Shown piece after piece: positions 1 to 64,000 of a stretch of DNA of 64,000 bases. The notes under the pieces are model-generated. The model made no database searches, was not told where the DNA came from, and saw only the letters and a list, made by a program, of their open reading frames with translations. Within the stretch, counting starts at the first letter, position 1; each line of letters begins with the position of its first letter. The translations under genes were made by a program, and so were the position numbers. This DNA is from Rhodopirellula sp. (GTDB lineage Bacteria; Planctomycetota; Planctomycetia; Pirellulales; Thermoguttaceae): contig JAAYEH010000380.1 of NCBI GenBank assembly GCA_012728855.1, positions 1-64,000 of the forward strand, read 5' to 3'.

Positions 1-1136
1 GCGGGGAGAACACCAGCATCCTCCACTGCCGTGTGGACGGGGCCGGTTGGCACGCGGCCGAGATGCCGGCCCGATTTCTGCGGGTCATCGGCTGCTACTT
101 TCGCAACACCGGCGCCGTGACCGTCGGCGACATGAGCCACCGCTACGAGGATCTCCACGAACTGGGCTGTGGGCAGGCGATCGTTCGCGACAATGTCTTC
201 GAGGGGATCGGCCGCTGCGGTGGTGTCGCCGTCAACCACGGCTCTTCGCAGGTCGTGATCTCCGGCAACCTCTTCATCAACTTCAACGGCCCGGCCATCA
301 CCGTTTCCAACCACACCGTGCGGCCCTCCTTGCCGTGGTTCAAGCCGGACGCGCCGCTCGACTGGGGTTCCTTCCCATCGCGAAGTGCCGTGATCAGCGG
401 CAATATCATCGACATGACCTGCGTGGGAGAGAATCCGGCGGATCGAGTAGGTGTCCGCGTCGACGCCTCCGAAGTCACCGTTGCGGACAACCAGGTCTAC
501 GTCCGCGGCCAGTGCGACCCGCGCGTGACGGGAATCAGGCTCTCGGAGCCCGCGCTGCACGTGAACGTCCACGACAATCTTATCAGCAACTGCGGCACGG
601 GCCTGGCGACCGGGCGTGCCGTTTCGCGCGTGACGCAGGTGATCGACTCTACGAGCTTCCTCGAATCCTCGCTCCCGCTCGAGTGGCGATACTCCCACCA
701 GTACCACGGCTGGCAGATCGCCTGGATCCGCGGCCAGCAGGTCGCCGGCACTTCGGTCATCGATTGCTACGACCCGGGCACGCTGGAATTCAAGCTGAAG
801 GCCCCCTTCGATCTGAAGGTCGGCGACAGCTTCGAGGTCATGCCGCCGTCGGCGAACTGGCTCATCCGCGACAACACGATCACCGGCTGCCGGCAGCCGG
901 TGATTCTCGACTCGTACGGCAGCGACACATCGCTTTTCCGAGACAACCTCATCACGCGCGGCGATGCAACAGGCGTAAAACAGGCCGTGATCGTTTCCGG
1001 CCGTTTTCAGATCATCGGCAACCATATCACAGGCTTCAACGAGCAAGGCACCACCGCGCTGGATCTGCGGCCGGACCGTTTCGGCAAACCGAACCCGAGC
1101 ATCTGCCGCGACAACATCATGGGATCGCAAGAATGA
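1..1136 (+). CDS. Right-handed beta-helix protein, 5' truncated by the window edge
   Basis: The frame is open to the first base of the window (first whole codon at base 3), so the N-terminus lies outside; about 378 residues are visible. The chain is built of short strands carrying recurring GN-x-I and DN-x-I turns (for example SGNLF, SGNII, ADNQV, HDNLI, RDNTI, RDNLI, GNHIT, RDNIM), each about 20-40 residues apart. That is the pattern of parallel beta-helix (pectate-lyase-like or NosD/CASH-type) proteins, which bind or cleave polysaccharides outside the cytoplasm. No catalytic residue can be named with confidence. A GTG at 33 is in frame, but the upstream part reads on in the same helix pattern, so it is not the start. 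The stop is at 1134-1136. Confidence 0.75.
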   Translation, partial: GENTSILHCRVDGAGWHAAEMPARFLRVIGCYFRNTGAVTVGDMSHRYEDLHELGCGQAIVRDNVFEGIGRCGGVAVNHGSSQVVISGNLFINFNGPAITVSNHTVRPSLPWFKPDAPLDWGSFPSRSAVISGNIIDMTCVGENPADRVGVRVDASEVTVADNQVYVRGQCDPRVTGIRLSEPALHVNVHDNLISNCGTGLATGRAVSRVTQVIDSTSFLESSLPLEWRYSHQYHGWQIAWIRGQQVAGTSVIDCYDPGTLEFKLKAPFDLKVGDSFEVMPPSANWLIRDNTITGCRQPVILDSYGSDTSLFRDNLITRGDATGVKQAVIVSGRFQIIGNHITGFNEQGTTALDLRPDRFGKPNPSICRDNIMGSQE

Positions 1137-1189
1137 AGGCTCGCCGCCCCCTCTGAAGAGAACGACGGCGCCCATGCCGCATAAGAGGC

Positions 1190-1280
1190 CCTAACAAAAC
1201 GGGGACTGGCTCCGAGGCAAACATTCGCAGGACGCGCAGAATAGACGTCACGGCGAGGTGCCTGTCCCCGTTTTGTTAGG
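1190..1280. repeat. Bipartite hairpin repeat, copy 1 (full)
   Basis: The outer arms CCTAACAAAACGGGGA and TCCCCGTTTTGTTAGG pair perfectly. Inside them the left arm continues CTGGCTCC and the right arm GGTGCCTG, which pair except for two T-T mismatches. The loop is about 43 bases. The copy sits 54 bases after the stop of the beta-helix gene. The same inner arms recur at 5088-5188 and 7944-8038. Confidence 0.85.
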
Positions 1281-1545
1281 ATCTCTAAGGCTATATCGCC
1301 GTTCCAGGCCCCGCCTACTTGACGTGCGTTCCGGAACCCACTACCTTCGCACAAGGCAACCACGCGTTCATCGCTTCAGTATCTGCCGTAAAACGGCAAA
1401 GCTTGACCGTGGAAAACCACCGACAATTGGAGATAAGAACATGGGTTACGGCTGGGATCATTTCCCGACAACCTCTTCTTCTCCCTTAGCATTGTTCGAG
1501 AAACAACCGTCACAATTGAAATCAACCGCTGGGCGTTCTTCCTTC

Positions 1546-1622
1546 ATCCGTGCCCCGGCCCTGCTATCCGTGCTACTCTGTGGTGGTTCTGGCTGCACGG
1601 ACGGCATAGCCGGGGCACGGAT
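1546..1622. repeat. Intergenic hairpin element of a second type
   Basis: ATCCGTGCCCCGGC at 1546 pairs perfectly with GCCGGGGCACGGAT ending at 1622, and an inner CCGTGC/GCACGG pair continues the stem after an 8-base mismatched stretch. It lies just upstream of the HEAT-repeat gene. The open frame running through it is therefore probably not coding, which matters for choosing that gene's start. Confidence 0.7.
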
Positions 1623-1647
1623 AAACGAGAAAGGCCCGGGTAGGAGG

Positions 1648-3717
1648 GTGTACAAACAAGGAGCGTGCCTGCTCGTCGTCCTCTTGGCCGTCGCCGCGTC
1701 GGCACGGGCGGATTCGGGCGGAAATGCCGCATTGGATGCCGCGTTTCAGACCTTGAACGCGTTGGAGTTGGGGCAAGACCTTGGAGCTTTCGGCTCCATC
1801 GATCGGGCGGTCACGCAATCGCACCAAGATGAACACACTCGCGCGGATCTTGAGCGACGGTTCCTCACGGTTCTCCAAGGCAGCGCAACGGATCTGGCCA
1901 AGGACTACGCCTGCCGGCAGTTGGCGATCGTCGGCTCCGATGCCTCGGCGCCCGTCCTGGCCGGGTTGCTGACGAATCCGCGTCTCTCGTACATGGCTCG
2001 CTACGCCTTGGAAGGCATCGGCGGTGCGGCGGCGACCGCGTCGCTTCGCGAGATGCTCGCCAAGACCGAGGGGCGGCAGAAGATCGGCGTGGTGATTTCC
2101 TTGGGAAGGCTTGCCGATGCCGATGCCGTCCCGCTGGTGGCAGCCTCGTTCGACAAGGGCAACAACGAACTTCGCGAGGTCATCCTGGTTGCCCTGGGAC
2201 GGATCGGCACGGCCGCGGCCGCCGAGGCCCTTGAGTCGTTGGCTGCCGGCGCGAGTGACGGACTGCAAAACGTGCTGATCGACGCCCAGCTCGATGCGGC
2301 AGAATCGCTCAGCCGACAAGGGCAGTTCGAAGCCGCTGCCGGTGTATGCCAGCGGCTCTTGTCGGCGGAATCCCAGCGGGTACGGGCGGCTGCCTTCCGC
2401 GGGCTCATTCGAGCGAAGCCTTCCGAATCACTGATCATGATCCGCGACGGCTTGGCTGCCGAAGAGCCTTGGAAGCGGGCCGTGGCGGCGGATTGCGCGG
2501 CCGCGCTCGATACACCAAAGCAGATCGATTCCATCGCCGCGGCGATTGCGGATCTGCCCGCAGCCGGCAAGATCGCGGCTCTGGTAAGCCTGAAGGGCCG
2601 CTCTCGTCCGGCGATCCGCACCGCAGCGCTGGCGGCGCTGAAACATCCGGACAGCGAGGTTTGCGTCGCCGCGCTGGATGCCTTGATTGCTTCGGCAACG
2701 GCGGAGGACGTCGCGGGATTGGCCGATTTGGCGTCCAAAACCCAAGACACCCGAGTTCGTGATGCGGCGCTCGACACGCTGCGGCTGATGCGCGCGGCCG
2801 GGACCGACGCCGCGATGATCGAGTGGATGGACAACCGCGCGGACCTCCAACCGTTTCTCGTGCGATGCGCGCTGGCGCGTCGCTGCGGTGAGTTCGTGCC
2901 TGCTTTTCTCAAGGCGGCAGAAGCGGCGAACGAGGCGACTCGGCGGGAAGCGCTGGAGGCGCTGGCGATCATGGCGACGGAGAAGGATGCCGAAGCGCTG
3001 GTCCGGCTTCTCTGCAAGGCATCGGCAGGCGACGAGCGCGAAGCGGCCGGTCGCGCCGTGTGGATGAGTTGCCTGCAGATCGCCGATCCGGCCGAGCGGG
3101 CCGCGCCGTTGCTGGTGGCGATGGAGAAGGCCGACGCGGCGGCTCAGTGCGCCCTGCTCCCGGCGCTCGCGCGGGTCGGCGGCGAGAAAGCGCTCGCCGC
3201 GGTCCGTTCGGCCATGAAAAGCGCCGATCCGACCGTTCGCGACGCGGGCTACCGGGCGCTGGCCAACTGGCCCGACGCCACGGTGGCGGACCAATTGCTC
3301 GACATCGCCAAGACGAGCGACGTGGAATCGTACCGGGTCTGGTCACTGCGAGCCTACGCCCGCGTGGTGGCATTGCCCGGGGATCGACCGCCGCAAAAGA
3401 CGTTCGAGATGCTCGACGACGCCATGAAGCTGGCGTCGCGTCCTGAAGACAAGGAGCTGATCCTTTCGCGGCTGGCGGCGGTCCGCGTGCCGGATGCGCT
3501 GGCAAGACTGCTGGGCTACGTGGACGATGCGGCGCTAAGAGGGGCGGCCGTTCCCGCTGTGTTTGAGGTGGCGAAAGGACTCAGCCAGTCGCATCCCGAA
3601 CAGGCGCGCGCTGCCCTAGAGAAGATCGCGCCGCTGGCGACGGACCCGGCGCTGCTGCAACAGATTCCCAAAGTGCTCCGCGACATTGAATCGCGCAAAA
3701 AAGGCGAGAAGCCGTAG
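1648..3717 (+). CDS. Secreted HEAT-repeat protein
   Basis: About 689 residues with a cleavable signal peptide (LLVVLLAVAASARA, then D) followed by alpha-helical HEAT or PBS-lyase-type repeats for almost the whole length. Recurring blocks are of the form VRDAALDTL, IRTAALAAL, VRDAGYRAL. HEAT solenoids bind partner proteins, so the role here is unknown. The frame is open further upstream: an ATG at 1441 has a good GGAG site, but that extension runs through the hairpin element at 1546-1622 and looks non-coding. The GTG at 1648 directly precedes the signal peptide, although AGGAGG abuts it. Nine bases separate it from the next gene, so it probably heads an operon with the oxidoreductase and ThuA-like protein. 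The start is uncertain; the fold is clear. Confidence 0.75.
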   Translation: MYKQGACLLVVLLAVAASARADSGGNAALDAAFQTLNALELGQDLGAFGSIDRAVTQSHQDEHTRADLERRFLTVLQGSATDLAKDYACRQLAIVGSDASAPVLAGLLTNPRLSYMARYALEGIGGAAATASLREMLAKTEGRQKIGVVISLGRLADADAVPLVAASFDKGNNELREVILVALGRIGTAAAAEALESLAAGASDGLQNVLIDAQLDAAESLSRQGQFEAAAGVCQRLLSAESQRVRAAAFRGLIRAKPSESLIMIRDGLAAEEPWKRAVAADCAAALDTPKQIDSIAAAIADLPAAGKIAALVSLKGRSRPAIRTAALAALKHPDSEVCVAALDALIASATAEDVAGLADLASKTQDTRVRDAALDTLRLMRAAGTDAAMIEWMDNRADLQPFLVRCALARRCGEFVPAFLKAAEAANEATRREALEALAIMATEKDAEALVRLLCKASAGDEREAAGRAVWMSCLQIADPAERAAPLLVAMEKADAAAQCALLPALARVGGEKALAAVRSAMKSADPTVRDAGYRALANWPDATVADQLLDIAKTSDVESYRVWSLRAYARVVALPGDRPPQKTFEMLDDAMKLASRPEDKELILSRLAAVRVPDALARLLGYVDDAALRGAAVPAVFEVAKGLSQSHPEQARAALEKIAPLATDPALLQQIPKVLRDIESRKKGEKP

Positions 3718-3726
3718 GAGAAAGCC

Positions 3727-5088
3727 ATGACCAGCAAACAACCCCGCAAGCTCCGCCTCACGCGTCGCCAGATGCTCCTGCGAACTGCCGCCGCGGCCGG
3801 ATCGCTTGCCGCCCCGCTGGTGATCCGTCCGGCGGCGCTGGGCATGAACGGTACGACGGCGCCCAGTGAGCGGATTACCGTCGGGTCCATCGGCGTCGGC
3901 ATGATGGGCCGGGGGCATTTCCGCATCGCCGCGGGATATCCGGATGTGCAACTGCTGGCTCTGGCCGATGTCGACCCGTGGCGCCGCGACCACTCGACCC
4001 AGGTGCTCCAGGAGGTCTACGGCGCCCAGCAGCCGAGCGGCCGCTTCCACGGCTTCAAGGCGTACAGCGATTTCCGCGAATTGCTCGACCGCGACGACAT
4101 CGACGCCGTGATTATCGCCACCGGCGAGCGGTGGCACCCGGCGATTGCGGTGCGGGCCGCCAAGGCCGGCAAAGACATCTACTGTGAAAAGCCGATCTCG
4201 CTGACCATCCGGCAGGCGCGGACGATGGCCGAAACGGTGCGGCGGCACAACCGCGTCTTCCAGACCGGCCTGCAGCAACGCAACAGCGCCGAGTATCTCA
4301 AGGCGTTTGAGATGGTGGACGCCGGCCGCATCGGCGACGTGAAGCTGGCCTATGTGTCGGCGAGCGGGGTGAGTCAATATCTCAACCTGCCTGCCGAACC
4401 GATCCCCGACGGACTCGACTGGGAGATGTGGCTCGGCCCCTGTCCCTGGCACCCCTACAACTACCGCTATCACCACAGCGGCCCCCCGAAGAACGTGGTT
4501 CCCTGGAGCTGCAACCGGGCTTTCGGCGCCGGAGGATTTACTTCGGGGCTGGTTCACAACCTCGACTCGGCGCATGCGGGGCTCCGCAAGGATGGCGACG
4601 GTCCGGTCGAGATCACACCGGCCGGCATCAATGGTGAGCCGTCGCTCACATTCCGCTATGCCGACGGCACGCGGATTGTCTGTGCCACGAGGTTGGAGGA
4701 GGGCAAGCATGTCGTCCCAGAAGGCTGGGACGTGAAGACGCCGATCGCCAATTTCGGCGTTCTCTTTGTCGGCGACCGCGGGTGGATCCACGTCGAACGG
4801 TTCGGGCTGCTACGCTGCTATCCCGCGAATCTATTGGACGAAGAGCCCCCCAAGCTTCACAGCGTGGAAGCGAACCATCGCGATTGGCTCGACTGCATCC
4901 GCACCCGCCGCCGCCCGCGGGCGGACGTGGAGATCGGCGCGTGCTCGACCATTCTTTCCCACTTGGGCTGCATCGCCCTGTGGACCGGCAGGGCGCTGGC
5001 TTGGGATCCCGTCAAGGAAGAGTTTTTGAACGACCGCGAGGCAAACTCGTTGCGAGCCCGGGCAAGCCGCGAGCCGTGGAATGTGTGA
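3727..5088 (+). CDS. Gfo/Idh/MocA family oxidoreductase with Tat signal
   Basis: 453 residues. The N-terminus carries a twin-arginine signal (LTRRQMLL, residues 11-18) and a hydrophobic Ala-rich stretch, so the folded, cofactor-loaded enzyme is exported. The Rossmann motif GVGMMG (56-61) binds NAD(P), and CEKPIS around residues 153-158 holds the family's conserved Glu-Lys-Pro, whose lysine is part of the active site. The C-terminal half is the usual alpha/beta substrate domain. Members oxidise or epimerise sugars and inositols; the substrate cannot be read here. A good Shine-Dalgarno (AGGAG) lies 8 bases before the ATG. It sits between a HEAT protein and a ThuA-like protein, a combination frequent in planctomycetes and suggestive of periplasmic keto-sugar chemistry. 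Confidence 0.9.
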   Translation: MTSKQPRKLRLTRRQMLLRTAAAAGSLAAPLVIRPAALGMNGTTAPSERITVGSIGVGMMGRGHFRIAAGYPDVQLLALADVDPWRRDHSTQVLQEVYGAQQPSGRFHGFKAYSDFRELLDRDDIDAVIIATGERWHPAIAVRAAKAGKDIYCEKPISLTIRQARTMAETVRRHNRVFQTGLQQRNSAEYLKAFEMVDAGRIGDVKLAYVSASGVSQYLNLPAEPIPDGLDWEMWLGPCPWHPYNYRYHHSGPPKNVVPWSCNRAFGAGGFTSGLVHNLDSAHAGLRKDGDGPVEITPAGINGEPSLTFRYADGTRIVCATRLEEGKHVVPEGWDVKTPIANFGVLFVGDRGWIHVERFGLLRCYPANLLDEEPPKLHSVEANHRDWLDCIRTRRRPRADVEIGACSTILSHLGCIALWTGRALAWDPVKEEFLNDREANSLRARASREPWNV

Positions 5089-5188
5089 GAGGCTGTCCGG
5101 AAACGGGGACTGGCTCCCGGATGTTGTGTTTTCGTTCGTATACTTGCACAAAATGCAGGGTGCCTGTCCCCGTTTCCGGGCAGCCTCT
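5088..5188. repeat. Bipartite hairpin repeat, copy 2 (full)
   Basis: It begins on the last base of the oxidoreductase stop codon. The outer arms AGAGGCTGTCCGGAAAC and GTTTCCGGGCAGCCTCT pair with one T/C difference (a G-U pair in RNA). The inner arms GGGGACTGGCTCC and TGCCTGTCCCC pair with the two conserved T-T mismatches. Confidence 0.85.
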
Positions 5189-5214
5189 GACAACGCAGAC
5201 ACCGGAGGAATCGC

Positions 5215-6111
5215 ATGAACCGCTGTATCGCCTGGCTATGCGTCGTCGCTTGCGCGACGGCCGCCGCGGCCCAGGGCCCCCGCGGCGAGCTTTCGCCCGA
5301 CGCCAAAGCCAAGATTGAAGCCGTGTTGCCCGCCAAGGCGCCTGCCGCCGCCGAAAAACCCCGCAAACTGCTCATCTACGACGGCAATGTCGATTACGGC
5401 GGCCACGGTTCGATTCCCTATGCGAACTACGCTTTCATGCGGATGGGCGAAAAGACGGGGGCGTTCACGGCCGAGGTCTCCCGCGATCCGCCCGTATTCC
5501 AGAAAGACCACCTCTCGCAATTCGACGCGGTCTGCTTCAACAACACCGTCGGCAATCTATTCACCGACCCCGGTCTGCGGCAGAACCTGCTCGATTTTGT
5601 TCTCAGCGGCGGCGGGCTTCTCGGCATCCACGGCACGACCGCAGCCTTCACCGATTTCCGGCACGGGGGCCGGGAAACATGGCCGGAGTTCGGGCGGATG
5701 CTGGGCGCGCGGGGCACGGCGCATCTGGCCCCGGACGAACGGGTTTTCATCAAGCTCGACTCCCCGGACCACCCGCTCAACCGGCCGTTCGGCGGAAAAG
5801 GGTTTGAATACGTCGGCGAGTTCTTTCGAGTCCGCGATCCCTACAGCCGCGACCGGGTTCATGTCCTTTTCAGCATCGATACGGCCAAAACGGAGCTTCC
5901 GCCCAAGGGCAGCAAGCCCGGCATCGAGCGGGAAGACGACGACTACGCCCTGGCCTGGACGCGCAGCCACGGCCGAGGACGGGTCGTCTATTCGACGATC
6001 GGCCACCACCCGGCCGACTTCATGAACCCGACAATCCTCCAGTTTTATCTTGGCGCCATTCAGTTTGTCATGGGCGACCTCGACGGCACGACGACTCCCG
6101 GCAACCGGTAA
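5215..6111 (+). CDS. Secreted ThuA-domain protein (glutamine-amidotransferase-like fold)
   Basis: 298 residues with a signal peptide (CIAWLCVVACATAAAA). From about residue 45 it reads as a ThuA domain: KLLIYDGN opening strand, a 'FDAVCFNNTVG' block, then FVLSGGGLLGIHGTT, the segment that corresponds to the nucleophile-elbow region of class I amidotransferase-like folds. As usual in ThuA proteins no catalytic Cys is present there. Later blocks are HPLNRPFG and GRVVYSTIGHHPADF. ThuA proteins are linked to disaccharide (trehalose) use in rhizobia and are very abundant in planctomycetes beside Gfo/Idh/MocA enzymes, which fits the upstream neighbour. GGAGG lies 6-7 bases before the ATG. Confidence 0.85.
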   Translation: MNRCIAWLCVVACATAAAAQGPRGELSPDAKAKIEAVLPAKAPAAAEKPRKLLIYDGNVDYGGHGSIPYANYAFMRMGEKTGAFTAEVSRDPPVFQKDHLSQFDAVCFNNTVGNLFTDPGLRQNLLDFVLSGGGLLGIHGTTAAFTDFRHGGRETWPEFGRMLGARGTAHLAPDERVFIKLDSPDHPLNRPFGGKGFEYVGEFFRVRDPYSRDRVHVLFSIDTAKTELPPKGSKPGIEREDDDYALAWTRSHGRGRVVYSTIGHHPADFMNPTILQFYLGAIQFVMGDLDGTTTPGNR

Positions 6112-6138
6112 ATGCGACACTCATTCTATCGCCGATGC

Positions 6139-6936
6139 TTACTCGTTCTCCCGGGACCGAAAAGCTTCCAAACGTTCGCGGAGCCAGGGGACATCGGCCT
6201 CGTGGAGCGGCGGGCGGAGCGGCTTGGTGTAGTCCAACGACAGGTCGTAGCGGGCGCGATCATAAACGGTCGTAAAGACGGCCTGAAGATCCAGAGGTAC
6301 ATCGGGGTCTTCCGTCCGGAGCGGTATGGGAATTGTCGGCAGCGGATCTCGCAATGTCCAGGCATACACCTCCCCGCGCGGCCGACGGTAGCGACGGCTG
6401 ACGATGGCATAGTAATCCGCGGATGGCAGCGGAGTCCTGGTCGGCAATCGTTCGCCGCCGCGCAAAAGGTCAATTTCCACCAGATGCGTTTGGCTTCGGA
6501 GCACTTCCTCTCGCTTCTGGAGGTACTCGCGCCGCCCGTCGCTTCCACGGTGTTTGTTTGAAGGCGAAAGCAACTCCAGGACCGTCACAACTTCCCATGT
6601 CTCTCGCGCGCGGATCACCAGGTACGTCTCGCGTTTCTCCTCGGGGATTGGCAGGAGGCATTCCGTGGCCGAGATCGTCGCCACAACGTTTTCCTCGCGC
6701 GGCGTTGCACCGCTCCCGCTGTTCTCCGCCAACAGCAACGCAACGTCGGCGCGCCCGATCCCGTCGTCGACGCCATCTGCATGTTCGAAGTAGACGCGAC
6801 GTTCGACGCGCACCACGTATCGCGGCTCAACACGCGGCGAAAGCGCCTCGCGAATCACGGTGTTGTAGGTCGTGTGAAAATCCTCCCACTCCTCTATTTC
6901 AAGGAATGGATCCATGCCGGGCAGCGGGCTGGACAT
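6139..6936 (-). CDS. DUF4058 family protein
   Basis: 265 residues. The family signature MSSPLPGMDPFLE followed by W-x-DFH at the N-terminus is diagnostic of DUF4058, a family of unknown function common in cyanobacteria and planctomycetes. A second conserved block, VTVLELLSPSNKHRG with a following R-x-x-Y-x-x-K-R, resembles the E...S-x-x-N-K pattern of restriction-like nuclease folds; that reading is inference. The frame extends 30 codons upstream, but the ATG at 6936 matches the family start and has GGGAG 9 bases before it. The gene is transcribed away from the LRR gene. Confidence 0.88.
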   Translation of the reverse strand: MSSPLPGMDPFLEIEEWEDFHTTYNTVIREALSPRVEPRYVVRVERRVYFEHADGVDDGIGRADVALLLAENSGSGATPREENVVATISATECLLPIPEEKRETYLVIRARETWEVVTVLELLSPSNKHRGSDGRREYLQKREEVLRSQTHLVEIDLLRGGERLPTRTPLPSADYYAIVSRRYRRPRGEVYAWTLRDPLPTIPIPLRTEDPDVPLDLQAVFTTVYDRARYDLSLDYTKPLRPPLHEADVPWLRERLEAFRSRENE

Positions 6937-7067
6937 CGCGGTTTCTCCCACGGGGTAGGCGAAGGTACTCTCGCTATTATCGCCCCGGGCGACGATTTCC
7001 ACAATGGAGCCAATTCTCTCTGTCATGCCATTTTTCCGCCCGAAGAAGAACTTCGGCAGAAAGAGTA

Positions 7068-7096
7068 TTGACAGAAAAATGGTGTTGGCTTGAAAT
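7068..7096 (+). promoter_or_regulatory. Probable sigma70-type promoter for the LRR gene
   Basis: TTGACA at 7068-7073, a 17-base spacer, then the weak -10 TGAAAT at 7091-7096. It lies about 65 bases before the ATG at 7160, in the divergent interval between DUF4058 and the LRR gene. Confidence 0.4.
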
Positions 7097-7159
7097 CAGC
7101 AAGCCGCGAAGATTAGAATGGGATCGCAAACTGACCCAGCCACAAATGTGGGGAGAGCC

Positions 7160-7942
7160 ATGAAAATTCCAGCCTACCTGTTTGTGATCGTCGTCGCGGC
7201 GCGTCTCCTCGACGGCGCGTTGTGCTCGATCGCCGTAACCGCGGAGACGGCGATTTCTCCGCAAACCACTCCGTCCGACGACGCCGGCGCCGTTACGGCT
7301 CTGGAAGCCCTTTCGGCCCGGCTGGTCAAGGACTACCGGGGTGTGGTCCGCAGCGTCGAGATGAGCGGGCCGGAGATCACCGATGCCGCGATGGTGCATC
7401 TGAAAGGGCTGCCCAACCTGGAGTGGATCAGGATTATGGACTGCTCGGTCGGCGATCAAGGGCTTGCCAACCTGGCGGGAATAACCGGGTTGCGGCGAGT
7501 TTACTTGCGCGGTGTGGCCGTCAGCGACGAAGGGCTCGCCCATCTGACGCCGCTCGAAGGCTTGGAAGCGCTGGCCCTGGAAGAGACTCGCGTTACCGGC
7601 GCGGGACTGAAACACCTCAAGGACATGCATGATCTGCGGGTGGTGAACCTGGGCGGCTGCCAGCTCAACGACGCCGCTCTGGTCCACCTGCAGCCGCTGA
7701 AGAGCCTGGAGACGCTGGCCCTGCAGAACGCCCACATCAGCGGCGACAGCCTTTCGCACCTCTCCGGACTCGGCGAGCTTCGCGTGCTGAATTTGAACGA
7801 CTGCGAGGTAACCGCCGACTCGCTGGAGCACCTACGCCCGCTGGCCAACCTGCGGATTCTGCGGTTGAAGATGTGCCCCGTTACGGAGGAAGAAGCGAAG
7901 CACTTCAAGCAACAGATGCCGGGGTTGGCGGTCTTCCGCTAA
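7160..7942 (+). CDS. Secreted leucine-rich repeat protein
   Basis: 260 residues: a signal peptide (YLFVIVVAARLLDGALCSIA), then about seven 24-residue leucine-rich repeats of the type L-x-x-L-x-x-L-x-L-x-x-x-x-V/I-T/S-D/G-x-x-L-x-x-L. This is the short RI-like or cysteine-free LRR form frequent in planctomycetes. The repeats run to the C-terminus. LRR solenoids bind proteins; no enzymatic domain is present, and the partner is unknown. The ATG at 7160 has GGGGAG 4-9 bases upstream; an in-frame ATG at 7118 has no such site. The stop is followed at once by a bipartite hairpin repeat. Confidence 0.8.
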   Translation: MKIPAYLFVIVVAARLLDGALCSIAVTAETAISPQTTPSDDAGAVTALEALSARLVKDYRGVVRSVEMSGPEITDAAMVHLKGLPNLEWIRIMDCSVGDQGLANLAGITGLRRVYLRGVAVSDEGLAHLTPLEGLEALALEETRVTGAGLKHLKDMHDLRVVNLGGCQLNDAALVHLQPLKSLETLALQNAHISGDSLSHLSGLGELRVLNLNDCEVTADSLEHLRPLANLRILRLKMCPVTEEEAKHFKQQMPGLAVFR

Positions 7943-7943
7943 A

Positions 7944-8038
7944 AGCCTATCCCAAAACCGTCGGGGACTGGCTCATTTTGCGGAGTCTTCGGAGCAAAAT
8001 GTGCCTGTCCCCTTCTCCTCGAGGTTTTGGGATAGGCT
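7944..8038. repeat. Bipartite hairpin repeat, copy 3 (full)
   Basis: It starts one base after the LRR gene stop. The outer arms AGCCTATCCCAAAACC and GGTTTTGGGATAGGCT are perfect. The inner arms GGGGACTGGCTCATTTTGC and GCAAAATGTGCCTGTCCCC match except for two T-T mismatches at the same positions as in copies 1 and 2. The loop-side ATTTTGC/GCAAAAT pair is unique to this copy, showing that the loop-proximal stem also varies in a paired way. Confidence 0.88.
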
Positions 8039-8084
8039 CTAAGGCAACCGGCGTTCGATCCACGGTTTTATGAAAGGTATTCTC

Positions 8085-8687
8085 ATGCGACGATATTTGT
8101 GCCTTGCACTTGTGGCGACAAGTCTCCTCTGGGCCGCGGCAGCGGTGGCGGAAGAAAATGCCGCCGTATCCAAGGAAAGCGCCAAGCCGGTGCGGGGGCC
8201 GGATTGCGTTTACGTGGGCACCCCTTACGACGTTATCGATAAGATGCTCGACCTGGCGGCGATTGGCAAGGACGACGTCGTGTATGACCTCGGCTGCGGC
8301 GACGGCCGCATCGTGGTGGCCGCCGCCCGGCGTTTCGGCTGCCACGGCGTGGGCTACGATATCGACCCACAGCGGATCAAAGAAGCGTTGGCAAACATCG
8401 ACAAGAACCGCGTCGAGGATCTCGTCGAGGTCAAGCAGGAGGACATCTTCACGCTCGATTTGAGCCAGACCGACGCCGTTCTGCTCTACCTTCTGCCGAG
8501 CATGAACAAGCGGCTCATTCCGCAACTCATGAAGCTCAAGCCCGGCTCGCGGATCGTTGCCCACAACTACGACATCGAAGGGATCGTCCGCGACCGGTCG
8601 GTGACGTTCCGCTCTCTGGAGGACGGCGTGAACCACTACCTCTTCGTTTACACCGCGCCGTTGGAGAAAGAATCGACCAAACCCTAG
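8085..8687 (+). CDS. Class I SAM-dependent methyltransferase with signal peptide
   Basis: 200 residues. After a clear signal peptide (CLALVATSLLWAAAAVA) comes VYVGTPYDVIDKMLDLA and then DVVYDLGCGDGRIVVAAAR, the SAM-binding glycine loop (motif I), with GYDIDP as the acidic motif II. It ends soon after the methyltransferase core, so it has no obvious substrate domain. Substrate unknown. An exported SAM-dependent enzyme is odd because SAM is cytosolic, yet signal-bearing small methyltransferases of this type occur in planctomycetes. The ATG at 8085 has AAAGG 7-8 bases before it; an in-frame ATG at 8070 is an alternative that adds MKGIL. Confidence 0.82.
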   Translation: MRRYLCLALVATSLLWAAAAVAEENAAVSKESAKPVRGPDCVYVGTPYDVIDKMLDLAAIGKDDVVYDLGCGDGRIVVAAARRFGCHGVGYDIDPQRIKEALANIDKNRVEDLVEVKQEDIFTLDLSQTDAVLLYLLPSMNKRLIPQLMKLKPGSRIVAHNYDIEGIVRDRSVTFRSLEDGVNHYLFVYTAPLEKESTKP

Positions 8688-8702
8688 GCCAGCGTCGGGA
8701 TA

Positions 8703-8797
8703 GTAGATCCCGCTTGCCGAGCGGGATCTTGGAGTCGAACTCCCGTCTGCCAGTCCGAATCGCGCCACCGAGATCCCGCTCGGCAAGCGGGATCTAC
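8703..8797. repeat. Inverted hairpin repeat (GATCCCGC type)
   Basis: Left part GTAGATCCCGCTTGCCGAGC (8703 on) and right part ending in GCAAGCGGGATCTAC (to 8797) form an inverted repeat of about 25 bases per arm. Each arm is itself a hairpin (GATCCCGC...GCGGGATC), as in paired REP/BIME units. It fills the gap between the methyltransferase and the next gene. Confidence 0.8.
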
Positions 8798-8833
8798 CAA
8801 CTGCTGCCCACGTCTGAACCACACGGAGTTGAA

Positions 8834-10711
8834 ATGATCGAGATTCGCCGTCAACAATGGTTGGCCTTGTTTCTGGCGCTGCTTCCCACGGTCCTTTTCG
8901 CGGCGGAGCTTCCCGCACGCGACGAACTGGGCCGCGGCGTCAAGCTCCGCATTTTGGTCGACAAAGTGATGCAGCCGACCGCTGGCTGGGTCACGCAGGA
9001 GTGGATGGTCAAGGCAACGGCCGAGGCCGGATTCAACGTCCTCTCGCCTCGCGCGGGCTATGAGCGACTCGACGAGGTTCGCCAGGTGGCCGCCTGGTGC
9101 AAGCAATACGGACTCTACTACATGCCCTGGATGCGAGGCTCGCTCAATGCCCCGGCAGGGCTCGCCTCCGAGGGCAAACGGGTCGTTTGGGCCGGCGGCA
9201 TCGAGCAGGCGCTCTGGAGCCCCAACTCCGATGAGTTCTGGCAGTGGACCCGCCGCTACATCCTCGAATATGCCAAAATCGGCCGTGAAAACCTCAACCT
9301 CATGGGCGTGTTCCTTGATTACGAGAACTATGCCGAGGGCAAAGCGGGAAATCTCTACTCGCTCTCCTACGACGACGTGATCCTCGGCAAATTCGCCAAG
9401 GCCAAAGGAATCGATCCGCCCAAGCTGGCTTTCGCGGAGAGAAAAGGCTGGCTCGACAAGCAACGTCTTCACGACGATTTCCAGGCGTTTCAGATCGACC
9501 ATTGGCGGCAACGGTGCCGCGAGCTTCGCCAGGCGGTCGACGAGTATGCCCCCGCGTTTCAGTTTTGCATCTATCCGGCGCCTGGAACGCCTTTCATGGT
9601 TGAGGCCGCCTATCGCGAATGGTCGACAAAGCAGGCGCCGATCATTCTGGCCGATCCCTGGGTTTACGGTCGGCCGTCGCAACTGATGCCGCAAACCGAA
9701 GCGCTCGAGGTGAACCGCGAGAAGCTCCTGAAAGGAAGGGAGATACCGCAGCAGGCCGGCATTCCGTTTCTCTACGCCGGCGGGATCGATCCGGTGGTGC
9801 GAGGCGCCGATCCCGAGTTTTCAGGCAAAAACGCCGTAATGATCTCAGAGACGACGGACGGCTACTGGATCTTCTATGAGGGTCCGACCTACACGAAGCC
9901 GGACCACGCCGAATACTGGAAGTGGTTCACGTGGGCGAACCGGGCGATTGCCGCGAATGATTGGCAGGCGTGGCGCGAACCTCGCCAGACCGATGAGAAT
10001 TGGAATCTAGGCGTTTTCAACACAGGCGATCGGCCCGCGCTGACTGCGGCGGCAAAGACCGCTTCGACCGAGTATCCAACGGTCCGTCTCCGCCACGAAA
10101 ACCTGCTGCTGTTGGTCTGCAAGGCGGGCGAAGCGGTGACGATGGAGATCCGCGGCTACCGCATCGGACAGAGTCCGCCGTTGTTGATCTGGGAAGTCCG
10201 CAACCCGGCGATGGAGAAAATCGCCTCGCTCAAATCCCCGCAAGAGCAATCGACCACGGTCGCTTTCACTCCGGATCGCGACGGCGTTTACCTGGTGGGC
10301 GTTTCCGCTGGGGGCGCCGCCTGGTCGGTCGATCGCTCCAGCGTGCCGGTCGGACTCTACGCCGGTCAACCGCTCCATGTGATCTTCGCCGCCAAGCGGC
10401 TCTACTTCCACGTGCCGCGCGGGTTGAAGCAGTTCACACTGAAGGCGAAAGGCAACGGCGCCGAGACGGTCCGGTTGAACGTCTACACGCCCGACGGGCA
10501 GCCGGCGGCCACAGCCCAGACGAAGCCGCTTGCGCAGGAGGTGGCCCTGGAGGTGCCGGTGGCCGATCAGTCCGATGCGGTCTGGTCGCTGGAACTGTGC
10601 CGAGCCGACGAGGGCGTGCTCGAGGACAGCACGATCCAACTCGATCCCAAGCTTCCGCCGGCACTATCGCTGAGGCCGGAAGAGACGCTGCGAAGAGCAA
10701 CGGCCGAGTAA
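8834..10711 (+). CDS. Secreted TIM-barrel, glycoside-hydrolase-like protein with C-terminal beta-sandwich
   Basis: 625 residues. A signal peptide (LALFLALLPTVLFA) is followed from about residue 45 by an alpha/beta-barrel pattern resembling glycoside hydrolases: GFNVLSPRAG, AWCKQYGLYYMPWM, MGVFLDYENYAE (an acidic cluster at a strand end, a good catalytic candidate), FQFCIYPAPG and PIILADPWVY. From about residue 430 a beta-sandwich follows with LYFHVPRGLKQFTLKA and VWSLELCRADEG. This C-terminal part resembles the stand-alone protein at 21766-22503. I cannot assign a GH family or substrate. The frame is open back to 8714, but that stretch is the hairpin repeat; the ATG at 8834 precedes the signal peptide. 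Confidence 0.72.
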   Translation: MIEIRRQQWLALFLALLPTVLFAAELPARDELGRGVKLRILVDKVMQPTAGWVTQEWMVKATAEAGFNVLSPRAGYERLDEVRQVAAWCKQYGLYYMPWMRGSLNAPAGLASEGKRVVWAGGIEQALWSPNSDEFWQWTRRYILEYAKIGRENLNLMGVFLDYENYAEGKAGNLYSLSYDDVILGKFAKAKGIDPPKLAFAERKGWLDKQRLHDDFQAFQIDHWRQRCRELRQAVDEYAPAFQFCIYPAPGTPFMVEAAYREWSTKQAPIILADPWVYGRPSQLMPQTEALEVNREKLLKGREIPQQAGIPFLYAGGIDPVVRGADPEFSGKNAVMISETTDGYWIFYEGPTYTKPDHAEYWKWFTWANRAIAANDWQAWREPRQTDENWNLGVFNTGDRPALTAAAKTASTEYPTVRLRHENLLLLVCKAGEAVTMEIRGYRIGQSPPLLIWEVRNPAMEKIASLKSPQEQSTTVAFTPDRDGVYLVGVSAGGAAWSVDRSSVPVGLYAGQPLHVIFAAKRLYFHVPRGLKQFTLKAKGNGAETVRLNVYTPDGQPAATAQTKPLAQEVALEVPVADQSDAVWSLELCRADEGVLEDSTIQLDPKLPPALSLRPEETLRRATAE

Positions 10712-10966
10712 TTCCGTTTCCACTGACAAGGAACCCGCGAAACAACTCGACGTCTCCGGAACCGGGTGAACACGGAGATTCCCATCCAGCCGCCACCCCC
10801 TTAAAACGGTGGGGTCGAAGTATCATGGCCATACGCTGGCCAGCGTGGCCGAACTTCGCCCATACACCAACCTTCCGACGCCGCCAGCGGTTTCCGGGTC
10901 GCAACTGCTTTAAGCGTAAAAGCTTGTGCTTTACGGCCGCAAATCGGGGATTGACTGTTCACGCCG
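10712..10966. other. Non-coding interval before the hybrid kinase
   Basis: No convincing gene on either strand. Open frames here are short or are shadows of the flanking genes. The only clear structure is a small hairpin near 10913-10935 (CGTAAAagctTGTGCTTTACG type). Confidence 0.5.
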
Positions 10967-10995
10967 TTGGCACGTGATGTGCTAGAAGGTACTAT
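10967..10995 (+). promoter_or_regulatory. Probable sigma70-type promoter for the hybrid kinase
   Basis: TTGGCA at 10967-10972, a spacer of exactly 17 bases, then TACTAT at 10990-10995, about 85 bases before the kinase ATG. Confidence 0.5.
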
Positions 10996-11079
10996 TCGCG
11001 GCCGGCTTTCGCCATATCGCCTCCGGAGTCGCTGCCCCTTTGGTTCGTCACTACATGGCAACTTTCTGTCCGAGGGCTC

Positions 11080-14007
11080 ATGGAGCTGAGAATCGCCAAG
11101 TTCGGGATCGAACGCGAGCGAGACGTTTCGCTGACGGCCCAGCGAGCGCGGTTGCTGGCGTCGCTCGCCGGACTTCCTTCTCAGCGACGGACCGCTTTTG
11201 GCCGGGCATTGACTGAAATCGCCCGCAACGCGGTGAATCACGCGGGCGGCGGCATCGTGGAGTTTCGCGTCCGTGCCAAAGGGGATTGCCAGTGGTTGGA
11301 GGTGATTGTCCGCGACCGCGGGCCGGGCATCCCCGACTTGGAGCATGTCGTGGCGGAGTTGGCGTCGGTTCCCGGCCGCGGGAAGCCGATGTCCGGCCTG
11401 CGGCGAGCCCAAGGATGGGTCGACCATCTTACGCTCGATACGCAGCCCGAGGGGGGGACGGTGGTCCGCATTTCCCAGGCTTTGCCGCCGGGCAGTCCGC
11501 CGCTGACCGAGGGCGCCGCCGCGGATTGGGCCGCGGTGCTGGCCAATAAGTCGCCCCGCTCGGCGCTGGTCAGCAGCCAACGGCGGATCCTCGAGTTGGA
11601 TACGGAGCTGTCCGTCGCCCGCCGTCAGGGCGCCGATCTGCAGCGCGAACTGGAAGATCTGAAGTCGCTGAACGACACGATGTCGCTGTTGGCCCTGGTT
11701 GCCAGCAAGACCGACCACGCCGTAGTGATCCTCGATCAGCACGGCAACGTCGAATGGGTCAACGATGCCTTTGTCCGCATCACCGGCTACGAGCTGCGCG
11801 AAGTGGTCGGCAAGCCGCCCGCGGAATTCCTGCACGGGGCGAAGACCGACGAAGAGTCGCTCCAGGAAATCGACAACGCCTTGAGAAACCAGCATAGCCT
11901 CAACCAGGAGATCCTGCAGTACCGCAAAGATGGCCGCACGTACTGGGCCTCGACCAGTCTCACGCCCGTGCTGGACGACAGCGGCCTACTGACGCGTTGG
12001 ATCGCGATTTTCAGCGATGCCACCCGCCGCCGCCAGGCGCAAGAATCGCTGGAAGCGGCCAAGGAGGCCGCCGAGGCCGCCAGCCGGACGAAGAGCGAAT
12101 TTCTGGCCAACATGAGCCATGAGATCCGCACCCCGATGAACGCCATCATCGGCATGACCGAACTGGCGCTGGGCACGGAGTTGACCGCGGAGCAGCGAGA
12201 ATACCTGCTGACCGTGAAGCAATCGTCCGACGCCCTGCTGAGGCTGTTGAACGACGTGCTCGACCTGTCGAAGATCGAGGCCGGAAAACTGCAGATCGAA
12301 TGGGTTCCCTTCCGATTGCCGGAGCTACTGCACGAGACGATGAAAGCGCTCTCCGTCCGTGCTGCCAGGAAGGGGTTGGAGACCGCTTGGCGTTTTCCCC
12401 CGGACGGCCCCGAGCAGCTCGTCGGCGATCCCATCCGACTGCGACAGATTCTCTTCAACCTGGTGGGAAACGCCATCAAATTCACCAAGAAGGGCGAGGT
12501 GGTGGTTACCGTCGATCCGCAATGGCAAACGGAGACGGAAGTCGCCCTGCACTTTGCCGTGGCCGATACCGGCATCGGCATCCCGGCCGACCGGTTGCAG
12601 CAGATTTTCGAGGCGTTCACGCAGGTCGATAGCTCCACCAGCCGGCGATTCGGGGGCACCGGCCTGGGGCTGACGATCTCTTCGCAGTTGATCGACCTGA
12701 TGGGCGGCCGCATCTGGGTTCAGAGCAAAGTCGGCAAGGGGAGCACCTTTCATTTTTCGCTCCGTTTCGGGCTGCCCGAGACGCAGGAAGCGCCGGACGA
12801 ACCGCCAAGCCGCGGTCACCTGGCGGGGAAATCGGTCCTGGTCGTCGACGACAACGCCACCAATCGCCGTATCCTCAAGGAGTGCCTGCAGAACTGGGGT
12901 ATGCAACCGACCGCTGCGCTGAACGGCCGTTCGGCGCTGGCGGAACTGCAGCGCGCGGCCGCGGAGGGCCGGCCTTTCTCGCTGGTTCTGCTCGATGCCG
13001 CCATGCCGAAAATGGACGGCTTCGAACTCGCCCGCCAGATCCAATCGGGCACGAACGCGCCGCTGCCGACGGTAATGATGCTTTCCTCGTCGGACCGGCC
13101 GGGCGATATCGCGCGCTGCAAAGAGCTGGGGATGGCCGCCTATCTGGTCAAGCCGATCGCGTCGTCCGACCTGCGCGACGCCGTCGAGCGGGCCCTGGGG
13201 CGGCAGGTCTCGTCCCCGGAACCGCCGTCCGAGGCCGGATGTGCCGCACCGCCGCGGGCGCTGCGAATCCTCGTGGCCGACGACAACAAGGCCAACCGAG
13301 TGCTCGCCGCACGGATCCTCGAGAAACGCGGCCACCACGTCGTTTCCGTGCCCGGCGGACGAGAGGCGCTCGACCTCGTCGAGCGGGAGCCATTCGACGT
13401 CGTGTTGCTCGACGTACAGATGCCGAAGATAGACGGTTTTGCCGCCACGGCCGCCATTCGCGGCAAAGAAAAGGAGTCGGGTGGGCACCTGCCGATCATC
13501 GCAATGACCGCCTACGCTATGAGTGGCGATCGCCAGCGATGCCTGGACGCGGGCATGGACGGCTACATTGCGAAACCGTTGCACGCCCGCGAACTGCATA
13601 AGCTGGTGGAAGGCATCGGAGACTCTCTCTCGACGCCTGCCGAAGCGGCGGTCGGCTCGCCGGCACACGTCGCGTTGGACTTCGGGCCCGCCTTGGCGCG
13701 TCTGGAGGGCGATGTGGAACTGCTGCGGGAACAGATGCGGTTCTTCCTCCAGGATGCGCCGGGGCTGTTCGACGACCTCGGCGCGGCGATCGCTCGTTGC
13801 GACGGCACCGCCCTGAATCTCGCCGCGCATCGTCTTAAAGGGCTGGTGGGCAACTTCGACGCCCGCGCCGCCATGCGTGCGGCCCAGCGTCTGGAGACCA
13901 AGGGGCACGACGAGGATTTTAGCGAGGCGGGAGCCGTCTACCAGGATCTTGAGTGCGAACTTGCCCGTCTCCGCCGCGCATTGGAGGCGTTCTTGGAAAA
14001 GGGGTGA
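11080..14007 (+). CDS. Hybrid sensor histidine kinase with extra N-terminal ATPase domain, two receivers and HPt
   Basis: 975 residues, soluble (no membrane segment). In order: an RsbW-like GHKL ATPase domain (about 37-137; EIARNAVNHA N-box, DRGPGIP G1 box); a coiled segment (165-205); a PAS domain (205-320); HisKA (FLANMSHEIRTPMN, His347); HATPase_c (440-565; NLVGNAIKF, DTGIGIP, GTGLGL); receiver 1 (585-705, Asp639); receiver 2 (725-845, Asp778); and an HPt domain (870-970, AAHRLKG, His917). It can therefore run a whole His-Asp-His phosphorelay within one chain. The input is probably cytosolic or redox/ligand sensing through PAS. The N-terminal ATPase is unusual: GHKL domains of this kind usually act as anti-sigma kinases. 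No partner regulator is adjacent. A promoter lies at 10967-10995. Confidence 0.92.
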   Translation: MELRIAKFGIERERDVSLTAQRARLLASLAGLPSQRRTAFGRALTEIARNAVNHAGGGIVEFRVRAKGDCQWLEVIVRDRGPGIPDLEHVVAELASVPGRGKPMSGLRRAQGWVDHLTLDTQPEGGTVVRISQALPPGSPPLTEGAAADWAAVLANKSPRSALVSSQRRILELDTELSVARRQGADLQRELEDLKSLNDTMSLLALVASKTDHAVVILDQHGNVEWVNDAFVRITGYELREVVGKPPAEFLHGAKTDEESLQEIDNALRNQHSLNQEILQYRKDGRTYWASTSLTPVLDDSGLLTRWIAIFSDATRRRQAQESLEAAKEAAEAASRTKSEFLANMSHEIRTPMNAIIGMTELALGTELTAEQREYLLTVKQSSDALLRLLNDVLDLSKIEAGKLQIEWVPFRLPELLHETMKALSVRAARKGLETAWRFPPDGPEQLVGDPIRLRQILFNLVGNAIKFTKKGEVVVTVDPQWQTETEVALHFAVADTGIGIPADRLQQIFEAFTQVDSSTSRRFGGTGLGLTISSQLIDLMGGRIWVQSKVGKGSTFHFSLRFGLPETQEAPDEPPSRGHLAGKSVLVVDDNATNRRILKECLQNWGMQPTAALNGRSALAELQRAAAEGRPFSLVLLDAAMPKMDGFELARQIQSGTNAPLPTVMMLSSSDRPGDIARCKELGMAAYLVKPIASSDLRDAVERALGRQVSSPEPPSEAGCAAPPRALRILVADDNKANRVLAARILEKRGHHVVSVPGGREALDLVEREPFDVVLLDVQMPKIDGFAATAAIRGKEKESGGHLPIIAMTAYAMSGDRQRCLDAGMDGYIAKPLHARELHKLVEGIGDSLSTPAEAAVGSPAHVALDFGPALARLEGDVELLREQMRFFLQDAPGLFDDLGAAIARCDGTALNLAAHRLKGLVGNFDARAAMRAAQRLETKGHDEDFSEAGAVYQDLECELARLRRALEAFLEKG

Positions 14008-14205
14008 GCGTAAGCGTTGGCGAAGAAACACAACGGCCTACCCCAACACGCCATCGAAAGCCCCTGACGTTTGGCAGGTGGCTGAATTCTAGGCAAGAAG
14101 GCAAGAAGATGGTAGGCTGCACGAGGCGGCCGCAAAAGAGGGCCAAGGTTCGATTCGCCGTAACCGTTCCGCGTGGATTTGGCACGAGAATTGAGGAGTC
14201 ATTGC

Positions 14206-14961
14206 ATGGAATTACGAGGCAAGGTTGCGCTGGTCACCGGAGGAACCCGCGGGATCGGCGCGGCCACGGCGGTCGCCTTCGCCCGCGAAGGGATGGACGT
14301 GGCGCTGGTTGCCCGCCGTAATGACGAGCAGGCCCAGAAGACGCGCGAGGCGATTCAGTCGTTGGGGCGGCGGTGCGAGATGATCGTTGCGGACTGCGCC
14401 AAACCGGACGACAACACCCGCGCCGTGGAAGAGGCGGCCGACCGGTTGGGAGCGGTCGACGTGCTGTTGCATTCGGCAGGAGGCCCGGTTCTGGGCGACG
14501 TTCTCAGCGTTTCGCCGCAAGATTGGTATCACGCCTTCGACGTCCATGTTCACGCGGTCTACCATCTCTGCCGCGCCGCAGTGCCGGCAATGCGGCAGAA
14601 GAAGGAAGGCGCAATCGTTCTGGTCTCCTCGGTGGCCGGCATTCGCGGCTGTCCCGGCATCCTTGCCTATCAGGCGGTCAAGGGCGCCGTCCTTCAATTG
14701 ACGCGAGGGCTCGCCCGCGATCTGGCGCCGGACAACATCCGCGTCAATTGCATCGCGCCCGGCGTGATCGAGACCGAATTCCACGTGCTGGCCGGGATGA
14801 GCGAACCGCAGCGGAAACTGAACGTCGAGAAGCGAATCCCGCTGGGCCGCCACGGGCAGCCGGAGCCCATCGCGGAAATGATCCTCCAATTGGCTCGCAA
14901 CGATTACATCACGGGAGAGAACGTTACGGTCGATGGCGGGTTGACGATGCGGATCGCATAA
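14206..14961 (+). CDS. Short-chain dehydrogenase/reductase (FabG-like)
   Basis: 251 residues, the normal length for a classical SDR. The cofactor loop TGGTRGIG is at residues 11-18, the NAG-like loop reads LHSAGGP, the catalytic Ser lies in LVSSVAG, and the catalytic YxxxK is Tyr155/Lys159. The C-terminus LARNDYITGENVTVDGG is the standard SDR ending. It is an NAD(P)-dependent alcohol/ketone oxidoreductase of unknown substrate; FabG-like sequence alone does not prove a fatty-acid role. AGGAG lies 7-8 bases before the ATG at 14206. The pectate lyase gene follows 56 bases downstream, so uronate or sugar oxidation is a reasonable guess. Confidence 0.9.
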   Translation: MELRGKVALVTGGTRGIGAATAVAFAREGMDVALVARRNDEQAQKTREAIQSLGRRCEMIVADCAKPDDNTRAVEEAADRLGAVDVLLHSAGGPVLGDVLSVSPQDWYHAFDVHVHAVYHLCRAAVPAMRQKKEGAIVLVSSVAGIRGCPGILAYQAVKGAVLQLTRGLARDLAPDNIRVNCIAPGVIETEFHVLAGMSEPQRKLNVEKRIPLGRHGQPEPIAEMILQLARNDYITGENVTVDGGLTMRIA

Positions 14962-15017
14962 GAGAGATTATGAACGCCGGTTCTTGTTCTATCACTCAAG
15001 CAAACGGGAGGGTTGCG

Positions 15018-16463
15018 ATGCGTACTGCGGCAAACGTTCTGATCCTGGTTTCCGTCTTTCTGGCCGGCGATGCCTCCGCCGGCGATCCGTCGCTGCGACG
15101 GCAAGCCGCGGAAGGGCTCACGAAGGCCATTGACTTTTTCCAGAACGAGGTCTCCTGCGAAGGCGGGTATCTCTGGAGGTACAGCGACGATTTCGAGCGC
15201 CGCGAAGGGGAGGGCAAAGCGTCGCCCACGACCGTCTGGGTCCAGCCGCCCGGCACGCCCTCGGTCGGCATGGCCATTCTCGGCGCCTACGAAGCCACCG
15301 GCGACAAGCACTACCTGGAGGCGGCTCGCCGCACCGGCATGTGCCTGGTGTGCGGGCAGCTTGAGTCGGGCGGCTGGGACTACCGTATCGATTTTGCTCC
15401 CCAAGACCGCGCTCGCTACGCCTATCGCGTCGAGTCGGGAAGAAAGGAAAAGCTGCGCAATACGAGCACGCTCGACGACGATACGACCCAAGCGGCCCTG
15501 CGAATGCTGATGCGGCTGGACAAGGCGCTCGATTTCAAGGATTCCACGATCCACGATGCGGTCGTCTACGGCCTGGACAAACTGATCCAGACGCAGTACC
15601 CCAACGGGGCCTGGCCGCAGCGATTTGACAGCCCGCTCGATCCGAACCAGTTCCCGGTGAAGAAGGCCAGCTATCCGGAAACATGGTCGCGAAACTATCC
15701 CAAGATCGACTACAAGGCGTTCTATACGTTCAACGACAACGCGATGAACGACGTGATCGACGTGATGTTCGAGGCCTGGCATACCTACGATGAAGCGAAA
15801 TACCGCTCCTCCGCCGAGCGCGCGGGCGGATTCCTCCTGCTGGCCCAGATGCCCGATCCGCAGCCCGGTTGGGCCCAGCAGTACGACGGCGACATGCAAC
15901 CGGCCTGGGCGAGAAAGTTCGAGCCGCCCTCGATCACTGGTGGGGAAGCGTACGGGGTGCTTCGGGCCCTCTTTCGCATCTACCGGGAGACGGGCGACAA
16001 AAAGTACCTCGAACCGGTCCCGCGGGCGATCGATTACTACCGCGGTTCCGTGCTTCCCGATGGCCAACTGGCCCGCTTCTATGAGTTGAAAACCAATCGG
16101 CCGCTCTACTTCACCAAGACCTACGAATTGACGTATGACGACGGCGACATGCCGACCCATTACGCATTCAAGGTGGGCAACTGGATCGATTCCGCCCAGC
16201 GACAATACGACGAACTGGTCAAGCTCTCGCCGGATAAGCTGCGGCAAGTCAACGCGACAAAGCCGGCACGGTCGCCATCATCCAAACTGATCGCCCAGGT
16301 GAAGGCGGTGCTGGGCGACTTGGACGATCGCGGTCGATGGGTCGAAGCCGGCACGCTCCGCTACCAGGGCGACAATGATCCGACACGCCGAGTCATCGAC
16401 TGCACGACGTTCATCCGAAACGTCAACACGCTCAGCGCGTATCTGACGACGAAGGAAGAATAG
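15018..16463 (+). CDS. Pectate lyase, PL10 family
   Basis: 481 residues with a signal peptide (VLILVSVFLAGDASA). The chain shows the PL10 (alpha/alpha-toroid) signature: NGAWPQRF, then FYTFNDNAMNDVI, then MPDPQPGWAQQYDGDMQPAWARKFEPPSITGGE, split here as PQPGWAQQY and PAWARKFEPPSITGGE. Members cleave polygalacturonate by beta-elimination; the Asp of NDNAM and the Arg of WARKFEP lie in the conserved active-site region. The frame is open far upstream, overlapping the SDR gene, but the ATG at 15018 has GGAGGG 7 bases before it and directly precedes the signal peptide. It is secreted and most likely used for plant- or algal-type pectin degradation. Confidence 0.88.
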   Translation: MRTAANVLILVSVFLAGDASAGDPSLRRQAAEGLTKAIDFFQNEVSCEGGYLWRYSDDFERREGEGKASPTTVWVQPPGTPSVGMAILGAYEATGDKHYLEAARRTGMCLVCGQLESGGWDYRIDFAPQDRARYAYRVESGRKEKLRNTSTLDDDTTQAALRMLMRLDKALDFKDSTIHDAVVYGLDKLIQTQYPNGAWPQRFDSPLDPNQFPVKKASYPETWSRNYPKIDYKAFYTFNDNAMNDVIDVMFEAWHTYDEAKYRSSAERAGGFLLLAQMPDPQPGWAQQYDGDMQPAWARKFEPPSITGGEAYGVLRALFRIYRETGDKKYLEPVPRAIDYYRGSVLPDGQLARFYELKTNRPLYFTKTYELTYDDGDMPTHYAFKVGNWIDSAQRQYDELVKLSPDKLRQVNATKPARSPSSKLIAQVKAVLGDLDDRGRWVEAGTLRYQGDNDPTRRVIDCTTFIRNVNTLSAYLTTKEE

Positions 16464-16884
16464 GAGGCCCGAACATCGCCAAACCGGCCCGGCAGCGGTC
16501 CGAACCACTTGCCCGAGAATCCGCGTTGTCGCGGGCTGATCGTCTCGCGGCCCCAAGGGCACGGCTCGCACGATTCGGCTCTGCGAGGGCTGAGGCCCTT
16601 GTGTCTGAACCCGGGCCGGGGTGCCCGCCGGTACTGCCGCCGGACGGCAGCACGATTGCAACAGGTCCATTAACCATGGGAGGTTTTGCCACAGCGATCC
16701 GTCCGACCTTTTCCGTCCGAATTCAACCTCACCGTAAGATCGTCCAGACCCGGTTGCCGCGCACGGCGGCAGAGGCATATGTGATGCGATTCAATCGGAT
16801 GAACCGCGAAGAGGGGGCTTGGGCTGAGATGCTCCTGGAGGACGACCGCGTTAGCTGGCCCAGCGACGATCCAGTTGCCGTGCG
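16464..16884. other. Non-coding interval left of the integration locus
   Basis: I find no supported gene. Open frames here have no domain pattern and no ribosome-binding site. It separates the pectate lyase from the first integrase remnant. Confidence 0.5.
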
Positions 16885-16998
16885 ATCCTCGGACCGGTGC
16901 AGCCCCAGATAGAGGCGGTGATCCCGGCCGGGGATGCTCTGGTGCTCGACGAAGGCTTGCCCGTTGGGGTGGCGGCGGTACTTGGGCGTGTGAGCCAT
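16885..16998 (-). pseudogene. Integrase N-terminal remnant (arm-DNA-binding region)
   Basis: From the ATG at 16998 the minus strand reads MAHTPKYRRHPNGQAFVEH followed by IPGRDHRLYLGLHRSED. This is the opening of planctomycete tyrosine-type integrases (MAKTPKYRxHxxxGQAxVxxxGRDxYLG). Homology stops near 16890; the rest of the reading frame has no integrase pattern and no catalytic domain. It lies 3' of tRNA-Arg. I see this as a decayed integration scar. Confidence 0.6.
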
Positions 16999-17020
16999 CG
17001 GCTGGGCTCCTCCGCGGGGC

Positions 17021-17046
17021 AAAAACGTATCGGACGATACGTTTTT
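17021..17046. terminator. Perfect hairpin with A/T-flanked stem, probable bidirectional terminator
   Basis: AAAAACGTATCG, a 2-base loop, then CGATACGTTTTT: a perfect 12-base stem whose ends are A5 and T5, so it can act in both directions. It lies 73 bases past the 3' end of tRNA-Arg and would end that transcript. Confidence 0.65.
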
Positions 17047-17118
17047 CTTCCCGTCACACGCCGCTCCGCCAGAGATGGCGGGGATGCTAAGTCTAGCTCT
17101 CGGCAGGACTTAATTCAG

Positions 17119-17194
<76 letters not shown>

Positions 17195-17233
17195 GTCTTC
17201 CAAAACCTTTACTGGCAAAGGGTTTCGGATTAG

Positions 17234-17263
17234 GCTATATGGCCGTGTCAATAAATCTGTCAA
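17234..17263 (-). promoter_or_regulatory. Promoter of tRNA-Arg
   Basis: On the minus strand TTGACA (17263-17258) is followed after 17-18 bases by ATATAG/TATAGC (17240-17234). The likely start of transcription is about 30-35 bases before the mature tRNA 5' end. A second TTGACA at 17251-17246 overlaps the spacer. Confidence 0.55.
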
Positions 17264-17386
17264 TAAAATTCGACCATGCGCGGCACACCTTGCGGCGCGT
17301 GAAAGCCGTGCTTGTCGAGGTCGAGTTCGCCATGGTCATGTACCGCATGACCTAATCATACTCCATCGAGGCCGAGGCGCAAAGGG

Positions 17387-17770
17387 ATGGGAAAACGGAA
17401 GCGGGGCCGAAAGAAGGGGAGCCGGAACAAGGGGTACTTCTTTCGGCCGAAACGCGGGTGGTTCTTGGTTGACACCAATGGCAAGTTCGTACCGCTCTGC
17501 TACCAGGACGGCCAACGGATCCGCGACCAGGACAACGATTCCCAAGTCGTTCGAGAAGCCTATCAATGGTACTTAGCTCTCCAGAAGGAGGGCAAGCAGC
17601 AAGCCAGCGGAACCTCGCCGAACCCAATCACGGTCCAGGAAGGAGGATCGCGAAGCCGAACGGATCCATCCCGGTTATGGAACGCTGGCGGCCGTCCAGT
17701 TGACCCCGTTGCACATCGACCAGTGGATCGCCGCGCACAAGGATTGGAGCCCAGGCGGGTTCCGGGTATC
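17387..17770 (+). pseudogene. Site-specific integrase remnant, frameshifted and truncated
   Basis: The frame starting at 17387 reads MGKRKRGRKKGSRNKGYFF and RPKRGWFLVDTNGKFVPLC, the beta-rich arm-binding start of planctomycete integrases, and continues through VREAYQWYLALQKEGKQQA. Near 17640 homology moves to the next frame: EDREAERIHPGYGTLAAV, then LTPLHIDQWIAAHKDWSPG, the core-binding (SAM-like) domain. After about 17770 the similarity ends, so the C-terminal catalytic domain with its Arg-His-Arg-Tyr residues is missing. One frameshift plus a large 3' loss makes it non-functional. It lies about 190 bases upstream of tRNA-Arg. Confidence 0.65.
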
Positions 17771-17911
17771 TTCAATATCAGTGCCAATGAGGGGTGCCGG
17801 AAATCGCGAATTCGAACCCGTGATTTTCGTAAGCACCTTGCCTCCATTATACTTGCAACGAGCCGCCATTAACGGGATGTCGGCCAGAAAGACGTTGGCC
17901 GATGACGTTCA

Positions 17912-18202
17912 ATGAGTGAGGTTGCCGAAAACCACGGGCGTCCCGTTGTCGTTCGCAATGCGACGCGCATTGGAATGCTGATCGGAGCGGGTGTCGCTTT
18001 GCTCTGGACCAGAGACATCCTCAGCTTCGCACATCGCCCGATCGAGACCGACGAACTGGGGCTCTACCAACTGTTTGCCGTCGCCTATTGCATATTCTGC
18101 GTAATCATGTTTTCAGTCCTCGTAGCTGGCGGAGCAATTGTTGGATGGGTCTCAGGAATCTTGCTGGTCCGCAATCGTGATCGGGCATCACGACGTCGAT
18201 GA
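17912..18202 (+). CDS. Small membrane protein of unknown function
   Basis: 96 residues with two hydrophobic segments (about 21-36 IGMLIGAGVALLW and 50-85 LFAVAYCIFCVIMFSVLV through GILLV) and a basic C-terminus (RNRDRASRRR), consistent with two membrane spans and the tail in the cytosol. I recognise no family. No strong ribosome-binding site is visible before the ATG. It lies inside the decayed integration locus, so it may be cargo or a chance frame, although the hydrophobic pattern argues that it is real. Confidence 0.4.
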   Translation: MSEVAENHGRPVVVRNATRIGMLIGAGVALLWTRDILSFAHRPIETDELGLYQLFAVAYCIFCVIMFSVLVAGGAIVGWVSGILLVRNRDRASRRR

Positions 18203-18245
18203 GCAGAACGGCCTTGCAGTGCTTATCGCCAACATCGAAGGCCCG

Positions 18246-18533
18246 CTAAGTCGCCGCATCCATGCCGCGGACGCCTTGCTTGTGGTTCTGACTATCCTGT
18301 TCAGCGCACTCGGCGGTGCCTTCCCGCTTCTCCCCCGGCACCAAATCCCTCCTCTGCAACTCATCCACAATCGCCTCCATCTGCGACACGTGGATGATCC
18401 GGTACCGCCCGGCCCGCATCCCGATCCTGAGCTTGGCCACGACGTCCCGCATGACGTCGCCGGAGATCGGGAAGCCGTACTCGGCCTCGATCCGCTCGAT
18501 CGCCCCGGTAGTCGTCAGAAAATGGTCGCTCAT
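18246..18533 (-). CDS. Small orphan protein downstream of the terminase remnant
   Basis: 95 residues starting MSDHFLTTTGAIERIEAEYGF, mostly alpha-helical, with a mid-section RIGMRAGRYRIIHVSQMEAIVDELQ that could be a small winged-helix or DNA-binding helix pair; the function is not recognised. The start is strongly supported: GAGGAGG lies 5-6 bases before the ATG. It begins 9 bases after the terminase remnant's stop on the same strand, so it probably belonged to the same phage-like operon. The C-terminus is polar and low in pattern. Confidence 0.5.
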   Translation of the reverse strand: MSDHFLTTTGAIERIEAEYGFPISGDVMRDVVAKLRIGMRAGRYRIIHVSQMEAIVDELQRRDLVPGEKREGTAECAEQDSQNHKQGVRGMDAAT

Positions 18534-18542
18534 TTGGCCTCC

Positions 18543-18842
18543 TCAGGGCACCGCCCTTTCGTCGATGAGTCCGTCTTGCCCAAGTCCGGAGTTGACCAGG
18601 TGCTCGCACATCCGCATCCACGTACAGCAGTCCGTTACGGCCGCAGGCCAATAGGATGAACGCGCAGTAGTCGCTTTTGTCGCTGCCGCCCAGAGACGGA
18701 TCGACCGCCAGCACTTTCCAGAGGATCTGGTCCGCGGAGGGCCAGTCGTCGAACCAGCAGTCCTGGAAGTAGCCGGCCAGGAATCCCGTGCTGGTCTGCT
18801 CGGGCGGCTCGCACTGGTCCAAGTTGTCCCACTGCCAGCCCT
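18543..18842 (-). pseudogene. Phage terminase large-subunit remnant
   Basis: After an in-frame stop near 18841 the minus strand reads WKVLAVDPSLGGSDKSDYCAF then ILLACGRNGLLYVDAD, here split at fewer than 20 residues: VLAVDPSLGGSDKSDY and LLACGRNGLLYVDAD. This is the strand-1/strand-2 part of the RNase H-like nuclease domain of terminase large subunits (first metal-binding Asp in AVDPS). The N-terminal ATPase part is missing and a frameshift near 18610-18625 moves the end to another frame (HLVNSGLGQDGLIDERAVP). It is truncated and non-functional. Confidence 0.6.
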
Positions 18843-18844
18843 AG

Positions 18845-19609
18845 TCAGACCTCCAGCACGCCTGTTGGTCCGTGCCGTGTCGCCACGAAAAGCGACATCC
18901 GGTCGCCGAGAACTGTCCGATGCGTTCGCAGGGCAAGATCGGGGGTATTGTTGTCGTGTGAGAGGTGGGCCAGGCAAGCCCATTTCATTCGATTCGAGGC
19001 GGTCTTCAGGAGCAGTTCCGCCGATTCCCGATTCGAGATGTGTCCGCCTGGGCCTGCGATACGTTTCTGAAGCCACCTCGGGTAGGATCCGTTGGCCAAC
19101 ATCTCAGGATCGTAGTTGCTTTCCAGAACGGCTGCATCCAAGGACCGGATGATCGGCTCCAGGTCGCTGAATACGTGCCCCAGGTCGGTGAGCACTCCGA
19201 GGCGGTGCTGGCCGTCATCGACGACAAACCCCACGCCATCCACCCCGTCGTGCGGCGTCGGGATCGTCTCAACAACCACTTTCCCGAACCGGAGGCTTTC
19301 CCCGGCACCGAAGTGATTGACGGCCTTCATCTCTCCGAGTCCGTATTGGCTCGACGCTCTGTAGGTCTTGGCCGTCACGTAGACCGGCAGTGCGAACTTC
19401 CGGTGGAAGATGCCCATGCTGCGGACATGATCCGAATGATCGTGCGAAATCAGAAGGGCATCAACGCCCTTGATCTCCCGCCCATGGAAAGCTAGCCGCT
19501 CTTGGGCCTGGATGCCACTTATGCCCGCATCGAACAGCAGTCTGACGCCATCCGTCTCGACGTAAATGCAGTTGCCGTTGCTGCCGGATTGGAGAGAAAT
19601 GATTCGCAT
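18845..19609 (-). CDS. MBL-fold metallo-hydrolase, WalJ/YycJ type
   Basis: 254 residues. It opens with MRIISLQSGSNGNCIYVE, the WalJ/YycJ (and related phosphodiesterase) signature, and carries the metal-binding HxHxDH as SHDHSDH (His56, His58, Asp60, His61). Further conserved parts are GVLTDLGH (Asp ligand) and LAHLSHDNN (C-terminal His). Members bind two metal ions and include DNA/RNA-processing exonuclease-like and cell-wall-linked WalJ proteins; the exact substrate is not known. The frame is open to 19654, but the ATG at 19609 matches the family start. The terminase remnant abuts its 3' end, which marks the border of the integration locus. Confidence 0.88.
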   Translation of the reverse strand: MRIISLQSGSNGNCIYVETDGVRLLFDAGISGIQAQERLAFHGREIKGVDALLISHDHSDHVRSMGIFHRKFALPVYVTAKTYRASSQYGLGEMKAVNHFGAGESLRFGKVVVETIPTPHDGVDGVGFVVDDGQHRLGVLTDLGHVFSDLEPIIRSLDAAVLESNYDPEMLANGSYPRWLQKRIAGPGGHISNRESAELLLKTASNRMKWACLAHLSHDNNTPDLALRTHRTVLGDRMSLFVATRHGPTGVLEV

Positions 19610-19861
19610 CGGCACATTGTACCGCCCGCTGCCTCGGTGCGGGAGACGGGGCAAACAGGGTTCACGTCACACCGAGTTTCTCAGCGGATCGCAGACGCCC
19701 CTTCGCAATTCTCGGACCGATTAATGCAGCGGAGACGCCGACCGTTACCCCATGTACCACCCCTTCGGAGGCGTACAAAACTGCTCGGCGATTTCAGCAG
19801 AGGTGACGGCACCGTACGTTCCAGTTCGGCCTTCTACCATCCGCATCACCATTCCGGTAGA

Positions 19862-20503
19862 ATGAGGCCATGTTTACGCCAGAACGGTGACCAGCACGAA
19901 CGAATTTGTGGTAGTGGCATCGAAAGGAAACGAAAGAAGAATAAAAATCGACGGCAACAGCGAAAGGCGGTTCGCTGTGCGCAGCATGGCAGGCTCGCCG
20001 GCGCGGTCGCGTGGTCGCTGGCGTGTTTGGCGATTCTGGCGGCAGCGGGCCTGCTGGGCTTGCTTCTGTTTGTGGCGGGCGAACCCGACGTTCCAACTGC
20101 CGCTCGACCAATAGCCCGGGTGAACACCGAGGCTGGGCGGCCTGTTCCCGCGGATCCCGATGAGCGACTCCGCCTCGGCGTCTTGGGAACGTGGACCGAC
20201 GATTATCGGGGAAAACGGACGATGACGCTCGCCGAAGACGGCGCCGGCTGGATGGTGGTCGAACTGGAGGGACTGAGTGCGACACTGTTTGCCGAGCGGC
20301 TTCGCTTCGAGATGGTTTGGTCCGTCGAGAATGGATGCCTCAAAAAACAGACAGTCGGCGGCGAGCCCGCCGATAAGGTCAATCTGATCGTGAAGACCAT
20401 GGGAGACCGCGTGGTCGAGAAGATCGAGGAGATCAGCGAAGATCGCCTGGTCTTGCTCGACCCGGACGGCAAAACCCGATACACCTGGGCGCGGGTGCGG
20501 TGA
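19862..20503 (+). CDS. Membrane-anchored protein with C-terminal lipocalin-like beta domain
   Basis: About 213 residues. A basic N-terminus (KRKKNKNRRQQRK) precedes one transmembrane helix (SLACLAILAAAGLLGLLLFV). After a short linker an extracytoplasmic all-beta part begins with LGVLGTWTDDYRGKRTMTL, a W-rich opening typical of small lipocalin-like or DUF-type domains, and ends KTRYTWARVR. Ligand and role are unknown. The start is uncertain: the frame is open to 19502, but the codons before 19862 show no coding pattern and the ATG at 19862 is the last before the basic stretch. Confidence 0.55.
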   Translation: MRPCLRQNGDQHERICGSGIERKRKKNKNRRQQRKAVRCAQHGRLAGAVAWSLACLAILAAAGLLGLLLFVAGEPDVPTAARPIARVNTEAGRPVPADPDERLRLGVLGTWTDDYRGKRTMTLAEDGAGWMVVELEGLSATLFAERLRFEMVWSVENGCLKKQTVGGEPADKVNLIVKTMGDRVVEKIEEISEDRLVLLDPDGKTRYTWARVR

Positions 20504-20787
20504 GTGGTTGAGAGTTGAGAGTCAAGCCATTCGATTGGTTCTCGACACCGGGTTCGCGGCTCTCTGCGGCCGATAGGGAAAGAAACTCCTGGCATCTTCT
20601 TGGTTCGCGCGGTTACGCGCGCTTGCGTTGCGTCTTGCGGTCGGATACAAAAGAAGCGTATCCGTTCACGGGGCGGAAAGGAGGGGGACAGCCTGGCCGC
20701 CCCGTACACGGTTACAAAAGAAACCATAGGCCAAAGGCCAATCGCTCGCCATCTCCCAACTTCGCATCTCGGCAAAGAACCCCGATC
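20504..20787. other. Intergenic interval with two hairpins
   Basis: No gene is supported. It holds the hairpin CGGATAC...GTATCCG (20642-20664) and the longer CGGGGCGG...CCGCCCCG (20669-20704). Neither has a T-run, so a terminator role is unproven. The open frame crossing it belongs to an artificial upstream extension of the next gene. Confidence 0.5.
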
Positions 20788-21705
20788 ATGAATCAGTCCT
20801 CCATGCTCACGCGTCGTCGGTTTCTCGCCCATGCCGTCGCCGGGGCAGTGGCCGGAACGATCGTCTCGCGTTCCGGAGTCGCGGCGGCCGACGCTGCGGT
20901 CCCCTATCTGGAAGACCGCGGCTGGCTCGTCGGCTGTTGGACGCGGCCTTGGGCGGCCTACGACTACCGCGTCGGCTTCGACGCCATGACCGAGGCCGGC
21001 TTCAAGCACGTTGCCCTCACCGGCGCCAAGACTCCCACGCGGCGCGTCATCGCCGTCGACACAACGATCGAAGAGTCTGCCCGGGTGGGCGAGGAAGCGC
21101 GCAGTCGCGGGCTTGCCATTTGCAACGTCTATGGCGGCGGTGTCTCGCTGGAAAAAGGCCCGGAGGGACTCCGCAAGCTGATCGATAACTGCGCGGCGGC
21201 CGGCGCCCACTCGGTGCTCCTTTCCGGCATCGGAAACGAGCAAACCTATGAGTCCTGCTGCCGCACGGTGGCCGAGTGCTGCGACTACGCGCTGTCGAAG
21301 CGGATCGCGGTGGTTCTCAAGCCGCACGGCGGCACGACCGGCACCGGCCCGCAACTTCGCGATGCCGCAGGCCGGGTGAATCGCAAGAACTTCACGATCA
21401 TGTACGACCCGGGCAATATCTTCTACTACTCCAAAGGGCAGATCGATCCGGTCGAAGACGTTGCCGCGGCGGCTGGCCTGATCACCGGCATATCGGTCAA
21501 AGACTATCTGCCGCCGGACAACGTGGCCCTGACTCCCGGCACAGGCAAGGTCGACTTCCCAACGCTCTTCCGCCGCATGCGCCGCGACGGCTTCGTCCAC
21601 GGGCCGCTGGCGATCGAGATGGTGAAGCCGGGCGACCTGGCCCAAACGCTCGAGGAAGTGAAGAAAGCGAAACAGTTCGTGGAAGAGTTGATTGCCACCC
21701 GTTGA
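20788..21705 (+). CDS. Sugar phosphate isomerase/epimerase-like TIM barrel with Tat signal
   Basis: 305 residues. The N-terminus has a twin-arginine signal (LTRRRFLAHAVAGAVAGTI), so it is exported folded. The rest is a xylose-isomerase-like barrel: AMTEAGFKHVALTG, GLAICNVYG, AAAGAHSVLLSG, RIAVVLKPHGG, FTIMYDPGNI and GISVKDY. The last three carry the conserved His, Asp and Lys/Asp positions of the family's metal site. Relatives isomerise or epimerise keto-sugars and inosose. The family and Tat export fit the planctomycete pattern of periplasmic sugar chemistry seen at 3727-6111. The ATG at 20788 is chosen because it is followed at once by the signal; ATG 20803 is an alternative. Confidence 0.87.
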   Translation: MNQSSMLTRRRFLAHAVAGAVAGTIVSRSGVAAADAAVPYLEDRGWLVGCWTRPWAAYDYRVGFDAMTEAGFKHVALTGAKTPTRRVIAVDTTIEESARVGEEARSRGLAICNVYGGGVSLEKGPEGLRKLIDNCAAAGAHSVLLSGIGNEQTYESCCRTVAECCDYALSKRIAVVLKPHGGTTGTGPQLRDAAGRVNRKNFTIMYDPGNIFYYSKGQIDPVEDVAAAAGLITGISVKDYLPPDNVALTPGTGKVDFPTLFRRMRRDGFVHGPLAIEMVKPGDLAQTLEEVKKAKQFVEELIATR

Positions 21706-21765
21706 ATCGCCCGCCCGGGAATAGGCAACTTGTACAACTCGCAGTGCGCACCGAGAGAGGCCGGC

Positions 21766-22503
21766 ATGACAATCCGCATAAGTCTGGCGTTCATCGTCTT
21801 GGTATTGGCAAACGCCTCGCGTCCCGCTGAGGCGGCCGACGTCGCGGGACCGGTTTTGCGAAAGACCAACTACCTGGCCGTTCTGCAGGAAGCAAGCGGC
21901 AAGGCCGGCATGGTGATCGAGTCGCAGCAGTACTCGCCCGTCTACTCCGACGTGCTAAGCTTCGTGCTGACCGGTCCCGAGAGCAACACGCTCAGCATGG
22001 GGGAGGTTTCGCTGGGTGAGCAGTTGGCGCTGACCTTCCCCGGGAAGACCAACGGGCTGCACGTTCTGGAACTCGACAGTGGCTGGAACGCCTGCCGCAT
22101 TGTTTCCGCAGAGGCACCGCTGGCCTACGTCGCTCGCGAAATCGTACCGCTCCACACTGCCCGCGGAGTGAAGCAGTTTTTCTTCTACGTTCCCGGCGGC
22201 TGCCGAGAGTTCAGCATCTGGCTCGCCGCCGACACTCCGCGCGAAGGGGCTCGCATCGAGATCTCGGGGCCCGACGGCCGGAGCATCGTGGAGGAAGAGG
22301 GCGACTACGACAAGCCGCAGCGGGTACGCGTCGGCGTGCCCGCCGGCGGCGACGGCAAGGTCTGGTCGCTGTCGCTGCGGAAACCGAAGGCCGCCGAATT
22401 GAACGTCGACGACGTAACGCTCTGGCTCGATGCGGCCCTGCCGCCGTACCTGTCGACGCGAGAGGATTGGGCCTTGGCTTTCGGCAAGCGCAAGCATCCC
22501 TGA
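21766..22503 (+). CDS. Secreted beta-sandwich protein, stand-alone form of the domain in the 8834-10711 protein
   Basis: 245 residues with a signal peptide (LAFIVLVLANASRPAEA). The body is all-beta. FFFYVPGGCREFSIWLAA and VWSLSLRKPKAAELNVDD, then LDAALPPYLSTRED, line up with LYFHVPRGLKQFTLKA, VWSLELCRADEG and LDPKLPPALSLRPE at the end of the 8834-10711 protein. So one domain type is fused in one gene and free in the other. It probably supports carbohydrate binding, which is inference. GAGAGG precedes the ATG at 21766. It is followed by another secreted glycoside-hydrolase-like gene 71 bases on, making a likely functional pair. Confidence 0.65.
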   Translation: MTIRISLAFIVLVLANASRPAEAADVAGPVLRKTNYLAVLQEASGKAGMVIESQQYSPVYSDVLSFVLTGPESNTLSMGEVSLGEQLALTFPGKTNGLHVLELDSGWNACRIVSAEAPLAYVAREIVPLHTARGVKQFFFYVPGGCREFSIWLAADTPREGARIEISGPDGRSIVEEEGDYDKPQRVRVGVPAGGDGKVWSLSLRKPKAAELNVDDVTLWLDAALPPYLSTREDWALAFGKRKHP

Positions 22504-22574
22504 GTCGAGCGAAAACGCCTCCATCATTTCACGACCGTTTGGGCAAGAGCCAACTCCTTTGGGAGACTTCGATC

Positions 22575-24725
22575 ATGCGAGTCAGCCGTTTTCTTTGCCT
22601 GCTCTTCATTCTGCCGGGCGCCGCCATCGGTCAACCTCCGGCCGCGGTCCTCACGAAGACACCTTTCACCTACATCCTCGACTACGGCCCGGACCACATC
22701 AATTCTCCGGCGTACATCGAGCGGATCTCCGCCGCCCCGCCCACGCTGCTCCATCTGGGCAAAGATGTCCCCTTCACGCACAACTGGGGCCCGATCGAGG
22801 CGTTGGGCGGCGAGAACCAAGCCTACGGTAAACGCAAGCCTTACGCCAAAGAGGATTACATCCGCCGACTTTCGCCTGAAGAAACCCAGTGGCGGACGGC
22901 CGAACTGACCAGGCTCGCCGCCGATCTGCACGCGGCGGGCGTGCGATGGGTCACACCGTACATCTGCAGCATGACCATCGGCGGCCATCCCGATCGGCGA
23001 GCCGGCTTCTGGGAGTTCTTCGATCATTGGGACGAATACTCCTCGTTCGGCCTCGGTCCGAAGCCGGCGACGGATCCGATCGGATGGTTACAGAGAACAC
23101 CCGACGGAAAACCGTTTTTTTTCTACGGGTTCCAAGGTGATTTTTATCCTGCCTACGAGCCGAACATCCGCTACGCCGTCTGCCAGAACCAGCCCGAGTG
23201 GCGACAGTGGACCGAAAAGGTCGTGGAGAACATCGCGCAGTGCGGTTTCGACGGAGTGTTCGTCGACAACGCCGGCTCGCTGCGGTGCCACTGCTCAACG
23301 TGCCGGCGAAAATGGCGGGCCTGGATCGACGGCCGCTACACTGCCGAGGATCGTCGCAAGCTCTTCGGTACGGAAAGCCCGGAGTTGGGCGACGGCAAGC
23401 AAGCGGGGCTGCTCTGGGCGGAAACGCACCGTTTCCGCTCGGCCTGTCTGAAGGATCACCTCAAGGTGATCGCCGACGCGGGCCGAGGCGTCACGGAGAA
23501 ACCGTTCCTCGTTTTCCCCAACGGCGGCGAGAAGCGGCCCGAGAACATCCTGCATATCTACCCCGACGCCGATCTGATCATGTTCGAGCGATCGGTCGGG
23601 CCGCACGGCACGCATCCGGGCATGGTCCTCCGGCCGGTCGTGGAGGACGTCCGGATCAAGAAGTACAACGACAACGTCTTCGAGTACAAGTTCGTCGAGT
23701 GCCTGCGTCGCAACGTGCGCCCGATCCTGCTCACGCGGCCCGGTTACAACGTACCGAGATCGGAGCGAGAGCTGCTGGAGATGAATCTTGCCTCGGCTGC
23801 CTTGGGAAACGCCGAAGCCGCGGCGTTCGGCGGAGGCGGCGGCTTCCTGCAATCCGCCCGTCCGGACCTGATGCAGGTGCAGAAACGATATCGCGGCTTC
23901 TTCGAGAGCCATCAGGCTCTCTATGAAGGTCTCGATTCGTTTGCCAACGTGGCGGTCGTTGTCTTTCCGGACCTGGCCTGGTTCGACGGCGACACGCGTC
24001 ACCAGCAGGAAGTCCGCAAGGCGACCGAGAACCTGCTCGACGGCCACGTCCTCTTCGATTACCTGATCGGCGATCAGGTCGTGCCCGACGCCTTGGCGAA
24101 GTACGAGGCGATCGTGCTGCCGCAGGTGAGTCACATTGCCGAGAATCATGCCCGCGCTCTGAGGCAATACGTTCGCTCCGGCGGCGTGCTGGTGGTCACT
24201 GGCGCGGTCCCCGAGTTTGACGAAAAAGGGCAGCGCCCTACTGCCTCGCCGCTGGCGGACCTCGTTGGTCCGTCGGCTGCGTCACAGTCACTGGCCGTGA
24301 AACGTTTTGGCCAAGGAACGACGGTGGTTGCCGCGGCGCTGCCGGCGCAGGGGACGAAGCTGATCGAGTGGGTCGAGCAGGTGGCCGGCCGCCGTTTCTC
24401 GGTCGTTGCCGATGCGAAGACTCCCGCGTTGTCGAAGGTTCGCGTGAACGTCTTCCGGGATCCGGGCCGGCCGCGGTACGTGCTGCATCTGGTCAACTAC
24501 AACGTGCCGTTGGGCGTGGAATCGCGCGAACCTGAAATCCAGGGCCCGATTGAATTGGCCTTGCGGCTGCCGGGCATCACGTCGGCCGCCCACATCCGCT
24601 GCTACGATCCCGAGGGTCAGCCGCTCGAGCTTTCCGCCGACGTGAAAGACGGCGCGGTCCGATGCGCTCTACCGGAACTGCGGATCTACCGTGTCCTTTC
24701 GATAAGCCCGCGGGATAGACCCTGA
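22575..24725 (+). CDS. Secreted glycoside-hydrolase-like TIM barrel with amidotransferase-like domain
   Basis: 716 residues with a signal peptide (FLCLLFILPGAAIG). The barrel region (about 35-430) contains HAAGVRWVTPYIC, CGFDGVFVDNAG, and a Cys pair CHCSTCRRKW that may bind zinc, as in GH42-type beta-galactosidases and related families. Then ENLASAALGNAEAAAFGGGG-like text is followed by a Rossmann-like domain (about 470-610) with DALAKYEAIVLPQVSHI and LRQYVRSGGVLVVTGAVPE, the pattern of the GH42 'trimerisation' (class I amidotransferase-like) domain. A final beta region closes the protein. GH family and substrate are not assigned. GGGAG precedes the ATG at 22575. Confidence 0.72.
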   Translation: MRVSRFLCLLFILPGAAIGQPPAAVLTKTPFTYILDYGPDHINSPAYIERISAAPPTLLHLGKDVPFTHNWGPIEALGGENQAYGKRKPYAKEDYIRRLSPEETQWRTAELTRLAADLHAAGVRWVTPYICSMTIGGHPDRRAGFWEFFDHWDEYSSFGLGPKPATDPIGWLQRTPDGKPFFFYGFQGDFYPAYEPNIRYAVCQNQPEWRQWTEKVVENIAQCGFDGVFVDNAGSLRCHCSTCRRKWRAWIDGRYTAEDRRKLFGTESPELGDGKQAGLLWAETHRFRSACLKDHLKVIADAGRGVTEKPFLVFPNGGEKRPENILHIYPDADLIMFERSVGPHGTHPGMVLRPVVEDVRIKKYNDNVFEYKFVECLRRNVRPILLTRPGYNVPRSERELLEMNLASAALGNAEAAAFGGGGGFLQSARPDLMQVQKRYRGFFESHQALYEGLDSFANVAVVVFPDLAWFDGDTRHQQEVRKATENLLDGHVLFDYLIGDQVVPDALAKYEAIVLPQVSHIAENHARALRQYVRSGGVLVVTGAVPEFDEKGQRPTASPLADLVGPSAASQSLAVKRFGQGTTVVAAALPAQGTKLIEWVEQVAGRRFSVVADAKTPALSKVRVNVFRDPGRPRYVLHLVNYNVPLGVESREPEIQGPIELALRLPGITSAAHIRCYDPEGQPLELSADVKDGAVRCALPELRIYRVLSISPRDRP

Positions 24726-24781
24726 GGCGGCATCTTGACATCAATTTCGGTGATGCTCCGGAAGAATCTCTTCGAAGGGAG

Positions 24782-25669
24782 ATGGGCGTGCCGGCAATCG
24801 GTCTGTTGAACCTGAACAAGCCCGTCGGGATTACCTCCCGCCGCGTGGTCGACATGGTGCAGCGGCTGGACCGCGGCGTGAAAGTGGGGCACGCGGGGAC
24901 GCTCGACCCGTTGGCGTCGGGCGTGCTGGTGCTTTGTGTGGGCGCGGCCACGCGTCTGATCGAATATGTGCAGCGCATGCCCAAACGATACCGGGCCTCG
25001 TTCCTGCTGGGCCGAGAGAGCGCAACGGAAGACGTGGAGGGCGAGGTGATCGAACTGGCCGATCCGCCCATCCCGGCGCGCGAGCAAATCGACACCGCTG
25101 CACGAGCGCTTGTCGGCGAGATTCAACAGCGTCCGCCGGCTTATTCGGCGCTGAAGATCAAGGGGAGGCGGGCGTATGATCTGGCCCGCAATGGGCAGGA
25201 AGTGGAATTAGCAGCCCGTACGGTGGTTGTTCATCGAATCGACGTGCTCGGCTACGAATATCCGGCGCTGGAAATCGAGGTCGAGTGCGGCTCGGGCACA
25301 TATATCCGGTCGCTCGGACGCGACCTTGCGCAATCGTTGGGTACGATGGGCGTGATGTCGGCTCTGCTGCGAACGGGGATCGGGGTATTCTCGATTGAAA
25401 GCGCCCTCGACCCTGAATCGCTCACCAAGGAGAACTGGACGGAGCGCCTTCTGCCGCCGCGACTTGCCGTCGAGAGGTTGCCTCAAGTAACGCTCGACCG
25501 GGAACAGACACGGCGCATTCTGTCGGGCCAAACAACCGCTGGCACGGATTTTCCACAGGACGCGGCGGAAATTGCCGCTATAGATGAAGGAGGCCGCCTG
25601 ATCGCCTTGCTTGCACCCCGGGGGAATGGGCTATTTGGCCCAACGAGGGTGCTAAGCGCTGGCAAATGA
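24782..25669 (+). CDS. truB: tRNA pseudouridine-55 synthase TruB
   Basis: 295 residues. LLNLNKPVGITS opens the TruB fold, and HAGTLDPLASGVL holds the catalytic Asp42 that attacks uridine 55 in the T-loop of tRNAs. KRYRASFLLG, GEIQQRPPAYSALKIKGRRAY (shown here as QRPPAYSALKIKG) and CGSGTYIRSLGRDLA are the other TruB blocks. Length and order are normal, and the C-terminal region is PUA-like and short. The ATG at 24782 is directly preceded by GGGAG; a GTG at 24788 is better spaced and may be the true start. It converges with trxA. Confidence 0.95.
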   Translation: MGVPAIGLLNLNKPVGITSRRVVDMVQRLDRGVKVGHAGTLDPLASGVLVLCVGAATRLIEYVQRMPKRYRASFLLGRESATEDVEGEVIELADPPIPAREQIDTAARALVGEIQQRPPAYSALKIKGRRAYDLARNGQEVELAARTVVVHRIDVLGYEYPALEIEVECGSGTYIRSLGRDLAQSLGTMGVMSALLRTGIGVFSIESALDPESLTKENWTERLLPPRLAVERLPQVTLDREQTRRILSGQTTAGTDFPQDAAEIAAIDEGGRLIALLAPRGNGLFGPTRVLSAGK

Positions 25670-25690
25670 ATCCGTGTGGCCAGGACGCTC

Positions 25691-26017
25691 TCAGCCGTTG
25701 GCTTGATCGATGGCGGTCTGCAAGCGGTTCTTGGGCTGAACGCCGACGAAACGGTCCACCACTTCTCCGCCTTTGAAGATCATCAACGTGGGAATGCTGC
25801 TCACGCCATAACTCGACGCCACATTGGGGCTATCGTCGATATTGATCTTCACGACCTTGAGGTTGCCCGCGTTCTCCGTCGCCAACTCCTCGACAACCGG
25901 CGCGATCATCCGGCAGGGACCACACCACGGCGCCCAGAAATCGACCAGCACCGGCTGGGAAAACTGGAGAACCTCGGTTTCAAAATCTTTCTCGTTGAGT
26001 TCGGTCACGTTGGCCAT
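25691..26017 (-). CDS. trxA: Thioredoxin TrxA
   Basis: 108 residues, the standard length. The active site WCGPC is at residues 31-35 (Cys32, Cys35), the buried Asp26 and the cis-Pro in SSIPTLMIF are present. It is a cytosolic dithiol reductant for ribonucleotide reductase and other partners and has no signal peptide. AAGGAG lies 8-9 bases before the ATG at 26017 (a TTG at 26020 is in frame but needless). It is the only gene of its unit; hairpins at 26046-26110 lie in its upstream region. Confidence 0.96.
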   Translation of the reverse strand: MANVTELNEKDFETEVLQFSQPVLVDFWAPWCGPCRMIAPVVEELATENAGNLKVVKINIDDSPNVASSYGVSSIPTLMIFKGGEVVDRFVGVQPKNRLQTAIDQANG

Positions 26018-26045
26018 CAAAGAATCTCCTTCCTTCGGTGTGCCT

Positions 26046-26112
26046 CACGTCCCGCAGGAAGGCAGGGACGCCAGCCAAACGGGCGTTCCCGCACGCAGGC
26101 GGGAACCCTGAG
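26046..26112. repeat. Two small intergenic hairpins upstream of trxA
   Basis: CGTCCC...GGGACG near 26049-26075 and GTTCCCGC...GCGGGAAC near 26088-26110 (perfect 8-base stem) lie close together. They look like another planctomycete repeat unit; no T-run follows. Confidence 0.5.
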
Positions 26113-26173
26113 ATTATAGGGCTGCACGGGCTGCCGTCAACGGATTGGTCGTCCGAACACTCCGCGGCGGGCC

Positions 26174-26200
26174 AAGGCGGGTCACGGAGTGCCCCGCCTA
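26174..26200. repeat. GC-rich hairpin at the 3' end of the kinase gene
   Basis: GGCGGGTCACGGAGTGCCCC and GCC form a hairpin (GGCGGG/CCCGCC arms) ending on the kinase stop codon. A flanking CACTCCG/CGGAGTG pair overlaps it. It may stop transcription or be a repeat. Confidence 0.45.
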
Positions 26201-27697
26201 CACTTCGCGGTCCGCGGCCGATGGCAGTTTGGCCGGCAGGAGTTTGGCCAATTCGCCGCGGAGTTCCTTGAGGGTCAGCGGCATGTTGAGGACGACCCGG
26301 TGCGGCGCCGTCTTCGCCTCCTGCCCCCACCCGGCCTGTGGCTCATCGAGCAAGAGCAAGGCCGGCACCGAGGCGGACTTGGCCTGCTCGCCCAGCCGAT
26401 TGAAAGCGCTGACGGCCGATTTGCCCAGGTTCTGAGCGCTGAAAATGACGCAATCGGCGGCGGCGACATTCGAATCCTGCTGAAACCGATCGACGGCGCG
26501 GTCAGGATCGCTGACCAACAGCACGCGATATCCCACCCGCTTGAAGCCGTTGCGGAATACGTTCTGAAGCTGCGGATCGGATTCGACAATCAGAATCGCC
26601 TGCTGCTGTTCTTCCTCCTCGGAAGAGACGACCTGTGGCGACGAGGCTGCATCGGTCGGCTCACCGGTATCTCCTTCGGCGAGGCGGCGGGCGACATTCC
26701 GTAGATCGGTCAGCATCCGGCCGGGCGTTTGGTAACGGTTGTCCGGATCGAGCATCATCGCCTGACCGACCACCGCCGCCACATTGTTCGGGATGGCAGC
26801 GTCGAGTTTCTGGATCGGCACGATCTGGAGGAAACGATTCTTGCTCAGCCGAAGGGTGCGGTCGGTGGTTTCCACCAGCGGAGGCACGCCGGTGAGCATG
26901 TGGTAATACATGCAGCCCATGAAATAGATATCGCTGCGGGTGTCGTCCTTGCGGACTCCCGAGGCTCGCTCCAGCGCGGCGTAGTCAACCGTGCGAGGAT
27001 TATTCGAATTGAGCAGCGCCTCGTCACTGGAGGAGTCCCCCGCGGCGGCCAGACCGAAATCGACGATTTTGGCGGTGCCGAGACTGGAAACCAAGACATT
27101 GCTCATCTTCAGATCGCGATGGCTGAGACCTCGCTCGAAGGCATACTGCATGCCGGAGGCGACATCGATCATCAGGCGGGTCGCCTGGTCGGGTTCGAGC
27201 TTGCGCCGGATCTTCATGAACTCGCGAAGATTTCGCCCCTCGACAAACTCCATGACCAGGAAGTGCATCCGACGTTGCGACACCACCTCGTAAATGGGCA
27301 CGATATTGGGATGCCGCAGGCTGCTGCCGACTTGACCCTCGCGGACAAACTGCGCGCATTGGGAGGAGGAGTCGGTGTAACGCTTGCGAAGCACTTTGAC
27401 GGCCACGACTTGACCGGTGTCCTTGTGGACCGCTCGATAGACGCGGGCGAATGTGCCGGTTCCCATCAGATAAAGAACCTTGTAGTCGCCGAAGAAGAAC
27501 CCGGTGCGCTCGCCTTTGACGAGTCGCTCGACCTGATAGTTGGTGAGCAACTCCCGGCGGACCATCACCGCCAGGAAATCGTCGGCCGATATGCTGCGAC
27601 TGCCGAAGGAACTCCACACTTCCTGCAATTGCCGGTCGCCGACAAGCCCGAGGTCCAAAGCTCGTTCCGCGATCTGTTCGGAAGTGATTTGGGCCAT
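26198..27697 (-). CDS. Serine/threonine protein kinase with degenerate receiver-like C-terminus
   Basis: 499 residues, no membrane segment. A helical N-terminal part (1-65, SADDFLAVMVRRELLTNYQ) common to planctomycete kinases precedes the kinase domain (70-345): GTGTFARVY glycine loop, Lys101 in VAVKVLR, HRDLKMSN (Asp195) and DFGLA (Asp213). All catalytic residues are present. The C-terminus (365-490) begins AILIVESDPQLQNVFRNGF, like a two-component receiver, but the phosphoacceptor position reads DCVIFSAQN with Ser/Ala instead of Asp, so it cannot be phosphorylated normally. The ATG at 27697 is chosen because ORF codons before it lack the kinase N-terminal pattern; AAGGATA precedes it. Confidence 0.9.
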   Translation of the reverse strand: MAQITSEQIAERALDLGLVGDRQLQEVWSSFGSRSISADDFLAVMVRRELLTNYQVERLVKGERTGFFFGDYKVLYLMGTGTFARVYRAVHKDTGQVVAVKVLRKRYTDSSSQCAQFVREGQVGSSLRHPNIVPIYEVVSQRRMHFLVMEFVEGRNLREFMKIRRKLEPDQATRLMIDVASGMQYAFERGLSHRDLKMSNVLVSSLGTAKIVDFGLAAAGDSSSDEALLNSNNPRTVDYAALERASGVRKDDTRSDIYFMGCMYYHMLTGVPPLVETTDRTLRLSKNRFLQIVPIQKLDAAIPNNVAAVVGQAMMLDPDNRYQTPGRMLTDLRNVARRLAEGDTGEPTDAASSPQVVSSEEEEQQQAILIVESDPQLQNVFRNGFKRVGYRVLLVSDPDRAVDRFQQDSNVAAADCVIFSAQNLGKSAVSAFNRLGEQAKSASVPALLLLDEPQAGWGQEAKTAPHRVVLNMPLTLKELRGELAKLLPAKLPSAADREV

Positions 27698-27917
27698 GCT
27701 GCAGGTATCCTTGCTCTTATTTTCCTGGTGATGTCCGCGCCGATGGGGCCCGGCATGAAATGCGACCTTTCCGCTTTTCCGCCGACCAACCCCAATCATC
27801 GTATTCGCCAAACGCCGCTCCCGCAATACACGGGGTAGGGCGGGGCGCAAAAAGGTTTCCCGCAGATACCGACAGCCCAGCCGCTGCGATGGTGTCGGGC
27901 TGCTTGTCTAAAGCTGC

Positions 27918-28208
27918 TTACTTGCCGGTCGCTTCGTTGAGTTGGCGTTGATACTCATCCCGCTCCCGGCGGGTGGCTTCCAGGTCGAAGACGAGGTATT
28001 TCATATCCACTCGCAGTTGGCTGAGGGCGTCCTGCACCAGGTTCAGAATTCGCCGTCGTCGCTTCGTGCTCTCGACGACTCTCGCCAGGCACGGCTCGAT
28101 TTGGGCCTGCCACTCGTTGGGAAGCCCTTGGATAACGGCGACCAATTCGGAGATCTCGGCCGGGATTTCGTTGACATCGCTCTGGGCAAGTCGGCTGTTG
28201 TGGCTCAT
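27918..28208 (-). CDS. Small helical protein of unknown function
   Basis: 96 residues starting MSHNSRLAQSDVNEIPAEI. The middle (VESTKRRRRILNLVQDALSQL) and end (FDLEATRRERDEYQRQLNE) are strongly helical, and the last 30 residues look like a coiled coil. No family recognised. AAGGA lies 6-7 bases before the ATG at 28208, and the upstream open extension has no coding character. The same intergenic interval serves the divergent 906-residue secreted protein gene. It might act with the neighbouring kinase, which is on the same strand 221 bases further on. Confidence 0.7.
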   Translation of the reverse strand: MSHNSRLAQSDVNEIPAEISELVAVIQGLPNEWQAQIEPCLARVVESTKRRRRILNLVQDALSQLRVDMKYLVFDLEATRRERDEYQRQLNEATGK

Positions 28209-28486
28209 TGGATTTTCCTTCAGGATGGTGGCAACGGAACCAGTGCAATGCACCCACCGTGCCGGATTGGCCGTCAGCCCGCGCGCTGTGCCATAAGTGT
28301 TTGAATCGGGAGGATTTACGAAAGAGGGCTCGGTTTTCATTCTATTCGCTCCGAGTGCCAAATAGCAACATTTGCTCTGGATCGTTTTCGCAAATCCTGG
28401 TACAAGCGGTTGTTACGTCGAGGTTGCCCCTGCGGCCCCGATGTGGTTTTTTGGCGACATCGGTGGTTCCCGTCCTTGAATGCGCG

Positions 28487-31207
28487 ATGCCTCACCCTCT
28501 TGGCCGACTGATCGTTCTTGCCGCCTTCTCGGCAACGCTTGGCCTGCCGAACGCGGTTGCCCGCGGACAGACCGCCTGGTACGAGGGTTTTGAGGGATTG
28601 CAGCCGAGTTGGCGGCCGGCCGGTGGCGATGTCACTTTCCGCATCGAGCAGCACCAGCGGACGGGCGATGCCCACACCGGCGATCGCTGCGAATGGCTGC
28701 GGGTTTCCGGCGGCGCCGGTTCTCAGATTCTTTTCCGGCACGATGTCGGGAAGCCGCGCGTGATCGATGAACTGATGCCGACCCTCTGGTTGAAGTCGGA
28801 TCGGCCGGGGATGCAATTGATCGCCCGCGTAACGCTGCCTCGCACCGCCGACCCGCGGACCAATCAGGCGATTTCCGTGCTCGTTCACGGCGCGAGTTAC
28901 ACAACTCCCGGTCGCTGGCAGCAACTGAGGATCGACAGTTTCCCCCAACAACTCGCCCGGCAGACGTGGGCATTGCGGACCGAACTTGGGCCCAGCGTGG
29001 ATCCGCGAGAGGCGTTTGTCAGCGAAGTCGTGCTCAATGTGTATGGCGGACCCGGCTCGACGAACGTATGGATCGACGATCTCGACGTAACGGGTTATGT
29101 CGGTCCGCCCACGAACGCGTCGCCGCCTGCAAACCGCATGACCGGCGGTGCGGAAGCGGCGACGCCATCGCCGGCCTACGCGCGGCCGGCGCCGGAACTC
29201 GTGGAGCCTCCGCCGAGCAACCGAATCAAAATGGCAGGCTCGGTACTGCTGATCGATGGACGACCGCTCTTCCCCAGAGCGATCGAATATCGTGGTGAGC
29301 CGTTGGGGCGGCTTCGTGCCCTGGGATTCAACACGGCCTGGCTTGGGGAACCGCCGACGGTGGAAATGCTCGAGGAGGCGCGGCGGATCGGCCTCTGGCT
29401 GATTTGTCCCCCGCCCGTGCAGGTTTCTTCGCCGCCCGGCGATGCGCTGGCGGGGCCGATGCCGAAAATCGGACCCCTGTACGACTGTGTGCTCGCCTGG
29501 GATTTGGGACGGGGCGTTTCCGCGGATCAGTTTGAGTCGACGCAACGCCGGGCGGAGCAAGTGCGGGCAGCGGATAGCCAGAGCGGCCGGCCGCTGGTTT
29601 GCCAACCGGTCGACGGGCTGCGCGGCTACAGTCGGCCGGCGGACGTGCTGCTCATCGGGCGCTCGCCTTTGGGAACGAGTCTGGAATTGGCCGACTACGG
29701 CACCTGGATTCGCGAGCGACCCCGTGTCGCGCGGCCCGGCACCACGGTATGGACAACCATCCAGACCCAGCCGTGCGAGGCGCTCCGCCGTCAATGGGTC
29801 GGCTTTGGATGTGATGGGCCGCCGCCGGCGACGTTCGCGGCCGAACAGATCCGGCTACTCACCTACACATCGATGACCGCGGGCAGCCGGGGCTTCCTCT
29901 TCGAGTCGGCATCTTCTCTGGCGGAATCCGACGAGGATACCCGCATCCGCGCCATGTCGCTGGAACTGCTCAACCTGGAACTCGACCTGATCGAGCCGTT
30001 TCTCGCCGGGGGGAGTTTCGTCAGCGCGATTCCCGCCAGCGAACCGGGTGTGGTGGGGGCCATCCTACAGACCGATCGGGCGCGAATCCTGGTGCCTGTC
30101 TGGTCCGCGCCCGGCGCGCAGTTCGTTTCCGGACAATCCGCCGGCAACGGGGTTACCTTCGTGGTGCCCGGCGTGCCGGAATCGAATGACGCGTACCATG
30201 TTTTGCCGGGCGGATTGCGTCCGCTCAAAGACCGGCGGGTGAGCGGGGGAACACGCGTGACGCTGGACGAGTTTTCTCTCACCGCGCTGGTGTTGCTCAC
30301 TCAGGACGCCCTGGTTTACCAGAGCCTGTCCCAGCGAGCCGAACTCATCGGGGCGAGAGCCGCTCAGTTGGCCCGGGAACTCGCCGGCGCCAAGCTGCAG
30401 CAGGTCGAACGGATCGAGGGGCAACTGGCCGCTGAAATCGGCCGAGCGGCGGCGGAGGATCGCTGGTTGTCCGATGCCCGCCAAACCCTCCAGTCGTGTG
30501 CCGGCGCGGCGGCAAGCCGAGATTACCGGACAGCGTATCTCGGCGCCGAACGCGCCATGCGACCACTGCGACTCCTCGAACGCCAACGATGGCAGGCGGC
30601 CATCGCCGGATTGAGCCGTCCGGTGGCCAGCCCGTTGGCGGTCTGCTTCGCTACGTTGCCTTGCCACGGGAGGTTGCTCAAGCGGATCGGCCAGTCGAGC
30701 CTCGGAGAAGACCGGCTCACCGGCGGAGACTTCGAGGAGTTGGGCCGCACGCTCCAGTCGGGCTGGCGCCACTTCCAGCATCCCACCGCGGGGATTACCA
30801 CCGAAGCCGGCCTCGCTCCCGCCGCGGCGCATGACGGCCAATACGGATTGCGTCTGTCGGCGCTTCCCGCGGATCCCAATCGCGCTGCGGTGCTGGCGGA
30901 ATCACCGCCCGTGTGGATTACCAGTCCCGAGGTGCCGGTGCGTCAAGGTGAACTCCTCTCGATTCAGGGATGGGTGCAGATACCGTCGCCGATCACCGGC
31001 AGCGTCGACGGCTTGCTGATCGCCGATTCCTACACCGGCGAGACGCTGGCGGAGCGGATCGGGGAAACCACCGGCTGGCAGCCGTTCACGCTTTATCGGG
31101 TCGCTCCGGAATCGGGGACGTTGACGGTGAGCTTTGCCCTCTCGGGGTTTGGCGAGGTGTGGCTCGACGACATTCGGATTTGCCCGATCGAAAACCGGCA
31201 GCCCTGA
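28487..31207 (+). CDS. Large secreted protein, jelly-roll plus TIM-barrel-like
   Basis: 906 residues with a signal peptide (LIVLAAFSATLGLPNAVA). Residues about 25-200 form a carbohydrate-binding jelly-roll pattern (WYEGFEGLQPSW, VWIDDLDVTGYVGPP). From about 245 a barrel-like region starts VLLIDGRPLFPRAIEYRG and continues LRALGFNTAWLGEPP, as in glycoside hydrolases of the GH2/GH42 superfamily, but no catalytic acid pair can be pointed to. About 600-720 is helical and coiled, and the last 120 residues are a second jelly roll ending VWLDDIRICP. Substrate unknown. Codons before 28487 lack coding pattern; no strong ribosome-binding site is seen. Confidence 0.68.
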   Translation: MPHPLGRLIVLAAFSATLGLPNAVARGQTAWYEGFEGLQPSWRPAGGDVTFRIEQHQRTGDAHTGDRCEWLRVSGGAGSQILFRHDVGKPRVIDELMPTLWLKSDRPGMQLIARVTLPRTADPRTNQAISVLVHGASYTTPGRWQQLRIDSFPQQLARQTWALRTELGPSVDPREAFVSEVVLNVYGGPGSTNVWIDDLDVTGYVGPPTNASPPANRMTGGAEAATPSPAYARPAPELVEPPPSNRIKMAGSVLLIDGRPLFPRAIEYRGEPLGRLRALGFNTAWLGEPPTVEMLEEARRIGLWLICPPPVQVSSPPGDALAGPMPKIGPLYDCVLAWDLGRGVSADQFESTQRRAEQVRAADSQSGRPLVCQPVDGLRGYSRPADVLLIGRSPLGTSLELADYGTWIRERPRVARPGTTVWTTIQTQPCEALRRQWVGFGCDGPPPATFAAEQIRLLTYTSMTAGSRGFLFESASSLAESDEDTRIRAMSLELLNLELDLIEPFLAGGSFVSAIPASEPGVVGAILQTDRARILVPVWSAPGAQFVSGQSAGNGVTFVVPGVPESNDAYHVLPGGLRPLKDRRVSGGTRVTLDEFSLTALVLLTQDALVYQSLSQRAELIGARAAQLARELAGAKLQQVERIEGQLAAEIGRAAAEDRWLSDARQTLQSCAGAAASRDYRTAYLGAERAMRPLRLLERQRWQAAIAGLSRPVASPLAVCFATLPCHGRLLKRIGQSSLGEDRLTGGDFEELGRTLQSGWRHFQHPTAGITTEAGLAPAAAHDGQYGLRLSALPADPNRAAVLAESPPVWITSPEVPVRQGELLSIQGWVQIPSPITGSVDGLLIADSYTGETLAERIGETTGWQPFTLYRVAPESGTLTVSFALSGFGEVWLDDIRICPIENRQP

Positions 31208-31399
31208 AAACACCGCAGCCGACATGGCGCCGACGTTCTTTCCGCACCGAATCGCTTGCAACGCCGCGGAGCGGCTGGAGTATCTGGCCACAACGTCTCC
31301 GCTCTATGCGCGGTGGTTTACAGGAATAAGGGAGTTATGGCCTTCCGTCGATCGCTGATAGCTTTGGTACGTCTAACGAGGTATAATCGCGGGAGAGCC
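31208..31399. other. Interval upstream of hicBA with a -10 element
   Basis: No gene seen. TATAAT at 31382-31387 is a good -10 box for hicBA, but the -35 region (near 31359-31365, TAGCTT) is weak. Confidence 0.4.
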
Positions 31400-31445
31400 G
31401 TTGCCTGCCGTGAAGCCTGTACTATCTGGCTTCCGAGCAGGCAAC
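31400..31445 (+). promoter_or_regulatory. Interrupted perfect hairpin in the hicBA leader
   Basis: GTTGCCTGC, CGT, GAAGCC, a 10-base loop, GGCTTC, CGA, GCAGGCAAC. Both stem segments (9 and 6 base pairs) are perfect, separated by a symmetric 3-base internal loop. It starts about 6 bases after the expected transcription start below TATAAT (31382), so it could be a HicB operator or a leader RNA structure. Confidence 0.55.
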
Positions 31446-31518
31446 TGTTTGGGTCGAGACGGATTCCAGGGCACATTCTCGAAGGCCAGGCCGGCCCTCC
31501 GTGGTTGAGGAGGTACTT

Positions 31519-31728
31519 ATGCGATCATTCACTGCGGTTATCGAACGATGTTCTGAAACTGGACTTTATGTTGGCTACGTTCCCGGCTTTGCCGGCGCCC
31601 ATTCCCAGGGTGCCACACTCGACGAACTGAATGACAATCTCAAGGACGTGATCGGTATGCTGTTAGAAGATGGGGAGCCCCAGGTCGAATCGCAGTTCGT
31701 GGGTACGCAGACCTTGCAGGTGACTTGA
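31519..31728 (+). CDS. hicB: HicB-type antitoxin
   Basis: 69 residues. The start MRSFTAVIERCSETGLYVG-YVPGFAGAHSQGATLDELNDNL (split here) is the HicB RNase H-like antitoxin pattern: beta strand, G-Y/V-x-P-x-x-x-G-x-x-x-x-G, then an amphipathic helix. It has no long C-terminal DNA-binding domain, so it is the short HicB form. GGAGG lies 6-7 bases before the ATG at 31519. It is directly followed by hicA in the same operon. HicB binds and blocks the HicA RNase. Confidence 0.88.
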   Translation: MRSFTAVIERCSETGLYVGYVPGFAGAHSQGATLDELNDNLKDVIGMLLEDGEPQVESQFVGTQTLQVT

Positions 31729-31730
31729 CT

Positions 31731-31958
31731 ATGTCGAAAGTTCCCGTTCTCAAGCCTCAAGAGGTAGCGGCGCGCTTGGAGAAACTGGGGTTCATTGAAG
31801 TCCGGCAACGTGGCTCGCACAAGCAGTTTCGGCACTTCGACGGGCGCTGCACAACCGTGCCATTTCATAAAGGGCGAGACATCTCCCCCATTCTCTTGCG
31901 GCAGATAGCTCGCGATATCGGGATGACTGCACAGGAGCTTGCGGGGTTGGCCCCATGA
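31731..31958 (+). CDS. hicA: HicA-type mRNA interferase toxin
   Basis: 75 residues, the usual HicA size. The dsRBD-like fold is clear: LEKLGFIEVRQRGSHKQF with the catalytic His30 in GSHKQF, then TVPFHKGRDISPILLRQI. HicA cuts mRNA and stops growth when HicB is lost. The ATG at 31731 lies 2 bases after the hicB stop (the TTG at 31725 is a less likely start). The order hicB-hicA is the reverse of the E. coli hicAB order but is common elsewhere. Its 3' end is followed by a sugar ABC gene starting 41 bases later. Confidence 0.9.
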   Translation: MSKVPVLKPQEVAARLEKLGFIEVRQRGSHKQFRHFDGRCTTVPFHKGRDISPILLRQIARDIGMTAQELAGLAP

Positions 31959-31999
31959 ACCGGCCGAACCAGTCGCTCAATCCGCTGAAGGAGATCATC

Positions 32000-33043
32000 A
32001 TGTCTGGAGCAGACAGCTCACGAACCACGCGCCGCGGTCTGTTGAAAGCCGCATCGAGCGCCGGGCTGGGCCTCGGTGCCTTGCTGGCCGGCTGCAACGC
32101 TTCCCCCTCCACCAACCCGTCCGGGAGGCCGCGACTCCGTGCCGCTTTTTCCAACGCCGGCTTGCAGGGAACCTGGAACAAACTCGGCTACGACGCGGCC
32201 ATGCTCTGGGGTGATTTGCTCGGCGTCGAAGTGGTGTGGTTCGACGGCGAGTTCGACGGGCAGAAGCAACGCGAAAAGATCGAGTTGATTGTCGACGACG
32301 ACTGGGACTTCTGCGCATTCCAGCCCCATCAGACCGGCATTCTCGAGGAGCCCGTCAAGCGACTCAAGCAGCGGGGCATCCCGGTGATTTCGATGGACAC
32401 TCTGCTGGTCGAACGACCGCGGCTGCGCGAGGCGGGCGTGTGGATCGAGATCGCCCCGGATCAGATCGCCATGGCCGAGGCGAGCACCCGCTACCTCATG
32501 GAAAAGATCGGTGGCAAAGGCAAAGTGATCCACATCGGCGGCGAGAGCGGCCACAGCGGCGCCCAGGACCGCGCGCGTGGATTCAACCAGGTTCTGGCCA
32601 AGTATCCCGAGGTCGAGGTGGTTGGGCAAGGAGTGCGGTGGTGCAACTGGAAGACGGAGATCGCCAGGAACACGTTTGAAACGCTGCTGCAGGAGAGCCA
32701 AGAGCCGATAGCCGGGGCGTTTTTCCACAACGACGACATGGCCTTGGCCTGCACTCCCGCGCTGGCCGGCACACGGCACGAGAAGATGGTCGTGACCGGG
32801 GTGGACGGACAGAAGGCGGGCCTGGCGGCCGTTCGCGACGGCCAACTGGCCGCGACGTCGGTCAACCCGACCTGCATGATCCACGGCTACTCGCTGATCA
32901 TCGGCCAGTTCATTGTCCGAAACAAGGAACCGATCGACGACGTTCCGCAACAGATTATCCTGCCCAGCCCGTTGGTCTCGCGGGAGTCGGGCAATCTCGA
33001 CGCCATGCTTTTCTTGTCGGACCCCAGACACTGCCTGGTGTAG
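32000..33043 (+). CDS. Sugar ABC transporter substrate-binding protein (RbsB/periplasmic-binding type), Tat lipoprotein
   Basis: 347 residues. TTRRGLLKAAS (Tat motif, residues 9-19) is followed by LLAGC with lipobox Cys32, so it is exported folded and anchored by lipid. The mature part is a type I periplasmic binding protein: LRAAFSNAGLQGTWNK, DFCAFQPHQTG, IPVISMDTL, VIHIGGESGHSGAQDRARGF and GAFFHNDDMAL. The last blocks are typical of ribose/simple-sugar binders. AAGGAG lies 7 bases before the ATG at 32000. The ATPase gene follows after 4 bases, so they form one unit. The ligand is not known. No permease is next to it. Confidence 0.9.
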   Translation: MSGADSSRTTRRGLLKAASSAGLGLGALLAGCNASPSTNPSGRPRLRAAFSNAGLQGTWNKLGYDAAMLWGDLLGVEVVWFDGEFDGQKQREKIELIVDDDWDFCAFQPHQTGILEEPVKRLKQRGIPVISMDTLLVERPRLREAGVWIEIAPDQIAMAEASTRYLMEKIGGKGKVIHIGGESGHSGAQDRARGFNQVLAKYPEVEVVGQGVRWCNWKTEIARNTFETLLQESQEPIAGAFFHNDDMALACTPALAGTRHEKMVVTGVDGQKAGLAAVRDGQLAATSVNPTCMIHGYSLIIGQFIVRNKEPIDDVPQQIILPSPLVSRESGNLDAMLFLSDPRHCLV

Positions 33044-33047
33044 AACG

Positions 33048-34553
33048 ATGCCTGCCGCCACGGAAACGCCGCTGTTGGAGTGCCGCTCGGTCGGCAAGCG
33101 GTACGGAGGCGTCGTTGCCTTGCAGGAGGTGGATTTTACGCTGCAAGCCGGCGAAGTTCACGGCGTGGTCGGCGGCAACGGCGCCGGCAAGAGCACGCTG
33201 ATGAAGATCCTCGCCGGGGCCGTCGCCGAGTACGACGGAACCGTGCTGGTGGCCGGACGGCCCGTCGCCCTCAGCGCACCTCAGGCGGCCATGGCCGAGG
33301 GGATCGCCATGGTTTATCAGGAATTGTCGGGCGTCGGGCAGTTGAGCGTGGCGGAGAACCTTTTCCTCGGCCGGCAGCCGACGACGCGCTGTGGCCGGGT
33401 CGATTGGATGGGCATCCGCCGCAAGGCGCGCGCGTGGTTGGCGGAATTGGAAATCGACGTCGACATCCGGCGGCGTTTGGACAGCTACCCACTGGTGGTT
33501 CGGCAGATGGTCGAGATCGCCCGCGGAGTCCACAGTGGCGCGCGTGTTCTGATCCTCGACGAGCCGACCAGCGCGCTAAGCCCGCCGGAAACCCGGCGAT
33601 TGTTCGAGTTGGTCCGGCGGCTGCGCAGTCGCGGCGTGGCCATCGTCTTTGTCAGCCATTTCATCGAGGACGTGCTGGAGATCTGCGACCGGGTGACCGT
33701 CCTGAGAGACGGCCGGCTCGTTGAGACCGCGCCGGTAGCCTGTCTCGGCAAACACGACGTTATCGAGAAGATCCTCGGCCACCGGCGGGAGGCGACGGAA
33801 AGGGGTTACGAGGCGGGCGTTCGGCTCGGCGCTGGGCGGAGCGAACCGCCGGTGCTTGTAGCGGAAGGGGTGTCGCTCTCCGGCAGCTTTTCGGAGATCA
33901 GCCTGGAAGTCTCGCCGGGCGAGTGCCTGGGACTGTACGGTTTTGTCGGCGCCGGACACCAGGAGCTGGTTCAGACGCTCGCCCAAGCGCGGCGAGCAAC
34001 CTCGGGCTGCGTCCGACTCGGCGGAGTGTCTTTGCCGCCCGGCGACACCCATACGGCCGTTCGTCGCGGGGTCGTGCTGGTCGCCGCGGACCGTGCCCGC
34101 AGCTTGTTCATCAAAGGCGAGATCTACAAGAACGTCACCTTGGCCCATCTCCGCCAGGTAACCGGACGGTGGCTGACGCGGCGGCGCGAGCTGGCCGCCA
34201 CGCAGCCTGTGCTTGACCGGGTAGGCTGTCGGCCGCCCAATCCGCTGCTGCCGGTCGGCAGCCTTTCCGGTGGAAATCAGCAGAAAGTGGTCATGGCCAA
34301 GTGGCTGCTGGGCGATGTCCGCGTATTGTTGCTGGAAGAGCCGACGCGGGGGATGGACGTGGCGGCCAAGGAAGAGGTGATGGGGTTGGTGGCCGAGTTG
34401 ACCGCGCAAGGGACGGCCGTGGTGCTGGCATCCACCGAACCGGAGATGATCTTGGCGCATGCGGACCGGATCCTGGTGATGAGTCGGGGCCGAATTACCC
34501 GCGAGTTTGTCGATGCTGACGTCGACAAATCGGCGCTGATGCGGTCCGCCTGA
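33048..34553 (+). CDS. Sugar ABC transporter ATP-binding protein, two-domain (RbsA/MglA type)
   Basis: 501 residues, the usual length of the tandem-ATPase subunit. Domain 1: Walker A GGNGAGKST (42-50), Q-loop VYQELSG, Walker B VLILDEPTS; its signature position reads YPLVVRQMVEIARGV rather than LSxGxxQ. Domain 2: a degenerate Walker A (GFVGAGHQELVQ), an intact LSGGNQQKVVMAKWL signature, and VLLLEEPTRGMD. Asymmetry of this kind is normal for the family, but loss of the domain 1 signature is more extreme than usual. It powers sugar import with a permease that is missing here. It starts 4 bases after the binding-protein stop. Confidence 0.93.
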   Translation: MPAATETPLLECRSVGKRYGGVVALQEVDFTLQAGEVHGVVGGNGAGKSTLMKILAGAVAEYDGTVLVAGRPVALSAPQAAMAEGIAMVYQELSGVGQLSVAENLFLGRQPTTRCGRVDWMGIRRKARAWLAELEIDVDIRRRLDSYPLVVRQMVEIARGVHSGARVLILDEPTSALSPPETRRLFELVRRLRSRGVAIVFVSHFIEDVLEICDRVTVLRDGRLVETAPVACLGKHDVIEKILGHRREATERGYEAGVRLGAGRSEPPVLVAEGVSLSGSFSEISLEVSPGECLGLYGFVGAGHQELVQTLAQARRATSGCVRLGGVSLPPGDTHTAVRRGVVLVAADRARSLFIKGEIYKNVTLAHLRQVTGRWLTRRRELAATQPVLDRVGCRPPNPLLPVGSLSGGNQQKVVMAKWLLGDVRVLLLEEPTRGMDVAAKEEVMGLVAELTAQGTAVVLASTEPEMILAHADRILVMSRGRITREFVDADVDKSALMRSA

Positions 34554-34559
34554 GGAAAA

Positions 34560-34606
34560 CCCGGGCAAGCAAAGCGAAGCGAGGGCGTCTGTCCCCGCTT
34601 TGCCGG
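34560..34606. repeat. Bipartite hairpin repeat, decayed copy 4
   Basis: Starts 6 bases after the ATPase stop. The right arm survives as GGCGTCTGTCCCCGCTTTGC, with two changes from the consensus GTGCCTGTCCCC. The left arm is mostly lost; only short outer pieces (CCGGGCAA, CTTTGCCGG) can still pair. Confidence 0.5.
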
Positions 34607-34654
34607 AGCTTCCAACACTCCGATTCACGAAGAACCACGACAATCGTCGCAACC

Positions 34655-34690
34655 AGCAGCCCGGCTGCTCAGAGCAGCCGGGCTGTTTGA
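34655..34690 (+). terminator. Strong GC-rich hairpin, probable terminator of the sugar ABC unit
   Basis: CAGCCCGGCTGCT, a 3-base loop, AGCAGCCGGGCTG: a perfect 13-base stem followed by TTT only. It is a likely terminator, although the T-run is short. Confidence 0.55.
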
Positions 34691-34790
34691 CGAACCATCA
34701 ACCACACAAGCTATAGTTGATACGGAAAGCCCCGTCGCGAGCCCGGACGCTGCAACGGCGCCCCCCCCGACTGCTAAAGGAGCGGATCCA

Positions 34791-36038
34791 TTGCCCGAAG
34801 TCTCTGTCGCGTTTCAGCAAATCGGCATGTCGCTGCTGCTCGGCCTGCTGGTCGGACTTCAACGAGAGCGAACCGAGACCGGCATGCCGGGGGTACGAAC
34901 GTTTCCCATGATTACCTTGCTGGGCGCCGTCTGTGCCATGCTCGGGCGGGAGTTCGGCACTTGGGTCATACCGGCTGGTCTGCTGGCGGTTGTGGCGACA
35001 ATGAGCTTCCCGAGCCTCGTGAGGATCCGCAGCGCCGAGCCGGATCCAGGCACGACGACCCACATCGCCGCCTTGTTGATGTACGCCGTCGGCGCGCTGT
35101 TGGTCGTAGCCCCGATGTCTCTGGCGATCGTGGTCGCAGGCTGTGTGGCGGTGTTGCTCCAGTTCAAACTGGAATTGCACAGCATCGCTCACAAGCTGGG
35201 CGACGGCGATTTGCGCGCGATCATGCAGTTCGTGCTGATTACGTGCATTATTCTGCCGGTCCTGCCCAACCAAACCTATGGGCCGCTCGGCGCATTCAAT
35301 CCCTATGAGACATGGTTGATGGTCGTGCTGATTGTCGGCATGAGTCTCGGGGGATACATCGCCTACCGCTTCCTCGGCCGCGGCGCCGGCATCCTGCTGG
35401 GCGGAACTCTGGGAGGCGCGATTTCCAGTACGGCGACGACGGTCAGCTACGCGCGACAAGCCCGCACCGGTCCGATCAGTACCCAGGCAGCGACAATCGT
35501 CATTTTGATCGCATCGACGGTCGTGTTCGTTCGCGTGCTGGTGGAAATCGCCGTTGTCGCGCCGCGTTTCCTGGCGACGGCGGCCTTTCCGGTAATGATT
35601 CTCATGCTGCTGACCTTGATTCCGGCATTGGTGTCCTGGCTTCGCGTCCGCAAGACACCCGCGGAAATGCCCGAGCAGGGCAATCCCACCCAACTCAAAT
35701 CGGCAATCTTCTTCGCCGGGATGTATGCCGCGGTCGTCCTGGCGCTGGCCGCGGCACGGGAGTATCTTGGCAACGAGGCGCTCTACGCGGTCGCGGTGCT
35801 CTCCGGCCTCACCGACATGGACGCCATCACGCTCTCCACCGCGCGCATCGCGCAGAACAACCCCCAGTTCGCGGTGGAAGACGGATGGCGACTGATCGTC
35901 ATCGGCGCGATGGCCAATCTGGTCTTCAAGGCGGGAATCGCCGGCCTGTTGGGCCGGTGGCGACTGCTGGCGCATGTCGCCGTCCTGTTCTCGATTCCGC
36001 TGGCCGGCGGGGCGATGCTTTTGATCTTCTGGCGTTGA
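34791..36038 (+). CDS. MgtC/SapB-DUF4010 family membrane protein
   Basis: 415 residues with about eleven hydrophobic segments. The N-terminal third (QIGMSLLLGLLVGLQRER then GVRTFPMITLLGA) is the MgtC/SapB signature including the conserved RTF/RER motifs. The C-terminal two thirds match DUF4010 (LGGTLGGAISSTATTVSYA and LSGLTDMDAITLSTARI). Members are linked to magnesium or acid stress, but this fused form is of unknown role. The start is TTG at 34791, preceded by AAAGGAG at 9 bases; the next ATG (34827) would cut the first helix. Inner-membrane location is clear. Confidence 0.88.
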   Translation: MPEVSVAFQQIGMSLLLGLLVGLQRERTETGMPGVRTFPMITLLGAVCAMLGREFGTWVIPAGLLAVVATMSFPSLVRIRSAEPDPGTTTHIAALLMYAVGALLVVAPMSLAIVVAGCVAVLLQFKLELHSIAHKLGDGDLRAIMQFVLITCIILPVLPNQTYGPLGAFNPYETWLMVVLIVGMSLGGYIAYRFLGRGAGILLGGTLGGAISSTATTVSYARQARTGPISTQAATIVILIASTVVFVRVLVEIAVVAPRFLATAAFPVMILMLLTLIPALVSWLRVRKTPAEMPEQGNPTQLKSAIFFAGMYAAVVLALAAAREYLGNEALYAVAVLSGLTDMDAITLSTARIAQNNPQFAVEDGWRLIVIGAMANLVFKAGIAGLLGRWRLLAHVAVLFSIPLAGGAMLLIFWR

Positions 36039-36140
36039 AGGCTGCTGAAGAATTGGGACAGCGAGGCTATGCCGGATTCGGTCGCGTGACCCGGGGGACG
36101 GGTACTCGGATCTCCCGGCAATCGATAAACTTAAAGAGTC

Positions 36141-39344
<3,204 letters not shown>

Positions 39345-39494
39345 CATCGGCGAAAGAGCAAGTGTCGAATTTACCAAGGGTGGCTGTTCCGAGGGGCCCC
39401 CCCTCTCTGGAGCGAATGGACACGCATACCTCTTCTGCGTAGTATTCGTTGGCTCAAGGTCCGTCCACTGCGGGTCATTCTTAAGAGAGGTCGA

Positions 39495-42400
39495 ATGCTC
39501 ATTCGAAGCCGTGCGACGATGCGTTCCGTTCTTCTTGCGGCGATTCTCGTCGGGCTCTTGTCGCTTCCCGGCGTGGAAGCCGCCGAATCGCCGCAGTATA
39601 ACCGCGACATTCGCCCGATCCTCTCCGACAACTGCTTCGCGTGCCATGGTCCCGACACCGCCTCGCGGGCGGCGGACCTCCGGCTCGATCAACGGCAGGC
39701 GGCGATCGACTACGGGGCGATCGTTGCGGGCGATCCGGATTCGAGCGTTCTGGTGGAGCGGATCTTGGACGACGACCCCGACGACCGCATGCCGCCGGCT
39801 CGTTCCCATAAGTCGTTGTCCGAGTCCGAAAAGCAAACGCTGATCCGTTGGATTCGGGCGGGGGCCGAGTATCAACCGCACTGGTCACTGCTGGCTGCGA
39901 AGCGACCGGAGTTGCCGGAGGTCAAGGACGAGGGTTGGGTACGGACACCGATCGACCGCTTCGTCCTCGCCCGTCTGGAGGCCGAGGGGCTCGCGCCGGC
40001 GGCGGAAGCGGACCGGCACACGCTGGTCCGCCGGGTTTCTCTGGATCTGACCGGCCTGCCGCCTGCAACGAAGCTGGTGGAGGAGTTTGTCGCCGATTCC
40101 TCACCGAAGGCTTACGAGAGACTCGTCGACACGTTGCTGCAATCGCCCGCCTGGGGCGAGCACCGCGGACGCTACTGGCTGGACTATGCCCGCTACGCCG
40201 ACACGCACGGCATCCATTTCGATAACTACCGCGAGATGTGGTCGTATCGGCAGTGGGTGATCGAGGCGTTCAATCGCAACATGCCGTTCGATCAGTTTAC
40301 GATCGAGAATCTGGCCGGCGATCTGTTGCCCGAAGCCACGCTTGACCAGCGAATCGGCTCGGGGTTCCATCGTTGCAATATGACCACCAATGAGGGTGGC
40401 ATTATCGACGAGGAATACGCCGTGCTGTATGCTCGCGACCGCACGGAAACGACGTCGCAGGTCTGGCTCGGCTTGACCACCGGATGCGCGGTTTGCCACG
40501 ATCACAAGTTCGATCCGATCAGTCAGCGCGAGTTTTACGAACTGTCGGCCTTTTTTAACAACAGCACGCAGCCGGTCCGCGACGGCAATGTCGCAAACAC
40601 ACCGCCGATCGTGATCGTTCCGCGCGAGGACGACCGCGGCCGCTACGAGGAATTGAAGACTCTCGTTGTCCAGTCACGGCAAGAGGTTGCCGCTCGCAAA
40701 GAGTCGGCCAGACCCGAGTTCGATGCCTGGCTGGCGACGGCTAAACCGGAAGTCTTCGCGCAAGGGATTTTCAAGGACGGGCTGCACTTTCACGCCCCGC
40801 TCGACTTGGGCGCCGAGCCGGTGGCCACCATCACGGTCGACGGCGAGTCGCGGCAGGTCGCGCTGGATGAATCGGCCGAGCGGCAAGCGGGGCAGGTGGC
40901 GGCCCAAGCGGTGAAAGTATCGACCCGCTCGGTGGCGGAAGTGGCCGACGCGGGCGATTGGGAAGCGGACACGCCGTTTTCGGTCGCCGCCTGGGTGTTC
41001 TTGCCGGCCAACGACAGCAGCGGCGCGATTGTAGCCCGCATGGACGACCCCAACGACTTCCGCGGCTGGGACTTCTGGGTCGAGGGTCGCCGCATCGGCA
41101 CGCACATCATCCACAAGTGGAGCGACGATGCGCTGAAGGTCGTCTCTGGCGACCAAGTGCCGGCCAACCAGTGGACGCACGTCGCCTTCAGTTACGACGG
41201 GTCGAAAAAAGCCGCCGGCGTGACGATTTACATCGACGGCCAGAAGAAGGCCGTCAACGTTCAATCCGACGGCTTGAAAGGCTCGATCCGTACCGACGTG
41301 CCGCTGAAAATCGGGCAGCGGCATCGCGGCTCGGTGCTCTCCGGCGCCGCGATCCAGGATCTGCGAGTGATTCGCCGCCTGGTTCCGCCGCAGGAAGTAG
41401 CCTCGCTGGCCAGTTCGACGCGATTGGCCGCGCTGGTCGCCAAACCGGCGGACGCGCGAACCGAAGCGGAGAAGAACGAACTGTACGATTGGTGGCTGAC
41501 ATCGCTCGACGCCGCTTACCAAAGTGCGTCGGAAGCCCTGGCCGCGCTGGAGCGAGAGCAGAGGGATCTGGAAGCCCGCGGCACGATCGCCCACGTGATG
41601 GAAGAAAACAAAGAACCGGCCAAAGCCCACGTGTTGTTCCGCGGCGCGTACGACCAGCGCCGCGAGGAAGTGACGCCCGACGTGCCGGATATTCTTCCCA
41701 CCTTTCCCCTGGATTCTCCGCGCAATCGGCTGGGGTTCGCCCGCTGGCTGCTGTTGCCGGACCATCCGCTTACGGCGCGGGTGACGGTGAACCGATTCTG
41801 GCAGGAGGTTTTCGGGACGGGGATCGTCGAGACGAGCGGGGACTTCGGCGTCGCCGGCCAGATGCCGTCGCACGCGGAGTTGCTCGACTGGTTGGCGGTG
41901 GAATTCCGCGAGTCAGGCTGGGATGTCAAAGCGATTTTCAAGCAGATCGTTTCTTCCGCCGCCTACCGCCAGTCGGCGGCCGTGACGCCCGAGAAACTCG
42001 AGAAGGATCCGGGCAATCGGCTGCTCAGCCGCGGGCCTCGGTTCCGTATGGACGCCGAAATGGTCCGCGACTACGCGCTGGCGGCCGGTGACTTGCTCGT
42101 CCGCAAGATCGGCGGGCCGAGTGTGAAGCCGTATCAGCCGCCGGGGGTTTGGGAAGCGATCGCGATGAACGTGAGCAACACCCGCAGTTACGAGCAGGGG
42201 ACCGGCGATGATCTTTATCGCCGCAGTCTTTATACGTTCTGGAAGCGGCAGGCCCCGCCGGCCTCGATGGAGGTGTTCAACGCGCCGGCGCGCGAGTTCT
42301 GCATGGTCCGCCGCGAGCGGACCAACACGCCGCTGCAGGCCCTGGTCACGCTCAACGATCCGCAGTTCGTCGAGGCCGCCCGCCATCTCAGTGAATCGGC

Positions 42401-42671
42401 GATTCTCGAAGGGGGCGAGGGATTCGAAGGGCGACTGCACGTGGTCGGCCTGCGTCTGTTGGCCCGCGATTTTCGCCCGGAGGAAGTGGAAATCCTCCGC
42501 CGCTGCCACGAGAAGCTGGCGTCGTTCTACCAGGCCCGGCCGGAAGAGGCGAAACGGCTCATCGGCTATGGGCAGTCGAAGGCCGATGCGAGGATCGAGC
42601 CGGGCGAATTGGCCGCCTGGACGATGCTCTGCAACCAGTTGATGAACCTGGACGAGGTGCTCAGCAAGTGA
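39495..42671 (+). CDS. PSD1-type protein: PSCyt1 cytochrome, DUF1549, LamG-like, DUF1553
   Basis: 1058 residues with a signal peptide (VLLAAILVGLLSLPGVEA). The planctomycete cytochrome c-like domain has CFACH (Cys47, Cys50, His51) for covalent haem. DUF1549 (PSCyt2) spans about 148-350 (RRVSLDLTGLPP, YWLDYARYADTHG). A concanavalin/LamG-like insertion lies at about 425-640 (VAAWVFLPANDSSG, VTIYIDGQ). DUF1553 (PSD1) covers about 738-1008 (FARWLLLPDHPLTARVTVN, FCMVRRERTNTPLQ). Presumed periplasmic enzyme of carbohydrate or sulfated polymer use; function not proved. GAGAGG precedes the ATG. Its TGA overlaps the GTG of the DUF1501 gene by 4 bases, showing translational coupling. Confidence 0.94.
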   Translation: MLIRSRATMRSVLLAAILVGLLSLPGVEAAESPQYNRDIRPILSDNCFACHGPDTASRAADLRLDQRQAAIDYGAIVAGDPDSSVLVERILDDDPDDRMPPARSHKSLSESEKQTLIRWIRAGAEYQPHWSLLAAKRPELPEVKDEGWVRTPIDRFVLARLEAEGLAPAAEADRHTLVRRVSLDLTGLPPATKLVEEFVADSSPKAYERLVDTLLQSPAWGEHRGRYWLDYARYADTHGIHFDNYREMWSYRQWVIEAFNRNMPFDQFTIENLAGDLLPEATLDQRIGSGFHRCNMTTNEGGIIDEEYAVLYARDRTETTSQVWLGLTTGCAVCHDHKFDPISQREFYELSAFFNNSTQPVRDGNVANTPPIVIVPREDDRGRYEELKTLVVQSRQEVAARKESARPEFDAWLATAKPEVFAQGIFKDGLHFHAPLDLGAEPVATITVDGESRQVALDESAERQAGQVAAQAVKVSTRSVAEVADAGDWEADTPFSVAAWVFLPANDSSGAIVARMDDPNDFRGWDFWVEGRRIGTHIIHKWSDDALKVVSGDQVPANQWTHVAFSYDGSKKAAGVTIYIDGQKKAVNVQSDGLKGSIRTDVPLKIGQRHRGSVLSGAAIQDLRVIRRLVPPQEVASLASSTRLAALVAKPADARTEAEKNELYDWWLTSLDAAYQSASEALAALEREQRDLEARGTIAHVMEENKEPAKAHVLFRGAYDQRREEVTPDVPDILPTFPLDSPRNRLGFARWLLLPDHPLTARVTVNRFWQEVFGTGIVETSGDFGVAGQMPSHAELLDWLAVEFRESGWDVKAIFKQIVSSAAYRQSAAVTPEKLEKDPGNRLLSRGPRFRMDAEMVRDYALAAGDLLVRKIGGPSVKPYQPPGVWEAIAMNVSNTRSYEQGTGDDLYRRSLYTFWKRQAPPASMEVFNAPAREFCMVRRERTNTPLQALVTLNDPQFVEAARHLSESAILEGGEGFEGRLHVVGLRLLARDFRPEEVEILRRCHEKLASFYQARPEEAKRLIGYGQSKADARIEPGELAAWTMLCNQLMNLDEVLSK

Positions 42672-44122
42672 CTTTTTTCCAGCAGTTCCAGCAGAACATC
42701 ACCCGTCGGCATTTTTTCGCGCAGGGGTCGCATGTGGTCGGCACGGCCGCCCTGGCCGCGCTCGGCGGCGCCGGCCTTCTGCGAGCCGGCGAGCAGGAAG
42801 GGGCCGGCGCCGTGCCGCCCCACTTCCCGCCCAAGGCGAAGAATATCATCTACCTTCACATGGTCGGCGGGCCGTCGCAGCTCGACCTGTTCGACTACAA
42901 GCCGGTGATGGGGGAGTGGTTCGATAAGGATCTGCCCGACAGCATCCGCATGGGCCAGCGACTGACGACGATGACCTCCGGCCAGGCGAGGTTCCCGATC
43001 GCGCCGTCGAAGTACGCCTTTGAACAAGTCGGGCAATGCGGCATGTGGATGTCGGAACTGTTGCCGTGGACCAAGAAGATCGCCGACGAGATGGTTTTCG
43101 TCCGCAGCATGCATACCGACGCCATCAATCACGAGCCGGCGATCAGTTTGATGCAGACCGGCAACATGGTCACGGGCCGGCCCTGCATGGGCGCCTGGGT
43201 CTCTTATGGGCTGGGATCGCTCAATGACGATCTGCCGACCTTCGTCGTGATGGTGGCGCGGCCGACGAATACGGAGCAGGTGCAGGCAATCTCCGCGCGG
43301 CTGTGGTCGAGCGGCTATTTGCCGGGCGAGCACGCCGCGGCGCAGTTCCGCAGCGGCGGCGATCCGATCCTGTTTCTCGAGGATCCGCCGGGAGTACCCC
43401 GTGAAATTCGCCGCGCCACGCTGGACGGCCTGAAGTCGCTCAATCAATGGAACTACGAGCGCCTCGGCGATCCCGAGACGCACACCCGCATCCAGCAATA
43501 TGAACTCGCCTTCCGCATGCAGGCCAGTGTTCCGGAACTGACCGATCTGGCCAAGGAGCCGGAATCGACTTGGAAGCTGTATGGCGAGGCGTCGCGGAAC
43601 GCGGGCACGTTTGCCAACACCGTGCTGTTGGCCCGGCGGATGGTGGAGCGCGGGGTTCGCTTCGTCCAGATCTATCACAACAACTGGGACACCCACGCCA
43701 ACGTGGCCGGGCGGCTTCCCGATCAGTGCGGCGACGTCGATCAAGCCTGCTACGGGCTGATCACGGACCTCAAGCAACGCGGACTCCTCGATGAAACGCT
43801 AGTGATCTGGGGAGGAGAGTTCGGCCGCACGATCTACTCGCAGGGCGGTCTGTCGAAGGAGAATTACGGACGCGACCACCATCCGCGCTGCTTTACGATG
43901 TGGATGGCCGGCGGCGGCAGCAAGGGGGGCACGATTTACGGCGAGACCGACGATTTCTCCTACAATATCGTCAAGGATCCGGTCCACGTCCGCGATTTCC
44001 ATGCCACGGTCTTGCGACTGCTGGGCTACGATCACCAGCGGTTGACGTTCAAGCACCAAGGTCTCGACCAGCGGCTCACCGGCGTGGAAACAGCCCGCGT
44101 CGTGCCGGAATTGCTGGCTTGA
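42668..44122 (+). CDS. DUF1501 family protein (sulfatase-like), Tat-exported
   Basis: 484 residues from GTG at 42668. ITRRHFFAQGS (residues 11-21) is a Tat signal followed by AALAALGGAGLL. DUF1501 blocks: IYLHMVGGPSQLDLFDYKP, MHTDAINHEPA (metal-site region), PTFVVMV, RFVQIYHNNWDTH (Asp/His) and GEFGRTIYSQ with KENYGRDHHPRCF. These resemble the alkaline-phosphatase/sulfatase fold, which suggests a metal-dependent hydrolase, but without the sulfatase Cys/Ser-x-Pro-x-Arg motif. It is coupled by GTGA to the PSD1 gene, the family's usual partner in planctomycetes, so the two proteins very likely act together. Confidence 0.93.
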   Translation: MTFFQQFQQNITRRHFFAQGSHVVGTAALAALGGAGLLRAGEQEGAGAVPPHFPPKAKNIIYLHMVGGPSQLDLFDYKPVMGEWFDKDLPDSIRMGQRLTTMTSGQARFPIAPSKYAFEQVGQCGMWMSELLPWTKKIADEMVFVRSMHTDAINHEPAISLMQTGNMVTGRPCMGAWVSYGLGSLNDDLPTFVVMVARPTNTEQVQAISARLWSSGYLPGEHAAAQFRSGGDPILFLEDPPGVPREIRRATLDGLKSLNQWNYERLGDPETHTRIQQYELAFRMQASVPELTDLAKEPESTWKLYGEASRNAGTFANTVLLARRMVERGVRFVQIYHNNWDTHANVAGRLPDQCGDVDQACYGLITDLKQRGLLDETLVIWGGEFGRTIYSQGGLSKENYGRDHHPRCFTMWMAGGGSKGGTIYGETDDFSYNIVKDPVHVRDFHATVLRLLGYDHQRLTFKHQGLDQRLTGVETARVVPELLA

Positions 44123-44190
44123 GGAGTTGTGCATCCCTGAAAGAGCTTTTCCCCAAAGTGGCGCAATGCGGGGAGGTAAAAACTCGCAAG

Positions 44191-44218
44191 CTATCCGGAA
44201 ACGGCGACTGGTTCCCGG
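44191..44218. repeat. Bipartite hairpin repeat, partial copy 5 (left arm only)
   Basis: CTATCCGGAAACGGCGACTGG and TTCCCGG match the left half of copy 2 (GTCCGGAAACGGGGACTGGCTCCCGG) with few changes, and both diagnostic T positions are kept. No right arm follows. It ends 28 bases before the amidinotransferase remnant. Confidence 0.55.
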
Positions 44219-44245
44219 ACGGGATGGGTTGGGCACGGATAGGAT

Positions 44246-44632
44246 ATGACTCAAAGCGCTGCAAAGACTGCCGCGGGGCGGGAGATTACCGTCGACTTTA
44301 TCAAAGAGCATTACGGTGCGGATGTGCTGCTCAACGGATTCAGCCAGGACTTTCCCCGCGACAACATGGCCGTGATCGGCAACAACGTCATCGAGTTCAA
44401 TTTGCGGACACCAATTCGCAAGGTGGACATATCCGGATTCCGGGATATTCTGTCGGAAAGATGTTCCGACTCGACGGTCAAGTGGTTCTCCATGCCGCAC
44501 ACGGAGCTTCTCGAACCCGCCCGCGCAGATACGCCATTTCTGGAGGGCGGCGACGTCATCGTGCTGGGCAGAACCGTTTTAGTCGGCAATACGGAAAATC
44601 CCAGCGTGGGATCCAATGACGAAAACGCACGA
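44246..44632 (+). pseudogene. Amidinotransferase remnant
   Basis: The frame from ATG 44246 reads GREITVDFIKEHYGADVLL, then GFSQDFPRDNMAVIGNNVI, VKWFSMPHTEL and PFLEGGDVIVLGRTVLVGN up to SVGSND. This is the amidinotransferase (GATase/arginine-deiminase superfamily) pattern, with FPRD and EGGD as substrate-binding and catalytic blocks. After about residue 129 the frame continues in unrelated basic text (KKVTLAMFSTLP) to 44782, so the C-terminal half, which carries the catalytic Cys, is missing. The N-terminal ~100 residues are also absent. A truncated, non-functional copy beside insertion-sequence debris. Confidence 0.65.
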
Positions 44633-44900
44633 AAGTCAAAGAAAGTGACATTGGCGATGTTCAGCACGTTGCCTCTGCCGAAGCTCCCCGGCGCCAGGAG
44701 GAAAGGGAACTCGAAGAAGACGCAGGATAAGAGCAATCTCATCGTGTCGGGGAGGATCCAGGACGACCACTTGGGCCGATAGCGGGGTGAGGCTCTAAAA
44801 ATCTCTGCAGCAAGACTTCTGGACTTCCCTTTCCGCTGCTAGCACGCGTAGGATTTCTATGATGTAGCCATGGCCGTAAGGGCTGCAGGAGTATAGTTCC

Positions 44901-45676
44901 ATGACGAGGGATGAAGTGCGCGCCAGTGCGGCCCGAGTCGTTCGATGGCATCGACGATTCGCGCCGCGGTTCGGCCGCAGAGAATCGCAAGAGCATTCGC
45001 TCGATTACCTGAAAGGTCTGTTCTTCGATCAGCCTCGCAAGAGCGTCGAGTTGATCGCCTTGCAGTTTGCTCGGAGTTCGAACGATGAGCCAGCGACGCG
45101 GAAGGAGGTGCGTTTTCGGACGAAGCCGCAGATCGCCGCGGAGATGATTCTGCGTACGCAGGCGGCGGGCAAGGTGCGTTTCGACTGGATCATCGCCGAC
45201 GAATTGTATGGTGACAGTGGTCCGCTGCTGGATGCCTTGGAGGACATGCATCAGCGTTATCTCTTGGAGGTGAAGAAGAACACGCTGGCGTGGACGGTCG
45301 ATCCTTCCACGTTGCCGGGATACTCGCCGGGGCCGAAGCGTCGTAAGAAGCTGGGCTCCTATCGTTACAAGGAAGTTCGCTCGGTCCAGGAGATCGTCGC
45401 GGAACTGCCGGCTGGCACCATCACATGAGCCTCGTTGCCCTGGCTCATCTGTTCGTGACGCTCACCAAACGCGACCGGAAAAAGGACAAGCCCGGATTGA
45501 CGTTGGACATGGCCGTGCAACTGCTGCGATCCACATTTGCACGGCGGACGCTTACCGAGCAAGACGCGATTCGGTTGATCGAATATCATTTCGATCGCAA
45601 CCGCATCGCCCACGAGTCGCATCGTAAGTCATGGCTTCTCAAGCACAAACGTACAAAACCGGAAGTCTTGCTGTAG
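44901..45676 (+). pseudogene. IS701-type transposase remnant with internal deletions
   Basis: The first frame (44901-45428) reads RFAPRFGRRESQEHSLDYL then KGLFFDQPRKSVELIALQF, the opening of IS701-family transposases. It jumps directly to RFRTKPQIAAEMILR and RFDWIIADELYGDSGPLLD (the catalytic Asp region), so an internal block is missing. It breaks after AELPAGTIT. The next frame (45425-45676) is the C-terminus: MSLVALAHLFVTLTKRD, then LTEQDAIRLIEYHFDRN and SHRKSWLLKH. Two deletions or frame breaks make it inactive. Terminal inverted repeats were not found by eye. Confidence 0.7.
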
Positions 45677-45699
45677 AAATATTTAAAGCCTGATCCCGC

Positions 45700-45843
45700 T
45701 TCGGACGTGTGCTTGGAGATGCCGACCAGGGCGGAGAAATCCTTGGCGGGCAGGCCGCTGCGCCGCCAAGTGTCCAGAAGCAGCAGACGCTGCTGCGGGG
45801 TGAACGCCTGCCGCTCGGCGTCCTCGGGCAGGCTCAGCCGCAT
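45700..45843 (-). pseudogene. N-terminal transposase fragment (helix-turn-helix part)
   Basis: From ATG 45843 the minus strand reads MRLSLPEDAERQAFTPQQR, then LLLLDTWRRSGLPAKDFSA and LVGISKHTS. This is the helix-turn-helix start of a planctomycete transposase of the IS3/IS481-like kind (the usual continuation is LYAWKKRF). Homology ends at about 45703, right where the IS701 remnant ends at 45676, so one insertion cut the other. Only about 50 residues remain. Confidence 0.55.
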
Positions 45844-46345
45844 CCCCTTGGGCCGCTTGGCGACCGCCGTGCTATTTAAGTGGCAATCCCCCAGATGGTG
45901 ACGTCTTCCTCGAGAGCACCGGCAAAACGTTCCTCGAGGGACATCGCCCCGCAACGTCTTTGGGCGGGTCGTTCTTGCTCGGCCTGCTGTCGGCAACGGG
46001 CGCCTCCGGATCGGAGTCATGCGGCGAGGCGCAAGGCGTGATGCTCGCCGCTTCGGGCATGCCGAGGCCGTGGGGTTGGTCGCCGCTGGGCGCGGGATTG
46101 CCAACCGTGTCTTGGGATGCTCCGCCCTGTTGGCTCGACTGGCCGAGACCAAGCGATTACCTCTGTCGGACCGGCGATCCGGTCACCGTATCCCGCTCGT
46201 CCGCAGGTAGGATTTGCCCAACCACCTCGGCAACCATACCATTCCTGAAAGTCGGTTCAGCCCGAGGCGTTTCGCTGCAACGATGTGAGTCCTCCCAAAC
46301 GGGCGGCAAACCATTCTCTTCCGCCTTGCTAAGGAACCCGATACC
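45844..46345. other. Non-coding interval before mddA
   Basis: No supported gene on either strand; short open frames have no domain pattern and no good ribosome-binding site. It may hold decayed insertion-sequence DNA. Confidence 0.45.
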
Positions 46346-47113
46346 ATGGGTCGCTTCCTCACACTCATCTATGGGACGGTCGCTTACGGAGCCTTCTTCG
46401 TAGCCTTTCTCTACATGATCGGCTTCTTTGGGAATATGGTGGTTCCCAAGTCGATTGACTCAGGCGTGCCGGCCCCGCTCGGACAGGCACTCCTGGTGAA
46501 CTTGGCCCTGGTTGGGCTGTTTGCCGTCCAGCACAGTGTCATGGCACGCACCGCTTTCAAATCGTGGTGGACGAGGTTCGTCCCTACGCCGATGGAGCGA
46601 AGCACTTTTGTCCTCCTCACCAGTCTGATTCTGGCCCTGCTGTTTTGGCAATGGCGTTCGATCCCAACGATCATCTGGGATATTCAGAATCCTCTGGCAG
46701 CGGCCCTGCTGACGGGGCTGTTCTTCCTGGGGTGGCTAACGGTCCTGTATAGTTCCGCCATCATCGACCACTTCGACTTGTTCGGATTGCGGCAGGTTTA
46801 CTTGCACTTCCGTAATCGGCCCTATACGCATCCTCCATTTGCGGTGCGGTCTCTGTACCGGATCGTTCGGCATCCACTGATGGTCGGAATGCTCATAGCT
46901 TTTTGGGCAACGCCGACGATGACGGCAGGTCATTTGTTGCTTTCGCTTCTGCTAACCGGCTACATCCTCGTCGGCGTTACGTTGGAGGAACGGGATCTTG
47001 CCCGCCATCTCGGCCGAGATTACGATCTCTACCGTTCGCAGACGCCAAAATTCATGCCGTCTCTTCCCAAAAGACCGGCTACTGGGGTGCCAAGATTGGG
47101 TGGCGAAGCTTAG
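46346..47113 (+). CDS. mddA: Methanethiol S-methyltransferase MddA
   Basis: 255 residues, an integral membrane protein with about six hydrophobic segments. GNMVVPKSIDSG near the start, FAVQHSVMARTAFKSWW, then VPTPMERSTFVLL, IIDHFDLFGLRQVYLH and RHPLMVGMLIAFWATPTMT follow the MddA pattern closely, as does LEERDLARHLG near the end. MddA uses SAM to methylate methanethiol to dimethyl sulfide, linking methionine breakdown or H2S to DMS without DMSP. It could detoxify methanethiol. AAGGAA lies about 9 bases before the ATG. It stands alone, after insertion-sequence debris, so horizontal gain is possible but unproven. Confidence 0.87.
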   Translation: MGRFLTLIYGTVAYGAFFVAFLYMIGFFGNMVVPKSIDSGVPAPLGQALLVNLALVGLFAVQHSVMARTAFKSWWTRFVPTPMERSTFVLLTSLILALLFWQWRSIPTIIWDIQNPLAAALLTGLFFLGWLTVLYSSAIIDHFDLFGLRQVYLHFRNRPYTHPPFAVRSLYRIVRHPLMVGMLIAFWATPTMTAGHLLLSLLLTGYILVGVTLEERDLARHLGRDYDLYRSQTPKFMPSLPKRPATGVPRLGGEA

Positions 47114-47699
47114 ATAGGTCTGGCCACCCCGACTTTTTCGACACCCACCTTTCAGCCGGGGAGGACTTGCCGGCAGCCGCCGCTGCGCAACTCCTGGGCG
47201 GCGAATCCTTTATGGCATCGCCCCTCGTCCGACTGCAAACGGAGAAAAGCCCCCTTGTCGAAATCCTCCCCTCAAAACCCGTGCGAGTCGAGAGTCACGA
47301 GAGAATTGCCAACCGTGGCCCAAAAAATCTCCCTGGACAAATCGCGCCGCACCGACCATGCTCATGTTCGAAATAGGGACAAACGATCACTTTCATGTCC
47401 CGCAAGCGGATCGCGCCGGTTTCACGCCTCTCCGCTCCGAGGCTCTTTGACAATTCGATTCCGATGGCAGCTATCCTGCGGCGACCGCGTTGCGCAGCGT
47501 TCGCTTCCCGCCGCAAGCTCCGGTCTGCAGCGACCTTCACTCTTCCGCCCTTCACCTTCCTCCAGGCTCCCTTCACCCCTCAAAAGCGCGTGGCCACCCA
47601 ACGCCCTCGCAATTGAGAAATCGCGAACTTGGTGGCCACACTCGCCGGGCATCGCTCGAGAAACGTCGCATTGAAGTGAGGTGGTTTGGCCCGGCGGCG
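47114..47699. other. Non-coding interval between mddA and the GTPase cluster
   Basis: No gene is supported. Open frames on both strands lack domain patterns and ribosome-binding sites. The two genes on either side converge here (mddA plus, GAP1-like minus), so terminators are expected, but none with a clear T-run is seen. Confidence 0.5.
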
Positions 47700-49091
47700 T
47701 CAACGCTCGTCGGAGAGCAGGCAGAGAACGTCGAGCGTCTGGACGGCGCGCTCGGGATTTCGAAGGCGATCGGGCGGCATACCTTCTTCCCAGATCGCCA
47801 GGGCGTAGCGTAAATAAGCCTCCCGCGAACGGGCCTGCAAAGCGTCGCCGAGTTCGTCTCGCATGAGGGGCCAAAGGGATCGCAGTTGCCGGAGGCTCTC
47901 CGCGTCGCCGTAAATCGACTCGCGAACGAGGTCGTCCAGTTGGCTCAGTCGCTGCTGCGCGGCGGGGCAGGACGCTTTAAGACTACCGGAGGGCGCCTGC
48001 ACTGCGGTCGGAGAAGAAGTCGGCAACGTCGTTTTCTCGAAGCGGGCGTGGGCGGCGTGCGCCTGGGTGCGTTCGATTGCCGGCCGGGCTTGGGACGCCG
48101 TCGCAGTCGGGGGGGAGGGCGGCGCAGATTCGGTGGCTGAGACACAGGGCGCGGGATCCGCTTCGTCCGGCGACGGCCCATCCAACAAGGAAGCCTCCAA
48201 CGCTTCCAGCAGTTCCAGCCCCAAGGCCGAGAGACCGGCGAGATCGACGTCGAGATGGCTTTTCGAAAGTTCCGACGCAAGCAGCGAGGTGCGCCGGCAT
48301 TGCATTGCGCGCTGGATCAGGCGTGGCCAGGCGTCGACCGGCATCCAAGCGGCTGGAACGTCACCGGTGATACGGAGCGTCGTGACATCGTAGAGCCGCT
48401 CGGCCCGCCGCTGCTCCTCGGCGTCGTGCGCAAGGGCCACGATGCGAAAGGGACGGCGCGAGGAGAACTTCAAACTTGTCGAAAAGGAGAAGGCGGTTCG
48501 GCACTCCGGAGGAAGGCAGTTGATCACGCCCGCGATGATATGTTCGGCGGGCGGGCCGCCGATCAACGCCAGCGTTCTTGAACCAAGCGCCGCCTGGACC
48601 AACGCGCCCATCCAGTCCGGTCCAGGATGGACGAGCAGGCGACCGAGCAGTCCGCGGTCGACCGCCAAGGCACGACCGGAAAGCCGGAAGGGGGTGAGTC
48701 GCGACGGCGGGTCGTCGTGGACGCGAATCGATCCTCCCGCCAGGGCCGCGCGGACCAAAGCGAAGGGATTGTTGCTAAAACGGGCCAGAACGGCCGGCGG
48801 CACCACCAGACTCTGCGTATAAACTCTCGCTCCGCCTCGGCCGCTGTACTCCCAGCCGGCGGGCGTGGTGCGGCTGACGCAAAAAGCACCGCTGGGCAAC
48901 GGGTGGAAATTGATGCTGGCGGCACCGGGAGTGGAGGTCAGCAAGGCGTCGTGGGACGGTCCCCAGGCAGCCAACTCGCGGAGGTCTCTTTCGCCAATGC
49001 CCGGGCTGGCCGCCACGATCTGGTAACCGGCGGCGCGGCCGGTTACGGCCGACGTGAACACCGCTTGTTCGATCCATTCCGCGTCGTTCAC
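47700..49091 (-). CDS. GAP1-type GTPase-associated protein
   Basis: 463 residues. The N-terminal part reads WIEQAVFTSAVTGRAAGYQ, then GIGERDLRELAAWGPSHDA, and later VYTQSLVVPPAVLARFSNN and LIGGPPAEHIIAGVINCLP. This is the GAP1-N (type 2) and GAP1-M pattern of proteins that always sit beside a TRAFAC-class GTPase. The last 180 residues are Ala/Pro-rich then helical (QRLSQLDDLVRESIYGDAE). It ends the operon. The GTG at 49091 overlaps the GTPase stop as GTGA and has GAGAGG at 5 bases; the longer ATG start at 49112 is less likely. Predicted role: effector or regulator controlled by the GTPase. Confidence 0.72.
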   Translation of the reverse strand: MNDAEWIEQAVFTSAVTGRAAGYQIVAASPGIGERDLRELAAWGPSHDALLTSTPGAASINFHPLPSGAFCVSRTTPAGWEYSGRGGARVYTQSLVVPPAVLARFSNNPFALVRAALAGGSIRVHDDPPSRLTPFRLSGRALAVDRGLLGRLLVHPGPDWMGALVQAALGSRTLALIGGPPAEHIIAGVINCLPPECRTAFSFSTSLKFSSRRPFRIVALAHDAEEQRRAERLYDVTTLRITGDVPAAWMPVDAWPRLIQRAMQCRRTSLLASELSKSHLDVDLAGLSALGLELLEALEASLLDGPSPDEADPAPCVSATESAPPSPPTATASQARPAIERTQAHAAHARFEKTTLPTSSPTAVQAPSGSLKASCPAAQQRLSQLDDLVRESIYGDAESLRQLRSLWPLMRDELGDALQARSREAYLRYALAIWEEGMPPDRLRNPERAVQTLDVLCLLSDER

Positions 49092-49996
49092 TTCATCCTC
49101 TCCAATACCCATTCGAACGGCTCAATGATTCCATGCGGCTCGACGCGCAAGGGGACGCAAACGCGACCTTCACCGCGCGTGTGCCGGGAGGCACAGGCGC
49201 CTGCCACGCCGGCGGCGAAGAACTTGTGAATTCGGAAACGCTCGCGGCACTGCTGCCACAGTCCGGTGGCGTGGGTTCTGGCGAACTGCTCCGGATCGGC
49301 AACGCACTGCTCGCACTGGTCGGCTTTGGTGAAGACCAGGGCGACCGGCTTTTTCGCCCAGCCGCGTTTGGGGTCGTCGTCTAACTCGCCAAGGTAGCTG
49401 ATGAGCTTCATCGTAAAATAGTCGTTTTCGAGTTCGCCGTCCCTGAGTTGGACTGCATCGACCAGCACCAAGGCCCCCACGCACTTCTTGAGATACGAAG
49501 CGATGACGCGAAAGCTGTGAGGGTGGTCAACTTCCTCCAACAGCGCGTCGCCGGCCATGTCGGGAATGATCATTTCCAACGGACGGCGGCGTTTGCGGTG
49601 ACGGATTTGACAGTGGACCCAATTCCAGCGATCGGGTTCGTTGGGGGTTTTTTCGGGAAACTCGCAGTGCGAGAGGGCGGAGATGGCCATCTGCTGGAGC
49701 GTGATGGAAAAGGCTCCTCGGGCGAGGATCTGTAAGCGGTCGGGCCGGCGCGAGAGCATGTCCATGAGCATTCCCAGATAGACCGTCTTGCCGGCGCCGC
49801 TGGCGCCCATCGTAGCGACCATCTGCGGCAGCATCTTCTGAGTGGTGGCCTGGTGCGCCAAAGCCATCGGCGCGCCGCAGTGGTCGCAGAATTCGGCGTC
49901 GAAGGTGTTTTGCGCTTCGCAGATGTAACAAGCGACCGGAACGGCGTACTGGGCGAGCCGATACGACTGGAGCGGAACGATAACGCCCTTGGTCAT
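49088..49996 (-). CDS. Zinc-ribbon GTPase of the TRAFAC class, GAP1-associated
   Basis: 302 residues. A zinc ribbon (CYIC...CDHC; Cys23, 26, 37, 40) precedes the P-loop ATMGASGAGKTVYLG (Gly64-Thr71). The G3 box reads IPDMAGD (Asp-x-x-Gly) and the G4 box VFTKADQC (TKAD). These are GTPase motifs; the ribbon plus this short form matches GTPases that pair with GAP1 proteins. No membrane helix. The ATG at 49996 overlaps the FGE-gene stop as ATGA (4 bases), and the following gene starts on its own stop, so the three are translationally coupled. Likely role: nucleotide-gated switch of the operon. Confidence 0.85.
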   Translation of the reverse strand: MTKGVIVPLQSYRLAQYAVPVACYICEAQNTFDAEFCDHCGAPMALAHQATTQKMLPQMVATMGASGAGKTVYLGMLMDMLSRRPDRLQILARGAFSITLQQMAISALSHCEFPEKTPNEPDRWNWVHCQIRHRKRRRPLEMIIPDMAGDALLEEVDHPHSFRVIASYLKKCVGALVLVDAVQLRDGELENDYFTMKLISYLGELDDDPKRGWAKKPVALVFTKADQCEQCVADPEQFARTHATGLWQQCRERFRIHKFFAAGVAGACASRHTRGEGRVCVPLRVEPHGIIEPFEWVLERMK

Positions 49997-51225
49997 ACTC
50001 CAACCTCCTCGAGTGCTGGGGCCTCGGCTTCGCACTCGGCGGGCGGGTGCGCGCCGGGATGGGCGAGCACGAGATCGCCGACGCCCACCGCGCAACGGAA
50101 TCCGATGTTTGCTTTGCGAGCCAGCGCCGATTCACCGCTGGCGAACTGGCAGGTCGCCTGGTTTTCGAAGTAGGTGTCGAACGCGCCGCCGCGGATACAT
50201 TTCAGCGAAGGTTCCAGCAGGAGTTCCTCGCCGTCGGCGCCGCGCAGCGCGAAGTTGCCGCGGGTCCACTCCCACACGTTTCCGATAAGTTGGTAGATGC
50301 CGCCGACGCTTCCACCCTGCGTGTACTCGGCGACGGACACCGTCGCCGTGCGTCCGCCGGCCCAGAGGTTGGCCTTTTCGCGATCCATCGTGTCGCCCCA
50401 AGGATAGCGTCGCTGCAACCGACTGGTCGGCGAAACCCGCACCGGCCAACTGCCGGCCTTGACCCATTCGGCGTCGGTCGGCAGACGTTTTCCCACCCAC
50501 CGCGCATAGGCTTGCGCCTCGTACCAACTGACACCGACCACCGGGTGATCGGCCTTGTCGGACGGATAGACGCCCTCGGACCAGTAACGGGGCCCCGGCT
50601 GGCCGGACTGGTCGACAAAATCGAGTACGGCCGGCAGGACCGACGGTTCCCAAAGGGCGGCCTGCTCGTATCCGCCGGCGATCACGAATTCATGGAACTG
50701 TTCGTTGGTGACCGGGTAGCGGTCGAGAAAGAACTGTCCGACGCGAACAAGTCGGCTACGGTGGGTGGCGATTTCCTCGTCGTCGAGCTTGCCGTCATCC
50801 AGCGCGTCGTCGATCTGGCCGAGGACCACTTCTCCATCGGGTACAAGGCTCATGGCGCCGTGGAGCAAGTCGAGCGTGCGATCGAAGTCGTCCTCGTTGA
50901 GGTTATGGGCGATTTGCGGTCGCAAGAGGAGGGCGTAGCGGCCTTGCTCAAGCATCTGCCGCACCACGGCGCCCAGGTCGTTGGGGTCGGCCTGTTGCCG
51001 CGAAGGGCGGCCCCGCGCAGGCTGCGCCAAAGTTGGCTTTTGCCGTCGAACCGTTCGTCGGGTCCGGGATAGGGTCCGCAGCACCACGTACGCGGTTCCC
51101 GCTGCGCCACCGCCGGCCAAGTAAGGGTTGGAGAGATACCAGCCGCAGCCCAAGTTGGCCAGGCCGATGGCCGCGGTGGTAGCGAAAATTCCGGTGCTCG
51201 CATTGAACCATATGGGGGTATTCAA
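49993..51225 (-). CDS. Membrane-anchored FGE-sulfatase/SUMF1-fold protein
   Basis: 410 residues from TTG at 51225 (GGGAG lies 7 bases before it). Residues 8-50 contain one or two membrane segments (IFATTAAIGLANLGCGWYL). A helical middle (60-165) is followed by an FGE-sulfatase (SUMF1) domain: VRVGQFFLDRYPVTNEQF, HPVVGVSWYEAQAYARWVG, LPTDAEWVKAG, RRYPWGD, GNVWEWTRG and IRGGAFDT with IGFRCAVG at the end. The fold is clear, but the catalytic Cys pair of true formylglycine-generating enzymes is not evident, so it may only bind ligands or modify an unknown target. Part of the GTPase operon; ends in ATGA overlap with it. Confidence 0.85.
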   Translation of the reverse strand: MNTPIWFNASTGIFATTAAIGLANLGCGWYLSNPYLAGGGAAGTAYVVLRTLSRTRRTVRRQKPTLAQPARGRPSRQQADPNDLGAVVRQMLEQGRYALLLRPQIAHNLNEDDFDRTLDLLHGAMSLVPDGEVVLGQIDDALDDGKLDDEEIATHRSRLVRVGQFFLDRYPVTNEQFHEFVIAGGYEQAALWEPSVLPAVLDFVDQSGQPGPRYWSEGVYPSDKADHPVVGVSWYEAQAYARWVGKRLPTDAEWVKAGSWPVRVSPTSRLQRRYPWGDTMDREKANLWAGGRTATVSVAEYTQGGSVGGIYQLIGNVWEWTRGNFALRGADGEELLLEPSLKCIRGGAFDTYFENQATCQFASGESALARKANIGFRCAVGVGDLVLAHPGAHPPAECEAEAPALEEVGV

Positions 51226-51278
51226 TCAGTCGCTCCCGTCATGCCTGGGGTAAACCGATCCGCATTGCTGAGGAGGCT

Positions 51279-52061
51279 TCAACCCGATTTGGCCGGTTGT
51301 TTTCGGCGTCTTGCCAGGTCTCGTTGCAGCATTTCGAACTGCGCCATCACCGAGTCGAGGACCGGATCGGGGTCGCAAGCCGCAACGGACGCCGCCGGAG
51401 GTTCGTGTGCTGCTTGGGCTTCGCGCGGGGCGATGCTTTCGTGCCCGACCGGTCTATCGGCCAGCGACTCGAGGATCCGCCTCAGCCGCTTGATTTCGTC
51501 CGTCCACCGTACCCGCTCCTCGCTGATCTCGCGTTTCTGCTCAGCAAGCGCCTCGGTCATTTCGGCGGCCCGGTTGCGGACCGCTTCCAATTCGGCTTCC
51601 AGCATGGCGCGTTCTTGCTGCAAAGAGTCGCGATCGTGCCGGACTTCGACGAGTTGCTGTTTGAGTTCGGTATTGGACTGTTCCCATGCCGCGCGGAACG
51701 ACGCCTGCTCCTGCTCGATCCCTTCGAGCGTTTGCCGGATCCGATCGTCGGCCGCGGCGGCGACTTCGCCGGAATGCCCGGCTGACTGGCGCAGTCGTTC
51801 TTGTTCGTCGGCAATAGCCGCACGCTGTTGGTCCAGTTGCGCCGCTTGTCGGGAAAACGCGAGTTCCTCGTCCTCGCGCCGGCGAGACCAGGACTTCTGC
51901 TTATGGAGGAACTGTTCGGAAAGATCGTCGAGTTGAGCGAAGACTTCGGAGAAAAAGCGGTCGAATTCGCTCTGACTCTCGCAGAACTGCGAAAGGCAAC
52001 GGCGAATCCGCTCGGAATCGACGCGTTGGACCGGAGGTTCGACAGGCACGGTTGCTCGCAC
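51279..52061 (-). CDS. Long coiled-coil protein, first gene of the GTPase operon
   Basis: 260 residues from GTG at 52061; no strong ribosome-binding site is seen, so the start is less certain. Residues about 45-205 are an almost unbroken coiled coil (KSWSRRREDEELAFSRQAA, LEGIEQEQASFRAAWEQSN, RNRAAEMTEALAEQKREIS). The C-terminal 50 residues are polar (RPVGHESIAPREAQAAHEP) then end with a short helix QFEMLQRDLARRRK. No domain known. It lies 53 bases before the FGE gene on the same strand, so it likely scaffolds or anchors the cluster's products. Confidence 0.65.
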   Translation of the reverse strand: MRATVPVEPPVQRVDSERIRRCLSQFCESQSEFDRFFSEVFAQLDDLSEQFLHKQKSWSRRREDEELAFSRQAAQLDQQRAAIADEQERLRQSAGHSGEVAAAADDRIRQTLEGIEQEQASFRAAWEQSNTELKQQLVEVRHDRDSLQQERAMLEAELEAVRNRAAEMTEALAEQKREISEERVRWTDEIKRLRRILESLADRPVGHESIAPREAQAAHEPPAASVAACDPDPVLDSVMAQFEMLQRDLARRRKQPAKSG

Positions 52062-52212
52062 GATGAGTGCTGGGGAATAGCGGCGCTCGAAGTCATCACG
52101 CGCCGACTGGCCATGAGAAGTCTAGTTCAAACACCAGGGTTGAGCAAATCGGCCCGGCGCACTCGGACCGGCTCGTGAGTCGAGCGTCGGAAGAATCGCG
52201 ATAATCGTCACT
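52062..52212. promoter_or_regulatory. Divergent control region between the GTPase operon and a HEAT gene
   Basis: The interval 52062-52424 must hold the promoters for the minus-strand GTPase operon and the plus-strand HEAT gene. I cannot point to clear -35/-10 pairs. A hairpin repeat fills 52213-52273. Confidence 0.35.
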
Positions 52213-52273
52213 TGTACGTCAGGCTTTCCAGTCTGACCCGGCGTTGCGGTCGGGCTGGAAAACCTGGCGTACA
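52213..52273. repeat. Hairpin repeat (TGTACGTCAGG type)
   Basis: TGTACGTCAGGCTTTCCAG pairs with CTGGAAAACCTGGCGTACA with only wobble-type differences, around a loop containing GTTGCGG. This looks like the planctomycete repeat that surrounds the core sequence CAGGCTTTCCAG. Confidence 0.7.
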
Positions 52274-52424
52274 TGGCGCCTTACACACTCGCGGTAGTGG
52301 CTGTCAAGGGCTCCGGCAGACGTGCCGCGCGGATTGCCTCCGCGAAGGCGGTCCGCCGTTGAGGACGCCACGGTGGTCCGATAGGATAAAATGATCGGCG
52401 TCAAGGCAACGGGAGGCGCGAATT

Positions 52425-53291
52425 ATGCCGGAAGGAATCAGCAGCAAGACGGCGGAGTTGATTGCGACGTTGTGCGAGGGCACGGCGGCCGAGCGCCGTG
52501 AAGCGGCGCGAGCGCTTGGCGAAATGGGCGGTGCCTGCGCGGTGGGGGCGCTATGCGAAGCTCTGTTCAATGGTGACCTTGGAGTTCGGTTGTCGGCCGC
52601 GATGTCGTTGGGACACCTCCGGGATGGGACGGCCCTGGAGTGCCTGGCCGATGCGCTCACGGACGATGCGGCGGCGATCCGCGAAGCTGCTGCCGATGCG
52701 CTGGGGCAAATCGACGACGACCGCGTGATCGACCTGTTGTCAGCCGCCTTGGAGGATACGGCGCCCGAGGTGCGCATGGCGGCAGCCGAGGCGATGGGGC
52801 GTTTCCATGCCTCACGCAGTTCGGTCCGCCCGCCACCGGAAACCGTTGAGGGCGAAATCACGGTTCGTCTACCGAATGCCCTGCCCGAGGTCGATCGGTG
52901 CGCGACGCGGGCCGCGGAACCCTTGATCGCGGCGCTGGACGACGAAATCGGCGATGTGCGTTTGATGGCGGCGTTTGCGTTGGCGGAGTTGAAGGACGAC
53001 GGCGCCGTGGAACCGTTGGTTCGCGTGCTCGTCGAGGACGTTTCCGACGTGTCGCTGGCCGCCGCCTACGCCTTGGGTGAAATCGCCGCGATGCGAGCCG
53101 TCGGGCCGTTGATCGCGGCACTGGCTCACGAAGACCCGTTCGTTCGTTGTGCCGCGGCCGACGCGCTGGGGAAAATCCACGATGTCCGTTCGGTCGCCGC
53201 GCTGGAGGCGACGCGTTCGGACGACACACTCGAAGCCCGCGGTGCCGCCGACCGGGCATTGCGGGTGAAGCCTTCGGAACCGGCGGAATGA
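52425..53291 (+). CDS. HEAT/PBS-lyase repeat protein
   Basis: 288 residues, no signal peptide. It consists of about seven HEAT repeats of about 31 residues: REAARALGEMGG, VRLSAAMSLGHLRD, IREAAADALGQIDDDR, VRMAAAEAMGRF, VRLMAAFALAELKDDG, SLAAAYALGEIAA and VRCAAADALGKIHD. The middle (145-175) is a linker. Such solenoids bind proteins or act as phycobilin-lyase-like scaffolds; the partner is unknown. GGGAGG lies 8 bases before the ATG. It is divergent from the GTPase operon across a 363-base interval; a regulatory link is possible but unproven. Confidence 0.82.
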   Translation: MPEGISSKTAELIATLCEGTAAERREAARALGEMGGACAVGALCEALFNGDLGVRLSAAMSLGHLRDGTALECLADALTDDAAAIREAAADALGQIDDDRVIDLLSAALEDTAPEVRMAAAEAMGRFHASRSSVRPPPETVEGEITVRLPNALPEVDRCATRAAEPLIAALDDEIGDVRLMAAFALAELKDDGAVEPLVRVLVEDVSDVSLAAAYALGEIAAMRAVGPLIAALAHEDPFVRCAAADALGKIHDVRSVAALEATRSDDTLEARGAADRALRVKPSEPAE

Positions 53292-53325
53292 ATTCCGCCC
53301 CGTGAACTTGTTTGTGAACAAGTCT

Positions 53326-54873
53326 TTATCGGACAGCGGACGTCGCAGCGGCCTGTTCCGGCGACGAAGCCAGAGCGATAAGCCAATCGGCGTACTGTTT
53401 CAGCGACTCGCGGGGCCACTCGCCGGCGTCGGTTGCGGATGCCGCCAGAAGACCTTCAACGGCATGCGTACGTTCGGTCACCGCATCGAAGGGAACAACC
53501 ATCGAGGACGACTTGATCGTGTGCAGAGTTCGTGCCACGTCGCGACGAACGTCGTCGTCGGCGCCGCCGGCGGCCGCGATGGCGAGTCGCTGGCCCAAGC
53601 GTCTCGCGTGACCGCCCAATTCCCTTAGGAATGTTTGCCATAGCTCGGGCAGCACGTTCGGCGGCGGTACACACTCGCCGGGTTGTCCGATTTCGGCCGG
53701 CTCGGCCAGCGCGGTCGATGCGCCATCGTCGACGAGGCAATCGTCCTCAGCCGGGCGAGAAAATCGAGTGGGGTTGGTGTCAAAAAGCTCGGCCGCCCGT
53801 GCCGGGGACGGTTCTGGTGCAGTTATGTCCATAGGCGACGAAACGGCCGAGCTGGAAGCTTCGGAAGAACTCGGGCATACGATCGGCGGTGCGGCCGCGC
53901 AGACCGCGTCGGTAAGCTGGCGGAGCCCGGCGGCAACGGCGCCGCGCCGCGCGTCGGAAATCAATTGGTCGGCCAACTGCACGACCTCGGCCAACTGGGG
54001 CTTGGAGACCTGGGCATCCGCTCCGACGGCAACGCCCTTCTTGTGGTTGTCCAGTGTGATGATCGAGGAATAGAGCAAGACGGGAATCGAATTCAGTTGC
54101 GGGTGCTGTTTGATTCGACGGGTAAGGTGCAAACCGTCGACCTGTGGCATTTCGATATCGGCGATGACCAGGTCGCAGACGTCTTCGATGCGCCCGTTTT
54201 GCCGCAATCGCTCCTCGATCGTCTGCCATGCCTCGGCGCCGTTCTCGAAGAAGGTGAGTTGCGTATAGCCGCTGGCTCGCAGGGTATTGCCGACGGCCTC
54301 ACGAACGGTGGGAGAGTCTTCGGCGAGGAAGATCCGTAGCTGCTGGCGCGCCAGGCCGAGCGGATTGGCCACTTCGTCGACACGGAAATACTGATCCGTA
54401 ACATTGTCCAGTATCATTTCGAAGTCGAGCATCACGACCAGCCGATTGTCGCAGCGTCCCAGAGCGGTAACCGGGGTATGCGAGAGGGCGTCGAGCCCCG
54501 GCACGGCCAGGATGTTCTCCCAACTGAGCCGGTGAATCCGCTCGACGGCATCGACCAGAAACGCTGTCTGCTGCTGATTCAGGTCGGTGAGGATCATGGT
54601 CGATTCGGAATCTTCCCGCGTCGGCGTTATCCCCAGGTAGTCCAGCAGCGAAACACAGGGAATGACCTGGTTGCGAAGCTTGAAGACGCCGCGAATCGAC
54701 CGGTGCGCTTGGGGCAGCGCCGTGATCGCCGCCGCCGGCAAGACCTCGCGGACCTTGGCCACGTTGACCCCAAAGGTGTAGTCCGCCACGTCGAATACCA
54801 ACACCTCCAACTCGTTCGTGCCGCTTTCCAGCAGGATTTCTTTGTCCAGCAGGATATTACTCAAGCTCGACAT
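53326..54873 (-). CDS. CheV-type chemotaxis coupling protein with added HPt domain
   Basis: 515 residues. Residues 20-165 are a CheW-like coupling domain (LEVLVFDVADYTFGVNVAK, VIPCVSLLDYLG). Residues 178-305 are a receiver with phospho-Asp239 in IADIEMPQVDG and Lys291 in VSKPQ. After a Ser/Ala/Pro-rich linker (330-405) comes an HPt-like helical bundle with His451 in RTLHTIKSSSMVV. So phosphate could move between His451 and Asp239. CheV normally has only CheW and receiver parts; the HPt is an addition. No other chemotaxis genes are in the window, so its partner kinase is elsewhere. Start ATG 54873. Confidence 0.88.
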   Translation of the reverse strand: MSSLSNILLDKEILLESGTNELEVLVFDVADYTFGVNVAKVREVLPAAAITALPQAHRSIRGVFKLRNQVIPCVSLLDYLGITPTREDSESTMILTDLNQQQTAFLVDAVERIHRLSWENILAVPGLDALSHTPVTALGRCDNRLVVMLDFEMILDNVTDQYFRVDEVANPLGLARQQLRIFLAEDSPTVREAVGNTLRASGYTQLTFFENGAEAWQTIEERLRQNGRIEDVCDLVIADIEMPQVDGLHLTRRIKQHPQLNSIPVLLYSSIITLDNHKKGVAVGADAQVSKPQLAEVVQLADQLISDARRGAVAAGLRQLTDAVCAAAPPIVCPSSSEASSSAVSSPMDITAPEPSPARAAELFDTNPTRFSRPAEDDCLVDDGASTALAEPAEIGQPGECVPPPNVLPELWQTFLRELGGHARRLGQRLAIAAAGGADDDVRRDVARTLHTIKSSSMVVPFDAVTERTHAVEGLLAASATDAGEWPRESLKQYADWLIALASSPEQAAATSAVR

Positions 54874-55044
54874 GGCGTACTCGCGTGTTGTCGTTTTTTA
54901 CGTAGTTTCCCGAATCGGAAAACTCGGCTTAGTCTGTCAAGTCTGGTATCGGGTCGTCGCGCACCGGGAGGCCAACAACTCTTCCGTGTTCGGCACAATC
55001 GGTTTTAGCGTTACAAAGCGCGCCGCGGCAGACGGGATGCACTG

Positions 55045-55073
55045 GAGGCTGTCCGGAAACGGTGACAGGCACC
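55045..55073. repeat. Bipartite hairpin repeat, partial copy 6
   Basis: GAGGCTGTCCGGAAAC is identical to the outer arm of copy 2, but it is followed by GGTGACAGGCACC, the complement of the right inner arm. The copy is therefore a right half in minus orientation, without its left half. Confidence 0.55.
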
Positions 55074-55090
55074 CTACATCTTGTGTAAGC

Positions 55091-55153
55091 ATCGTTCGAG
55101 AAGTAACGGTCCGCCGCAAGCTGGAAGCTTACGCCACTTGTTTCTCGAACGAT
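55091..55153. repeat. Hairpin repeat (ATCGTTCGAGAA / CAAGCTGGAAGCTT type)
   Basis: ATCGTTCGAGAA at 55091 pairs perfectly with TTCTCGAACGAT ending at 55153. Inside lies GCAAGCTGGAAGCTTACGCC, which can form a smaller hairpin (AAGCT/AGCTT). Confidence 0.65.
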
Positions 55154-55189
55154 ACTAAGCGCGAGACCGATACCATGATGGAGGGAGCA

Positions 55190-56158
55190 CTATCTCGCCG
55201 TTTCACTCGTTCGCGCGTTGATGCTCATGAGGCGGGCAATTTCGTCCAGATGGCGGCGGACTGTATTCCGTTCCGCTTCGGCGAAGCTCTCGAAGGGCTC
55301 TGCCATCGTATCGCGGCAGATGCCCAGGCATGCCAGTGCGCACTTCAGCCCCTTGATTACCGAGCCGGGCCGGCTGTCGATCGCATAGAGCGTGCCGGCA
55401 ACCTGCAGGACGCACTGGTGAAGCTGTCGAGCGGTGGTGAGGTCACCGGCCTCTGCGGCGTGGAACAGGTCAACATAGAGCCGCGGATAGAGATTCGCGC
55501 CGCCGCAGACCCCGCCGTCGCCTCCCAGCAGCACCGATTCGGCCAGCAACTCCTCCGGCCCCATCAGTACGCTCCATTGCGACCGCTGCCGGGCCAGACG
55601 CAAGACATGATGGAAATGGATCAAGTCGGCCGAACTGTCCTTCAGGCCGATAACGTTGGGAAGCTCCATGGCGCGGGCGAGCGTCGGGCGGTCGAAAGCA
55701 GCTTTGGTGTGGCTGGGGATGCTGTACAACACGACGGGCCGCGGCAGTTCCTCGGTGATCCGCTCGACATAGCCGAGAAGGGAGCCGGCATCGATCGGAT
55801 GGTAATAGGGCGTGGAAAGGACCAGGGCGTCGGCCCCGGCATCGGCGGCATGGTCGGCAAGGCGGACCGACTCGACAAACGACGTATCGGTAATCCCGAC
55901 CAGCACCGGCACACGGCCGTCGACCTGCCGACACACCCGCTCGATCAGCTCTCTCCGCAGCCGATAGCTGAGGCTGGGCCCTTCGCCCGTGGTGCCCAAG
56001 AGAAACAGCCCGTGAACCCCGCCGGCGAGGATGTGCTCCACCAGACGCTCCAGACCGGCGATATCGAGAGTGTCGCGGTCCAACAACGGCGTTACCATCG
56101 GCGGGATAATGCCTCGGAGTTGCTTCGACAAACAACGGTCGCTTGCATCGTGGGTCAC
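55190..56158 (-). CDS. N-acetylneuraminate-lyase-like aldolase (DHDPS/NAL family)
   Basis: 322 residues. GTTGEG (55-60) is the pyruvate/keto-acid carboxylate loop, VLYSIPS (Tyr145) the catalytic Tyr region, and VIGLKDSS (Lys173) the Schiff-base lysine. The family includes DapA, NanA and several sugar-acid aldolases. The neighbours (sialidase-like protein, symporter, GntR regulator) favour a sialic-acid or sugar-acid lyase over lysine biosynthesis. Cytosolic, no signal peptide. The start is GTG at 56158, with GGAG 10-13 bases upstream. It begins 27 bases after the symporter gene and ends the operon. Confidence 0.85.
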   Translation of the reverse strand: MTHDASDRCLSKQLRGIIPPMVTPLLDRDTLDIAGLERLVEHILAGGVHGLFLLGTTGEGPSLSYRLRRELIERVCRQVDGRVPVLVGITDTSFVESVRLADHAADAGADALVLSTPYYHPIDAGSLLGYVERITEELPRPVVLYSIPSHTKAAFDRPTLARAMELPNVIGLKDSSADLIHFHHVLRLARQRSQWSVLMGPEELLAESVLLGGDGGVCGGANLYPRLYVDLFHAAEAGDLTTARQLHQCVLQVAGTLYAIDSRPGSVIKGLKCALACLGICRDTMAEPFESFAEAERNTVRRHLDEIARLMSINARTSETAR

Positions 56159-56185
56159 GGGCGTATGTCTCCAGGTTGTTTTTGG

Positions 56186-57667
56186 TCAAACTCTGTGTGG
56201 CGCGGTCAATCGGCTCACCAGCAGCCCTACGAGGAAGATGGCCAGTGTGCCGATGACGGGGATCAATAGAGAATTCAATGGGCTTCGATACGACTCGGGC
56301 AGGCCGGTCCAGCCGGGGGAAAACGTCATCCAGACGATTGCCAGCAACCCCACGATCACACCGGTTACCGCCGCCGCGTTGGTGGCCCGCCGGGCGATCT
56401 GGCCCAAGAGGAACAGCCCCAGCATTCCGCCGCCGAAAACGCCCGAGAGCATCCACCAAGCATCCAAAGCACGCTCGGTGCCGATCAAGGCCAGCGCGGT
56501 CCCGGTGCCCAGCGCGCCGAAGACGAGCGTCGTGGCGTAGAGGACGGCCATCGATTCCCGTTCGCCGGCCCGGGGGCGGAAGTAGCGGCGGTAGATGTCG
56601 CAGAGCACGAGGGTCGCCGAGCAGTTCAGGCTCGAGTCGACGCTGCTCATCGCCGCCGCGAAAATCGCGGCAATCAACAGGCCCGTTGCCCCAACAGGAA
56701 GCTGCTTGACGATGAAATGGGGAAATACCTTATCGGCAGCCGAGTCGGTTGCGAGCGTCGCGGGAAGCAGGTCCGGCTGCGCCTGGTAGAAGGCGAACAG
56801 CGCGGTGCCGATGAAGAAAAAGAGGGCAGAAATCGGCACATAGAGCAACGCGCCGAGCCAGACGCTCTTGGCGGCCTCTCGGTCGTCGCGGGCGGTAATG
56901 TAGCGTTGTACGTAGCTCTGGTCGATGCCGAAATTCTGGAGGTTCATGGTCAGACCGTAGATCAGCACCACCCAGAAGGTCGGCTGCAGGAACGAGAATC
57001 CGAAGCTCCCCAGGCTAAACTTGTTGTGCTCGGCGGCGATGCGGAAGATCTGTCCCGGTCCCTCGCGCATGCCGGTCAGCAGCACGACGACGGTGAAGAC
57101 CGTGCCGGCGATGAGCACGATGCTCTGCACGACGTCCGTCCAGATCACCGCTTCAATGCCGCCTAGCAGAGTATATACCGTGACGAGAATGCCCGTGATG
57201 AGAATGATCGTGGCCACGCTCCAACCGGTCAACGGGGCCAGAGCCAGCGCGACCAGATACATGATCGCCCCCATGCGGCCCAACTGCGTCAACAGATAGC
57301 ACGCCATCGCATAGGTCCGCGCCCAGGGGCCGAAACGGCGTTCCAGATGCTGATAGGCGGAAATCTCGCCTGAATTGCGGTAGAAAGGGACGAACCACCG
57401 CACCGCTATCCAGGCAGCGATCGGTAAGGTCAGACTGAAGGTGAAGGCGCTCCAGTTGTCACCATACGCCTTGCCCGGCAAGGCCAGAAAGCTGATGCTG
57501 CTGACGAACGTGCCGAAGATCGAGAGCCCTACGACCCAACCGGGCATCGACCTGCCGGCAGCCATGAAGCCTTCGGTCGTGCGGCTGCGACGAACGAACC
57601 AAGCGCCCAGTCCGACAACGCCGGCCAGGTAGAGCAGCAGTACGATGAAATCGACCTCGGGGAGCAT
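56186..57667 (-). CDS. Sodium:solute symporter (SSS family)
   Basis: 493 residues with about thirteen hydrophobic segments, the usual SSS size. [19 protein letters not shown] opens the first helix; [19 protein letters not shown] is the conserved region of helix 2, and [19 protein letters not shown] holds the sodium-site serines of helix 8. SSS members import sugars, sialic acids or organic acids with Na+. Neighbours suggest a sialic-acid-like substrate (SiaT/NanT-like SSS transporters are known). The ATG at 57667 is chosen since the upstream codons lack a membrane pattern; it lies 25 bases after the stop of the sialidase gene. Confidence 0.9.
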
Positions 57668-57692
57668 CGGGCAGCCTTTTCTCGCTGTGGGG

Positions 57693-60641
57693 CTATTGCG
57701 GCCACTCGCCGCCGGGCATGGCAACCAGTTCGAGCCTGGCCGGATCAACGACGACATGCCGGACCTTCTGCCGCCGCCATGTGTAGGTAATGTGGACCAA
57801 GCCGTCGCTGTCTTGGATCACGGCCGGGTACGAGTATTCGCCCGGCTCATTTTCCAGCACCAGCGCGGCCTTCCACGTTTTGCCGTCTTCGGAGACGGCC
57901 ACGGTGAGCGGCGAGCGCGGGCCACCCCAGCGGCCTTCCGGCGGCCTGGTGGGATTGTAGACGAGCAGGTGGCGGCCATCGGTGAGCGTGACGGCATCGA
58001 TTCCGGAATTCGGGTTGGGCAGTTCGGTGAGTTTCATCTCGGTCCATTTGCGACCGCTGTCATTGGACCACGCCTCGGAAATTCTCCCTTGCTTGGTGCG
58101 ACAGAGCATCTCAAGTCGGCCGTCGCCAACCTTGAGGATCGTAGGCTGGATCGCGCCAATCTGCTCGCCTTCGTTGATCGGCTCGGTCCTTTCCCAAGTT
58201 TGGCCGAGATCGGACGTCCATTCCACGTGTACCCGCCACCCCTGGTTCTCAGTGCTGGAACCGCAGAGCAGCCGACCATCGGCAAGCATCAGCGGCTTGT
58301 TCTTGATGGGACCGAGGATGCCGTCGGGCAATCGCTGCGGCTTCGACCAGATCTTTCCACCATCGGTCGAACGGATCAGCATGCCCCACCAGGCGCTGGG
58401 ACTGGGGCCAACCTTATAGAACAACAAGAGCGGACCCGCCTTCGTTTGAAACAGCACGGGATTCCAGCAGGGATATTGCTTGCCGTCGGACGATTTGCCA
58501 TCGGCGACCATCGTCGGCACCGTCCAACCCGCCGGCTCCCGGCGGGAAAACCAGATGGCCACGTCGTCTTTCCCTTCTCGCGATCCGCCAAACCATGCGG
58601 CCACCGGGCCGGAAGGCGTCGCTTCGATAGTGGACGCGTGGCACTGCGGAAACGGCGCCTCGTGGTAGATGAATTCCATTCGGACAAGCCCCGGCTGGAC
58701 ATGGGGATTCCGCATGAAGTAGAGGTATCCGTCTTCGGCGCCGACCAGCAGGTCGGGTACGCCGTTATTATCCCAATCGACCACGGTGGGGCTGGTCGTA
58801 TGGCCCGCCAGCCTTCGCGAATCGACCTCTCCGAGATTCTTCAGGACGGTCTTTCCCTCTTGTGTTTTCCCATTGCGGAAGAAATCGACGTTGCGGCTGT
58901 TGACCAATAGATCGGTGCGGCCGTCGCGGTCCCAATCGACGAAGGAGAGCTTTCGTCGGCCGCTGCCGCCGGCGGTCTTCTCATTGAGCCGCAACGGCTT
59001 ACCGTCTTCGCCGATGAAGACGCGCGCCGGCGGCATGAGGCGCAACTGCCCGTCGACCTTCTTTCGTTCAAACAGGACGAGGTAGCCCTCGTGGTCAAGC
59101 ATCACCAGGTCGGTGAGCCCGTCGCCGGTGTAGTCGGTCGCCACGGGCGTGGTCCGCCACTGCGCGGCCAGTTCGTTGGCCTGCGGATTCCACCAGTTCC
59201 AAGCCGGTTTGGGCGGCTTGCCGGACCACTGGACTTCGATTGGCTGGGCCGCGGCAAGTTTCGGCTCGCGGCGACTGCCGGCATTTCGATACCAGACCAC
59301 TTTGCCCCAGATCGAGTTGACGACCAGGTCGGGCAAGCTGTCGCCATCCCAATCGGCGACGCTGAGCGTCGTATAGCCCCATTTCGCTTCGCACGGCCCT
59401 TGGATCGAGCCGTTCGGCCCGGCTTCAATGCGGAGCGTCTGGCCATCGGCCTTGAGGCACTGCGGCGCGGCCCACTTCGGCGGGTTGCCGCCATCGAGAT
59501 TCTCGATCAGGCCGACGTAGCCGGCCGTGTTGCCGCACACAAGATCCTCGTCGCCGTCGCCGTCCCAGTCGAAGCTAACGGGCGTGACCAGCGCGCCGAA
59601 CTTCACGTCCTCGGCCTGTTGCTGGAAGAATTTGGGCTGCAGGAACACCGGCAGACCGTCTTCCACCTTGCCCGTGTGCTCGAGCAGAGCCACGCGGCCG
59701 TCTTCCTGGCCGACAACGAGATCGACGTCGCCGTCCTTGTCCCAGTCGATGCCGACCGGCACGATCATGCACAAGTCCATTTGCATGGGGCGGCCGTCCT
59801 GCTGAAGAAATCGCCCGGCGGCGTACTGGGGCGAGGTTCGTGTGCCGACGTTCTCAAAGTAGGTGAATTTATCGACAAACTCGCCACAGATCAGGTCGAG
59901 GTCTCCATCGGCGTCGAAGTCCGCGAAGTTGGGCGATGGCATCCCATAGACGTCGATCGGCTTGCCACCGGCGTCGATCTTCACTGCATCGGCATAGGCG
60001 GGAGCCTCGTTGCTTGCCGTGTTGCGAAGGAGATAGACGTAGCCGTGTAAGGGGCCGCGCGTCCATTGGCCCTCGGCGTTGAAGGCGTTGTCCCAACCGT
60101 AGTCGGTCCAATCGCCGACCGCCACCGTCAGATCCAGCCTTCCGTCGCCGTCGTAATCGACGTATTGCCACTGGTTGGCGCGGACGCGGTTGGGGTGGAT
60201 GTTCGCCGGCAGAGGCAGCTTCACGGCTTCGCCGAGTTGGGTGGAGTTGATGTCGGTATATTCCTGCCCGGGCACCAGCACACGGACCTTATCGCCGACG
60301 TAGGAGGGCCGCACGTTGTGAAAACCTTTGCCGATCTTCACTCCCGGTCTGAACACGGGGAATTTCCCTCCGCCGGGGTTCTCGAAAAAGTAGGTGCCGT
60401 TGTAAGGCACGTCGGGACAGGTTACCACCAGATCGAGGTCACCATCGCCATCGGCGTCCATCGGCAGCGGCCAGGCCCAAAGCCCCACGCCCAGGTCGAC
60501 AACCAGCCCGGGGTGGTTGTACTTCACGCGCTCAAGCACACCGGTCTCTGCAGCCGGAGGTTCGGCGGCCGGCAGAAGTCCGGCCAATGCGAACAAGATC
60601 GGCACAAAAAACGATCGCTTCGGCAGGCGGATTGACGTCAT
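57693..60641 (-). CDS. Secreted FG-GAP repeat protein with C-terminal sialidase (BNR) domain
   Basis: 982 residues with a signal peptide ([16 protein letters not shown]). The first two thirds carry about nine FG-GAP/VCBS calcium-binding repeats, e.g. [72 protein letters not shown] and [12 protein letters not shown]. From about residue 650 a sialidase-like six-blade domain follows with Asp-box motifs [33 protein letters not shown] and SEDGKTWKA. The family's FRIP motif is not seen, so substrate and activity are not certain. It would release sugars outside the cell for the next two genes. GGAG lies 7-10 bases before the ATG. Confidence 0.86.
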
Positions 60642-60655
60642 GGTGTGCTCCTTTG

Positions 60656-61429
60656 TCAGCTTTCCAGGTGGTTTTCCAAGTGTTCGATCGTGCGACGAAC
60701 ATCATCGGGCAGGGTAAACGCGGAAATCGCCTGTTGCTCCACGGCGCTCTCGGCGCGGCGGTAGTGTTCGAGGGTCTCCGCCATACTCGCGCGTAGATGG
60801 TCGACCATCCACCGCCGGGCGGCTTCGCCATCGCCCCGGCGGACCGCGTGAAGGATGCGGCGATGGTATCCATAGGCGCGGGCGACGACGCCCAGATCGT
60901 GGGTCTGCCGGCCCGCGCCAAAGATACTGGCAATGACCCGCGAATCGGCGACGATCTTTGCAATGCGGCGATTGCCGGCCGCGCGGATCAGGAGCATGTG
61001 GAATGCCATATCCGCAGAGAGAAACCGTTGCAGAGCTGATGGATCGAGCGCCGACGCGCCGACGCCACGCAGATCAACGGCGATCTGCCGCATCTGGCGG
61101 CACAACGACTCCAACAAGTCGAGATCCGCGGCTGAAACCGATTGCGCTGCCAGCGCCACGGCATAGGGTTCCAACGCCTCGCGGAGTTGGAACAATTCGA
61201 CAAGTTCGCGGCGACCAGGCGTGCGAACGATGGTGCCGAACCGCGGCACCTGCACCACGAGCCCCTCCTCGGCCAACTGGCGAATCGCCTCGCGAACCGG
61301 CGTGCGGCTGATCCCGATCTCGGCCGCCAACGACTGCTCGGAGATCTGGCGCCCCGGCGAAAGATCGCCGCGGAGGATCTTCTCATGCAGATAGTCGTAA
61401 GCCTTTTGGCGAAGAGAGGTTGTATTCAT
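60656..61429 (-). CDS. GntR/FadR-type transcriptional regulator (FCD domain)
   Basis: 257 residues. The winged helix (1-70) has LAAEIGISRTPVREAIRQL, the GntR recognition helix, and VQVPRFGTIV in the wing. An FCD effector domain (80-225) contains ELFQLREALEPYAVALAA, DMAFHMLLIRAAGN (metal-binding Asp/His region) and YGYHRRILHAVRRGD. FCD members such as NanR bind a sugar acid and release DNA. It stands first in the operon (14 bases before the sialidase gene), so it probably controls its own cluster. A direct GGTATR repeat overlaps its promoter at 61451-61470. Confidence 0.92.
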   Translation of the reverse strand: MNTTSLRQKAYDYLHEKILRGDLSPGRQISEQSLAAEIGISRTPVREAIRQLAEEGLVVQVPRFGTIVRTPGRRELVELFQLREALEPYAVALAAQSVSAADLDLLESLCRQMRQIAVDLRGVGASALDPSALQRFLSADMAFHMLLIRAAGNRRIAKIVADSRVIASIFGAGRQTHDLGVVARAYGYHRRILHAVRRGDGEAARRWMVDHLRASMAETLEHYRRAESAVEQQAISAFTLPDDVRRTIEHLENHLES

Positions 61430-61450
61430 AGCGCACGCATGACAATGGCT

Positions 61451-61470
61451 AGTATACCACTACCATACCA
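61451..61470 (-). promoter_or_regulatory. NanR-like GGTATR direct repeat overlapping the gntR promoter
   Basis: On the minus strand TGGTATGGTAGTGGTATACT contains GGTATG and GGTATA, 11 bases apart start to start. Escherichia coli NanR binds GGTATA direct repeats. TATACT (61456-61451) can serve as the -10 box, so a bound regulator would cover the promoter. The ATG at 61429 would then have a leader of only about 15 bases and no clear ribosome-binding site. Confidence 0.45.
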
Positions 61471-61561
61471 CGGCTGACAGCCGGCGGCAAGCGGCTGGCC
61501 CAGCGAGAGAACCGCCATCGAGCAGAGCGGAGTCAGATTCATGCGGTGCTATGTCTGCCTC

Positions 61562-62194
61562 CTACGCCGTTCCGCGACGGTCACCGCCAATCGCTCGTGC
61601 AACCCGCTCTCCAGCGACTAACCCGGTCGCTGCGAAAGGAGATGCCGTGATGATCATCAGCACGAACCGGACGATTCCGTCCGCCCATGCGTCGATCGGG
61701 TCGCCACCGGAACGGGCTGGCGATGAGGAAGAAAACGCGTATTCCCAGCATACGACGCCCAGACAAAACACAGCGATTCCCAGGGCTGTTCCGACCGTAA
61801 GCCCCATCAGGGAGTAGACGGCATAGCGTCTGAATCGTCGACACAGAACCGATAGCGAGTAAACCGGCGTCTCGGGACTCGATGAAGGCTCCGGTTCATG
61901 CTGCCCCCTTCGAAAGGATATGACCCATTGGAGCAGAAATCGGTCTACCAGCAGTAGCAGGAGGCGGTGTAAACCGTAGAGTGCCGCGAGAGTAAACAGA
62001 ACAATTGTCAACGCCACTGCTCGAGACACGGCGAGATGCAAGGTCCGTTGCCAATTGTTGTTCTCTGCTGCCAGCGCCGCGTAGAAGACGCCGAAGCCAA
62101 TGGCAACCGTGCCTACAATGGCTGCCAAGAGATAGAGGACGGCAGGGCTCAGAGGCCCCCGTCGCCGACGGATAGAAGATCGATCGCGATTCAT
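61562..62194 (-). CDS. Membrane protein of unknown function
   Basis: 210 residues with four hydrophobic segments (AVLYLLAAIVGTVAIGFGV; AVALTIVLFTLAALYGLHRL; YSLMGLTVGTALGIAVFCL; FVLMIITASPFAATGLVAG) and short polar loops, one of them Ser/Pro/Glu-rich (HEPEPSSSPE). I recognise no family. GAGAG precedes the ATG at 62194; an ATG at 62236 in the same frame would add 14 residues. It lies 76 bases after the stop of the next gene upstream on the same strand. Confidence 0.55.
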   Translation of the reverse strand: MNRDRSSIRRRRGPLSPAVLYLLAAIVGTVAIGFGVFYAALAAENNNWQRTLHLAVSRAVALTIVLFTLAALYGLHRLLLLLVDRFLLQWVISFRRGQHEPEPSSSPETPVYSLSVLCRRFRRYAVYSLMGLTVGTALGIAVFCLGVVCWEYAFSSSSPARSGGDPIDAWADGIVRFVLMIITASPFAATGLVAGERVARAIGGDRRGTA

Positions 62195-62269
62195 CGGCAC
62201 TCTCAGTACATTGAGCCACGATTTAGTTTCTGCCATCACCAAGAGGACCGAGTTAACGGAACGTGGGAT

Positions 62270-64000
62270 CTAGTCTCCGACCAAAACCAGCCGCACATTT
62301 CGGTCCGGGAGCCGGCCGATCAAGGCGGAATCCTCCCAGTCAAAAACTTCTCCGGAAATGGCGTCTCTCGCCTTGGCGCCCCGCAGACCAGCCAGTCGCC
62401 CTTGAAACCGGACTGCGACATCGGCAGGCCGTTCGGCGGCGGCGATCAAGAGTGCGGCTTTCCCGTCGCTCCGCAAATAGGCGCTCATGCGAGCGTCGGG
62501 GGGCGATACCTCCAGTTCGGCGCCATTGCTCCAATAAGGCAGAAACTCCGCTTCGGCGACGCCAAACCGCCGCATTGTCGCCATAATCGTTCGGAGCAGT
62601 TCGCCGGACTCTCGCCCCAGCCAGGAGGACTTGCAGATCACGTCGTGCAGCAGCGGAAACGCCAGGAATTCACCCCCGGGCATCTTCTCCTTTCCTTCGG
62701 CCTGGAATTTGACCAGCGTCGGCAACAGGAAGGCGGGCACTCCGTAGGGCTGCGGGCACAATTCGGCGCGGAATTTCTCCAACGTGAGCGTTCGCAGATC
62801 CTTGCGGTTGTACTGTTCACCATTGAGCACGGCGTCGGTGAACGAATACGTCGTGATGAGGTTGTTTTCCGAGTTGTGGGCGTAGACGAAACCGGCCGGC
62901 CCGCGCTTCTCGCGAACCAACGCGTAGATCCGCTTCATCAGGTTCCGGTTGGCCAGCAAGGGATAGCGGCCCGGGACGCAGCCGTGTTCGCTGCTCTGGC
63001 AGTGGTTGGGATTGCAGCAATCGAGGTAAACGCCGTCGGTCCCGGTTTCGTCCATCGTTTTGGCGATCGCCCACAGGAGGAAATCGGACCAGGTGCTTGC
63101 GGTGCAGACCGCGCCGTAGTTGCTGCCGTCGCGAAAGCCGGCCTCGGTAAAAGGATTGCGGCGCCACTCGCGTTCCAGTTGCAGGAATTCGGGCGTGTCG
63201 GTCTGAGTGTAGTTCAGCGCGAAGTACGACAAGACCGTCTCCCATCCATTCTCCTTTAACAGAGCGACCTTCGCCCGCATCCGGGCCGCATCGGCTGGCA
63301 AGTAGCTGAACGTGCCCACGTGCGTGTTCCAGAGGGCGCCGATATTGCGGCAGTCGGGAACGCGGGGGCCTCGCTTAGCGAACGCTTCCAGGTTCAGCGC
63401 GCTGATGAACGTCGGACGCCAGTCGCGCCAGCGCTGCGGCATCGGCTTGACCGGCGTGGCCATCAAGCCGAACGTGAAGCGGAGCGGCTGAGACAATGGC
63501 ACCGCCTTGTCGATAAAGCGGATGCGAAGGTCGACGCCGCCGTCGGTTCTCACCATCTCGATCGCCCTGCTCGCGTCCTGATTCGCCCAGCCCGCGTCGG
63601 ACTCGCAGAACCATGCCAAACCGGCCCGCTCGTTGCCGATCCAGACGTACGGCACGAAGGGGAGCGCCTTGTTCCACCCCGGCTGACCGATGCCGCCTGC
63701 ATCGGATAGATCGGTCCAAGTGCCGTTGGCGTGATGATAGAGCGTCGCCGCCGGACCGTGAAACGGAACGACAAGCCCTAGATCTTTCACGTCGCAAGGC
63801 TTGTCGGGCCGCAACTCAAGATCGATCCGCAGAAAACCGTCGAACTCAATGCTTCCGTCCGCCCGCCAGGAAATGTCACCCAATGAACCGGACCATGCGG
63901 CACGCACCTCGGCGTCCGAGCCGGCAAACGTGGCTGTCGTAGCGCTGCGGATCGACGGATTCTTCTCACTATTGCCGCAGGACAACTCGATCGGTCCGCG
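62270..64000 (-). CDS. Glycoside-hydrolase-like protein (DUF6067-type), 5' end cut by the window edge
   Basis: At least 571 residues; the frame is open through 64000, so the N-terminus is missing and the TTG at 63985 is only the first possible start. The visible part starts with a beta-sandwich (GSIEFDGFLRIDLELRPDK, LGLVVPFHGPAATLYH) and has PYVWIGNERAGLAWFCESD, as in DUF6067 and GH123-like proteins. A TIM-barrel region follows: VLLKENGWETVLSYFALNY, TDGVYLDCCNPNHCQS and GPAGFVYAHNSENNL; the acidic Asp in VYLDCC may be catalytic. A C-terminal beta region closes it. Extracytoplasmic role likely; substrate unknown. Confidence 0.72.
   Translation of the reverse strand, partial: RGPIELSCGNSEKNPSIRSATTATFAGSDAEVRAAWSGSLGDISWRADGSIEFDGFLRIDLELRPDKPCDVKDLGLVVPFHGPAATLYHHANGTWTDLSDAGGIGQPGWNKALPFVPYVWIGNERAGLAWFCESDAGWANQDASRAIEMVRTDGGVDLRIRFIDKAVPLSQPLRFTFGLMATPVKPMPQRWRDWRPTFISALNLEAFAKRGPRVPDCRNIGALWNTHVGTFSYLPADAARMRAKVALLKENGWETVLSYFALNYTQTDTPEFLQLEREWRRNPFTEAGFRDGSNYGAVCTASTWSDFLLWAIAKTMDETGTDGVYLDCCNPNHCQSSEHGCVPGRYPLLANRNLMKRIYALVREKRGPAGFVYAHNSENNLITTYSFTDAVLNGEQYNRKDLRTLTLEKFRAELCPQPYGVPAFLLPTLVKFQAEGKEKMPGGEFLAFPLLHDVICKSSWLGRESGELLRTIMATMRRFGVAEAEFLPYWSNGAELEVSPPDARMSAYLRSDGKAALLIAAAERPADVAVRFQGRLAGLRGAKARDAISGEVFDWEDSALIGRLPDRNVRLVLVGD

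Follow-up and report, generated by a model that had tools for sequence, protein, structure and literature searches.

Among the closest described relatives of the element reported here are the TIR repeats associated with TIRYTs, which carry the motif GGGGWSAS (Di Nocera et al. 2013, PMC3733652), the TIRYTs being subclass 2.1 of TnpA-REP (PMC6006769). REPs have been described as species-specific (PMC6006769), their mismatches in E. coli are required for TnpA-REP activity (PMC8266576), and in Pseudomonas, double palindromes of REPs are found fused with stem-loops unrelated to them (PMC3733652, Figure 8B). The window analyzed here, a 64,000-nucleotide stretch of DNA from the planctomycete Rhodopirellula sp., holds three full copies of a hairpin that is repeated roughly 300 to 400 times in that genome. 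We put at about 0.6 the probability that its core, judged from sequence, is a recognition hairpin for a RAYT/TIRYT-type transposase that was captured and spread by MITEs.

In the core, GGGGAC-T-GGC-T-C is paired with G-T-GCC-T-GTCCCC, leaving two T-T oppositions in the top strand; the bottom strand has A-A at these places. A preliminary description had reported three copies with common inner arms, and the exact arms are indeed present in 3/3; single-strand folds of all three pair the arms with both T's of each arm opposite T, also as reported. The copies are real, but their limits are corrected here to palindromes of 97-101 bp, bounded by direct repeats of TAA (copy 1), TGA (copy 2), and TAA (copy 3). 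Copy 1 (1185-1285, + strand, from sequence and fold) belongs to MITE family C, with TIR GAGGCCCTAACAAAAC / GTTTTGTTAGGATCTC; its core arms GGGGACTGGCTC (1201-1212, T at positions 7 and 11) and GTGCCTGTCCCC (1258-1269) are exact matches on the + strand, and the TSD TAA is read from the sequence at 1182-1184 and again at 1286-1288 (TSDs are given without strand). Copy 2 (5089-5187, +), of family D with TIR GAGGCTGTCCGGAAAC, has exact arms at 5105-5116 and 5160-5171 (both +) and TSD TGA at 5086-5088 and 5188-5190. Copy 3 (7943-8039, +), assigned by sequence and family grouping to family A, whose TIR GAGCCTATCCCAAAACC has its first base mutated here, has exact arms at 7963-7974 and 8001-8012 (both +) and TSD TAA at 7940-7942 and 8040-8042. 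The left TSD copies at 5086 and 7940 are the stop codons of the upstream genes, so the placement of copies 2 and 3 at or just after a stop codon, remarked on earlier, is explained by the TNA target duplication. The ortholog of the gene upstream of copy 2 ends at the same TGA with the element missing in G001 and G013, and the site orthologous to copy 3 is without such an element in G001. DNA fold z-scores for copies 1, 2, and 3 were -6.1, -10.5, and -9.0, with no shuffle equally stable; RNA folds of the window copies were computed too. The partial copies noted earlier are a one-armed remnant of the GAGGCTGTCCGGAAAC family D (GAGGCTGTCCGGAAACGGTGACAGGCACCCTACATCTTGTG, 55045-55085, - strand), a degenerate family D left end (GCTATCCGGAAACGGCGACTGGTTCCCGG, 44190-44219, +), and, at 34560, a right arm only (GCGTCTGTCCCC).

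A genome search for further copies found 370 exact left arms (1 in the reversed control) and 290 exact two-arm copies (0 in the reversed control). Bacillota, Thermodesulfobacteriota, and Planctomycetota isolates also carry the exact core, as do MAGs from further phyla. Copies per genome number 67 in G003, 72 in G031, 7 in G034, and 13 in G052. G052 and G056 have cores without an outer stem, in Geomonas and Prevotella the unit is 29-30 nt long, and Desulfoscipio (~25 nt apart) and G024 (~38 bp apart) have inverted pairs resembling REPINs. Of 261 non-own hairpins, 247 retain T-T at position 7, as do 50 of 64 variants. Compensated stem changes around a retained T-T are found in other genomes (AGGGAC/GTCCCT, TGGGTC/GACCCA, CGGGAC/GTCCCG, and GGGGACTGTCCC/GGGACTGTCCCC), and inner stems retain 0.56 of pairs vs 0.29 when shuffled (shuffle maximum, 0.355; n=500). 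Membership among canonical GTAG REPs fails: a GTAG/GTGG tetranucleotide stands at the hairpin's 5' foot in 0/269 copies on either strand. A literature search for the arm sequences matched three papers, all on unrelated subjects.

The outer stems are complementary, as had been described, but they are not the product of compensatory drift in one element: each is the terminal inverted repeat of one of a small number of multicopy MITE families, every family having its own 3-bp (TNA) or 8-bp TSD, and the stems differ yet pair because the three copies come from separate families. Copy-by-copy drift is thus rejected, since copies fall into a few TIR families, and GGGGACTGGCTC...GTGCCTGTCCCC is the part common to all of them. 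Family counts rest on ~1.1 Mb of genome plus individually fetched loci. In family A, the commonest in this genome sample, 22 of 35 TSDs are identical 3-mers vs 11 expected by re-pairing, with none at lengths other than 3; small samples gave 3/9 identical for family C and 3/3 for family D. Families A, C, and D have inverted ends and a 3-bp TNA TSD, as in IS5-type MITEs, and family B has an 8-bp TSD and ends differing from theirs. An IS5-family element in the same genome (C99; TIR GGGCCTATCCCAAAAC, TSD TAA, PF13340 transposase) matches 15/16 of the family A TIR, and matching ends are known for family A only. Chimeric copies occur at three loci (L024, L131, and L426), and 30 further family D loci are MITEs plus a few one-armed ends. 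Within the ~1.1 Mb, no distant arms enclose a transposase, and arms without a partner are either decayed copies or matches due to chance.

A RAYT profile search of the window gave zero matches, in keeping with the earlier statement that it has no REP-type transposase gene. In Geomonas azotofigens and G. paludis, exact core hairpins lie on both sides of a RAYT gene within ~110 bp, and its product matches NCBIfam NF047646 above cut-off, which supports the earlier suggestion of a folded structure with fixed T-T of the REP (Y1, RAYT) kind; in G. azotofigens, three of the 27 core copies genome-wide lie within 200 bp of the RAYT (P ~1.5e-7, after multiplication by 6 RAYT hits). Many of the RAYT genes examined are accompanied by long inverted repeats in fixed positions, their motif being AAAAGGGG[A/T]C, and in Pirellulales these repeats are clade-specific (AAAGGGG[A/T]C...), the motif following the RAYT tree. 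The repeat of one clade, GGGGACAGGCGC, is an 11/12 match to the core right arm; it brackets RAYTs in G003, G031, G034, and G052 and a decayed one in the window genome, and among Pirellulales RAYTs it was seen in core-bearing genomes only.

The recommended search for a RAYT in the same genome found the matching clade represented by decayed or truncated members only; the one intact RAYT with cores nearby (C527) is of another clade, whose repeat is GGGGTCAGAAC. Three cores lie near this intact gene, but its candidacy as partner is weakened because its orthologues are without nearby cores and carry GGGGTCAGAAC repeats. Most examined RAYT genes are flanked by perfect, mismatch-free repeats, and T-T is therefore not universal for such enzymes; the core accompanies RAYTs of different clades, which counts against one RAYT per REP. 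Some core-rich genomes have few RAYT hits or none: G114 (88 copies) has two Y1 hits, neither matched by the RAYT profile, G108 (22 copies) has one weak RAYT hit, and G119 and G122 have none, gene absence in MAGs being weak evidence. Subclass 2.1 transposases have a C-terminal HTH domain, but a second Pfam domain of any kind was found in none of four proteins scanned (the Geomonas RAYT, L397, L398, and truncated L041).

We propose that the shared unit would be recognized by a RAYT/TIRYT-type single-strand transposase (HUH/Y1), which would bind and cut the folded top strand. But for the T-T mismatches the palindrome would be near-perfect; by making it asymmetric, they may tell the enzyme which strand to use, and E. 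coli REPs likewise have stem mismatches that TnpA-REP needs. In the window genome the hairpin is now cargo of several MITE families, having probably entered by capture; ordinary DDE transposases, IS5-type (TNA TSD) and another (8-bp TSD), would move the MITE ends that form the outer stems, and this movement, together with exchange between families at the core, could have produced several hundred intergenic copies. The observations behind this proposal are the sequence, copy number, TSDs, the IS5 element with matching ends, the chimeras, the adjacency to Geomonas RAYTs, the RAYT repeats, and the compensated stems. A broader version, in which a single 24-base REP-type hairpin with two T-T is the common substrate for RAYTs of several clades across phyla and spreads in unrelated MITEs that swap ends through it, is tentative, and we would sooner bet against it; with REPs regarded as species-specific, a core shared in this way would be unexpected.

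The copies could instead be plain MITEs, their core being the inner end part of related ISs, retained as a portion of a DDE transposase binding site and unconnected with RAYTs. The TIRs and TSDs are typical of DDE elements, and one truncated IS-like left end (C492) has GGGGCTGGCACC beside a D-type TIR, the single candidate when full-length IS ends bearing the core were sought. We nevertheless consider this unlikely: the core is common to families with 3-bp and 8-bp TSDs, exists without an outer stem and as the short Geomonas and Prevotella unit, and flanks RAYT genes, and the ends of the C99 IS5 element, although like those of family A, have neither core nor core-like arm.

A role in RNA, as a bidirectional terminator or mRNA-stabilizing hairpin under host selection, needs no open reading frame and would suit a hairpin that frequently has a T-rich run 3' of it and is intergenic in 48 of 56 placed copies, in sequence that is ~79% coding. 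Any mobile element that is tolerated would show that bias, however, and with 14 in convergent gaps, 13 in divergent ones, and 21 in tandem ones, the 48 intergenic copies do not favor the convergent type. This lack of gap bias counts against a terminator and deprives the RNA-binding or terminator role raised earlier of positional support; Rfam had zero matches to the hairpin, and orthologous sites in relatives are without copies, leaving an RNA element improbable. Gyrase and IHF bind E. coli BIMEs, and a comparable nucleoid or topology protein site, amplified for chromosome organization, would fit the high copy number, intergenic placement, exact conservation of both arms, and inverted pairs in some genomes. 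Copy number nevertheless swings from 0 to 290 among relatives, with many zeros within the same family, and is therefore a poor fit to a housekeeping role, so that we hold this explanation very improbable.

To our knowledge, RAYTs have never been caught moving REPs, and how REPs spread is therefore an open question. An exact hairpin found across phyla, with natural compensated variants around a fixed T-T, supplies RAYT assays with a set of substrates already made. If REP-type units do travel inside DDE MITEs, they would have a second route of multiplication that needs no enzyme of their own.

Compared with known systems, the core is like TIRYT repeats in that Y1 transposase genes are flanked by GGGG[A/T]C repeats with dispersed genomic copies, and its close variant GGGGACAGGCGC brackets Y1 genes as inverted repeats. 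The right arm (reverse complement, GGGGACAG) fits GGGGWSAS, whereas the left arm (GGGGACTG) does not, being altered at two bases to give the two T-T mismatches; also unlike TIRYT repeats, all 24 bases are found unchanged in different phyla and the unit sits inside MITEs. Like the GTAG REP/RAYT systems (E. coli REP, REPINs, and BIMEs), it is a short hairpin between genes that numbers in the hundreds, has a stem mismatch, forms inverted pairs in certain genomes, and flanks a RAYT gene in Geomonas, but it lacks the GTAG/GTGG guide, extends beyond one species, and lies in longer composite palindromes. Families A, C, and D resemble IS5-family MITEs in their inverted ends, TNA TSD, and gene-free interior, but that interior is a RAYT-type hairpin missing from the C99 IS5 element, and family B, with its 8-bp TSD and other ends, differs further. 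The Pseudomonas double palindromes likewise join a REP-type unit to unrelated inverted repeats in hundreds of copies; their GTAG REPs are degenerate, whereas here an intact core is common to several end types.

The inner arms GGGGACTGGCTC and GTGCCTGTCCCC are identical in three palindromes of the window (copies 1, 2 and 3, at 1185-1285, 5089-5187 and 7943-8039). When folded, each palindrome has the two T's of one arm opposite T's of the other, and it is more stable than all 200 shuffles. In the window genome (11.3 Mb in 721 contigs, estimated contamination 8.9%), we counted 370 exact left arms versus 1 in a reversed control, and 290 two-arm copies versus 0. A right arm, GCGTCTGTCCCC, also lies at 34560-34606 of the window, within a GGCAAGC/GCTTTGCC palindrome; these 12 bases also form the end of the inverted repeat at a RAYT gene (a Y1 transposase gene, L325) of Acidobacteriota.

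The preliminary description took both mismatches to be fixed, which proved truer of one than of the other. A hairpin search ignoring the T positions gave 261 hairpins from outside the window genome, of which 247 had T-T at position 7 and 230 at position 11. Since the exact core had been used to fetch most of the loci, a fairer comparison comes from the 64 variants, which kept T-T in 50 and 33 cases, respectively. Compensated stem changes among variants included AGGGAC/GTCCCT, GGGGTC/GACCCC, TGGGTC/GACCCA, and CGGGAC/GTCCCG, as well as GGGGACTGGTCC/GGACCTGTCCCC and GGGGACTGTCCC/GGGACTGTCCCC; both of the latter lost the second mismatch, so the first T-T varies less. Within the window genome, 65 of 81 matches, chance matches included, had T-T at position 7. 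Across 55 distinct stems, the paired fraction was 0.56 versus 0.29 shuffled for inner stems and, more weakly, 0.37 versus 0.29 for outer positions. A sister family, GGGGACTGGTCC...GGACCTGTCCCC, has a single T-T mismatch (L118:5976, L129:2991, L139:14852, L152:18392, L166:2102, L230, and L236).

What had been read as compensatory change in the outer stems of one element is instead a set of transposon ends. Sorted by outer stem and loop, core copies from about 1.1 Mb of the window genome and the fetched loci fall into a few families, marked by GAGCCTATCCCAAAACC (A), GGCATGGTTCAAAAAC (B), GAGGCCCTAACAAAAC (C), GAGGCTGTCCGGAAAC (D), and an outer ACTCAAACTGTAA common to E and F, which are frequently joined head to head. 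Direct repeats of 3 bp, type TNA, lie beside families A, C, and D (C and D being small samples); in family A, identical 3-mers flank 22 of 35 copies versus 11 expected by re-pairing partners, and other lengths showed no such excess. In family B the flanking repeats are 8 bp long (for example, GGAATCGG and GCCATTCA). The three window copies are flanked by TAA, TGA, and TAA, so the start of copies 2 and 3 at or one base after a stop codon, as described, reflects the target duplication. The same TGA ends the gene upstream of copy 2 in G001 and G013, two relatives without the element, and G001 has none behind the gene preceding copy 3; these two insertions are therefore lineage specific. Contig C99 carries an IS5-family element whose inverted ends are GGGCCTATCCCAAAAC and whose duplication is TAA; its PF13340 transposase has a damaged frame, and the element lacks the core, so family A looks like an IS5-type MITE with a foreign interior. 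Contig C492 (L120:7589) holds a truncated IS-like left end with a D-type terminal inverted repeat, GGGGCTGGCACC, and a reading-frame start (MMDDAWQSYAFLEPYLPRT). Three hybrids have, around the core, a left end from one family and a right end from another, the pairs being B and E (L024), B and C (L131), and B and D (L426); the shared core may thus let families exchange ends.

The part common to all families is the core. It occurs without outer stems in G052 and G056, and as units as short as 29-30 nt in Geomonas and Prevotella. Among the matches listed in a GTDB genome scan, exact cores came from isolates of Geomonas, Citrifermentans, Desulfoscipio, Diplocloster, and Singulisphaera and from MAGs of several more phyla; by our own arithmetic, 24 fixed bases at this gap range should match by chance less than once per 257 Gb. 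Because MAG labels may be wrong, the cross-phylum spread rests on isolates (Bacillota, Thermodesulfobacteriota, and Planctomycetota). Exact cores also occur in 18 IMG/VR contigs catalogued as viral (L429-L446).

A dedicated terminator is one explanation for such a hairpin, but location argues against it: by home-made gene calls, 14 copies lie in convergent, 13 in divergent, and 21 in tandem gaps, and 8 within genes. The more probable reading is a recognition hairpin for a RAYT-type transposase. In Geomonas azotofigens and G. paludis, a RAYT gene (NF047646, above its cut-off) has core hairpins at both flanks, the downstream one beginning at the stop codon. We compared about 80 Y1 genes, the best matches per genome only, taken from the window genome, its relatives, and core-bearing genomes. 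Many of them are bracketed by near-perfect inverted repeats (AAAAGGGG[A/T]C...) lying about 55-60 bp upstream of the start and at the stop. Repeat type tracks the protein tree, changing clade by clade (L081-L110, L450-L476), and may predict substrate specificity. One clade's repeat, GGGGACAGGCGC, matches the core right arm at 11/12 positions and was found in G003, G031, G034, and G052, all core bearing; since only best matches per genome were considered, this is a pattern rather than a full census. Contig C214 of the window genome holds a decayed RAYT with AAAAGGGACAGGCGCATA, and core-free G005 and G057 have RAYTs with CGGGACAGGTCTAA. On C271 (L114:10137), a left core half continues directly into the start of a GGGGACAGGCGC-clade RAYT reading frame at the contig end. 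A second dispersed, mismatch-free palindrome family, GGGGTCGGGAGTCTTTTT...AAAAAGACTCCCGACCCC (L112:8794 and 9653 on C305, L115, L158, L161, L162, and L168), directly brackets the C305 RAYT with two copies. Some core-rich MAGs have few RAYT matches or none, which argues against a simple one-RAYT-one-repeat model.

E. coli TnpA-REP is strand specific, and repair of the conserved mismatches in the REP stem severely reduces or abolishes processing (PMC8266576). In the core, the T-T pairs (A-A on the opposite strand) may similarly show which strand of a near-perfect palindrome is the substrate for putative binding, cleavage, and movement by a RAYT. The core is not a canonical GTAG REP, as neither GTAG nor GTGG stands beside any of 269 copies. 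One core arm deviates from the TIRYT motif GGGGWSAS, and a Pfam scan of four RAYTs found no second domain, also unlike TIRYT; even so, TIRYT repeats (PMC3733652) are the closest known kind.
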